Shown here: positions 1-43,585 of the stretch, piece by piece
How the letters are laid out: each line of letters starts with the position of its first letter
Position numbering within the stretch: position 1 is the first letter of the stretch
Source: Dysgonamonadaceae bacterium
GTDB lineage: Bacteria; Bacteroidota; Bacteroidia; Bacteroidales; Azobacteroidaceae
NCBI GenBank assembly: GCA_031269685.1
Contig: JAISYU010000068.1
Span: 1-43,585, forward strand
Direction of reading: 5' to 3'
Length of the DNA stretch: 43,585 nucleotides
Program-made: the position numbers and the translations under genes
Notes under the pieces: model-generated
Told to the model about the DNA's origin: nothing
Database searches by the model: none
What the model saw: only the letters and a program-made list of their open reading frames with translations

Positions 1-264
1 CCTTTGGATTTCGGCATAGATTATGGACGTTTGGCAACTTTAACCGAAAATTATGTTTCCGGCGATATAAAACTGATTGTGGACGAGGCTTCACGCAAAA
101 CCATTCGTGACAAAAAGAAGCGCATTTCGATGGATACATTGCAGTATGTCATTGCAAATCAACTCCCAACAATTTCGGCTGATGTTCTGAAAAAACATGA
201 GAAAATCAGAGATGAAATGGAAGGACGGAAAAAAGTGAATGAACGACCGAGAGTGGGGTTTTAA
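1..264 (+). CDS. AAA+ ATPase, C-terminal fragment (5' end outside window)
   Basis: The open frame runs from the first base of the window to a TAA at 262-264, so only the last ~87 residues are present. The segment LATLTENYVSGDIKLIVDEASR is typical of the helical lid subdomain that follows the nucleotide-binding core in classical (Cdc48/FtsH/Vps4-like) AAA+ ATPases, where it helps sense bound nucleotide and contacts the neighbouring subunit. The tail (LKKHEKIRDEMEGRKK) is charged and helical. Walker A and B motifs would lie upstream of the window, so substrate and role cannot be told. The TTG at position 4 is an internal codon, not a credible start. Identification as an AAA+ lid is fairly secure; subfamily is not. 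Confidence 0.7.
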   Translation, partial: PLDFGIDYGRLATLTENYVSGDIKLIVDEASRKTIRDKKKRISMDTLQYVIANQLPTISADVLKKHEKIRDEMEGRKKVNERPRVGF

Positions 265-352
265 GTAATTAAAATCAACAATCTAAAAACGATAATGGAT
301 TGTGTAAAATCAAAGTAAAAGACATTATGAAGGCTTAACGGATGTTCCTGTC

Positions 353-727
353 TCATCTAAAGGACTGTCTGGCGCCAGATTTTTTTCTGATGTTGATTTT
401 CAACTCTCTTTTGGCAATCTCTATCATCTTACCCAAACTCTCCGAACGCATCTTTTCTATTGCCAACTGCTGTTCCAATTCTTTGATGCGTACTTCCATC
501 TCTTCCGGCAACAGTTTCTTGTTTTTTCCCATCCGATTCGTTTCTGATTCATCAAAGTTAACGCTTTCTGATGAACAAAGCGGAATTATAGTCCGTTTGC
601 GATAAACCCAACTCTTTACTGTGTCCAGATTAACCTGAAACCGATGCGCTATCTCTGACGCCGATTCATCGCTGTAGGCATAAACTGCCAACACTTGTTC
701 CTTAAATTCTTTAGTGTAATACTTTCT
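353..727 (-). pseudogene. IS3-type transposase OrfA (helix-turn-helix subunit), remnant
   Basis: The open frame reads RKYYTKEFKEQVLAVYAYSD, then SEIAHRFQVNLDTVKSWVYRK, the helix-turn-helix of IS3 OrfA proteins. A leucine-rich coiled coil follows (EMEVRIKELEQQLAIEKMRSE) and the frame ends in the Bacteroidetes-typical tail NIRKKSGARQSFR. The first possible start in frame is GTG at 692-694, but recognisable homology begins about 11 codons upstream, right after an in-frame TAA at 728-730. The normal N-terminus or start is therefore lost or frameshifted. In intact elements OrfA is joined to OrfB by programmed frameshifting; OrfB is absent here. The product would be a DNA-binding fragment without transposase activity. 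Confidence 0.6.
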
Positions 728-780
728 TTATCTTAACATAAAACTTTACTTTTTTTGTAAAGCTATTTCAGGACAAGACA
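354..780 (-). mobile_element. IS3-family insertion sequence remnant (one end plus OrfA only)
   Basis: The element holds an OrfA-like frame on the minus strand but no OrfB (DDE integrase) follows it. Its presumed outer end, read on the minus strand, begins near 778-780 with TGTCCTGAAATAGC, a TG-starting end as expected for IS3 elements, and contains a short inverted repeat (CTTTAC, 7 A, GTAAAG). The left boundary is not visible because sequence homology stops soon after the OrfA stop codon near 353. The remnant separates the AAA+ gene from a hairpin terminator at 811-836 that may once have served that gene. Boundaries are approximate. Confidence 0.55.
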
Positions 781-810
781 CCGTTCGCGAATCTACATTA
801 TAACGGCAAA

Positions 811-850
811 GAAGGTACATTTCGCAATGTACCTTCCTTTATAAAGTTTT
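811..850 (+). terminator. Intrinsic terminator-like hairpin
   Basis: A perfect 11-bp inverted repeat, GAAGGTACATT (811-821) and AATGTACCTTC (826-836), encloses a TCGC loop and is followed by the T-containing stretch CTTTATAAAGTTTT. It lies beyond the IS remnant and has no gene directly upstream, so it may be the original terminator of the AAA+ ATPase gene, displaced by the insertion. The symmetry could also work on the other strand. Confidence 0.55.
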
Positions 851-1149
851 AATAGGCATTAGTATTATAAGGCAAAAAGATTGTTTTAGGTTATTTTCCT
901 GCAAAGATCGGTATTTCCATCGAACTGACCAAACATTTTTTTATGTTTTACAACATGTTTTCCATGATCTTCCATGCTATGACACCACAATCATCCTCTG
1001 ACATATTGACTGTTAAACAGCCTTAATGGTCTCCATTCGTGGTTAAATATTCATAAAAACACGCTAAAACAGAGGTTTTGTACGTTTTTTGTATAAACCT
1101 CTTCACAAAAAAATAATCTATTAAACAAAACTAAATTATTATACGCATT
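850..1149. other. Intergenic region upstream of htrA; inverted repeat at 1071-1102
   Basis: About 300 bases hold no convincing gene. The only clear structure is a perfect 8-bp inverted repeat, AGAGGTTT (1071-1078) and AAACCTCT (1095-1102), 48-79 bases ahead of the protease start. It could be an operator for envelope-stress control or part of a leader structure. No exact TAnnTTTG promoter box was found, which would fit use of an alternative sigma factor, but this is inference. Confidence 0.35.
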
Positions 1150-2700
1150 ATGAAAACTTTGAAGTTATTTATCAGTTTTTTATCTGTAAGCATTTTAAGT
1201 GCATTTGTCGCTATCGGTACCTATTCATATCTGAATAAGAACCAAAGCGCAGTTCAATCAACCATTAACGGCGGTACGGTTTTCAATCAGGCAGGTTTCA
1301 AACTTGCATCCTATGCCGAAGCCGCCGAGAATACGGATTTTACACTTGCCGCCGAACAAAGCGTAAATGCCGTAGTTCACATCAAATCAATAGTTAAACC
1401 GTCACAAAACAACAGGGGACGGCAGATGCTCGACCCGTTTGAGTTTTTCTTCGGCAATCCTTTCGGTAGCAATTCTTCTCCACGTCAACGTGTAGGTTTC
1501 GGTTCGGGTGTGATTATCTCCAACGACGGCTACATCATCACCAACAACCATGTTATTGAAGGTGCCGACGAAATCGAGGTAACCACCAATGACGACAAGA
1601 CATTCAAAGCAAAACTCACAGGTACCGATGCCGCAACCGACATCGCACTACTGAAAGTCGACGGGAAAGAATTACATGTACTGCCTTTCGGCGATTCCGA
1701 CAATCTTAAAGTCGGACAGTGGGTACTTGCAGTCGGCAACCCGCTCAACCTGACTTCAACTGTTACGGCAGGCATTGTCAGTGCAGTAAGCAGAAGCGAC
1801 CTTTTGACAGGATACAATAGATATCGAAACAGTATGCCACAGGATAAAATCGAATCCTACATACAAACCGATGCAGCGGTCAATCCCGGCAACAGTGGCG
1901 GAGCACTTGTCAATACACGCGGCGAACTTGTCGGTATCAATGCTGCTCTTGTTTCGGAAACCGGCAGTTACATCGGTTATTCATTCGCTATACCGATCAA
2001 CATCGTGAAGAAAGTTGTTTCCGACATTAAAGAATACGGAATCGTTCAGCGTGCCGTGTTAGGTATTGAAACCCGCGACCTGTCAATGAAAAACACAGAC
2101 GAAGAAGGTTATGCCGACATTTATGAAAAGTTGAAGGAAACAGAAGGCATTTATGTCAAAAACTTCTCTTCGCAGAACAGTCCGTCAAAGAAAGCAGGGA
2201 TTAACATCGGCGATATTATTACTTCCATCAATGGAATTAAGACAAAAAGCCTTGGCGAATTGAAAGCGCAACTTCGCCGTTACAGTCCCGGTGACAAAGT
2301 TGAGGTACAGGTAAAACGCGATAAGGATACAAAGAAATTTACAGTAGAACTGAAAAACGAACAAGGCACAACCGATGTCGTAAAATATCGTTCACCGTCA
2401 GATATACTCGGCGCATCGTTCAAAGAATTGAGCCACGAGACTAAGATGCGGCTCGGCGTAAACTTCGGAGTAGAAGTAACCAACCTGAAAAGCGGCAAAC
2501 TGAAAGAAGCCGGTATTAAAGAAGGATTTATCATCCTTTCTGCAAATGACAAGCGTATTTCATCCGAAAACGACCTGTTACAGATCACCGAGGCGCTGCA
2601 AAAAGAAGCGCCGGACGAACGCGGTCTATTCCTCAAAGGACTTTACCCCGGTGAAAGGCGAGTACAATATATTGCAATCGACTTGACGGTATATGAATGA
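1150..2700 (+). CDS. htrA: HtrA/DegP-type periplasmic serine protease (Do family)
   Basis: This 516-residue protein is a trypsin-fold (S1C) protease/chaperone that degrades or holds misfolded envelope proteins. An N-terminal hydrophobic segment (residues ~5-27) serves as signal peptide or anchor. The catalytic triad is visible: His134 in GYIITNNHVIEGAD, Asp164 in AATDIALLKVD, and Ser249 in VNPGNSGGALVN. A flexible Gly/Pro/Phe-rich stretch (residues ~85-112) occupies the LA-loop region. Two PDZ domains follow (about 285-395 and 420-510); the first contains KKAGINIGDIITSING. Length and order match DegP/DegQ-like two-PDZ members. It is probably monocistronic: an inverted repeat and the rpoD promoter follow immediately. 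DegP versus DegQ assignment cannot be settled by eye. Confidence 0.93.
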   Translation: MKTLKLFISFLSVSILSAFVAIGTYSYLNKNQSAVQSTINGGTVFNQAGFKLASYAEAAENTDFTLAAEQSVNAVVHIKSIVKPSQNNRGRQMLDPFEFFFGNPFGSNSSPRQRVGFGSGVIISNDGYIITNNHVIEGADEIEVTTNDDKTFKAKLTGTDAATDIALLKVDGKELHVLPFGDSDNLKVGQWVLAVGNPLNLTSTVTAGIVSAVSRSDLLTGYNRYRNSMPQDKIESYIQTDAAVNPGNSGGALVNTRGELVGINAALVSETGSYIGYSFAIPINIVKKVVSDIKEYGIVQRAVLGIETRDLSMKNTDEEGYADIYEKLKETEGIYVKNFSSQNSPSKKAGINIGDIITSINGIKTKSLGELKAQLRRYSPGDKVEVQVKRDKDTKKFTVELKNEQGTTDVVKYRSPSDILGASFKELSHETKMRLGVNFGVEVTNLKSGKLKEAGIKEGFIILSANDKRISSENDLLQITEALQKEAPDERGLFLKGLYPGERRVQYIAIDLTVYE

Positions 2701-2737
2701 TCGAAAAAACATTCAGTTAGTTAAATTATATTAAATT

Positions 2738-2780
2738 TAGCCGTTTTGTTTGCTTTATTCAAATAAAACGGCTATCTTTG
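2738..2780 (+). promoter_or_regulatory. rpoD promoter inside a perfect inverted repeat
   Basis: A Bacteroidetes -7 box TATCTTTG lies at 2773-2780 with TTTG at 2749-2752, spacing 20, ahead of the rpoD start at 2814. The same stretch contains the perfect 10-bp inverted repeat TAGCCGTTTT (2738-2747) and AAAACGGCTA (2765-2774). The -33 box is in the loop and the first two bases of the -7 box are in the right arm. The hairpin may end htrA transcription, act as an operator, or both. Confidence 0.7.
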
Positions 2781-2813
2781 CGAACTTTCAAAAAATCTCA
2801 TATATTTTATTGA

Positions 2814-3674
2814 ATGAGGCAATTAAAAATTACCAAATCAATTACAAATCGCGAAAGTGCTTCCCTGGACAGATATCTGCAAGAAATTGGACGGGAAGAA
2901 CTTGTCACGGTAGAAGAAGAAGTTGAATTGGCGCGAGCTATTCGTAATGGCGATCGATCTGCGTTAACGAAATTAGTACGTGCAAACCTCCGATTCGTAG
3001 TATCCGTAGCCAAACAGTATCAGAATCAAGGATTAAGTCTTCCCGATCTTATCAACGAAGGCAACCTCGGACTGATGAAAGCAGCGGAAAAATTTGATGA
3101 AACACGTGGATTCAAGTTTATTTCCTATGCAGTTTGGTGGATTCGCCAGTCGATTCTTCAGGCTCTTGCCGAGCAGTCGAGGATTGTACGTTTACCGCTC
3201 AACCAAGTAGGTTCGATCAACAAGATTACAAAAGCGTTTTCAAAGTTTGAGCAAGAGCATGAACGACGTCCGTCACCAGAAGATCTGGCTGAAGAGTTAG
3301 ACATTCCGGTAGAGAAGATTGCCGACACGTTGAAGGTTTCGGGGCGGCACATTTCGGTTGATGCACCATTTGTGGAAGGCGAAGACAACAGTTTGCTCGA
3401 CGTTCTGGTCAATGAAGATGCACCGTATGCCGACCGGACGCTGATGAATGAATCGCTGTCAAGGGAAGTCAACCGCGCCCTCAATACACTGAGTGATCGT
3501 GAGCGCGACATTGTAAAAATGTTCTTCGGAATTGGGACGGCAGAAATGACGCTTGAAGAAATCGGCGACAAGTTCGATCTAACACGTGAGCGTGTCCGGC
3601 AGCTTAAAGAAAAAGCCATTCGGAAATTAAAAACAGGTACAAAAAACGACTTGTTGAAAAGTTACTTGGGTTAA
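2814..3674 (+). CDS. rpoD: Primary RNA polymerase sigma factor (sigma-70 / RpoD)
   Basis: This 286-residue housekeeping sigma factor directs RNA polymerase to -33/-7 promoters such as those seen elsewhere in this window. Region 1.2 ([20 protein letters not shown], from residue ~16), region 2 ([20 protein letters not shown] through [17 protein letters not shown]), region 3 ([20 protein letters not shown]) and region 4.2 ([20 protein letters not shown]) are all present. Region 1.1 and the large non-conserved insert of E. coli RpoD are absent, as expected for the short Bacteroidetes primary sigma. The ATG at 2814 sits 34 bases after the -7 box. A hairpin terminator follows at 3721-3747, so it appears to be a single-gene transcript. 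Confidence 0.95.
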
Positions 3675-3720
3675 AGAACCCACAAGAATTAAATCCTAAA
3701 AAAGAAAACAGGTATGAAAG

Positions 3721-3747
3721 GCGGCTCAAGAGAGTTCGCCTTTTTTC
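3721..3747 (+). terminator. Intrinsic terminator after rpoD
   Basis: The arms AGGCG and CGCCT flank a loop containing CTCAAGAGAGTT and are followed by a run of six T. It lies about 45 bases after the rpoD stop codon in the same orientation. Confidence 0.6.
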
Positions 3748-4053
3748 GTCCGTTGAGTTTCCGTATTTGTCAATATTTTTTTGCGATGCGTCGCTCATAT
3801 TTCTGAAAGGGGCTTTACAGGCTTTAAGGACAAGTTTTTTTCTTATCTCTTGACACTTCACAGCCTGCTATCTTGCGCGAATAGACATCAGTAAGAAGGA
3901 ATAAATATGACCTTTAATCTTGTTTACTTGATGATGTCCAATTTTTTTAGATCTGTACTGTAATACTTGACTGCAATTTCGGCTTATTTTATAGCAGATA
4001 GCGACAAAACAGCATTTTTTAGCAAAAGATATTGTTTGTTTAAAAAAAGTACG
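3748..4053. other. Intergenic region with no recognised gene
   Basis: About 300 bases between the rpoD terminator and the next promoter. Short minus-strand open frames cross it (3604-3861 and 3868-4143) but have no recognisable motif, no supporting start site and AT-rich, low-complexity composition. I see no RNA gene. It may contain decayed sequence. Confidence 0.4.
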
Positions 4054-4061
4054 TATCTTTG
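4032..4061 (+). promoter_or_regulatory. Bacteroidetes-type promoter for the repeat leader / FISUMP gene
   Basis: The -7 box TATCTTTG is at 4054-4061 and a TTG (-33) at 4032-4034, spacing 19. Predicted transcription begins near 4067-4069, almost on the ATG at 4070. The following ~430 bases would therefore be a long leader of the FISUMP gene, or a leaderless small gene. Confidence 0.6.
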
Positions 4062-4069
4062 TCACCGCT

Positions 4070-4453
4070 ATGGAGACAAGAAACATATATAGTAGCAAAA
4101 AGAGGATGCCGAATACGGAAAAGTACTTGATAACGTCAGGCATTGTCGGTTCTAAGTCAGAGCAGGATTTGGATATGTCGAATATTTCGTTAACACAAAC
4201 CTATTATTCTACTATATATTACGAGCGCGTACACATGTTTGCGGGGATATTCGTACAAAATATAGCGGAGCCCCTACAAAGTGTAGTGATGTCCCTACAA
4301 AATGTAGTGATGCCCCTACAAAATGTAGCGATGTCCCTACAAAATGTAGCGATGCCCCTACAAAGTGTAGCGATGTCCCTACAAAACGTAGCGATGCCTC
4401 TACAAAACGTAGCGATGCCCCTGCAAAACGTAGTGACCCCTACAAAGTATTAA
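4070..4453 (+). CDS. Possible small repeat protein, or untranslated leader with open frame
   Basis: An open frame of 127 residues starts at an ATG only about 2-3 bases from the predicted transcription start. Its second half is a heptad-like repeat of the type (S/P)LQNVAM, produced by a 21-bp DNA repeat whose length is a multiple of three. The frame ends in TAA straight after the repeats, 41 bases before the FISUMP start. No signal peptide, known domain or convincing ribosome site is visible. The open frame may simply follow from the repeat period, in which case the transcript is a structured 5' leader. I cannot decide between these; the coding reading is weak. Confidence 0.25.
   Translation: METRNIYSSKKRMPNTEKYLITSGIVGSKSEQDLDMSNISLTQTYYSTIYYERVHMFAGIFVQNIAEPLQSVVMSLQNVVMPLQNVAMSLQNVAMPLQSVAMSLQNVAMPLQNVAMPLQNVVTPTKY
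4253..4453 (+). repeat. 21-bp tandem repeat array of small hairpins (~10 units)
   Basis: Units begin at 4253, 4274, 4295, 4316, 4337, 4358, 4379, 4400 and 4421, each exactly 21 bases apart, with a final partial unit at 4440. The core of most units is the inverted repeat CTACA-AA(A/G)-TGTAG; later units carry CTAC-AAAAC-GTAG. The linker alternates between GATGTCC and GATGCCC in the first seven units, giving a 42-bp higher-order period. It sits between a promoter and the FISUMP gene. Confidence 0.9.
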
Positions 4454-4494
4454 AACAAGAAAATATATTTACAAATAACATTAATAATTCAAAA

Positions 4495-5817
4495 ATGAAA
4501 AAGTATTTCTTAATTACAGTAGCGCTCCTGTTTATGAGCGCAGGCGCTAAGGCGCAAATAACAGTCGGGGCGACAAATGAGCCGCAGGAGTTCTCGCTAT
4601 TGGAGATTGTCAGTGACGGTACGAATGGGTTGCGGCTGCCGCAGTTCAATTTCTGTGATCAGGAGAAACTAACCACGAAACTGCAAGACCTCTCAGACCA
4701 GGCAGAGAAAGATGCTGCGAAAGGTCTTCAGATATTCAACACCTGTACAAAGTGTGTCGAGACCTGGAACGGTACAAAGTGGATTAAGCAGTGCATTGAT
4801 TATCCTGATTGTATCGAAATGCCGGGTATAAATGATTGTAGGGATCAAGGTGACAACTGCATGTGTATTCCGCGTGTCCGCTTTATGAAATATAACCTCG
4901 GCGCGGATCCGCAATTCGATACTCCCAAGAAGCAGATAAAGTACCTTGCTACCTGTATTGATGATTCTGTCGGTCGCATTTTCGGTGGACGCTTCCAATG
5001 GGGTCGCAGGTGGAACAAAACGGACAATAGCACTTCTTATCCTATCTCTGTCGATGGAAAGTACACGCTTTATTACGGGACGGTTCTTCATTGGTTTCAA
5101 GGGCAAAGTGATGACCCTGATGATGAATACTGTTACGTTGGTACCACATCCGGAGACTGGAGAGTGACCCGAGATGACGCTCTTTGGGGTAATGGCAAAG
5201 GTTTATCTCCTGATGGCACAGAGGACAAAGGCGGCGTTCTCTACGATGGCAATTATTATCAGAACACCGACTGGGCTAAGCCCGCCAACAATCCCTGCCC
5301 TTCCGGTTTTCGTGTACCTACCCAGGATGAATGGGAAAGGATTGGTGATTACGACTGTGATCCTTCCTCCAATGGTGGTCGTTTTGATACGTATACCTAT
5401 GCTCATCCTGCTATTAAAAGTGGTTTGACCTGGATTCCTGTTAAGGGTGGTATTGTAAGTGCTGATTGGGGGTTTGTACAAGGTAAATACGGCGGTTACG
5501 CTATTTACAGGGCTGCGGATTGGAAAAAAGCAACAGATCCCGGCGGTTATTTTCACGGCGTAGACTGGTCTAATACTAACTTACGTATCTATGACGCCGG
5601 CGCTCCAGAACCTCTATTATTCCTTCCAGCCGCAGGGTTGCGATCAAATGATAGCTACGCTAATGTGTATAGTAGCGGCGAGAACGGCTACTACTGGAGT
5701 AGTACGTTCAATACGAACATCTATGCCCACTTACTGGAAATCAATAGTAACATAGTGTACCCGGATAACATTGACGAACGCGCAATGAGCTTTAGTATAA
5801 GGTGTGTGGCGGAGTAA
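4495..5817 (+). CDS. Secreted FISUMP-domain protein
   Basis: This 440-residue protein has a clear signal peptide (MKKYFLITVALLFMSAGAKA, cleavage before Gln21). The C-terminal two thirds carry hallmarks of the Fibrobacter succinogenes major paralogous (FISUMP) domain: NPCPSGFRVPTQDEWERIG near residue 265, a LPAAGLR motif, and the terminal GYYWSSTFN...RAMSFSIRCV segment. The Trp, Gly and Cys pattern suggests a disulfide-stabilised extracellular fold. A Cys-rich segment (CIEMPGINDCRDQGDNCMC) links the N-terminal region to the domain. The family is common on Bacteroidota and Fibrobacter surfaces, but its biochemical role is not established. It is preceded by a promoter and a 21-bp repeat leader, and is convergent with the next gene, 22 bases away. 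Confidence 0.85.
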   Translation: MKKYFLITVALLFMSAGAKAQITVGATNEPQEFSLLEIVSDGTNGLRLPQFNFCDQEKLTTKLQDLSDQAEKDAAKGLQIFNTCTKCVETWNGTKWIKQCIDYPDCIEMPGINDCRDQGDNCMCIPRVRFMKYNLGADPQFDTPKKQIKYLATCIDDSVGRIFGGRFQWGRRWNKTDNSTSYPISVDGKYTLYYGTVLHWFQGQSDDPDDEYCYVGTTSGDWRVTRDDALWGNGKGLSPDGTEDKGGVLYDGNYYQNTDWAKPANNPCPSGFRVPTQDEWERIGDYDCDPSSNGGRFDTYTYAHPAIKSGLTWIPVKGGIVSADWGFVQGKYGGYAIYRAADWKKATDPGGYFHGVDWSNTNLRIYDAGAPEPLLFLPAAGLRSNDSYANVYSSGENGYYWSSTFNTNIYAHLLEINSNIVYPDNIDERAMSFSIRCVAE

Positions 5818-5839
5818 TTAGGGGATTAATGGCTAAGTA

Positions 5840-6790
5840 CTATCGGGAAAGTTTAATCCTCAGGCGTTTCAAAAGGTCCATTTTACCCCGCTCTATGACG
5901 AAATACGGCGTCTGAAGAGCGCCAAATTCGCGGAAGAAGTCGGCGATGCCATGCATCATAGAACCGCAAAAGTTAAAGGAAGCGGAACTCTGTGAAACAT
6001 CGCAAATAGCATGCCAAAGCGCCAAAACATGCCCGCCGGAATGGCGAAGCCCGTAATCGCTGCCGCCTGCAATGCAATAGGCACAACTCTTCTGGTGGGC
6101 AATAAACACTGCCCCATTTAATCTGTCACGGTCGTCATACGCTCCGTAAAGAGAGCCCTGTCCGCGCTCAACAGAAGTGGTTATAAGCCTCTTCAAAACA
6201 TCATCGCAATACGGCTTCAAACCTTGCCGCCGATATGTCTCTTCGTTGAGTTTCATAAAATGATTCGCAGGAATGTCTTTCCTTACCTCAAGATGGTATT
6301 TCTTACGCGCCCTGAGGATGCCCTGCCGCCTTATCTTATACAAATAATCACTCCAAAGACGGTCAGTATCGCTAATATCGGGCAAAATACAGGTGTATCG
6401 CGTGGTCTGACGGAAGCCACGCCAATAGAAAGGCAGCCAGTCGGTGAACGAATAATGAAAATTCTGCAAAAAGTAATCGTGAGCCGGCAAGCGCCCGATT
6501 AATTCGTCGCAGATTATTTGTTTCCTGTGCAACTCCTTTGAATAGACCGCACCGGCAAATTCAGGATTAAACCATATCCCCATCGTCTGTGTGTACGGCG
6601 GCATGGTTATAATTCCCTTGCAAGGCATGTAATAAGGCATCGCCGCCGTTATCCCGTCACCCTCCGTAACAAGCATCACATCCCACCGGTCGGAACCCCC
6701 GCAAACACAATCAAGCCACCACGGACGAGAATATATGGGAATGGTCGCGTGCCGTTCGCAAAGCGCTATGTATATTTCCTTTTCAGTCAA
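5840..6790 (-). CDS. GNAT/FemAB-like acetyltransferase-domain protein
   Basis: This 316-residue protein resembles the Acetyltransf_6 / FemAB-like group of double-GNAT proteins. The N-terminal half includes PYYMPCKGIITMPPYTQTMG and FHYSFTDWLPFYWRGFRQTT. The central DYLYKIRRQGILRARKKYHL resembles the charged helix that precedes the second GNAT fold. The C-terminal half (LNGAVFIAHQKSCAYCIAGG through FNFCGSMMHGIADFFREFGA) matches the end of the fold. There is no signal peptide or membrane segment, so it is probably cytoplasmic. Relatives act on amino acids, peptidoglycan precursors or exopolysaccharides; the substrate here is unknown. It is transcribed alone, divergently from trpB, from a TAAATTTG promoter. 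Confidence 0.75.
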   Translation of the reverse strand: MTEKEIYIALCERHATIPIYSRPWWLDCVCGGSDRWDVMLVTEGDGITAAMPYYMPCKGIITMPPYTQTMGIWFNPEFAGAVYSKELHRKQIICDELIGRLPAHDYFLQNFHYSFTDWLPFYWRGFRQTTRYTCILPDISDTDRLWSDYLYKIRRQGILRARKKYHLEVRKDIPANHFMKLNEETYRRQGLKPYCDDVLKRLITTSVERGQGSLYGAYDDRDRLNGAVFIAHQKSCAYCIAGGSDYGLRHSGGHVLALWHAICDVSQSSASFNFCGSMMHGIADFFREFGALQTPYFVIERGKMDLLKRLRIKLSR

Positions 6791-6811
6791 TTACGTTAGA
6801 ATTTATGCCGG

Positions 6812-6842
6812 CAAATTTACGATATTTTTTTGGTTTAGTTGT
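6812..6842 (-). promoter_or_regulatory. Promoter of the GNAT-like gene
   Basis: Read on the minus strand, TAAATTTG (6812-6819) is a -7 box 22 bases before the start codon at 6790. A weak TTTA/TTG-like -33 region lies about 20 bases upstream. It overlaps the trpB promoter region on the opposite strand. Confidence 0.5.
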
Positions 6843-6868
6843 AAATCAAAAAAATCTCCCTAACTTTG
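6839..6868 (+). promoter_or_regulatory. Promoter of trpB and downstream genes
   Basis: The -7 box TAACTTTG is at 6861-6868, with TTG at 6839-6841 as the -33 element, spacing 19. The leader before the trpB start at 6926 is about 50 bases. No Trp-rich leader peptide or T-box structure is evident. Confidence 0.6.
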
Positions 6869-6925
6869 CACCGAAAATAAAGCCCGTTGTAATCGCACGG
6901 TAGATTTTCCTAATGAATAATCAAT

Positions 6926-8110
6926 ATGAATAAAGAGAATTATAATGTTTCCGAAGAAGGATATTACGGTGAATTTGGTGGTGCATATATACCCGAAATA
7001 CTGTATGCCAACGTGGAAACCCTGAGAAAGTCATACAAAGATATTCTGGACGACCCCCAATTCCAGGAGGAATATCACACGCTGCTGAAGGATTACGTCG
7101 GACGCCCCTCCCCGCTATACCTCGCTAAAAGACTATCCAATAAATATAATTGCCGGATTTATCTCAAACGCGAAGACCTTAACCATACCGGCTCACACAA
7201 GATTAATAATGCAATCGGGCAAATCCTTCTCGCTCGCCGGATGGGTAAAACCCGCATAATAGCAGAAACAGGAGCCGGTCAGCATGGCGTCGCTACCGCA
7301 ACAGTCTGTGCCCTAATGAACATGGAGTGTATCGTTTATATGGGAAAAACCGATGTGGAAAGGCAAAACCTTAATGTACGTAAAATGGAAATGCTCGGCG
7401 CAAAAGTCGTATCCGTAACAAGCGGAAATATGACGCTAAAAGATGCTACAAATGAGGCTATACGCGACTGGTTCAGTAATCCGTCAAACACACATTACAT
7501 TATCGGTTCTACCGTCGGTCCGCATCCGTATCCCGATATGGTCGCCCGCCTGCAATCAGTAATCAGTAAGGAAATAAAATGGCAACTGCAAGAAAAATTA
7601 GGGAGGAATTATCCTGACTATCTCGTTGCCTGTGTAGGCGGAGGCAGCAATTCAGGTGGAACTGTCTATGAATACCTCAATGACCTCCGTGTGAAAATTG
7701 TCCTTGCAGAAGCAGCAGGCGAGGGTATCAATTCCGGTCGTTCGGCGGCTACAATTCAACTCGGCACGGTAGGTATCATTCACGGATCACGTACCCTGCT
7801 GATGCAAACAAAAGACGGGCAGATAGAAGAGCCTTATTCTATCTCTGCCGGTCTCGATTACCCCGGGATAGGTCCCATGCATGCAAACCTTGCATGTACA
7901 GGACGCTCCGAAGTGCTTGCCGTCGATGACCGCGAAGCCGTCGAAGCAGCATTTGAACTTACCCGTTTGGAGGGAATTATCCCCGCACTCGAATCGGCTC
8001 ATGCACTCGGTATCTTTCGCAAGAAACAGTTCAACCCTGACGATATTGTAGTGGTTTGCCTCTCAGGACGCGGCGACAAAGACATGGAAACTTATATAAA
8101 CTTTGAGTAA
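6926..8110 (+). CDS. trpB: Tryptophan synthase beta chain
   Basis: This 394-residue PLP enzyme condenses indole with L-serine to give L-tryptophan. The PLP lysine is Lys92 in HTGSHKINNAIGQ, the catalytic Glu is Glu114 in AETGAGQHG, and the phosphate-binding loop is GGGSNSGG. The opening EEGYYGEFGGAYIPE is typical of the TrpB1 type that pairs with TrpA. Length and motifs are complete. In Bacteroides trpB usually heads a trpBEGDCFA-type operon, but here it is followed, overlapping by one base (TAATG), by a glycosidase gene. trpA and the other trp genes are not in this window. It may act in indole salvage, or the other trp genes may lie elsewhere. Confidence 0.95.
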   Translation: MNKENYNVSEEGYYGEFGGAYIPEILYANVETLRKSYKDILDDPQFQEEYHTLLKDYVGRPSPLYLAKRLSNKYNCRIYLKREDLNHTGSHKINNAIGQILLARRMGKTRIIAETGAGQHGVATATVCALMNMECIVYMGKTDVERQNLNVRKMEMLGAKVVSVTSGNMTLKDATNEAIRDWFSNPSNTHYIIGSTVGPHPYPDMVARLQSVISKEIKWQLQEKLGRNYPDYLVACVGGGSNSGGTVYEYLNDLRVKIVLAEAAGEGINSGRSAATIQLGTVGIIHGSRTLLMQTKDGQIEEPYSISAGLDYPGIGPMHANLACTGRSEVLAVDDREAVEAAFELTRLEGIIPALESAHALGIFRKKQFNPDDIVVVCLSGRGDKDMETYINFE

Positions 8111-11100
8111 TGAAAAATATTGTCTTTCTTACAACCCTCGCACTTTGTCTTGTGTCGTGTAACCATAAAGAGAAGGCTGAGTGGACTTCCGAAATAAACG
8201 ATTACAAAGCGCTTTCTGCACAATTTGCCGAACCATCGAACAAGTTCGGAACAGCGCCACTCTGGGTCTGGAACACGCGAGTTACACCCGAACTTATTGA
8301 TATGTCGCTGAAAGATTACAAAGATAAAGGCTTCGGCGGCGTTTTTGTACATCCGCGACCGGGAATGATTACCGAATATCTGTCCGACGACTGGTTCACC
8401 CTCTATGAACATGCAATAAAGCGCGGCAAAGAGCTCGGATTAGATGTCTGGATTTACGACGAAAACTCTTATCCGAGCGGATTCGCAGGAGGACACGTTC
8501 CTGCCGAAATGCCCGAAAGCACCAATCTGGGACAGAGTCTCGTGCTGCAAAAATTCACTACATTCCCTGATACAATACCCGCCGACCTGTTTATAGTTTT
8601 AAAACGAGATGGAGACAAAGTCCTTGACGTAACGGCATCTCTTAGCGAAGAGGCAGGAAAAACCGGTGAATATTACGCCTTTACAAAAGGTTTTTACCGG
8701 AAGTCTCCCTGGTACGGCGGTTATTCCTACATTGACCTGCTATTGCCGGGAGTTACCGAAAAGTTTATAGAAATCACGATGAGCGGCTACAAACAACGCT
8801 TTGGAGCGGAATTCGGCAAGACCGTGCCAGGCTGGTTCACAGACGAGCCGAACATTAGCCCTCCCGCAGGCGGAGTGCGCTGGACGCCCGACCTGTTCGA
8901 CGTTTTCGCTGCACGCTGGAAATATGACCTAAAAGAAAACTTGCCTTCTCTGTTTGAAGAGACCGGCGACTGGAAACGGATACGCCACAACTATCAGCAA
9001 ACATTGCTTGATCTCTTTATCGAACGTTGGGCAAAACCATGTTACGAATATTGCGAACAGAACAACCTGAAATTTACCGGACACTATTGGGAACACGGTT
9101 GGCCCGATATGTCGGAAGGTCCCGACAACATGGCAATGTATGCGTGGCATCAGCAACCGGCGATAGATATGCTGTTCAACCAATACAACGACGCTCATCC
9201 AATGGCGCAGTTCGGGAATATCCGTTCCGTAAAAGAATTGCGTAGCGTAGCCAACCAACTCGGGCGCAACCGTACATTGAGCGAGACATACGGTGGTGGC
9301 GGCTGGGATGAAACGTTTCGTGACTTCAAGCGGCTTGGCGACTGGGAATATGCCCTCGGCGTAAATTTCATGAACCAGCATATCGCCGACTTAAGCATAG
9401 CCGGAGCAAGGAAATATGATTATCCGCCTGTGTTTTCACAGGTTGAGCCGTGGTGGGAATACTATCGCTCACTGAACGTCTATTTTGCACGCCTTTCAAT
9501 GGCGCTCTCGGCAGGCGAACAGGTAAACGATATTCTGCTGATAGAGCCGACAACCTCCATTTGGCTCTATTATGCCTACCGCAACAGTAACAGGCATTAT
9601 TTCAAGATCGGCGAAACATTTCAGAAGTTTGAAACTGCAATAGAGAAGGCGCAAGTAGAATACGATCTTGCTTCGGAAGATATAATGAAGACTCACGGCA
9701 ACGTGAAAGATAATAGATTTGTGGTTGGCAGGCGTACCTACTCTCAGGTAATAATCCCGCCAATGACGGAAAATTTCAATAAGACAACGTTTACCCTCTT
9801 GAAAAACTTTACTGACGCCGGAGGGAGAATCATTTCTTACGCCAAGCCGGAATATATAGACGGACAAAAGAATGATGAGGTCGTTGCATTTTTCTCCGAC
9901 ACCTCGAAGGTAGAATATATCGACCAATATGAAGAGATAGATACAAGACGGTTTACTTCCTTCGGGAAAATCACCTTTACACCTGAAACAGGCAATGATC
10001 TTTACCACCAGCGACGCGAAATGAAAGACGGGCAGATACTGTTTCTTGCAAATTCCAGTCTGACCGAGATAGCAAAAGGAACTTTACAGACGGCAGGTAA
10101 AGACGCTCTCGAACTACATGCTTTGACCGGTGAAGTCTTTGATTATCCCGAAACCTGCAATGACGGCAAGATAGAACTCGCCTACGAAATACCGCCGGCG
10201 GGAAGCCTTTTGTTATATGTCTTCAATACCAAACAGAGCGGATATATGCAACCGGAGAAGGTAGATTACGCAGAGGTGGTACAGGAAACGTCATCGGAAA
10301 TCCGCCCTGTGGAAGAAAACGTGCTGACTGTTGACTTCTGCGACCTGACTCTTGGCGGAGAAACTTTCTTCGACCAGCATCTGTTTGACGCAGCCGACCG
10401 TGCGTTCAAAGCACACGGGTTCAGCACCGGCAATCCTTGGAACACATCCATACAGTACAAGAACAGCACCGTCAGCCGCGATACGTTTACATCTGGAGGA
10501 TTCAAAGCCGCTTATCACTTCACTGTTGCCGGCGACTTTGATTACTCAGGCATAAAAGCCGTTGTTGAGCGCTCACATCTCTACACCGTTGAGATCAATA
10601 ACACGGAAGTCAAAGCAGAAACAGGAGCAACGTGGCTTGATCCTGAGATGGACATTATCCCTGTCGGGCAATACGTCCGCAAAGGAAAGAACACTATAAC
10701 GTTGACACTTGCGCCGTTCCGTATCATGGCGGAGATAGAACAGGTTTTCATTCTCGGCGACTTCCGCGTAACACCTGCAAGGAAAGGCTTTGAGATAGCA
10801 GCGCCAGCAGAAACATTCACTGCGGAGAGTTGGAAGTTGCAAGGATACCCGTTCTATTCTCAAACATTCTCCTACATAAAAACATTCAACATCAGAGAAC
10901 CGGGGTTAAGGTATGCAGTTGAACTCGGCGAATGGGAAGGCACTGTAGCCGAGATAAGGGTTAACGGCAAATCTGCTGGGATAGTAGCCTTTGAGCCATA
11001 CCGGCTTGAGGTAGGCAACTTGCTTAGGGAGGGTGACAACACCATAGAAGTTCGTATAGCAGGCAGCAACCAGAATCTGCTCGGACCTTTCCACACTCTT

Positions 11101-11223
11101 CGCAGCAAAGGACTTGTATCTCCGTCGGATTTCCGTCGCGTAAAAGAATATCCTGCCGGCAACAAGTATCTGCAAAATGAATACGGACTGACAGGCGGAT
11201 TTAAGTTGAGGAAACAAAAGTAA
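8110..11223 (+). CDS. GH106-like glycoside hydrolase lipoprotein (putative alpha-L-rhamnosidase)
   Basis: This 1037-residue protein starts with a lipoprotein signal (lipobox LVSC, Cys17), so it is probably membrane-anchored. Residues ~40-140 match the start of the GH106 catalytic barrel: APLWVWNTRVTPELID, KDYKDKGFGGVFVHPRPGMI, and DVWIYDENSYPSGFAGG. The LSETYGGGGWDETFRDFKRL segment lies where these enzymes carry acidic catalytic residues. The C-terminal part (residues ~735-1010) is beta-sandwich/jelly-roll, including AVELGEWEGTVAEIRVNGKS and DNTIEVRIAGSNQNLLGPFH. Characterised GH106 members remove alpha-L-rhamnose from pectic glycans. Specificity here is inferred from family only, and related uncharacterised groups share the same architecture. 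The start codon overlaps the trpB stop, so the two are probably co-transcribed. Confidence 0.8.
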   Translation: MKNIVFLTTLALCLVSCNHKEKAEWTSEINDYKALSAQFAEPSNKFGTAPLWVWNTRVTPELIDMSLKDYKDKGFGGVFVHPRPGMITEYLSDDWFTLYEHAIKRGKELGLDVWIYDENSYPSGFAGGHVPAEMPESTNLGQSLVLQKFTTFPDTIPADLFIVLKRDGDKVLDVTASLSEEAGKTGEYYAFTKGFYRKSPWYGGYSYIDLLLPGVTEKFIEITMSGYKQRFGAEFGKTVPGWFTDEPNISPPAGGVRWTPDLFDVFAARWKYDLKENLPSLFEETGDWKRIRHNYQQTLLDLFIERWAKPCYEYCEQNNLKFTGHYWEHGWPDMSEGPDNMAMYAWHQQPAIDMLFNQYNDAHPMAQFGNIRSVKELRSVANQLGRNRTLSETYGGGGWDETFRDFKRLGDWEYALGVNFMNQHIADLSIAGARKYDYPPVFSQVEPWWEYYRSLNVYFARLSMALSAGEQVNDILLIEPTTSIWLYYAYRNSNRHYFKIGETFQKFETAIEKAQVEYDLASEDIMKTHGNVKDNRFVVGRRTYSQVIIPPMTENFNKTTFTLLKNFTDAGGRIISYAKPEYIDGQKNDEVVAFFSDTSKVEYIDQYEEIDTRRFTSFGKITFTPETGNDLYHQRREMKDGQILFLANSSLTEIAKGTLQTAGKDALELHALTGEVFDYPETCNDGKIELAYEIPPAGSLLLYVFNTKQSGYMQPEKVDYAEVVQETSSEIRPVEENVLTVDFCDLTLGGETFFDQHLFDAADRAFKAHGFSTGNPWNTSIQYKNSTVSRDTFTSGGFKAAYHFTVAGDFDYSGIKAVVERSHLYTVEINNTEVKAETGATWLDPEMDIIPVGQYVRKGKNTITLTLAPFRIMAEIEQVFILGDFRVTPARKGFEIAAPAETFTAESWKLQGYPFYSQTFSYIKTFNIREPGLRYAVELGEWEGTVAEIRVNGKSAGIVAFEPYRLEVGNLLREGDNTIEVRIAGSNQNLLGPFHTLRSKGLVSPSDFRRVKEYPAGNKYLQNEYGLTGGFKLRKQK

Positions 11224-11235
11224 AACTTATCCAAT

Positions 11236-13341
11236 ATGAAGGCAAAGCAACTAATCATAATAATCATCATCATGGCAATAACAGGTTCCTGCCGCAGGGA
11301 AATAAGACCGTCATACCCGAAAGCGGTAAGGGAGACAATCGTTGACAACTATTTTGGTACGGAGGTTACCGATCCATATCGCTGGCTTGAGAATGACACA
11401 TCGGCAGCTACAGCCGATTGGGTTGAGGCGGAAAACAGGATCACGAATGACTATCTATCACAAATATCTTTCCGCAACAGGATGAAACAGCGACTCACGG
11501 AACTGCTCGACTACGAAAGGATAGGCATACCGGTTAAGAAGAAAGGGAAATACTACTTCTCAAAGAACGACGGTCTGCAAAACCAGAACGTTCTGTACGT
11601 AAAAGAAACCCTTGACGGTGAGGCAAGAATAATACTTGATCCCAATACGTTGTCCGACGACGGCACCGTTGCATTGACCGGCATCTCCATCTCCGGCGAC
11701 GGCAAACACCTTGCCTATACCATCTCACGAAGCGGCTCCGACTGGACGGAAATCTTCGTGATAGACCTTTCAACGGGCGAACATACCGGCGACCATATAC
11801 GATGGGCTAAATTCAGCGGTGCGTCATGGCATGGCAGTGGCTTCTATTACAGTGCGTATGCACAGCCTGACGAAGGTAAGGAGTTCTCTAACCTGAACGA
11901 AAACCACCGGATATACTACCACAAGCTCGGAGAAGAACAGTCAAAGGACGCTGTGGCGTATCAAAACCCCGACGAGCCGAAACGCTTCTACCACGCCGGC
12001 ACCGATAGTGATGAGCGGCTCCTGTTTATCCACGAATCAGGCGACGGCAGCGGGAACAACCTCTTCATAAAAGATCTGACTAAACCGAATTCGCCCGTCA
12101 AAGCGCTCACTGCCGACATGGAAAAGACCTATTCTCCGGTAGGACTGCTTGGCGATAAGTTATACATCCTCACCAACTACAACGCACCGAAGTACCGCCT
12201 CATGACGGCAGATCTTACAGAACCGGAACTCAGCAACTGGCAGGAACTCGTCCCCGAAGCGGAATCCGTACTCTCAGATGCTGCTATAATCGGCGGCAAG
12301 TTAATCCTGACCTACGAACAAGACGCCGCAAGCCACGCATACGTCTATACGACCGGCGGGCAACTCCTGCACGAAATCACACTGCCGGCGCCAGGCTCAG
12401 TCGGGTTCAGCGGCGAAAAGGACGACCCCGAAACATTCTACGTCTTCACGTCCTACACTTATCCGCCGACAATATTCAAATACGACCTTGACGCAAACCT
12501 GTCAACACCGTACCTTATACCCAAAGTAAAGTTCAATCCCGAAGAGTACACTACGCAACAGATATTCTGCCGCAGCAAAGACGGAACGGCAATCCCTATC
12601 TTCCTCACACATAAGAAAAACATTAAACGCGACGGCAATAATCCGACGCTGCTTTATGGTTACGGGGGCTTTAATATTAGCCTAACACCCGGCTTTTCCG
12701 CGGCTCGGTTAGCGCTGCTTGAGCAAGGTGTAATCTACGCCGTAGCCAACCTTCGCGGGGGTGGTGAATACGGTGAGCAGTGGCATCTGGCAGGCACAAA
12801 GATGAATAAGCGAAACGTATTCGATGACTTTATCGCTGCCGCCGAACATCTAATAAGCGAGAACTACACCAAGCCGGAGAAACTTGCCATCAACGGCGGA
12901 TCTAACGGTGGACTGTTGGTCGGCGCCACCGTCAACCTGCGTCCTGACCTCTTTAGGGTGGCAGTTCCGCAAGTCGGTGTGATGGATATGCTCCGTTACC
13001 ATCTGTTTACTATCGGGTGGAACTGGGCAAGCGATTACGGGCGAAGCGACGACAACGAGGAAATGTTCCGCTGCCTATATTCCTACTCACCGCTACACAA
13101 CATCAGGAATGACGGTACGCAATATCCGGCTATCCTTATCACAACCGCAGACCACGACGACCGCGTAGTACCTGCACATTCATTCAAATACGCCGCTACT
13201 CTCCAAGCCGCCGATACCGGCAATGAACCGAAACTGATCCGCATCGAGACCAGTGCCGGACACGGCGCCGGCAAACCCGTCAGCAAGCAAATAGAAGAAA
13301 CCGCAGACATCTACTCCTTTATCCTCCACAACCTTAAATAA
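11236..13341 (+). CDS. Prolyl oligopeptidase (S9A) lipoprotein
   Basis: This 701-residue enzyme hydrolyses short peptides after proline. Its N-terminus has a lipoprotein signal with lipobox ITGSC (Cys19), so it is envelope-anchored. The family opening is present (SYPKAVRETIVDNYFGTEVTDPYRWLEND). A seven-bladed beta-propeller occupies about residues 80-430. The alpha/beta-hydrolase domain contains Ser556 in NGGSNGG, the aspartate in ADHDDRVVP (residues ~639-642) and His676 in SAGHGAGKP. It begins 12 bases after the GH106-like gene and is probably in the same transcript. It may process peptides from glycoprotein or dietary substrates, but that link is inferred from location only. Confidence 0.92.
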   Translation: MKAKQLIIIIIIMAITGSCRREIRPSYPKAVRETIVDNYFGTEVTDPYRWLENDTSAATADWVEAENRITNDYLSQISFRNRMKQRLTELLDYERIGIPVKKKGKYYFSKNDGLQNQNVLYVKETLDGEARIILDPNTLSDDGTVALTGISISGDGKHLAYTISRSGSDWTEIFVIDLSTGEHTGDHIRWAKFSGASWHGSGFYYSAYAQPDEGKEFSNLNENHRIYYHKLGEEQSKDAVAYQNPDEPKRFYHAGTDSDERLLFIHESGDGSGNNLFIKDLTKPNSPVKALTADMEKTYSPVGLLGDKLYILTNYNAPKYRLMTADLTEPELSNWQELVPEAESVLSDAAIIGGKLILTYEQDAASHAYVYTTGGQLLHEITLPAPGSVGFSGEKDDPETFYVFTSYTYPPTIFKYDLDANLSTPYLIPKVKFNPEEYTTQQIFCRSKDGTAIPIFLTHKKNIKRDGNNPTLLYGYGGFNISLTPGFSAARLALLEQGVIYAVANLRGGGEYGEQWHLAGTKMNKRNVFDDFIAAAEHLISENYTKPEKLAINGGSNGGLLVGATVNLRPDLFRVAVPQVGVMDMLRYHLFTIGWNWASDYGRSDDNEEMFRCLYSYSPLHNIRNDGTQYPAILITTADHDDRVVPAHSFKYAATLQAADTGNEPKLIRIETSAGHGAGKPVSKQIEETADIYSFILHNLK

Positions 13342-13355
13342 CACACAGGAGGAGA

Positions 13356-13689
13356 GTTAGGAGTGAAGAACTAAGAGTTATGCGCTTAACCATCATGTGA
13401 GCCGGCATGCAATAACGATGTATGCTAAGGCTTCGTGACGCTGTATGTAGGCATACGATAATCTCCGACGCCTGCGTCGGAGGTATCCCGACGCTTGCGT
13501 CGGAGATAACAATACACCTGTGTAAGTTATAACCGAACGCCTGTGCAGTATAAGAAAGTTTGCAGAATCAAAAACTATTCGTGCCTGTACAACCAAATAC
13601 GGCGTGTGCCGGACACACAGTCAGATAACGGGCGCAGTGATGCGTCTCCTGTCTTCTTCATTCCTCGTTCTTAGTTCCTCACCCTTAAC
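13356..13689. repeat. MITE-like repeat element with imperfect terminal inverted repeats
   Basis: The left end GTTAGGAGTGAAGAACTAAG (13356-13375) pairs with the right end at 13670-13689, which reads GTTAAGGGTGAGGAACTAAG on the minus strand; 17 of 20 positions agree. The 14-mer GAGTGAAGAACTAA (13361-13374) recurs at 43331-43344. The interior has no credible gene and holds nested palindromes at 13461-13507. It lies between the peptidase and sprA genes. Confidence 0.55.
13461..13507. repeat. Nested palindromes (CCGACGC / GCGTCGG)
   Basis: Two hairpins lie side by side: CTCCGACGC-CT-GCGTCGGAG (13463-13482) and CCGACGC-TT-GCGTCGG (13488-13503). The outermost arms, ATCTCCGACGC and GCGTCGGAGAT, are also complementary, so the stretch can fold as two small hairpins or one long one. 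No T-run follows, so it is not a standard terminator. Confidence 0.75.
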
Positions 13690-13704
13690 GGTATTAGTCA
13701 CCTG

Positions 13705-16700
13705 TTGTTTTTTCTATATAAAATATACGCTTTTCGGTTTTTTTCCGTTATTAGTAATGTGTTTGACAAAACGAAAAGAATAGTATTTACAGGGGCGCTG
13801 CTTTGCATCGCTTTTTTCGCCTTCGGTCAAAAGACAGATAGCGTCAGGCTCGCATTTCCTATCTCCAAAACAGTGCCTGTTACAATCAAAGAACTTAAAA
13901 CACATTACCCAATAGATTTGCGTAACCCCCAAAACCTCGATACCACATTCATTTTTAATCCACACACAAACAAATACGAATACCAAAATAAAATAGGCGA
14001 CGAGTTTATTATAACTCCGATTGCACTAACACCCGACGAATATTACCGATACAGCCTCAGAAAAAGTATGGATCTGTATTATCGTGACCGGTACCGAAAA
14101 GATTTTGACAGTATCGTCGGCGGAAAAAGAAAAGAAAAAGATGCACTGTCTTTCCTCGATTTCCAAATTGGACTCGGTCCGGCAGAAAAAATATTCGGTC
14201 CAGGTGGCGTGAAACTCGAAGCTAACGGAAGCCTTACTATGAAAATGGGGGTGATAAACAACAAATCAGGAAACCCAACACTCACAGAACGACAACGAAA
14301 CAGAACAACTTTCGATTTCGATACCCAAATAACTACAGACGTTAAAGCATCCGTTGGTGATAAACTGAATTTTGACCTAAACTACAACACCGAATCAACT
14401 TTCCAGTTCGATCAACGACAACTTAAACTCGGATACAAAGGTAAAGAAGACGAAATAGTGAAAGTACTCGAAGCAGGAAACGTTAGTATGAACACTTCCA
14501 ATTCTCTAATTCGAGGCGGAGCAGCCCTTTTCGGTATAAAAACAGAACTGCAATTCGGAAAACTTACCGTAGGCGCCATATTCTCACAACAAGAATCACA
14601 GTCTCGAACTATTTCCCAACGCGGTAACGTACAGACTACCCCGTTTGAAGTCAGACCAGACCAGTACGAGGAAAATATGCACTTCTTCCTGGCTTACTAT
14701 TTCCATAACAATTATGATGAGGCAATGAGTAGCCTGCCTTACATAAAATCCGGTATCAATATCGACCGTATCGAAGTGTGGATCACTAATAACCGCTCTG
14801 ATTACAACGAGGCGCGTAATATCCTCGCCTTCGCAGATCTCGGAGAAAATAAGAAAATAAGTAACGGAAGCGTTCTTCCTCTTGGCTTAGACAGTATTCC
14901 ATACAACAACGCAAATAACCTGTATTCCAATCTGCTGAACGTATATTCCGCATCCCGTGATATAAGCCAGGTAAACCAAGTCTTTGCCGGAACTTCATTC
15001 GAAGGCGGTTATGACTTTGAAAAAATAGAAAACGCCCGCCGGCTTAATAATTCTACCGATTATACACTTAATAGTCAGTTAGGTTACATATCACTCAACT
15101 ATCCCCTGCAACCCGATGAAGTCCTCGCCGTTGCATTCTCTTACACTTATCGCGGGAAAACTTATCAGGTCGGGGAATTTTCAACCGATAACCCAAGCGG
15201 TGCAAGCGGTGTCCTATATCTAAAGATGCTGAAAGGTACTTCATTCTCCCCTGTTTCTCCTACATGGAAACTTATGATGAAAAATGTCTATCAAATCACC
15301 GGCGGAAACAGAACTGTCGAACGTGACAGATTCCGTTTCGATATAAAATATAAAAATGATACGACCGGCGTTTACCTTAATTATATTACCGAAGGCGATA
15401 TTGCAAGACAACCTCTGCTAAAAGTGGAAAACCTCGACCGACTCGATACCAGAAATGAACCTTATTCCGACGGTTTCTTCGATTATGTGGAAGGTATGAC
15501 GGTTATTTCACAACGCGGGAAAATTATCTTCCCCGTCGTAGAACCTTTCGGTTCTCACCTCTGGAAAATGATCAACGATACCGAAATTGCCAAGAAATAT
15601 GTGTTCCAGGAACTGTATGATTCAACTCTTACCATAGCCCGACAAGCCGCCGAAAAGAATAAGTTTATTATGACCGGCGAATATAAAGGAGCAGCAAGTA
15701 ATTATGCCAATTATGGTAACAGCCTCAACTCCCGATCTATGATAGTATCGGCAAATGGCGTCCGGTTGCGTGAAGGTTCCGATTATGTGCTGAACAACGG
15801 ACAAGTGGAAATCATCAATCCCGCATACCAAAACGTAAATGTTCAGCAATCGTTTGAAGATAACACGGGATTCAATATGCAACGCAAAACTATGATGGGA
15901 CTAAATCTGAATTACGCAATAAATCCCAAGTTTAATATCGGCGCAACCATAATGAATTTAAGCGAAATGCCGCTCAAGATGAAAACAACTCCCGGACAGG
16001 AGTCCGTAAACAATACCCTCTTTGGATTTAACCTGAATTATGCAACCCAATCACAACTCTTGACCAATGTTCTTGACAAAATCCCACTGCTCGATCTTAC
16101 ACAGCCTTCGCAAATTACACTGACCGCAGAATATGCACGCCTTATTCCGGGACATTACAAGAGTAAGTACGGAGGAGACTATTCATATATAGATGATTTT
16201 GAAGCAGCGAAAAAAACTATCGACCTTCGCCAGCCGCATAACTGGACCCTGGCGTCAACTCCAAGTACATTCCCCGAATCAAAGAAAGTTAATGACCTTG
16301 ATTACGGGAAAAATCGCTCGCTGATGGCTTGGTATTACATAGATGCGCTGTTTAGCAGAGAGTCATCAATGACGCCGGTACATATTAAAAACGATAAGAA
16401 TCAGCGCTCCAATCATTATGTGAGAGCAGTGAAAGAAGGTGAACTATTTCCCGAAAAAGACCCAACCTTCGGACTGTCTTCAATCCTGCCCGTGATGAAT
16501 GTTGCATACTATCCTCAAGAACGCGGACCATATAATCTCGACGCAAAAGGAATGAATCCCGATGGTACGCTGGCAAATCCTGAACAACGCTGGGGAGGAA
16601 TTACCAGGAAAATCGAAAGCGGACAGGTGGACTTTGAAGCAAACAATGTCGAAACTATTGAATTCTGGTTGCTGGACCCGTTTATATATGATAAAACCTC

Positions 16701-19700
16701 GCGTGGCGGTGATTTGTATCTCAATCTCGGTGAAGTATCCGAAGATGTTTTAAAAGATGAAAAGAAATTTTTTGAAAACGGTTTACCCATAGATGGTGAT
16801 GCTACGAAAACGGAAAGTACCGTTTGGGGGCTTGTGCCGCGCCAGCAATCCCTCGTCTATGCCTTCGACAATACGGAAGGTGCACGCAAAAAGCAAGATG
16901 TGGGGCTGAATGGACTTTCGACTGAAGAAGAGTTTAATTTTTCGTCATATAAAGATTACGTAAATGAATTGCGGAATATCCTTTCCCCACAAACCCAAAG
17001 TTTAATGGATGATGATCCCTTTTCGCCTTTGCGAGACCCCGCAGGTGACAACTATCACTACTTTCGAGGCTCGGACTTTGATGCACAGCAAACTTCTATC
17101 CTCAACCGATATAAACATTACAACGGAATGGAAGGCAACTCTGCTGACGCCAACGATACCGGAGAAAACTTCAATTCCGCATTTCGCCTCACACCGGATG
17201 TGGAAGACATCAATCAGGATAATACGTTAAATGAAAACGAGAAATATTTCCAATATCATGTATCTATCCGTCCGGAAGATTTAGTCGTAGGACGAAATTT
17301 CATTGTACAGAAAAAAGAAGTAAATCCAGTATTGGACAACGGGAAAACAGAAACCGTGACATGGTATCAGTTCAAAGTGCCTTTAGTGGAATTTGAAAGC
17401 AAAGTGGGCAACATAAACGACTTTAAAACAATACGCTTTATGCGTATGTTCCTAACTAATTTTTCGGATTCGGTCGTAATGCGTTTCGGAACATTTGAAT
17501 TAGTTTTTGGTGATTGGCGTTCTTATTCCAAAGATATGTCAAACCTCAACCTGCCTCCGCAGGGTAATGCCAGCGTCAGTATGTCTTATGTTAATTATGA
17601 GGAACACAGCAGTAAAGAGCCTGTAAACTATATCCTGCCGCCAGGTGTTAACCGTATCATTGACCCGGGACAAACCCAATTGCGGCAGCAAAACGAACAG
17701 TCCCTTTCTCTAAATATCTCAAACCTCGCTTCCGGTGATGCCCGCGCTATCTATCGCCAAAGTGGAATGGATACTCGCCAATATCGCCGCTTGCAGATGT
17801 TTGTACATGCCGAGCGCCTGATTGATGATCTCACTAATCTTGAAGACGACGAACTGTCGGTATTCCTACGGCTTGGCTCGGACTATAAAAACAACTATTA
17901 CGAATATGAGGTACCGCTACGCATTACGCCGGCAGGAATCTACACAGAAACCGGAGACCAGCAGCGTATAGTCTGGCCCTCGGAAAATATGATAGACTTA
18001 CCCCTATCGCTTCTTACCGATCTTAAACTTGAACGCAACAGGGAAAAACGCCGTGCTGGTTCTACGGTAAATTACTTAACGCCGTATTCCATTACAGACC
18101 CCGCCAATCCACGCAATACCGTTACAGTTGTCGGCAATCCTACACTGTCTGAGGTCAAGGTTATTATGATCGGTGTTAGAAACAATTCCCGTAATACCAA
18201 GTCGGCAGAAATATGGTTCAACGAATTGCGCCTGACCGATTTCAATGAAGACGGCGGTTGGGCGGGTAATGCCAACCTGTTTGTCGGTCTTTCGGATATG
18301 GGTTCGGTTACACTTGCCGGACGGAAAGAAACTGCCGGGTTCGGTAGCCTTGATCAGGGAATTATGGATCGCAATATAGATGATTCCTATCAATATAGCA
18401 TAGCTACGCAGGTTGATCTCGGACGCTTCTTCCCCGAAAAAACAAAAGTAAGTTTACCGTTCTATTATTCATATACCGAAAACACATTAAGTCCAAAATA
18501 CAATCCCCTCGACCAGGACGTATTACTCGCTGATGCCCTTGATAACGTCAATACCAAAACCGAACGCGACTCAATCCGCAGTTTCGCTGTCGATAAAGAA
18601 ACAAGCCAATCTATCAATTTCAATAATGTAAAAGTTGATATTCAGAGTAAAAAACCTATGCCTTACGATCCTGCCAATTTCACTTTCGGCTTCTCGTCAT
18701 TAGAAAACCGTGCGCAAAACGCATCTACCCAGTATGAAACAACTACCGAAAAATCGCTTACTATAGATTATGGATATTCTTCTCCTTTCAAACCTTGGAA
18801 ACCGTTTATGAAAAAGGACAAGAAAGGGCAAATTGATACAAAATCCCTGCAATCGGGAACACAGCAAAAACGTCAGGTACAACAGCCATCGGCAAAGAAA
18901 CAATCGGCTTGGGGTCCTTTCCTTGATGTTGTTGAAATAGGCTTTTTGCCAAATACGTTGCAAATAAATTCCGAAATATACCGCAACTATTTTGAAATGC
19001 AGTTGCGCGACATCGGCAATCCCGAAGGCATCAATATGATTCCCGCTTCTTTCCGGGAAGATTTCTTCTGGAAGCGCTCGCTTGAAACGAAGTGGAATCT
19101 GACGCAGAATCTGAATTTTACTTTTGGTTCCGGTACCAATGCCCGTATCGAAGCGCCTCACGTGCAGGTTAATAAACTTCTTAATCCCGATGACTATTCG
19201 CGCTGGCGTGATTCTGTGATTCAAAGTATTCGCGATCTCGGACGCCCGATGGAATACAAACAGAAATTTACCGGAACATACAAATTGCCATTCAACAAGC
19301 TCGCGTTGCTTAATTTTATCGACGGTAGCCTTTCTTATACCAGCCAATACAGTTGGGACCGTGGTGCGATGCTTGAGGACGCAAGTATAAACCTTGGAAA
19401 TATCATTACCGGCAGTCGCAGTATTGGTATCGACAATATCACACTCAAAATGGAAACCCTTTATAATAAATCTAAATACCTGGAAACGGTAAACAAAAGA
19501 TTCGCTGCGCAGAAAAACAACCGGAATCAACAACGAAACAACCGAAACCAGCGTCAAAACGCAAATGAACAGCAACCAAAGGCAAAAAGCACAAAGCAAA
19601 AGAAAAAGTTTGAAGACACAATAGCGCTCAGTACGGATTCTGCTACGAATGTTGTGCATAAACTTGGTACGAAACACTTCAAGATTACCGCCCGCACCGA

Positions 19701-21261
19701 AACCGGCAGACTTTATCCAATAAAATACAGGAAAACAGACGAGAATACGATAGAAATAAAAAATCGTGATTCTGTTAATTTGAAAATCAGTATCGCAGAA
19801 CTGCCACCGGCAGAAGAGACCAACTTATACAAGGCTATGCAATACACTACCCGCGCGTTGATGCTTGTCCGTTCTGTTGGTTTTACCTATACTGAATCCT
19901 ACGAGCTCACTCTGCCTAATTTCGAGCCTGAGATAGGTAACTTTTTCGGACAGGGTTCGTCTCCTTTTGGAATGTCTCCCGGGCTTGACTTTGCTTTTGG
20001 GTTGATAGACGACAGTTATATACGCAAGGCTGAGCAGCGGCAATGGCTAATCAAAAACCAGGATAACATTACACCCGCAATAAGCGCTAAGAACCAGACT
20101 TTCAAGTTTGTCTCTCAACTTGAACCATTTGCCGGAATGAAAATTACTCTTGACGGAACAAGGACAAAGACCGACCGTAGCGAAACATATTTTATGTACG
20201 GAGATATGCCTAAAAAATTCACAGGCTCTTTTGCTATGTCAACCATCGCCCTCGGCAATGCTTTTGAGTCACCAACTGCCTCCAATGGATACTATTCCCG
20301 TGCGTTCCAGGATTTTCTTGCAAACCGTTCTATTATTGCTTCCCGCCTTGAGCAACGTTATGCTTCTTCTACCTACCCTGTCTCCGGTTTCCTCGAAGGT
20401 AGCCACCTCGCCGGACAACCTTATGACCCTACCATTGGCTCAGTTAACCCGAACTCGACCGACGTTCTGATTCCTGCTTTTCTCGCTGCTTACACCGGAC
20501 AAAATCCCTCTACTATGAGCCTTTCACTGTTCCCGGCGCTAAAAAAACTGTTACCTAACTGGCGTATGACCTATGACGGATTGATGCGTGTTCCGTTTAT
20601 CAACAATAATTTCAAAGCCTTCAATCTCGAACATAAATATAGTTGTTTATATATGGTCACCGCCTATAATTCTTATCTAAACTGGATTGAGGCGGGGCGA
20701 GACGGTATAGGCTTTGTTGAAAACGTATTAAGTGGCAATCCGAACCCTTCGTCTGCTTATGATATTACGTCAGTTACTTTAAAGGAAGAATTTGTTCCGT
20801 TAGTCGGACTTAAAACAACTTTACAAAATGACTTGGCGTTCAATTTTATGTATAAAACCAACAGGACGGTCAATCTGAACGTGGCTGCTTACCAGATAGT
20901 TGAGGTTAAGCAAAAGAATTTCACTTTCGAGACCGGTTATCGGATTAATAACTTTAACCGTTATCTAAAAATTCGCAAGACCGGTGGCGCCAACTTCAAC
21001 AATGAACTCAATGTGAAGTTCGGTATTACTTATTCGATGATGCACGATCTTATCCGTAAGATAGAAGAGAGCCTTACACAGGCAACTAAAGGCAATTCCA
21101 CATTAGGCATCAACTTTACCGCCGATTACAGTTTAAGCCGGATGATAACTCTTCAGGCATACTACGACCGTCAGGTCAGTAATCCTCTTGTATCTGCGAG
21201 TGCTTACCCTATGTCAAAATCTAATTTTGGTGTAAGTGTGAAGGTTAGCCTGCAGAGATAG
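13705..21261 (+). CDS. sprA: T9SS outer-membrane translocon protein SprA (Sov)
   Basis: This protein of about 2500 residues is the giant beta-barrel channel through which type IX secretion cargo crosses the outer membrane. Family landmarks include HYPIDLRNPQNLDTTFIFNP near the N-terminus, then FIITPIALTPDEYYRYSLRK, and many amphipathic beta-strand segments throughout. The final strand runs to VSLQR, ending close to an aromatic/basic outer-membrane pattern. The longest frame begins at TTG 13705, but GTG at 13759 gives a better signal peptide (basic KTKR, then IVFTGALLCIAFFAFG, cleavage before Gln) and I favour it. A basic, Asn/Gln-rich loop (residues ~1930-1975) is probably extracellular or periplasmic. 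The neighbour porW belongs to the same system. Confidence 0.92.
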   Translation: MFFLYKIYAFRFFSVISNVFDKTKRIVFTGALLCIAFFAFGQKTDSVRLAFPISKTVPVTIKELKTHYPIDLRNPQNLDTTFIFNPHTNKYEYQNKIGDEFIITPIALTPDEYYRYSLRKSMDLYYRDRYRKDFDSIVGGKRKEKDALSFLDFQIGLGPAEKIFGPGGVKLEANGSLTMKMGVINNKSGNPTLTERQRNRTTFDFDTQITTDVKASVGDKLNFDLNYNTESTFQFDQRQLKLGYKGKEDEIVKVLEAGNVSMNTSNSLIRGGAALFGIKTELQFGKLTVGAIFSQQESQSRTISQRGNVQTTPFEVRPDQYEENMHFFLAYYFHNNYDEAMSSLPYIKSGINIDRIEVWITNNRSDYNEARNILAFADLGENKKISNGSVLPLGLDSIPYNNANNLYSNLLNVYSASRDISQVNQVFAGTSFEGGYDFEKIENARRLNNSTDYTLNSQLGYISLNYPLQPDEVLAVAFSYTYRGKTYQVGEFSTDNPSGASGVLYLKMLKGTSFSPVSPTWKLMMKNVYQITGGNRTVERDRFRFDIKYKNDTTGVYLNYITEGDIARQPLLKVENLDRLDTRNEPYSDGFFDYVEGMTVISQRGKIIFPVVEPFGSHLWKMINDTEIAKKYVFQELYDSTLTIARQAAEKNKFIMTGEYKGAASNYANYGNSLNSRSMIVSANGVRLREGSDYVLNNGQVEIINPAYQNVNVQQSFEDNTGFNMQRKTMMGLNLNYAINPKFNIGATIMNLSEMPLKMKTTPGQESVNNTLFGFNLNYATQSQLLTNVLDKIPLLDLTQPSQITLTAEYARLIPGHYKSKYGGDYSYIDDFEAAKKTIDLRQPHNWTLASTPSTFPESKKVNDLDYGKNRSLMAWYYIDALFSRESSMTPVHIKNDKNQRSNHYVRAVKEGELFPEKDPTFGLSSILPVMNVAYYPQERGPYNLDAKGMNPDGTLANPEQRWGGITRKIESGQVDFEANNVETIEFWLLDPFIYDKTSRGGDLYLNLGEVSEDVLKDEKKFFENGLPIDGDATKTESTVWGLVPRQQSLVYAFDNTEGARKKQDVGLNGLSTEEEFNFSSYKDYVNELRNILSPQTQSLMDDDPFSPLRDPAGDNYHYFRGSDFDAQQTSILNRYKHYNGMEGNSADANDTGENFNSAFRLTPDVEDINQDNTLNENEKYFQYHVSIRPEDLVVGRNFIVQKKEVNPVLDNGKTETVTWYQFKVPLVEFESKVGNINDFKTIRFMRMFLTNFSDSVVMRFGTFELVFGDWRSYSKDMSNLNLPPQGNASVSMSYVNYEEHSSKEPVNYILPPGVNRIIDPGQTQLRQQNEQSLSLNISNLASGDARAIYRQSGMDTRQYRRLQMFVHAERLIDDLTNLEDDELSVFLRLGSDYKNNYYEYEVPLRITPAGIYTETGDQQRIVWPSENMIDLPLSLLTDLKLERNREKRRAGSTVNYLTPYSITDPANPRNTVTVVGNPTLSEVKVIMIGVRNNSRNTKSAEIWFNELRLTDFNEDGGWAGNANLFVGLSDMGSVTLAGRKETAGFGSLDQGIMDRNIDDSYQYSIATQVDLGRFFPEKTKVSLPFYYSYTENTLSPKYNPLDQDVLLADALDNVNTKTERDSIRSFAVDKETSQSINFNNVKVDIQSKKPMPYDPANFTFGFSSLENRAQNASTQYETTTEKSLTIDYGYSSPFKPWKPFMKKDKKGQIDTKSLQSGTQQKRQVQQPSAKKQSAWGPFLDVVEIGFLPNTLQINSEIYRNYFEMQLRDIGNPEGINMIPASFREDFFWKRSLETKWNLTQNLNFTFGSGTNARIEAPHVQVNKLLNPDDYSRWRDSVIQSIRDLGRPMEYKQKFTGTYKLPFNKLALLNFIDGSLSYTSQYSWDRGAMLEDASINLGNIITGSRSIGIDNITLKMETLYNKSKYLETVNKRFAAQKNNRNQQRNNRNQRQNANEQQPKAKSTKQKKKFEDTIALSTDSATNVVHKLGTKHFKITARTETGRLYPIKYRKTDENTIEIKNRDSVNLKISIAELPPAEETNLYKAMQYTTRALMLVRSVGFTYTESYELTLPNFEPEIGNFFGQGSSPFGMSPGLDFAFGLIDDSYIRKAEQRQWLIKNQDNITPAISAKNQTFKFVSQLEPFAGMKITLDGTRTKTDRSETYFMYGDMPKKFTGSFAMSTIALGNAFESPTASNGYYSRAFQDFLANRSIIASRLEQRYASSTYPVSGFLEGSHLAGQPYDPTIGSVNPNSTDVLIPAFLAAYTGQNPSTMSLSLFPALKKLLPNWRMTYDGLMRVPFINNNFKAFNLEHKYSCLYMVTAYNSYLNWIEAGRDGIGFVENVLSGNPNPSSAYDITSVTLKEEFVPLVGLKTTLQNDLAFNFMYKTNRTVNLNVAAYQIVEVKQKNFTFETGYRINNFNRYLKIRKTGGANFNNELNVKFGITYSMMHDLIRKIEESLTQATKGNSTLGINFTADYSLSRMITLQAYYDRQVSNPLVSASAYPMSKSNFGVSVKVSLQR

Positions 21262-21472
21262 ATAAAATTTTGTGATTCATCAAAAAAACAGGATGAATTA
21301 AGTTATCTCGCCGATTAAGAACAACCCTTCTCAGGGTTATCTTATGTTGTTTTTGCTAGAAAGCAAGAGATATTTGACTGCTGTCAGTTGCAAGGTATTA
21401 ACAAATAAAACGTCCGAATAACAATAAATTCTACATTTTACTGTTTAAATTAGTGTCATCCGAAACGGTCAA
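21262..21472. other. sprA-porW intergenic region with a hairpin
   Basis: The 211 bases include the hairpin AACCCT-TCTC-AGGGTT around 21326-21341, followed some bases later by a T-run. It may be a weak terminator or processing site after sprA. No clear TAnnTTTG box precedes porW, so read-through from sprA is possible. Confidence 0.4.
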
Positions 21473-24400
21473 ATGAAACAGCGGTTTATTTTCTCTGCAA
21501 TGGCGCTCGTCTGCCTCATATCCTGCACATCGTCGAAGAATACAAGCGGAACGAGATGGTATCATGCGTTCAATACGAGATACAATATCTATTTCAACGC
21601 AAACACGGCTTATCAGGAGGCTGCAAAGACCCAAATCGAACAGTTCACTGCAATGGAGAATTATTCGGATTATCTCCTCTTTCATCCCGTCTCTGCGACC
21701 GGTAAAGAGAAAAGTACAACAGGAGGTCCATTCAACAGACCTATCGAAAAGTCCGTCAAGGCGATTAAACTGCACTCTATCCAAACGCGCCCTGAAAGAG
21801 ATAACAGTAAACGAAGCAGCATTGATTATAAAGCCTTTATGAAACTCAAGGAATACAACCCATTCCTTCATAACGCATGGATGATGATGGCTCGATCACA
21901 GTTTTTCAATGGCGATTTCCTTGAGTCGGCGAGTACCTTTTCATATATCGCGAACCTCTATGACACCCAACCGGAGATCTCAATCCCCGCCAAAATATGG
22001 AAAGCACGCTGTTATAACGAAATGGGATGGTTCTACGATGCGGAGAATATACTCACCAAGATCGACAGTGTTTCATTGTCCAGGAAGCAGGCTGACCTGT
22101 ACGCGACTGTATATGCTGACTATCTGATAAAGCAAAAGCGCTACGAAGAATCCGTACCATTCCTTATATCATCAATCAAAGCGGAGAAAAATAAACTGCA
22201 GCGTAACCGTGAGAAATACCTGCTCGGACAGATTTACGCCTCGTCAAACAATAAAGCCATGGCTTATAAAACCTTCGGCGAGGTTTCGGGGGCAATCGTT
22301 CCATATATCCTTCAACTAAACTCTCGAATCAGGCAAACAGAAGTATTTCCCGATAATAACATAACGAAGATCAGTAAACGACTGCAGCGAATGGCGCGAA
22401 GCGGGAAGAATAAGGAATATTTGGACATGGTATATTACGCACTTGGTAACGTTTACATGACTGTGCCGGATACTTTGAAGGCTTTGGAAAACTACGAGAA
22501 GGGTGTAAAAGAGAGTAAGCGAGGCGGGATAGATAAAGCGATGAACCAAATACAGTTAGGCGATATTTATTTCACTCAGCGCAAATATGTCAACGCGCAA
22601 CCTAACTACTCCGAAGCGCTTGCACAACTCAAAAAAGAGGACAGGGATTATCCCCGCGTCTCCAAACGATCTGAGGTACTTGATGCACTTGTTATCCACG
22701 TCCAGGCAGTGGAATTGCAGGACAGTCTGCAACGTCTCTCACGGATGACGGAGGAAGAACGCCTCGCTGTGGTAAATAAAATCATAGCCGATCTCATTAA
22801 GAAGGAGAAAGAAGAACAGGAAAAGGCTGACATGGAAGAATATCAGTCCCAGCGCCAATCCATGCAATCCGAACGGCAATCACAACTTAGACAGAAGCAA
22901 CCTCCAACCGTAGCGCCACCTTCCGACGGCGAGTTCTATTTCTATAACCAGCAGGCAGTTACGACCGGTAAAAATGCTTTCCGGCAAAAATGGGGACAGC
23001 GGAAACTTGAAGATGATTGGCGGCGACGTAACAAGATTAAAGCCTTTGATGATCTTGGTGAACAGGAAGAATTGCCTGCCGATTCAATAACCGGACAACA
23101 GGAAGGCGATGAATTGTTGTCGCAGGATTCAATTCCGGCAGTCACCGAAGACAAGGTTAGCGAACTGTCCGAAGACCCGCACGACCCCAATTTCTACCTG
23201 CAACAGATACCGTTAACCGAAGAAGATATTGAGGCTTCAAACCTCATCATCCAGGATGGACTCTACAACATGGGCGTCATATATAAGGATATTCTTGAAG
23301 ACTACTCTCTGGCGATCGAAACCCTTGATTCGCTCAATATCCGGTTCCCCGAAAACGAAACGAAGTTGGACGCCTATCATCACATATACCTTATCTACTG
23401 GAAACTTGGAGATATGGCAATGGCTGACATTTACAAACAGAAAATCCGCGCCGAATTTCCCGACAGCGAACTTGCAATAGCAATGGCTGACCCCGACTAC
23501 GAATATAACCAGAAGATGATGAACGTAATACAGGACTCGTTATACAGTCAGACTTTTGCCGCCTATGAAGAAGGAAATATCTCGCAGATCCGCCTGAACT
23601 ACGATACATTTTCCGCAAAATACACACAATCTGCTCTTATGCCGAAATTCATGTTTCTAAACGCCCTGACATACGCCCGACCTGAGGAAACGGATACCTT
23701 CAAAATCTTCCTCAAACAGTTAATCGACAAATTCCCCAATGAAGATGTTTCATTGCTTGCCGCCGACATGATGAAAGGTTTCCAGCGCGGGCTAATCCTT
23801 GCTTCCTCAGGCGATAACATGATGACGCGCGGCAGCATATTCAACCTGCGGTTCGGCGCTTCGCTCGATTCTTTAGGAGTAGACACAACGCTCATCTTCA
23901 CCGCCGAAATCGACACTCCACACAAACTTCTGCTCCTTTATCCGAAAGGCAGTGTCAATGAAAACCTGCTACTGTTCAACGTTGCCGGCTTTAACTTCGG
24001 AAATTTCCAGGTAAACGACTTTGAACTCACGCTTGCCGAGGCAGGCAATGTCGGAATGTTAAGGATCGACGGATTCGGTTCCATGGAACAGGTTATGCAG
24101 TACTACGATATGATAGTCGGCGAAAACGGATACATTGACAGGATAGAAGAAGCGGTAATAATCGTGCCAATTTCGGGCGCTAACTACGAGACATTGATGA
24201 AGGGTAAGAGTCTGGAAGAGTACATGAACTTCTTCGAGGAACACTTTGAAGGAGGCAACGAAGACCTGATTGACAAATGGAGATTAAAGGAGGCGGAAGA
24301 AAAAGCGGCAACGGAAGGCGAAGAGCCCGCGACGGAAAACATTGACCCTGCCGCCGAACCCGACGCATCCGCGCTCAAAGCAGACACTGTAATATCCCTC

Positions 24401-24958
24401 GAACTACCGCTCATTGTGCCTCGGCAAAGAGACTCCACATCACTTAAAAGCGACACATTACCCGAAGTATCTTCCATATTGGACGACGCTTACAGTAACG
24501 CATCCGACAAAGTCGACGCCCTGACGGCAAAATATAACGAGATAGCCGACGACCCGATTCGCGGAATCTTTGGACTCTTCAAGCGTAAGCCACGCAACGC
24601 GATAGACGAATATGCCGCCGAACAGGAGAAGATAGAGAAAGAACGTAAAAAGCAGGCTAACAAAGAACTGCACGAAAAACAAAAGCAAGACCTCATTCAA
24701 CAGCGCCTCGAAGAGAAAGAGCGCGAACAACAGGAAAAAGCAGCCGGCGACTCAATCAACGCCATCAAGAAACAGGAAAAAGTAGCCGCCAAAGCAGCGG
24801 AACTTGCAAAAAAGCAGGAGATAAAGAACAAAAAACGGGAAAAAGAAGCCCGCATCAAAGCCAAACAAGCCGCCGCCAGGCAGAGAAAAGCCGACATAAA
24901 GGCAAAAGCGAAGCAGCGGGCGGCAGCAAAGAAAAAGGCGGTCAAAGGCAAACCTTAG
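21473..24958 (+). CDS. porW: T9SS lipoprotein PorW/SprE (TPR protein)
   Basis: This 1161-residue protein has a lipoprotein signal (lipobox LISC, Cys18) followed by the family signature TRWYHAFNTRYNIYFNANTA. TPR-like helical repeats fill about residues 95-420 (for example NGDFLESASTFSYIANLYDT and TLKALENYEKGVKESKRGGI) and again about 580-760. A charged, Gln-rich linker lies near residues 440-500. The last ~120 residues are strongly Lys/Glu/Ala-rich and probably form a long coiled coil. In gliding and secreting Bacteroidota, SprE/PorW is needed for type IX secretion and links the translocon to the rest of the machinery. Its place directly after sprA supports the call. A terminator follows at 25071-25102. 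Confidence 0.88.
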   Translation: MKQRFIFSAMALVCLISCTSSKNTSGTRWYHAFNTRYNIYFNANTAYQEAAKTQIEQFTAMENYSDYLLFHPVSATGKEKSTTGGPFNRPIEKSVKAIKLHSIQTRPERDNSKRSSIDYKAFMKLKEYNPFLHNAWMMMARSQFFNGDFLESASTFSYIANLYDTQPEISIPAKIWKARCYNEMGWFYDAENILTKIDSVSLSRKQADLYATVYADYLIKQKRYEESVPFLISSIKAEKNKLQRNREKYLLGQIYASSNNKAMAYKTFGEVSGAIVPYILQLNSRIRQTEVFPDNNITKISKRLQRMARSGKNKEYLDMVYYALGNVYMTVPDTLKALENYEKGVKESKRGGIDKAMNQIQLGDIYFTQRKYVNAQPNYSEALAQLKKEDRDYPRVSKRSEVLDALVIHVQAVELQDSLQRLSRMTEEERLAVVNKIIADLIKKEKEEQEKADMEEYQSQRQSMQSERQSQLRQKQPPTVAPPSDGEFYFYNQQAVTTGKNAFRQKWGQRKLEDDWRRRNKIKAFDDLGEQEELPADSITGQQEGDELLSQDSIPAVTEDKVSELSEDPHDPNFYLQQIPLTEEDIEASNLIIQDGLYNMGVIYKDILEDYSLAIETLDSLNIRFPENETKLDAYHHIYLIYWKLGDMAMADIYKQKIRAEFPDSELAIAMADPDYEYNQKMMNVIQDSLYSQTFAAYEEGNISQIRLNYDTFSAKYTQSALMPKFMFLNALTYARPEETDTFKIFLKQLIDKFPNEDVSLLAADMMKGFQRGLILASSGDNMMTRGSIFNLRFGASLDSLGVDTTLIFTAEIDTPHKLLLLYPKGSVNENLLLFNVAGFNFGNFQVNDFELTLAEAGNVGMLRIDGFGSMEQVMQYYDMIVGENGYIDRIEEAVIIVPISGANYETLMKGKSLEEYMNFFEEHFEGGNEDLIDKWRLKEAEEKAATEGEEPATENIDPAAEPDASALKADTVISLELPLIVPRQRDSTSLKSDTLPEVSSILDDAYSNASDKVDALTAKYNEIADDPIRGIFGLFKRKPRNAIDEYAAEQEKIEKERKKQANKELHEKQKQDLIQQRLEEKEREQQEKAAGDSINAIKKQEKVAAKAAELAKKQEIKNKKREKEARIKAKQAAARQRKADIKAKAKQRAAAKKKAVKGKP

Positions 24959-24980
24959 TATCTATAATCCTCAAAACAAG

Positions 24981-25068
24981 GGCAATAAGAAACATATTTT
25001 AGAAAATATAATACCGGAAGCAGGGGCAAGAGGAAACAATTTTTAGAAGTTATAATATATAATGAAGG
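24981..25068. repeat. Imperfect direct repeat, period 44
   Basis: A segment beginning GGCAATAAGAAACATATTTT (24981) recurs 44 bases later as GGCAAGAGGAAACAATTTTT (25025), with similar AT-rich continuation. It lies between the porW stop and its terminator. The same 44-base spacing occurs in the repeats at 25637-25765, though the sequences differ. Confidence 0.5.
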
Positions 25069-25070
25069 AG

Positions 25071-25102
25071 GGCGGCAGGCGGAAGTCTGCTGCTTTCTTT
25101 TT
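25071..25102 (+). terminator. Intrinsic terminator after porW
   Basis: GGCGGCAG (25071-25078) and CTGCTGCT (25087-25094) form an 8-bp stem with two G-T pairs, followed by TTCTTTTT. It lies 113 bases after the porW stop codon. Confidence 0.6.
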
Positions 25103-25322
25103 GCCGTTTATCGGTCTGTTTTGATAAAATAAAACGGTAAAATCGACCATTTTTGCCCGTGCAGCATGAAGGAGCTCGTGCTGACAGGACAGCTGTCTCC
25201 GGCTGACAGGCGTCCTGTCTCCGGCTGACAGGCGTCCTGGCTACGGCTAACAGGCGTCCTGTCTCCGGCTGCCAGCCGTCCTGTCAGCACTAGCTCCTGC
25301 AAAAATTTACCGCTAACAACCC
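25101..25322. repeat. Hairpin-array module, copy 1
   Basis: The module has a conserved left block (25101-25182), an 85-nt variable core (25183-25267) and a conserved right block (25268-25322). The core runs in 22-nt units starting with GCT at 25180, 25202, 25224 and 25246; most contain the hairpin GACAGG-CGT-CCTGTC. The outer arms AGGAGCTCGTGCT (left) and AGCACTAGCTCCT (right) are complementary except one base, so the whole module could fold as a stem capped by small hairpins. The 22-nt period is not a multiple of three, which argues against a coding role. Confidence 0.85.
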
Positions 25323-25329
25323 ACAAAAA

Positions 25330-25406
25330 AGCGGCGGAACGTATCAAAATTTACCGTCAATACCCCCCAAAAAGCGGTGGAATGTATCAAAATTTACTCC
25401 CAATAA
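25330..25406. repeat. 43-nt repeat units between the hairpin modules
   Basis: Two units start with GCGG(C/T)GGAA(C/T)GTATCA at 25331 and 25374 (period 43) and continue AAATTTAC. They are related to the 44-nt units on the other side of copy 2. Confidence 0.65.
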
Positions 25407-25407
25407 C

Positions 25408-25630
25408 CTTACCTTTACCGGCCTGTTTTGATGAAATAAAACGGTAAAACCGACCATTTTTGCCCGTGCAGCATGAAGGAGCTCGTGCTACGGGTCGCAG
25501 ACCCTACGGCTACCGGTCGCAGACCCTACGGCTACCGGTCATCGACCCTAGGGCTACGGGTCGTCGACCCTAGTGCTGCCAGCCGTCCTGGCAGCACTAG
25601 CTCCTGCAAAAATTTACCGCTAACAACCCC
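25408..25630. repeat. Hairpin-array module, copy 2
   Basis: This repeats copy 1 at an offset of exactly 307 bases. Left blocks differ at 2 of 67 compared bases (25116-25182 against 25423-25489) and right blocks at 1 of 55. The 85-nt core (25490-25574) is different: its 22-nt units (GCT at 25487, 25509, 25531, 25553) carry hairpins such as GGGTC-GCA-GACCC and GGGTC-GTC-GACCC. The closing unit GCTGCCAG-CCGTC-CTGGCAGC is a perfect 8-bp hairpin. Confidence 0.85.
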
Positions 25631-25636
25631 AAAAAA

Positions 25637-25768
25637 GCATCGGAATTCATCAAAAATTAACCTCTAATCACTAAAAAGTAGCAGCGAAATACATCAAAAA
25701 TTAACCTATAACCACTAAAAAGTAGCAGCGGAATGTATCAAAATTAACCACTAATCACCATAAAAGCA
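25637..25768. repeat. 44-nt tandem repeats downstream of copy 2
   Basis: Units start at 25637, 25681 and 25725 (period 44) with consensus GCAGCGGAATGTATCA, then AAAAATTAACC and an A-rich end. The last partial unit at 25766 merges into the rpoC terminator hairpin. Confidence 0.75.
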
Positions 25769-25797
25769 ACAGCGGGATGCATCACTGCACCCCGCTG
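25763..25797 (-). terminator. Intrinsic terminator after rpoC
   Basis: Read on the minus strand, CAGCGGG (25791-25797) and CCCGCTG (25770-25776) form a stem around a loop that contains its own TGCA repeats; TTGCTTTT follows. It lies about 70 bases after the rpoC stop. Confidence 0.65.
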
Positions 25798-25865
25798 CCT
25801 GTCCTATTATTAATAATTGAAATGAATGGAAAAGTCTCTTTATATTATCTCTGTCATCCTTTAAT

Positions 25866-28800
25866 CTATAACCTCTTTAGCCTGCTTTTGGGCTGGGTCT
25901 TAGACTGGATCAGCGCCCCTACAACGCTACGTTGCTGGTTGGGAGCGGCTTGCGCCCTCTCCATCTCCGCCTTGTTGCCTACAATGAGGCGGCTATATTC
26001 CTTCAAGCCTGTACCCGACGGGATGAGATGTCCGCATATAACGTTCTCCTTCATACCTTCAAGCCGGTCAACTTTACCCTTGATCGCTGCCTCGTTCAAC
26101 ACTTTCGTGGTCTCCTGGAAGGAGGCGGCAGACATGAAACTGCTGGTTTGCAGGGCGGCGCGCGTGATTCCTTGCAGGATCTGGTTAGCGGTAGCAGGAA
26201 CAGCGTCACGGGTTTCAACTAACTTCATGTCGCGTCGTTTCAGTACCGAGTTCTCGTCCCTCAGTTTGCGGGCTGTGACAATCTGACCCGGCTTCAGGTT
26301 TGGAGAATCACCCGATGCGGTAACAACTTTCTTTCCCCACAGGCGATCATTCTCTTCCGCAACCTCAAGCTTGTCAACAAGTTGCTGCTCAAGGAAACGG
26401 GAGTCTCCAGGTTCCACAATCTCAACCTTGCGCATCATCTGGCGAACTATAACCTCAAAGTGCTTGTCGTTAATCTTAACTCCCTGCAAACGATAGACGT
26501 CCTGAACCTCATTTACAATGTATTCCTGAACGGAAGTAGGACCACTGATAGCCAGGATGTCGGCAGGTGTGATTGCACCGTCCGACAAGGGCGTCCCTGC
26601 CTTCACGTAATCATTTTCCTGAACAAGTATCTGCTTGGAGAACGGGACAAGGTAGATCTTGAACTCACCGGACTTTGACGTTATGATAACCTCGCGGTTG
26701 CCGCGCTTGACTTTGCCGAACGAGACCTCGCCGTCTATCTCCGACACAACCGCAGGATTAGACGGGTTGCGGGCTTCAAACAGTTCCGTCACGCGGGGAA
26801 GACCACCCGTAATGTCGCCCGTCTTACCAACTGCGCGAGGAATTTTTACGAGTACTTCACCAAGTTGCACCTCATCACCCTCTTCCTTCACAACGTGAGC
26901 GCTGAGCGGGAGAACGTAAGTTTTTGCAACCAAACCGTCACTGTCGACAATCTGTGCAGACGGTACTTTGTTACGGTCACGCGATTCAATGATGATCTTC
27001 TCACGCAGCCCCGTATTGTCGTCGTACTCATCTTTGTAAGTGATGTTCTCTATCAGGTTCTCAAATTTTACCGTACCTTGAACCTCGGATACTATAACGG
27101 CGTTGAAAGGATCCCACTCGATGATTATGTCGCCTTTACTGACCGTGTCGCCCGACTTGAAATAGAGTTTCGAAGCGTAAGGAATATTGTGCGACGTGAG
27201 TACAATCTTCGTGTTCGGATCTATTATACGAAGTTCCGACAGGCGACTGATAACGATTTTATAAGGTTTCCCCGATTCGTCGGTCAGGTCTATTGTCCTC
27301 AGCTCGTCTATCTCAATGATGCCGTCGTATTTAGATGTAACATTGTTCTCTGCCGTTATGTTGGATGCAATACCGCCCACGTGGAAGGTACGCAAAGTAA
27401 GCTGTGTACCCGGCTCGCCGATGGATTGCGCGGCGATAACGCCTACCGCTTCGCCTTTCTGAACCATCCGCCCCGTCGAGAGGTTGCGACCATAGCATTT
27501 TGCACAGACACCTTTCTTCGATTCGCATGTCAACACCGAACGGATTTCCACACGCTCAATGGGTGAATGTTCGATTGCTTCCGCAATGTTTTCGGTAATC
27601 TCTTCACCGGAATGGATAATGATCTCTCCCGTGATCGGATGCTGGATGTCATGAACCGAGACCCGACCAAGTATGCGTTCGTATAAAGTAGCAACGGTTT
27701 CTTCGTTATTCTTAAGTTCGGTCGCTACAAGTCCGCGCAATGTGCCGCAGTCTTCTTCATTAATGATCACGTCGTGCGATACATCAACAAGACGGCGGGT
27801 AAGATAACCCGCATCGGCAGTCTTCAACGCCGTGTCGGCAAGTCCTTTACGCGCACCGTGAGTCGAAATGAAATACTCCAACACTGAAAGACCTTCCTTA
27901 AAGTTTGAAAGGACAGGGTTCTCAATTGTCTGACCACCTTCCGCTCCACTCTTTTGAGGCTTGTTCATCAGACCTCGCATACCGGACAACTGGCGAATCT
28001 GCTCCTTTGAACCGCGAGCCCCAGAGTCAAGCATCATATATACAGGATTGAATCCCTGATCATCAGCGCTTAACTGTTTCATCAACACGTCGGCAAGGTT
28101 GTTATTTACCTTAGTCCAGACGTCGATAATCTGGTTATAACGTTCGTTGTAGGTGATGAAACCCATATTGTAGTTGCTCAGGATGTCTTCTACTTCTTCA
28201 TAACCCTTTGCTACTAACTGCTCCTTTTCTTTCGGAATAATGATGTTCTCGAGGTTGAAGGACAGTCCTCCCCTGAAAGCCATCGTGTATCCAAGATTCT
28301 TGATGTCGTCAAGGAATCGTGCCGTACGAGCGACTCCACAGGTCTTGATCACAATTCCGATAATGTCACGAAGTGACTTCTTTGACAGGATTACGTTGAT
28401 ATAACCTACTTCCTCCGGTACAAAATCGTTTACCATAACACGACCAACAGATGTTTCCATCAGTTGTTTTACAGGCTTGCCATCAATCATGTCATCGACA
28501 ATGATCTGCACCTTAGCGTGAATGTCTACTCGACCTTCATTATAAGCAATGATGGCTTCTTCCGGTCCGTAGAATTTCAATCCTTCGCCGCGGGCGCCGT
28601 CACGCAGTTTGGTGATGTAATACAAACCGAGTACCATGTCCTGCGAGGGTACGGTAATAGGTGCACCGTTAGCCGGATTGAGGATATTATGCGAAGCAAG
28701 CATAAGCATTTGTGCTTCGAGGATTGCTTCGTTGCCAAGCGGAAGATGAACTGCCATCTGGTCTCCGTCGAAATCGGCGTTGAATGCCGTACAGGAAAGC

Positions 28801-30182
28801 GGGTGAAGTTGTATTGCTTTGCCTTCGATCATCTTTGGCTGGAAAGCCTGGATACCAAGCCGGTGCAGGGTTGGAGCACGGTTAAGCAGTACAGGATGTC
28901 CTTTCATTACGTACTCAAGAATGTCCCAAACGACGGGCTCTTTGCGGTCTACTATTTTCTTTGCCGATTTTACGGTTTTTACTATGCCGCGATCTATTAG
29001 TTTACGTATTATAAATGGTTTGTAAAGTTCTGCCGCCATGTTTTTAGGGATACCACACTCGTGCATTTTGAGTTCAGGACCAACAACAATTACCGAGCGG
29101 GCTGAATAGTCTACACGTTTACCGAGCAGGTTTTGGCGGAAACGTCCCTGTTTGCCTTTCAAACTGTCGGACAGAGATTTTAGCGGTCGGTTAGCATCTG
29201 TTTTGACAGCACTCAACTTGCGTGAATTGTCGAGCAAGGAATCAACCGATTCTTGAAGCATACGCTTCTCGTTTCTCAGAATAACTTCAGGTGCTTTGAT
29301 TTCAATCAACCGTTTCAAGCGGTTATTACGGATAATTACGCGACGGTAAAGATCATTGAGATCGGACGTCGCAAAGCGCCCTCCATCGAGGGGAACGAGT
29401 GGACGTAGCTCCGGTGGAATCACAGGAACTATCTTTACAATCATCCATTCCGGACGGTTGCGTTCTTTAGACTGGCGGAACGATTCGACTACTTGCAGGC
29501 GTTTGAGAGCCTCCTGTTTACGCTGCTGTGACGAGTCATTCGACGCTTTGTGTCGCAGTTCGTAAGAGAGATTGTCCAGATCAAGTCTTTCAAGCAGGCT
29601 GTGAATTGCCTCTGCTCCCATCTTTGCTATGAACTTATTAGGATCACCGTCATCAAGTAATTGGTTTTCTTTCGGCAGGCGTTCCATTATTTCGAGGTAT
29701 TCATTTTCCTCGAGCAGGTCGTATTTTTCATGGTCTGTAATCGGGCCTGGCTGAATAACGACATAACGTTCGTAATAGATGACCGAATCAAGTTTCTTTG
29801 TAGGCAATCCGAGTAGATACCCTATTTTGTTGGGTAACGAACGGAAATACCAGATATGCGCTACCGGTACGACAAGATTGATATGCCCCATACGCTCGCG
29901 GCGAACTTTCTTTTCAGTTACTTCCACCCCACAACGATCGCAGACAATACCTTTGTAACGGATACGCTTGTACTTGCCGCAATGACATTCGTAATCACGA
30001 CAGGGACCAAAGATGCGCTCGCTGAACAGACCATCATGTTCTGGCTTGTAAGTCCGATAGTTGATTGTTTCAGGCTTTGTTACCTCACCGCTTGACATCC
30101 CAAGGATCTCATCGGGCGAGGCAAGTCCAATCGTTATTTTTGAAAAACTGGTTTTTACTTTAGTTTCTTTTCTGAAAGCCAT
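25866..30182 (-). CDS. rpoC: RNA polymerase beta' subunit
   Basis: The largest RNA polymerase subunit carries the active-site Asp triad in NADFDGD (residues 468-474, Asp470/472/474 by the chosen start). The N-terminal zinc-binding cysteines are visible (Cys66, Cys68, Cys81, Cys84 in [10 protein letters not shown] and CDRCGVEV), as is a second cysteine cluster ([11 protein letters not shown]). I chose the ATG at 30182 ([10 protein letters not shown]), which yields 1438 residues, over the TTG two codons upstream. Length and motifs look complete. It is usually directly after rpoB, but here a two-gene cassette of about 1.1 kb separates them. The start lies 43 bases after the methyltransferase pseudogene, following an A-rich leader. 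A hairpin terminator follows the gene. Confidence 0.97.
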
Positions 30183-30225
30183 AATCAAAAGATTTTATTT
30201 TATTTTATTTTTTTTATCAACAACA

Positions 30226-30626
30226 TTAATTAGAATTTGCTTTAAGCATTTCGATTTTATCCTGAACGCTTATTCTGTCGATGCTATAGCCGATTGCATC
30301 CCAACCGTCAGTTTTTTGACGGGCAAAGAGTTCGATACGGCTTCTGTCACCGAACAGTTGAACAATTCTATCGCGGACAACAGGCGGTTTGGCAAAATGC
30401 CCAGCCTTTCGTACATCATAATCTGCGGTACAGAGTGGCTGACAGAGTTAATATATCCTCTCATTCCGAGCAGGACAATCTCTGCATTTGCTCTCGAATA
30501 ACTGCCAGGTACCATCAACGGTATTCCGTCTTTGCAAACTTTTACCAAAGTGAAAGTGCAGGTTTTATACTTAAAACCCCAAAGATATTTCAAAGGCGGG
30601 TCGGCATATATCATTTGGTATTTCAT
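30226..30626 (-). pseudogene. MT-A70 family adenine methyltransferase, broken
   Basis: The first frame starts MKYQMIYADPP, as in phage- and R-M-type MT-A70 DNA adenine-N6 methyltransferases, but then jumps to LKYLWGFKYKTCTFTLVKVC. The region that normally separates DPPW from the WGFKYKT block is missing and the motif's Trp is gone. After SVPQIMMYERLG the frame shifts: the family's C-terminus continues in another frame as HFAKPPVVRDRIVQLFGDRS and RIELFARQKTDGWDAIGYSI, ending at TAA 30226-30228. An internal deletion and a frameshift thus make it nonfunctional. Its ATG overlaps the stop of the upstream nuclease-like gene (ATGA), showing the two once formed a translationally coupled pair. Confidence 0.82.
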
Positions 30627-31303
30627 TGCAAATCCTCCTTATAGTGTTCAATCAGATTACCGTATTTCAAATTATCAAATAACATTTTTGCTGTGATGCA
30701 TGGACTGAGTTGCTGCATTTTATCCAAGTTAGCGGGTATCTCAACCTTGTAATAGTTTTTGCTGTCTTCGCCGTATTTTGGTAACGCAGTTATCGCTCTT
30801 GCGCGACGCGCTTTGAATTCGATGCTGTAAATGGCTTTGTCCATTAAGTGAATCAACGCAATATCTGTACCTCCAATGCCACCTGCCTTAATCAGAAATT
30901 CAGTTTTATCCTTATTTGAATGAATGTATCGCGGAACAAGATAATATGAGATCAACAGATTAAGAACATTGCCGTCAATAGAGGGGTTACTCTTATAATC
31001 CGTTAATTTGGGCAATCTGAAAATATTTGTAAGCGTCCGTGCATAAACATATTCGCTGAACACAGCCGATTGCAACAGATGCGTGTTGGCGACAAATTTC
31101 CACATTTTACATACGATAATGGTGTAAATGTCGTTTTTTTTCTTTGTCTGTTGTACAGAGAGGGTTTCCCCTCGTCCGATTACTTTCCAGAGTTTGTTGT
31201 ACTTACGTTTCTGGAAAACAATTTTAGTTGGTGCAATAGCGTAGAACAAACGCATTATTTCCTCTTGTTGTCTCGACAATATTATCTTTTTTGTTGAGTG
31301 CAT
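30623..31303 (-). CDS. Putative PD-(D/E)xK restriction-endonuclease-like protein
   Basis: I do not recognise this 226-residue protein by family. Its C-terminal half has the pattern GGIGGTDIALIHLMDKAIYS followed by IEFKARRA: Asp147, then Glu162-x-Lys164. The spacing and beta-hairpin setting match the PD-(D/E)xK nuclease core. The first ~85 residues are basic with no visible domain. It has no signal peptide. It starts 23 bases after the rpoB stop and overlaps the start of an MT-A70 methyltransferase relic by four bases. That partner supports a type II restriction-modification origin, since some type II methyltransferases (the M.MunI group) belong to the MT-A70 family. Without an active methyltransferase here, the nuclease is probably inactive or protected by an enzyme elsewhere. 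Confidence 0.55.
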   Translation of the reverse strand: MHSTKKIILSRQQEEIMRLFYAIAPTKIVFQKRKYNKLWKVIGRGETLSVQQTKKKNDIYTIIVCKMWKFVANTHLLQSAVFSEYVYARTLTNIFRLPKLTDYKSNPSIDGNVLNLLISYYLVPRYIHSNKDKTEFLIKAGGIGGTDIALIHLMDKAIYSIEFKARRARAITALPKYGEDSKNYYKVEIPANLDKMQQLSPCITAKMLFDNLKYGNLIEHYKEDLQ

Positions 31304-31326
31304 ATAATGAACACTACACTTTCAAA

Positions 31327-34300
31327 TTATTCCAGCGTTATACTCAATCCCAGTCCTCTCATTTCGTGAAGCAGCACGTTCAGTGATTCCGGAATACCTG
31401 CGGGCGGCATCGGATCTCCTTTGACGATTGCCTCATAGGCTTTCGAACGACCAATGACATCGTCCGATTTGATGGTCAAGATTTCTTGCAGAATATATGA
31501 GGCACCGAATGCTTCAAGCGCCCAGACTTCCATTTCACCAAAACGTTGACCGCCAAACTGTGCCTTGCCTCCGAGCGGCTGTTGTGTAATTAGCGAGTAA
31601 GGACCTATGGAGCGTGCATGCATCTTATCATCGACCATATGTCCGAGCTTCAGCATATAAATTATACCTACAGTAGCAGGCTGGTCGAAGCGTTCACCGG
31701 TATGTCCGTCGTAGATGTAAGTCTTGCCATATTGGGGAATACCTGCCTTGTCTGTCCATTGGTTGAGGTCATCGAGTGACGCTCCGTCGAATATTGGGGT
31801 GGCGAATTTCAAGTCGAGATTGCGTCCTGCCCAGCCGAGTACTGTTTCAAAAATTTGCCCGAGATTCATACGAGAAGGAACTCCTAATGGATTGAGAACA
31901 ATATCAACTATGGTGCCATCTTCGAGAAAAGGCATATCTTCGTCTCTTACAATACGCGAAACTATACCTTTGTTTCCGTGACGCCCCGCCATCTTGTCGC
32001 CAACTTGCAATTTTCGTTTCTTTGCAATATAAACTTTCGCCATTTGAACGATACCAGCGGGAAGTTCGTCGCCAATCTGCACATCAAATTTCTGGCGTCG
32101 GAGTTCTGCATCGTATTCTTTATAGCGTTTCAGGTAATTGACTACTATGTCGCGAATAAGTGTATTCTTTGCCTGATCTAGAGTCCATTTTGACAATTGC
32201 ACTTCGTTGAAGTTGATTTTGTTCAACTCTTCCCTGGTAAATTTCGTGCCTTTTGCGATAACTTCAACTCCCATATAGTCTTTCACACTGTGAGAAACTT
32301 TTCCTTCAGTCAGTTTAAGCAGTTTATCAATAAGCACTTCACGCAACGCTGCCACTTTTTTATCGAATATTTCATCAAGTTGCGGCAGTTTTGCTTTCTC
32401 TAAGAGATAGTTTCTCCTGTCTTTGTTTCTAACGCCTGCTTTTGAAAAGAGATTGCTACCAATGACAACCCCGTTTAGCGAAGGCGATGCCTTCAGCGAT
32501 GCGTCTTTTACATCTCCTGCTTTTTCGCCAAAAATAGCACGAAGCAGTTTCTCTTCAGGCGAAGGGTCAGATTCTCCTTTGGGAGTTATTTTTCCTATAA
32601 GTATATCTCCCGGTTCAACTCGAGCACCTATGCGAATAATACCATTTTCGTCAAGGTTGCGAGTAGCATCTTCACTAACATTAGGAATATCAGAAGTCAA
32701 TTCTTCATTGCCTCGTTTGGTTTCGCGCACTTCAAGTATATATTCATCTACGTGAACGGAAGTAAAAATATCTTCACGGACAACACGTTCACTGATTACG
32801 ATAGCGTCTTCATAGTTGTAACCTTTCCAAGGCATAAATGCCACTTTCAGGTTTTTGCCGAGTGCGAGTTCTCCGCGTTGCGATGAGTAACCTTCAGTTA
32901 GTATTTGACCCTTCTTGACGCGTTCACCTTGTTTGATGATTGGGCGCAGGTCAATAGTAGTATTCTGATTTGTTTTCCTGAATTTCGGTATATTGTAAGC
33001 CTTCACTGCAGAATCGAAACTCACAAATTCTTTTTCTTCCGTTCTATCGTATTTGATTTCGATGCGGGTGGCATCAACGTAGATTACTGTACCATCGCCT
33101 TCTGCCGAAATTTGTGTTCGCGAATCCTTTATCAGCTGTCCTTCGATACCTGTGCCGACAATCGGAGCTTCGGGGCTAAGCAGTGGAACTGCCTGTCGCA
33201 TCATATTTGAACCCATCAATGCACGGTTGGCGTCATCGTGTTCGAGAAACGGAATGAGAGAAGCGGCAATGGATGCGATTTGTGTAGGTGAAACGTCCAT
33301 CAGTTCAACCTCTTCGGGATCTACGACAGGATAGTCAGTGTCGCGGCGAGCTTTGACACGAGTACGGATAAAATATCCGTTATCGTCAAGGGGTGCGTTA
33401 CCTTGTCCGATTATTTTGCCTTCTTCTTCTTCAGCAGTCATATATATTATGCCTCCTGCGGAAAGGTCAACTTTTCTGTCGTTGACTTTGCGATAAGGCG
33501 TTTCAATGAATCCGAGTTCATCTATTTTTGCATAAACGCAAAGCGAGGAAATAAGACCAATATTCGGACCTTCGGGAGTTTCAATCGGGCACAGACGTCC
33601 ATAGTGAGTATAATGCACGTCGCGGACTTCAAAACCTGCACGTTCGCGGGAAAGACCGCCTGGACCAAGGGCGGACATACGGCGTTTGTTAGTGATTTCC
33701 GATAGAGGATTGGTCTGATCCATAAATTGCGAAAGCGGGTTTGTTCCGAAAAATGAGTTTATAACAGACGAAATTGTTTTTGCATTTATTAGGTCAATAG
33801 GAGTGAACACTTCATTATCGCGAACATTCATGCGCTCACGTATAGTGCGTGCCATACGTGTGAGACCTATGCCGAATTGATTGCATAACTGTTCACCTAC
33901 GGTGCGGACGCGGCGATTGCTTAAGTGGTCGATATCATCAACATTAGCCTTTGAATTAATCAGTTCGATAAGATATTTTATAATTTCTATAATATCTTCT
34001 TTAGTAAGCACTTTTACGTCCATTGAGGTCGTGAGATTCAATTTTTTGTTGATGCGGTAGCGACCTACTTCGCCAAGATCGTAACGTTTTTCCGAGAAGA
34101 ATAGATTTTGAATCACTTCACGCGCCGATGTATCGTCAGTAGGATCTGCACTACGCAATTGGCGGTAGATATATATTACGGCGTCTCGCTCAGAATTTGT
34201 CGGATCTTTTTGCAAAGTATTGTAGATTATGGCGTAATCCGAAAGATTCTGATCTTCACGATGGAGGAGTATAGTTTGAGCACCTGAGTCAATGATTGCT

Positions 34301-35154
34301 TGAACATGTTCATTTTGAATTACGGTTTCGCGGTCAATAAGCACCTCATTTCGTTCTATTGAAACAACTTCTCCTGTATCTTCATCTGCGAAATCTTCAA
34401 CCCATGTACGTAACACACGTGCGGCGAGTTTGCGACCGATAGACTTTTTTAGATTAGTATTGTTTACTTTTATTTCTTCCGCAAGGTTAAATATTTCAAG
34501 AATCTCCTTGTCCGATTCGAATCCGATGGCGCGCAACAAGGTTGTAACCGGCAGTTTTTTCTTCCTGTCAATATAGGCATACATCACGCTGTTAATGTCA
34601 GTTGCAAACTCTATCCACGAGCCTTTGAACGGTATTATTCGGGCGGAATAAAGTTTAGTACCGTTGGAGTGGAGACTTTGACCGAAGAATACACCGGGCG
34701 AACGGTGGAGTTGGGAAACAACCACACGTTCTGCTCCATTTATGACGAAAGTTCCTTTTTCGGTCATGTATGGGATAGGACCGAGGAAAACGTCCTGAAT
34801 TACGGTGTCGAAATCTTCATGGTCAGGGTCAGTACAGTACAGTTTTACTTTGGCTTTCAGCGGTACGCTGTAAGTCAAGCCACGTTCAAGACACTCGTCA
34901 ATTGTGTAGCGAGGTGGGTCTACATAATAATCAAGAAATTCGAGAATAAAGTTATTACGTGTGTCTGCTATGGGAAAATTCTCAGCAAATACTTTATATA
35001 GTCCCTCGTTCTTTCTTTTTTCGGTAGGGGTATCCAATTGTAGAAAATCTTGAAACGACTTCAGTTGAACTTCAAGAAAATCTGGATAATCATACCTTTT
35101 CTTCGCTGAAGCGAAGTTAATTCTCGGATTGTTTTTTTTAATATTTGAAGACAT
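31327..35154 (-). CDS. rpoB: RNA polymerase beta subunit
   Basis: This 1275-residue subunit forms one side of the RNA polymerase active cleft and the rifampicin pocket. The rifampicin region reads [20 protein letters not shown], then [20 protein letters not shown]. The expected invariant His (E. coli 526) is Asn489 here, codon AAC at 33688-33690. Other landmarks are [17 protein letters not shown], the [12 protein letters not shown] motif, and the C-terminal [20 protein letters not shown]. It follows rplL after a 108-bp gap with a hairpin attenuator. The ATG start ([20 protein letters not shown]) agrees with Bacteroidetes homologs. The stop is 23 bases before the nuclease-like gene. Confidence 0.97.
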
Positions 35155-35208
35155 TCTATTGCGGAATTATTTTAGAATAAAATTGGTTTATATAACAAAC
35201 ACGCAAAA

Positions 35209-35241
35209 GGTTAAGAATCCCCTTGACGAAGATTCTTAACC
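35209..35241 (-). terminator. Attenuator hairpin between rplL and rpoB
   Basis: GGTTAAGAATC and GATTCTTAACC form a perfect 11-bp stem with an 11-base loop. On the minus strand the stem is followed by TTTTGCG. It starts 22 bases after the rplL stop. In many bacteria a partial terminator here lowers rpoBC expression relative to ribosomal proteins, and this hairpin is well placed for that role. Confidence 0.7.
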
Positions 35242-35262
35242 AAAAACGGATCAAGGGAGCGA

Positions 35263-35646
35263 TTATTTGAGTTCAACTTCAGCTCCGGCTTCTTCCAATG
35301 ATTTCTTCAGTGCTTCAGCTTCGTCTTTCGTTGCACCTTCCTTAATTGTCGAAGGAACGCCGTCGACCAGATCTTTCGCTTCTTTCAGAGTAAGACCTGT
35401 CAATTCTTTAACCGCTTTAACGATAGCTAGTTTATTAGCACCTGAGCTTTTAAGTACAACATCAAAGGATGTTTTTTCGACTGCTGCTTCCGCATCAGCG
35501 CCTCCGGCTGCAGTACCCGCAGCAACGGCAACAGCTGCAGCAGCGGGTTCTATACCATATTCTGTTTTCAGAATTTCAGCAAGTTCGTTAACTTCTTTAA
35601 CGGTTAAGTTTACTAATTGTTCAGCAAAAACTTTTAAATCTGCCAT
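35263..35646 (-). CDS. rplL: Ribosomal protein L7/L12 (bL12)
   Basis: This acidic 127-residue protein forms the flexible stalk that recruits and activates translational GTPases. The N-terminal dimerisation helices ([20 protein letters not shown]) are followed by an Ala/Gly hinge (residues ~36-54). The globular C-terminal domain contains [20 protein letters not shown] and [14 protein letters not shown]. It follows rplJ by 31 bases, as expected since L10 binds L12 dimers. Confidence 0.97.
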
Positions 35647-35677
35647 GATGTATAAATGTTTAAAATTTTATTTTTTA

Positions 35678-36193
35678 TTATCTATCAGCCAGCGTTTTTA
35701 ATACGCCGTGGATGGTTTGACCACCCGAAGAAAGAGCGGAAATAACGTTTTTGGCGGGAGATTGCAGTAATGCAATAATATCGCCAATAAGTTCTTTCTT
35801 GCTCTTGAGGGAAACCAGAAGTTCGAGGTTTTCCGCACCGATGTAGAATCCTTCCTGAACGTAAGCGGCTTTCAGTTTGGGAAAATCCTTCCCTTTTGAA
35901 AACGACTTAATCAGTTTTGCAGGACTGTTGGCGTTGTTAGAGAACATAACCGCCGTATTACCTTTCAGTGCGACATCAAATTGTGAGAAATCACCTTCTG
36001 CTTGTTTCAGTGCTTTTTTAAACAGGGTGTTTTTTACAACAACGAGTTTAATATTTTCTTTAAAGCACTCTCTTCTAATAGTGCTTGTATCAGCCGCGTT
36101 CAACGTAGCGATATCAGTCAAATAGAAGTTAGAATATTTTCCGATAGTAGCAGCAATTTGGTCTATTACTGTTGATTTGTCTTCCTTTTTCAT
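35678..36193 (-). CDS. rplJ: Ribosomal protein L10 (uL10)
   Basis: This 171-residue protein anchors L7/L12 dimers to the large subunit stalk base. Recognisable segments are NFYLTDIATLNAADTSTIRR, VVVKNTLFKKALKQAE and GNTAVMFSNNANSPAKLIKS; the C-terminal helices carry the L12-binding sites. It lies 17 bases after rplA and upstream of rplL. In many bacteria L10-L12 represses its own mRNA; I did not identify the target structure. Confidence 0.95.
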   Translation of the reverse strand: MKKEDKSTVIDQIAATIGKYSNFYLTDIATLNAADTSTIRRECFKENIKLVVVKNTLFKKALKQAEGDFSQFDVALKGNTAVMFSNNANSPAKLIKSFSKGKDFPKLKAAYVQEGFYIGAENLELLVSLKSKKELIGDIIALLQSPAKNVISALSSGGQTIHGVLKTLADR

Positions 36194-36210
36194 ACTTTAA
36201 TTCCTCCTTT

Positions 36211-36909
36211 TTAGATTTCTTCTATAGATTTAGGGTCAATTTTCAGACCCGGACTCATTGTACTTGAAAGAAAAACGCTCTTCATATACGTACCCTTTGA
36301 TGCTGTCGGTTTGAGTTTGATTAGGGCATTGACAAATTCCTTCGCGTTGTCACGGATTTGCTCCGGCGTGAAGAAAACTTTACCTATGGAAGTATGAACG
36401 ATACCGGCTTTATCAACCTTGAAGTCAATTTTGCCTTGTTTTACTTCTTTTACGGCAGTAGCTACATCATTGGTAACCGTTCCACTTTTGGGATTTGGCA
36501 TCAGTCCGCGAGGACCGAGTACACGACCAAGAGCGCCGATTTTACCCATAATCGCAGGCTGTGTGATGATGACGTCAATGTCTGTCCATCCACCTTTGAT
36601 TTTTTCGATGTATTCATCAAGACCCACATAGTCGGCACCTGCTTCTTTGGCTGCTGCCTCCTGATCGGGAGTAGTTAACACGAGAACCCTGACTTGCTTT
36701 CCTGTTCCGTGAGGCAATGAAACCACGCCTCTCACCATTTGGTTTGCCTTGCGGGGGTCAACGCCGAGACGTACGTCAATATCGACCGATGAGTCGAATT
36801 TAGTGTTGGTTATTTCTTTCACCAACACCGACGCTTCTTTCAGCGTATAAATTTTTCCTGCTTCAACTTTGCTTAAAGCCAGCTTTTGATTTTTTGTAAG
36901 TTTACTCAT
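36211..36909 (-). CDS. rplA: Ribosomal protein L1 (uL1)
   Basis: This 232-residue protein binds 23S rRNA at the mobile L1 stalk that moves deacylated tRNA out of the E site. Typical segments are [36 protein letters not shown] and [20 protein letters not shown]. It begins 17 bases after the rplK stop and is complete. Confidence 0.97.
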
Positions 36910-36926
36910 ATCTCTAAGCGGTTTTA

Positions 36927-37367
36927 TTAATTAGCGGGAAAATCCCCTTTAACGGTAATACCCATACTGCGAGCCGTACCCGCCACCATTTTCATGGCAG
37001 AATCGACGGTAAAACAGTTAAGGTCGTTCATTTTGTCTTCTGCGATGGCTTTTACCTGTTCCCAGTTAATTTCAGCCACTTTGCGGCGGTTAGGCTCAGC
37101 CGAGCCGCTTTTCTGCTTGCTTGCTTCCAGTAACTGAATAGCAACAGGCGGGTTTTTAACAACAAAATCAAACGACTTATCGGCATAGTAAGTAATTACC
37201 ACAGGTAACACTTTCCCTGCCTTGTCTTGGGTTCTGGCATTAAATTGCTTGCAAAACTCCATGATGTTAATACCTTTCGAACCTAATGCAGGTCCTACGG
37301 GCGGCGAGGGATTTGCAGCCCCGCCTTTAATCTGTAATTTTATTTGTCCAGCAATTTCTTTTGCCAT
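36927..37367 (-). CDS. rplK: Ribosomal protein L11 (uL11)
   Basis: This 146-residue protein binds the GTPase-associated centre of 23S rRNA. The Pro-rich N-terminal motif [20 protein letters not shown] and the C-terminal rRNA-binding stretch [15 protein letters not shown] are both present. It starts 74 bases after nusG and heads the rplKAJL run. Confidence 0.97.
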
Positions 37368-37441
37368 TTGTTAAAAATAAATTAGTTAATTAACACAAAA
37401 ACGAGAAAAACAGTCGTAATCAATTAGCGTAACCTAATCTT

Positions 37442-37990
37442 TTAAGCCTCTTTTTCAACTTGTAAATAGCTCAATTCCATGGGAGCCCCACGACCAAAGA
37501 TTTTAACGACTACCGTCAACTTCCTTTTTTCGGGATTAACTCCCTTAATTTCACCAAGGAAGCCATTGAACGGGCCCTCTGTAATTTTGATTGTTTCACC
37601 AACTGTAAATTGTATATCAAATTCTCCGGGTTTGTCTCGCAGTTCATCAATTGTGCCGAGTATTCGGGACACTTCTGACAATCTCAGAGGCTGGGGATTA
37701 TTCCCGCCGAGGAATCCGATAACATAGTTGATATTTCTCAGGTAATGAAAGACTTCACCTACAAGAATACATTCCACAATAATATAACCCGGAAGATAAG
37801 CACGTTCTTTAACTACTTTCTTTCCTCCGTGTTGCTGCAAAATCCTTTCCGTAGGTATCAGAATTTGGGATATATAATCCTTCAATTCCGAATGTTTGAG
37901 ATCTGCCTCAAGATATTCTTTTACTTTATTCTCTTTGCCGCTGACGGCTCTAAGAACGTAAAACTTTTTTTCTTTTACTTCTTCCGACAT
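37442..37990 (-). CDS. nusG: Transcription elongation/antitermination factor NusG
   Basis: This 182-residue protein binds the RNA polymerase clamp and links transcription with translation or Rho. The NGN domain (FYVLRAVSGKENKVKEYLEA through IVECILVGEVFHYLRN) is followed by a KOW domain (VGETIKITEGPFNGFLGEIK). It begins 9 bases after secE, the usual pairing. Confidence 0.95.
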   Translation of the reverse strand: MSEEVKEKKFYVLRAVSGKENKVKEYLEADLKHSELKDYISQILIPTERILQQHGGKKVVKERAYLPGYIIVECILVGEVFHYLRNINYVIGFLGGNNPQPLRLSEVSRILGTIDELRDKPGEFDIQFTVGETIKITEGPFNGFLGEIKGVNPEKRKLTVVVKIFGRGAPMELSYLQVEKEA

Positions 37991-37999
37991 TGTGGTAGA

Positions 38000-38203
38000 T
38001 TAAAAGATATTAGAGTAAAAAAACTTGATAACATTTTCAAACAAAAAGTCTATTGCAAATATCACAAGCGCGAAAATGAGGGAAGCGGACATAACCACGA
38101 TTGTGCTACTCGACAGTTCCTGTTGGGTAGGCCACGAAACTTTATGTACAAGTTCGTTATAAGATTCTTTAAAATAATCACCTGTTTTGCGAAAAAAATT
38201 CAT
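38000..38203 (-). CDS. secE: Preprotein translocase subunit SecE
   Basis: This 67-residue single-membrane-span protein clamps the SecY channel. The amphipathic helix YFKESYNELVHKVSWPTQQE contains the conserved W-P-T motif, followed by one hydrophobic span (about residues 32-58). It lies between tRNA-Trp and nusG. Confidence 0.93.
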   Translation of the reverse strand: MNFFRKTGDYFKESYNELVHKVSWPTQQELSSSTIVVMSASLIFALVIFAIDFLFENVIKFFYSNIF

Positions 38204-38227
38204 GATGATTTTATTTTATTTGTTATG

Positions 38228-38300
38228 CACGGGTTGAAAGGCTCGAACTCTCGACTTACGGTTTTGGAGACCGTCGCTCTACCAACTGAGCTAAACCCGT
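38228..38300 (-). tRNA. tRNA-Trp (CCA anticodon)
   Basis: A full cloverleaf is visible on the minus strand: acceptor ACGGGTT/AACCCGT, D-arm TAGCTCAGTTGGTAGAGC, anticodon stem-loop ACGGT-CTCCAAA-ACCGT with anticodon CCA, and T-arm GAGAGTTCGAGCCTTTC. The CCA tail is not encoded. It lies between tuf and secE. Confidence 0.95.
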
Positions 38301-38362
38301 GTACTAAATTGATAGTTTTATATATAAAAAAAGAATTTCGATTCCAACTATCAATTTTCGAT

Positions 38363-39550
38363 TTATTCCACGATTTCCGTAATTTGACCGGAACCTACGG
38401 TACGACCTCCTTCACGGATAGCAAAACGCAAGCCTTCGCTGCATGCTACTGGATAGATGAGATCAACCTTGATTTCGAGGTTATCGCCAGGCATAACCAT
38501 TTCGGTTCCTTCCGGCAGTGTGATTTCGCCCGTAACGTCAAGTGTACGGATATAGAACTGCGGACGGTATTTGTTGTGGAAGGGAGTATGGCGACCGCCT
38601 TCTTCTTTTTTCAGGATATAAACTGAAGCTTTGAAGGAGGTGTGAGGTTTAACTTTACCCGGGTGAGTAATAACCATACCGCGTTTCACTTCATCTTTGT
38701 CGACACCGCGGAGGAGCAGACCTACGTTATCACCTGCCTGACCTTCGTCAAGAATTTTGCGGAACATTTCCACGCCGGTAACGACTGATTTTTTGCCTTC
38801 GGAACCGAGTCCGATAATCTGCACTTCCTCGCTTGTTTTGATGATACCGGTTTCGATACGACCTGTTGCTACGGTACCGCGACCGGTAATTGAGAATACG
38901 TCTTCGACGGGCATCAGGAAAGGTTTATCGATGTCTCTTGGGGGCAGGTCGATCCATGTATCGACAGCATCCATTAGTTCGACGACTTTTTCTTCCCATT
39001 TAGGGTCACCGTTGAGGGCGCCGAGAGCGGAGCCTTGGATGACAGGGGTGCTTGTTCCGTCAAATTCATAAAAATCGAGTAGTTCGCGCATTTCCATTTC
39101 GACTAATTCGAGCATTTCGGGGTCATCAACGATATCCACTTTGTTCATAAAGACAACAAGTTTTGGAACGTTTACCTGACGTGCGAGCAGGATATGTTCA
39201 CGAGTCTGGGGCATAGGACCGTCTGTAGCGGCTACAACGATGATAGCGCCGTCCATTTGGGCAGCACCTGTAACCATGTTTTTTACGTAGTCGGCGTGAC
39301 CCGGGCAATCTACATGTGCGTAGTGGCGGTTAGCCGTTTCGTATTCGACATGCGCGGTGTTAATAGTAATACCGCGTTCTTTTTCTTCCGGTGCGTTGTC
39401 GATGGAATCAAACGAACGAACTTCGGAAAGACCTCTTTTCGCCAGAACGGTAGTGATAGCTGCCGTCAGCGTGGTTTTACCATGGTCGACGTGACCAATA
39501 GTACCGATGTTAACGTGGGGTTTTGATCGGTTAAAATGTTCTTTTGCCAT
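38363..39550 (-). CDS. tuf: Translation elongation factor Tu
   Basis: This 395-residue GTPase delivers aminoacyl-tRNA to the ribosome. G1 is GHVDHGKT (residues 19-26), followed by [13 protein letters not shown] (switch I), DCPGH (G3), NKVD (G4) and GSAL (G5). Domains 2 and 3 follow, ending in [13 protein letters not shown]. It lies 104 bases after tRNA-Thr(GGU), matching the E. coli thrU-tyrU-glyT-thrT-tufB order. Confidence 0.97.
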
Positions 39551-39654
39551 AATGCTTTCTCTTTATTTTAATGAATAATTTTCTTCTTTTATTTTGTTCA
39601 TAAAGAGCAAGGTCTGAATTTCTTTACATCCTTACTATTTTTGAATCTTTTTTG

Positions 39655-39726
<72 letters not shown>

Positions 39727-39735
39727 GACGAACAG

Positions 39736-39808
39736 AGCGGAAGACGGGACTCAAACCCGCGACCCTCAGCTTGGAAGGCTAATGCTCTATCGACTGAGCT
39801 ACTTCCGC
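39736..39808 (-). tRNA. tRNA-Gly (TCC anticodon)
   Basis: The acceptor stem GCGGAAG/CTTCCGC, anticodon loop CTTCCAA (anticodon TCC) and T-loop GTTTGAG are present. It is separated from tRNA-Thr(GGT) by 9 bases. Confidence 0.95.
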
Positions 39809-39816
39809 TTGTTTTG

Positions 39817-39899
39817 TGGGCAGAGATGGATTCGAACCACCGAAGGCGTAAGCCAGCTGAGTTACAGTCAGCCCCATTTGGCCACTCTGGTATCTGCCC
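39817..39899 (-). tRNA. tRNA-Tyr (GTA anticodon)
   Basis: The 83-nt length reflects a long variable arm (about TGGCTTACGCC). Acceptor GGGCAGA/TCTGCCC and anticodon stem-loop GCTGA-CTGTAAC-TCAGC (anticodon GTA) identify it as a class II tRNA-Tyr. Confidence 0.95.
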
Positions 39900-39933
39900 G
39901 ATACTATCTTTAGTTTTCAATCAGCATAGTCGG

Positions 39934-40007
39934 AGCCTCTTGTCGGATTCGAACCAACGACCCCGAGATTACAAATCACGTGCTCTGGCCAGCTGAGCTA
40001 AAGAGGC
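39934..40007 (-). tRNA. tRNA-Thr (TGT anticodon)
   Basis: The acceptor GCCTCTT/AAGAGGC is perfect; the anticodon loop is TTTGTAA (anticodon TGT) on a stem with one T-T mismatch (CGTGA/TCTCG). The T-arm contains GTTCGAA. It is the first gene after the cluster promoter. Confidence 0.92.
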
Positions 40008-40061
40008 AATAATGTCAAACATCCGGTTTTGTTTTCGTTCATGTTTAAGCGAAAACGGCTG

Positions 40062-40092
40062 CAAAGGTACGAACTTTTTTTTTAACTGCAAA
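40062..40092 (-). promoter_or_regulatory. Promoter of the tRNA-tuf cluster
   Basis: On the minus strand, TTTG (40089-40092) and TACCTTTG (40062-40069) form an exact -33/-7 pair with 19-base spacing. The -7 box is 54 bases ahead of tRNA-Thr(TGT). It probably drives the tRNAs and tuf, and possibly read-through toward secE. Confidence 0.75.
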
Positions 40093-40161
40093 ATATTTTC
40101 AAGAAAAAACTTGAAAAAAGCATGTTTTTTTTCTTTTTCTTTAAAAAAACACTGTTTTCAC

Positions 40162-40194
40162 TTGTTATTATCAAGAAAATAAATTGTATTTTTG
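40162..40194 (+). promoter_or_regulatory. Promoter of the large surface protein gene
   Basis: TATTTTTG (40187-40194) is the -7 box and TTG (40162-40164) a weak -33 element at spacing 22. Predicted transcription starts near 40201, downstream of the earliest in-frame TTG (40184), so translation must begin later, at ATG 40271. Confidence 0.6.
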
Positions 40195-40270
40195 CAGTGG
40201 AATAACACAAGTTTTTATGACGGTGTTTTTCTTTTTGTATTATTGTTTAATTTCTTTAATCATTATTTTT

Positions 40271-43234
40271 ATGAAACACAAGATTCTTTTGTTAGTGCTC
40301 ACCGTATTTTTTATGGTTGTAGCGAATGTTTGGAATGTATCGGCAGGTGTTGTTACAAATGCAGCCGATGCCGGTACTGGGTCTCTTCGTCAGGCGGTAA
40401 TTGACGCTGAAGCCGGTGACGAAATTACATTTGACGAGTCTCTTTCCGGCGCAACGATCACGTTGGAGAGTGCGATCCAGATTGACAAGAACATTACCAT
40501 CATCGGTAGCGGGCAGAAACTCGTGCCTGCAGATAAAGGTTATCCGGCTATCTATATACCGGACAATGGAGGTAATGCGGAGCCGGTAGTTTCTATAAGC
40601 CGCTTTTGGTTTGACGGTTTCAGCAACAAGGATGTGAGAAGTGGGAGAGGTGGCGCCATTTCGTCGGGGAAATCCGGCACATTGAAGGTTTATTCCTGCA
40701 TCTTCACCGGCAATTCCAGCGATGGTGAAGGGATGGTTATCTCCAAGATTTGGAATCCTAATGGTACTATCTATCGCGATCGTTTTTACATCTACGGATG
40801 TACGTTTTACGACAATGCGGAAGGCGACGCTATTTTTCTGCATGAGGAACCTCCTGTTGCCGCCGGCAATGTTTTCTTTATAAATGGGGAAGGCAGCAAG
40901 GCGATTATATCTCCGCTGGTGACGCCGGATGACTATGTGAAGTATAATGCGTACAACACTACATTAGTTACCGGCGACATTGGCTATACCAACCTCAAGA
41001 TCTTTGACTATCCTCTTGACAGGAATTTTGCACCGACGTCGGACGAGGTAAAAATTTTGCCGGACGACCTTTCCGACTTACCGGACGACTATCCTTCGGT
41101 TGACTTTTACGGAAGGGAGATCAAGGCGGGCGGTTATGCCGGTGCGGTTCAGTTTGTATGTATTGAGGACGGTATTGTTGTTGAGTGTGAGGAGATTGCT
41201 GTGAAAGGCATTTCGCTTTCCGACGCCGAGTACGATATTTACCGTGAATACACTACCGTAGGATTGACTCCGATCTTTGACCCTCTTGACGCCACTAATA
41301 AAAAAGTTACTTGGTCGTCGAGTGATGAGGATGTTGCGGTTGTTGATTCTCGGGGTGTTGTCAGCGGAAAGAAAGTGGGTTCGGCAGTTATCACCGTCAC
41401 CACGGACGACGGCGGCTTTAAAGCATCGGCGACTGTTAACGTCCTTGAGCCTGACCCGTGTGTTTACCGTTATGACAGGACGAACTGGACAGCCGAGTAT
41501 GGTAGCGGAGCCCCCGGCGAACACGGGCGACAGAACACTCCGACCATCATGTTTGACGACAACTACCTGGACGAAGGACAGGGATGGCACAACGGTTCTA
41601 CGAGCGGTGAAAACTATATCCGCGAGGCGGTTGTTGTAGATATGGGCGAAGTTCTTTCGGTCGGCAAGATTGTCCTGTATCAAACCGGCAATATGAGTGA
41701 CATTGTTGTCTATCTTCCATCGGAAGAGGTTCCGGCCGCTCATGATACGAACGACCCTGGCAAAGGTTATTCTTATCCTGTTGGAACATGGAACTGTCCT
41801 GAGACTGATGCGGAGATCGCCGCCGGCATGCAGACTTACGGCAAGGGTTCCGGCGTCAATTTAGCATATCGTGTCGAGATTGACATTGAAGGTGATCGTT
41901 CGTCGCGGTATGTTATTGTTGCGCTTCTTAACACTCGCGGCGGCGGCGAGTTTGAATACAAGTCCTCTTATTGCAATATAGTTGAGTTTGAAGTATATCC
42001 TCCGTGCACCCCTCAAGTTACCTCCTGGGAGATCGGCGCGGGCGCTGCAGCCAACGTAATAGCATCCATTGAGGGCGAGATTTTATACATCAGGGGAGAA
42101 GGTGCGATGATTGATTTCCCCGGATTCATCAATGAATACGGTTATACCGGCAGCGGTGCGCCATGGATGGTAAATATTGAATATGACGAAGATAACGCCA
42201 TCCAATCCATTACAAAGAACCCGATTTCAACTGCCATCACGGAGATAATTATCGAAGAAGGCGTTACGAATATCGGCGCGAACTTTGCATGGGATAACGA
42301 CGGCGATGTATTGCCTGACGTGACAAGGCTTACAATATCCGAAGGCGTCACCGGTATCGGTTCACGCGCTTTCAACGGCGTACCGCTGGAGGGAAACCTC
42401 GTGATACCCGAAGGAGTTGTAACGATCGGCGATTACGCTTTTGACGACAACGGCAGGGGTTCGGTCACAAGCCTTACCTTACCGTCCACCTTCGCCCCCG
42501 AAGCCGGCGTGCACCACTTATTCGATAACCTGGCATTGACCGATATATCCATCGCCGCCGAAACTCCGCCTGTCTTCAGCGGCAGCGAAGCAATCTTCAC
42601 GCCGGATACTTACGAAAAAGCCAAACTGCACATCCCGTACGGCACAAAAACCGCATACGAGGCGGCGGCAATCTGGAAAGACTTTGACAATATCGTAGAA
42701 GAAGCAGGCAAAATCCCCGTCGTTGAATTGCCTTACATCAGCGGCGACAGTGAATTTGCCGATGACATATTGCCTTTCCTTACCGGAAGTTACGCCGATG
42801 AACGCAACGACGGAGTAGTCGCGGTCTCGTTCACGGTTTACAAAGCCGGCGTCTTAGACATTAGATGCATCGGTTATACTATTTATCTCTTTGACGACGA
42901 ATCTGTCGACGGCGACGAGTTATTTAAAGCCGGCAATGGAGTATTCAACAGGGATATTGAGGCAGGAACTTACTACCTTGTAGTAGATGACCTCATCCCT
43001 GTAGGACCAGCGGACACCGAACCGGCATTAGACCTGGAGGGCAAATATAACCTGAGCATCGTCTTCAAAGACGGCGCAGGCATCGGTACAACCGCCAAAA
43101 CCGTCAAGTCCGTAACATATTACGACCTTCTCGGACGCACCGTCAACAGTGATTCTAAGGGAATCATCATCAAACAAATCACTTACGACGACGGCAGCAT
43201 AGTAACGGAAAAAACATACGCGCCCAACAAATAA
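40271..43234 (+). CDS. Large secreted surface protein: beta-helix, Ig-like, BspA-like repeats, T9SS signal
   Basis: Starting at ATG 40271 this protein has 987 residues and a signal peptide (MKHKILLLVLTVFFMVVANV, then WNVSA). Domains in order: a parallel beta-helix-like region (GVVTNAADAGTGSLRQAVID onward); a bacterial Ig-like (BIG2) domain (VKGISLSDAEYDIY to ASATVNV); a carbohydrate-binding-like beta-sandwich (DRTNWTAEYGS to VEFEVYPP); BspA-type leucine-rich repeats (ITEIIIEEGVTNIGANFAWD, LVIPEGVVTIGDYAFDDNGR); and a C-terminal segment YYDLLGRTVNSDSKGIIIKQ ending near YDDGSIVTEKTY, resembling a T9SS type A sorting domain. The role is probably adhesion or substrate binding, which is inferred. 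It may be exported by the SprA/PorW machinery encoded nearby. It is transcribed alone, divergently from the tRNA cluster. Confidence 0.8.
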   Translation: MKHKILLLVLTVFFMVVANVWNVSAGVVTNAADAGTGSLRQAVIDAEAGDEITFDESLSGATITLESAIQIDKNITIIGSGQKLVPADKGYPAIYIPDNGGNAEPVVSISRFWFDGFSNKDVRSGRGGAISSGKSGTLKVYSCIFTGNSSDGEGMVISKIWNPNGTIYRDRFYIYGCTFYDNAEGDAIFLHEEPPVAAGNVFFINGEGSKAIISPLVTPDDYVKYNAYNTTLVTGDIGYTNLKIFDYPLDRNFAPTSDEVKILPDDLSDLPDDYPSVDFYGREIKAGGYAGAVQFVCIEDGIVVECEEIAVKGISLSDAEYDIYREYTTVGLTPIFDPLDATNKKVTWSSSDEDVAVVDSRGVVSGKKVGSAVITVTTDDGGFKASATVNVLEPDPCVYRYDRTNWTAEYGSGAPGEHGRQNTPTIMFDDNYLDEGQGWHNGSTSGENYIREAVVVDMGEVLSVGKIVLYQTGNMSDIVVYLPSEEVPAAHDTNDPGKGYSYPVGTWNCPETDAEIAAGMQTYGKGSGVNLAYRVEIDIEGDRSSRYVIVALLNTRGGGEFEYKSSYCNIVEFEVYPPCTPQVTSWEIGAGAAANVIASIEGEILYIRGEGAMIDFPGFINEYGYTGSGAPWMVNIEYDEDNAIQSITKNPISTAITEIIIEEGVTNIGANFAWDNDGDVLPDVTRLTISEGVTGIGSRAFNGVPLEGNLVIPEGVVTIGDYAFDDNGRGSVTSLTLPSTFAPEAGVHHLFDNLALTDISIAAETPPVFSGSEAIFTPDTYEKAKLHIPYGTKTAYEAAAIWKDFDNIVEEAGKIPVVELPYISGDSEFADDILPFLTGSYADERNDGVVAVSFTVYKAGVLDIRCIGYTIYLFDDESVDGDELFKAGNGVFNRDIEAGTYYLVVDDLIPVGPADTEPALDLEGKYNLSIVFKDGAGIGTTAKTVKSVTYYDLLGRTVNSDSKGIIIKQITYDDGSIVTEKTYAPNK

Positions 43235-43275
43235 AACTGCGGGCATAACGACCTGAAATCGTACAACATGATGAG

Positions 43276-43300
43276 GGGGACTGCAAAGTCCCCTTTATCT
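43276..43300 (+). terminator. Terminator after the surface protein gene
   Basis: GGGGACT (43276-43282) and AGTCCCC (43287-43293) form a 7-bp stem with a GCAA loop, followed by TTTATCTTTG. It lies about 42 bases after the stop codon. Confidence 0.65.
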
Positions 43301-43324
43301 TTGTCCGCCCACCCGCAAAATAAA

Positions 43325-43478
43325 AGTGAAGAGTGAAGAACTAAAAGTGAAGAGTTAGGAAATAACATCGCCCTCCTGCAAAATAACCCCGCCCTCCTTT
43401 AAAATAGCATTGCCCCCCTCCTTAAAGTCGTTAAAGCCCTTAAAGCCCTTAAAGTCCTTAAAAGAAACCACCCCGCCC
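43325..43478. repeat. Low-complexity direct repeats
   Basis: A run of AGTGAAGAG-type repeats (43325-43358) includes the same 14-mer GAGTGAAGAACTAA found at 13361. Next come CGCCCTCC-NNNAAAATA units about 21-25 bases apart (43368-43430). A 10-base direct repeat, TTAAAGCCC-type, occurs three to four times (43422-43462). No open frame of note covers them. Confidence 0.6.
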
Positions 43479-43491
43479 CCTCGCCAATTCT

Positions 43492-43549
43492 CACAACCCG
43501 CAGGGTTGAATATAAATAACCCCCAATGAAGCGCAGCGATTGGGGGTTA
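43492..43549. repeat. Paired palindromes near window end
   Basis: CAACCC-GCA-GGGTTG (43492-43506) is followed by TAACCCCCAAT (43517-43527) and ATTGGGGGTTA (43539-43549), a perfect 11-bp stem around GAAGCGCAGCG. Both resemble short intergenic palindromic repeats. A terminator function for a gene beyond the window on the other strand is possible. Confidence 0.6.
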
Positions 43550-43585
43550 AATGCGACCGCCATCTCGCCAACCTGCGCACTCTTC

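Follow-up and report, generated by a model that had tools for sequence, protein, structure and literature searches.

The usual view of bacterial intergenic minisatellites is that a single family expands where it stands. The closest described system to the repeats studied here is the BrickBuilt MITE of P. gingivalis, a species that its name places in the same order as our source genome; we regard the present modules as akin to BrickBuilt and to PgRS, with no membership implied. In the part of its description drawn on here, BrickBuilt consists of a leader, 23-nt tandem repeats and a tail, with long predicted stem-loops, and is found in 19 intergenic copies bearing IS5-like terminal inverted repeats; P. 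gingivalis also carries 22-nt direct repeats and MITEPgRS/464 with 41-nt repeats (PMC4596501). A second paper, in the portion available, mentions BrickBuilt without more on short repeats (PMC5771137), and literature searches for short-period arrays of this kind yielded nothing closer.

We have studied a pair of modules in a stretch of 43,585 nt (the window), located between a porW-like gene (21473-24958, + strand) and rpoC (25866-30188, − strand), names that we take from a reading of the translations. The two genes are convergent around the module pair.

Layout of the modules and likeness to known repeats

The modules are described on the + strand. A pattern scan places a terminator-like hairpin with a T-run at 25064-25101 (+), downstream of the porW-like gene and just upstream of module 1; the fold of 25060-25112 has a free energy of −25.7 kcal/mol (z −4.67). 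Module 1 comprises a left flank (25107-25182), a core of 22-nt units GCTGACAGGCGTCCTGTCTCCG and variants (25183-25267), a tail-most unit with the right flank (25268-25322) and, from repeat finding, AT-rich tail repeats of 43-44 nt (25302-25408). Module 2, delimited by comparison with module 1, has its left flank at 25414-25489, a core of 22-nt units GCTACCGGTCGCAGACCCTACG and variants at 25490-25574, its tail-most unit and right flank at 25575-25629, and AT-rich 44-nt tail repeats, again from repeat finding, at 25636-25784. A second terminator-like hairpin found by the pattern scan (25768-25799, − strand) lies downstream of rpoC and faces the modules; the surrounding 44 nt fold with −26.4 kcal/mol.

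An earlier note on this DNA had placed the two modules at an offset of exactly 307 bp, with flanks differing at 3 of 122 bases, and a recount confirmed this. The left block (25116-25182) differs from its +307 copy at 2 of 67 bases and the right block (25268-25322) at 1 of 55, while the wider left flank (25107-25182) has 4 differences in 76. The cores were correctly said to share little sequence: 46 of 85 bases differ and 39 match (25183-25267 against +307). Aligned in register, the 90-nt cores are identical at 44 positions; gapped alignment gives 60 matches, which lies within the range of 500 shuffles (mean 55, maximum 64), and so the cores have no detectable similarity beyond composition and register. 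The 22-nt period was borne out by Tandem Repeats Finder, with 4.2 copies in core 1 (25193-25285) and 3.9 in core 2 (25487-25572). Both cores are thus minisatellites in the usual sense of head-to-tail units of about 10-60 nt.

Searching the source genome (a draft of 2.23 Mb in 125 contigs, 93% complete) revealed a third copy on contig C53, at about 39300-39490 on the minus strand. It has a block related to the left flank of module 1 (81%) and matches its tail-most unit and right flank at 48 of 50 bases. Apart from module 1, a search of the genome at E ≤ 0.01 met its AT-rich tail repeats after module 2 and, as a piece of 37 nt, at C53, and nowhere else. Since the similarity at C53 continues upstream through the terminator-like hairpin (79% over 133 nt, C53:39563-39695), the shared block extends over about 350 bp. 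Its plan is a terminator-like hairpin (one per locus), an AT-rich left flank, a short-period palindromic minisatellite and a right flank with AT-rich 43-44-nt repeats; its ends are not sharp enough to define an insertion site. The module has been duplicated, but in place of the many copies that would have supported the earlier reading there are three. As the genome is a draft of many contigs, further copies are possibly missing or collapsed.

How far does this arrangement resemble BrickBuilt? Both are intergenic, with a conserved leader and tail, a varying number of units and predicted terminators often adjoining, as far as the BrickBuilt description used here extends (PMC4596501). The 22-nt units, close to the 23 nt of BrickBuilt, are tandem without spacers and lie between convergent genes, and leader and tail are conserved in three copies at two loci. 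However, BrickBuilt is described there as one 23-nt family, whereas unrelated cores stand here under the same flanks, core 2 being unlike cores 1 and 3, and the sampled genome holds some 40 unit families (PMC4596501). Periods of 22 and 41 nt, as in the 22-nt repeats and PgRS of P. gingivalis, occur here too, and the repetitive flanks of PgRS recall the 43-44-nt tail repeats, both likened by description (same partial source). The occurrence of the arrangement (leader, tandem repeats, tail) at two loci that are not linked would suit a MITE mobilized by the transposase of an insertion sequence, the mechanism proposed for BrickBuilt. Against this, the flanks of copy 1 contain no inverted match beyond the inner arms, the BrickBuilt terminal repeat GAGACCTTTGCA is no commoner in the window than expected by chance (with at most 2 mismatches, 3 matches observed and 3.34 expected), and there are just three copies, two of them in tandem. 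We have rejected a MITE with terminal repeats on the first two grounds, and regard such mobilization in general as improbable.

REP/BIME-RAYT elements, in the part of the description used, are likewise intergenic palindromes of 20-40 bp, often clustered (PMC3733652). Such palindromes end on one side in an unpaired tag, GTAG or CGTC. Core 2 has GTAG, a possible counterpart, at six minus-strand places, several beside a stem; in core 1 there is one GTAG, and the four CGTC fall within loop and stem. The arrays here differ in being head-to-tail at constant period, with unit sequences that change between loci (PMC3733652, same part). The REP/RAYT assignment was rejected, since the Y1 transposase (PF01797) has no match in the source genome (93% complete); 17 of the 38 genomes of the genus have one.

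The interior of copy 2

The three copies allow the order of events to be considered. The left flanks of copies 1 and 2 are identical at 62 of 64 bases, those of copies 1 and 3 at 52 and those of copies 2 and 3 at 54. The core at C53 nevertheless resembles that of copy 1, matching it at 62 of 66 aligned bases with one unit fewer. The right flank hardly differs among the three copies and does not discriminate. By left flank, then, copies 1 and 2 belong together, but by core copies 1 and 3 do; replacement of the interior of copy 2 is the simplest history for this conflict, and it probably took place. The suggestion of conserved flanks with a swapped core is thereby supported, the third copy showing the swap and other loci a similar pattern (see below).

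Our preferred reading, to which we give a probability of about 0.6, is that the modules are hairpin-forming minisatellites in a duplicated intergenic block, and that turnover at the DNA level put new units into the interior of copy 2. The module would have been duplicated first, and the interior units of copy 2 replaced afterwards with both flanks and the tail-most unit kept. Hairpin-forming units would promote slippage and template switching during replication; slippage or unequal exchange would then carry new units across the interior, with edge units lagging behind. No specific host function would be needed. Neither a donor nor an intermediate for core 2 was seen: the source assembly at E ≤ 10 holds, outside core 2, only pieces of 13-17 nt, and the exact pattern is absent from the viral contigs. 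Copy 2 has kept its core length to the base, as the offset of exactly 307 shows, which under free slippage would be a coincidence.

The tail-most unit bears on the template-switching step. In copies 1 and 3 it is an imperfect palindrome of three pairs, a mismatch at the fourth and then four or five pairs. In copy 2, together with the preceding bases, it forms a palindrome with 13-bp arms, all contiguously paired, around the CCGTC loop common to copies 1 and 3; the fold of 25572-25605 has −20.1 kcal/mol (z −4.26). Both arms of copy 2 differ from those of copies 1 and 3 toward better pairing. If copies 1 and 3 are taken as the older state, the right arm would have gained a base pairing with the left, and the outer bases of the left arm would have changed to pair with the right. 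Hairpin stems can be created and repaired by template switching, and in such quasipalindrome correction, as given in the part of the account used, a single DNA event changes both stem arms without selection on RNA (PMC8794818). The changes in the tail-most unit of copy 2 fit this process and the likeness holds for that unit; the published cases, in the same part, concern stems of RNA genes rather than replacement of a whole minisatellite core (PMC8794818). It is one footprint, not proof, and the step would rest on it together with the pattern of the array class rather than on observed mutations.

Could the arrangement have arisen in assembly? The genome is in 125 contigs, and some of these end in CA runs next to copies of a leader described below. 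However, the differences between the copies, which affect core, flank and unit number, are structured, and the two modules are at least about 18 kb away from both ends of the window. We therefore consider an artefact of the draft very improbable.

Related sequences outside the source genome were few. A 171-nt module query matched 37 other genomes of the genus only over 15-25 nt (E 0.06-1) and 117 other genomes of the phylum nowhere at E ≤ 0.001. The 76-nt left flank found matches of 27-34 nt in 2 of 57 relatives, with E just under 0.001. A pattern of the exact outer arms with a gap of 75-104 nt, which does match all three known copies, was absent from collections of genome contigs and of viral contigs; the copy-1 core pattern was likewise absent from viral contigs, and the module had no match among plasmids. 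In RpoC the closest named genomes, with 82-84% identity in the best segment, are drafts of Dysgonamonadaceae and Bacteroidales; some of these, we presume, may be insect-gut material.

Hairpins, folding and the question of a structured RNA

Hairpins had been noted in most units, and they are present, although they exceed chance only moderately (shuffles of the consensus unit give p = 0.025 in copy 1, p = 0.373 in copy 2). Four single units that were folded gave z −1.23, −1.89, −1.54 and 0.00. Each module as a whole folds most favourably into a single long hairpin, of −83.5 kcal/mol for copy 1 and −69.4 kcal/mol for copy 2, against −42.7 and −46.3 kcal/mol for the row of hairpins obtained by limiting pairs to a 24-nt span. 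The outer arms AGGAGCTCGTGCT / AGCACTAGCTCCT are there as described and form the best inverted match of the copy-1 flanks, scoring 24 (500 shuffles, mean 15.9, maximum 26).

Are these modules a structured RNA? On this reading transcription would run past porW, and the hairpins would have a regulatory or stabilizing role. The predicted folds are strong (z −8.06 and −4.70), though tandem palindromes alone yield such folds, and a related terminator block also precedes the C53 copy. The strands, however, fold alike, the reverse strand slightly better than the forward (−88.9 and −72.5 against −83.5 and −69.4 kcal/mol), and the modules are enclosed by two inward-facing terminator-like hairpins, 25064-25101 (+) and 25768-25799 (−), because of which they are probably little transcribed. 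An effect on the convergent transcription between porW and rpoC is possible.

The argument for a selected structure had been that the stem arms of the two cores changed together on both sides. This does not amount to covariation, because the comparison is between two unrelated palindromic units and not within one lineage of units. We counted changes within arrays, 66 in all, with and without a clear palindrome and excluding periods 12 and 18. Among the stem cells 2094 were unchanged, 329 changed on one side, 12 compensated and 16 broken on both sides. The 12 doubly changed pairs compare with 7.4 expected by permutation, and the claim that structure is kept by compensatory change is not sustained. 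Stem mismatches were G-T in 92 cases against A-C in 68, which leans toward RNA pairing but is not significant (two-sided binomial p 0.069). A scan of 24900-25900 gave no Rfam match at gathering score; the best scores (23.5 against 58.7 bits, and 18 against 80.4) both fell to the left of the cores. With the Rfam scan, strand comparison and pair counts all without support, we have rejected a structured RNA and think it improbable; the modules most likely reflect repeat-driven turnover of DNA, not a new RNA. Paired stem changes between arrays of this kind need not imply a selected RNA.

Short-period arrays across the genome

Tandem Repeats Finder was applied, with rows merged, to 41 stretches of the source genome totalling 574,066 bases (about 26%). 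This gave 69 arrays, about 120 per Mb, six of them in the window. Fifty have periods of 21-23 nt (38 at 21, 4 at 22 and 8 at 23) and 12 of 41-44 nt; six of the seven others are multiples of a 9-nt TTTAAAG unit. The modules thus belong to a population of minisatellites found across the genome, with periods of 21-23 nt (and 41-44 nt) and a tendency of the units to form hairpins. Loose clustering placed the units in 40 families, where shuffled units were joined in 3 of 595 pairs. With one representative of each of 39 families, and periods 12, 18, 27 and 36 set aside here and in the flank comparison below, the hairpin score averaged z 0.87 over shuffles (Stouffer 5.4, or 4.9 with dinucleotide-preserving shuffles); the combined values are approximate, as families share ancestry. 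The array tests were post hoc on the sample. Seven of the 39 families have hairpins at p < 0.05 singly, and the hairpin content of the class is modestly above chance.

Array density was highest in the source genome among the samples. The genus sample had 13 arrays in 281 kb (5 at 21-23 nt) and the order sample 4 in 266 kb (1); the nine closest rpoC loci had 3 in 94 kb (2), and 71 other rpoC loci 11 in 713 kb (10), so that the 21-23 peak is also seen at other Bacteroidales rpoC loci. Other Bacteroidia gave 19 unmerged rows in 400 kb, 6 of them at 21-23, and E. coli K-12 one array in 200 kb, of period 33. The mean dyad z was 2.08 over the 11 arrays of the 71-locus sample, against 1.16 over 66 arrays of the source genome.

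Unlike cores under shared flanks are also found elsewhere. Comparison of sequence within 150 nt of the arrays gave 33 flank-sharing pairs among 1891, 8 with like and 25 with unlike cores; the latter is an upper figure, since the pairs include neighbours in one locus (the module locus among them) and weak gene matches and are not independent. The arrays at L177:4991 and L182:114 have tail-most unit and tail in common and differ in their interior units, of type GGGTGCATCCC in L177 and GGATTTAAATCC in L182 and L175:11274, all with period 21. A recurring leader is present at all three loci, its sharing at L177 being partial, since it reaches 69% over 158 nt and ends about 120 nt short of the array. 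L177 retains one old-type unit at its tail end, as copy 2 does. Retention of edge units is expected when slippage or unequal exchange homogenizes interiors.

The recurring leader is found in the window at 3974-4200, with TTG...TACGTATCTTTG, which we take to be a Bacteroidetes-type promoter motif, and a short ORF (M..T..IY....RMPNTEKY...). Behind it at 4254-4446 (+), in an open frame, lies a palindromic array of 9.3 copies of a 21-nt unit CTACAAAATGTAGCGATGCCC, of the same class as the modules with a different flank. One spurious 25-nt match apart, the 574-kb sample contains 15 further matches to the leader, some of them limited to the promoter part; they precede various 21-nt arrays or a CA run, and the reading frame of some copies continues into heptapeptide repeats. 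The sample has nine CA/TG runs of 8 to 32 units, at the leader copies L032, L035, L037, L042, L048, L177 and L190 and also at L046 and L186; those in L032, L035, L037 and L186 stand at a contig end. Arrays of 9-nt units (CTTTAAAGA and variants) occur beside 21-nt arrays in the window (43420-43462) and at L039:16754, L049:3394-3710 and L171:15062-15326.

We considered two losses that might permit such arrays. Loss of mismatch repair was rejected as a cause, as MutS is present (901 bits). SbcCD is a hairpin nuclease, and no SbcD exceeded the cut-off in the source genome (best 21.8 against 77.65 bits). Yet 30 of 38 genus genomes, the source genome included, lack it and only 8 have it over cut-off, while the genus sample has fewer arrays; loss of SbcCD would thus be at most permissive.

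Slippage by itself does not account for the narrow periods, for which helical phasing is a possible reason. The arrays might be phased DNA-binding or nucleoid elements, with palindromes two helical turns apart presenting one face of the DNA to a structure-tolerant protein (an HU-like or gyrase-like one would be a candidate), so as to insulate convergent genes or absorb supercoiling. The periods of 21-23 nt in 50 of 69 arrays and 41-44 nt in 12, near two and four helical turns, agree with this, as does the placement of the modules between convergent genes. Some 40 unit families, however, leave no shared sequence for such a protein, and the orientation of flanking genes, taken from simple ORFs, is not special over 66 arrays (periods 12 and 18 aside): 31 codirectional, 11 convergent, 8 divergent, 13 at a contig edge and 3 within a spanning ORF. 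We judge this reading unlikely.

A further proposal, which we also think unlikely, is a structure-templated repeat system, in which an interior could be exchanged for unrelated sequence provided that the 21-23-nt register and the hairpin are kept, through a dedicated or strongly biased hairpin-processing replication. Were it true, structure rather than sequence would be inherited at each locus, and one genome-wide process would act under different flank types (the module, and the promoter-like leader at 4020-4200). Unrelated cores under the same flanks, with tight periods of 21-23 and 41-44, pose a testable question of how sequence changes while register is kept, and the array density of this genome suits it to measuring turnover in population reads.

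Coding had been considered unlikely from the 22-nt period. A non-coding nature is likely for the 22-nt arrays, those of both modules lying in no listed ORF of the window, but the C53 copy stands within an open frame of at least 120 aa (L172:19344). With arrays masked, 3 of 66 are inside a spanning ORF; when they are left unmasked, open frames of at least 120 aa enclose 22 of 69 completely, so that coding is not dismissible for part of the class. Such frames hold 17 of the 44 arrays of period 21 or 42 and 4 of the 18 of period 22, 23, 41, 43 or 44. Some 21-nt arrays may be translated.

Turning to relatives, we compared the stretch from rpoC to the first ORF at 12 loci. Nine (L052-L057, L059, L061, L063) had no array just after rpoC. 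At the other three, ORFs reduced the stretch to 0-17 bases, and the reading was extended: at L058 a gene follows 17 bases past rpoC, at L062 the first listed array comes only after 3.5 kb, and L060 has two 21-nt arrays, one of 2.5 copies at the rpoC stop and one of 10.6 copies about 1.1 kb beyond, with units other than those of the modules. Short arrays of 2.4-2.9 copies each lie near rpoC at L111 (6285, 7408), L091 (7071) and L123 (7315). Since these are found at L060, L111, L091 and L123, arrays of this class do occur near rpoC elsewhere, with other sequences. Other Bacteroidales also have short palindromic arrays no more than about 5 kb from rpoC (L081:10867, L088:10879, L119:9012 and L126:9027), with units of 21-22 nt except at L088 (34 nt).

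Two further loci may be recorded. At L174:4825-5038 (reverse strand) the units alternate between CGGTACACCCGGAAAG and CGGTACACCGAAAAAG, and the latter with its preceding bases forms a palindrome with 10-base arms, a multi-base change resembling template switching. At L060:7290-7511, in a Tannerella draft, a 21-nt array with unit GAAATAATTGTTTCTGCGCCG stands just before a gene starting MKDYLP, similar to the starts of the genes behind the arrays at L174 and L188 of the source genome (MANKDYIP, MRSKDYIP); the placement is the same and the core different, in another genus.
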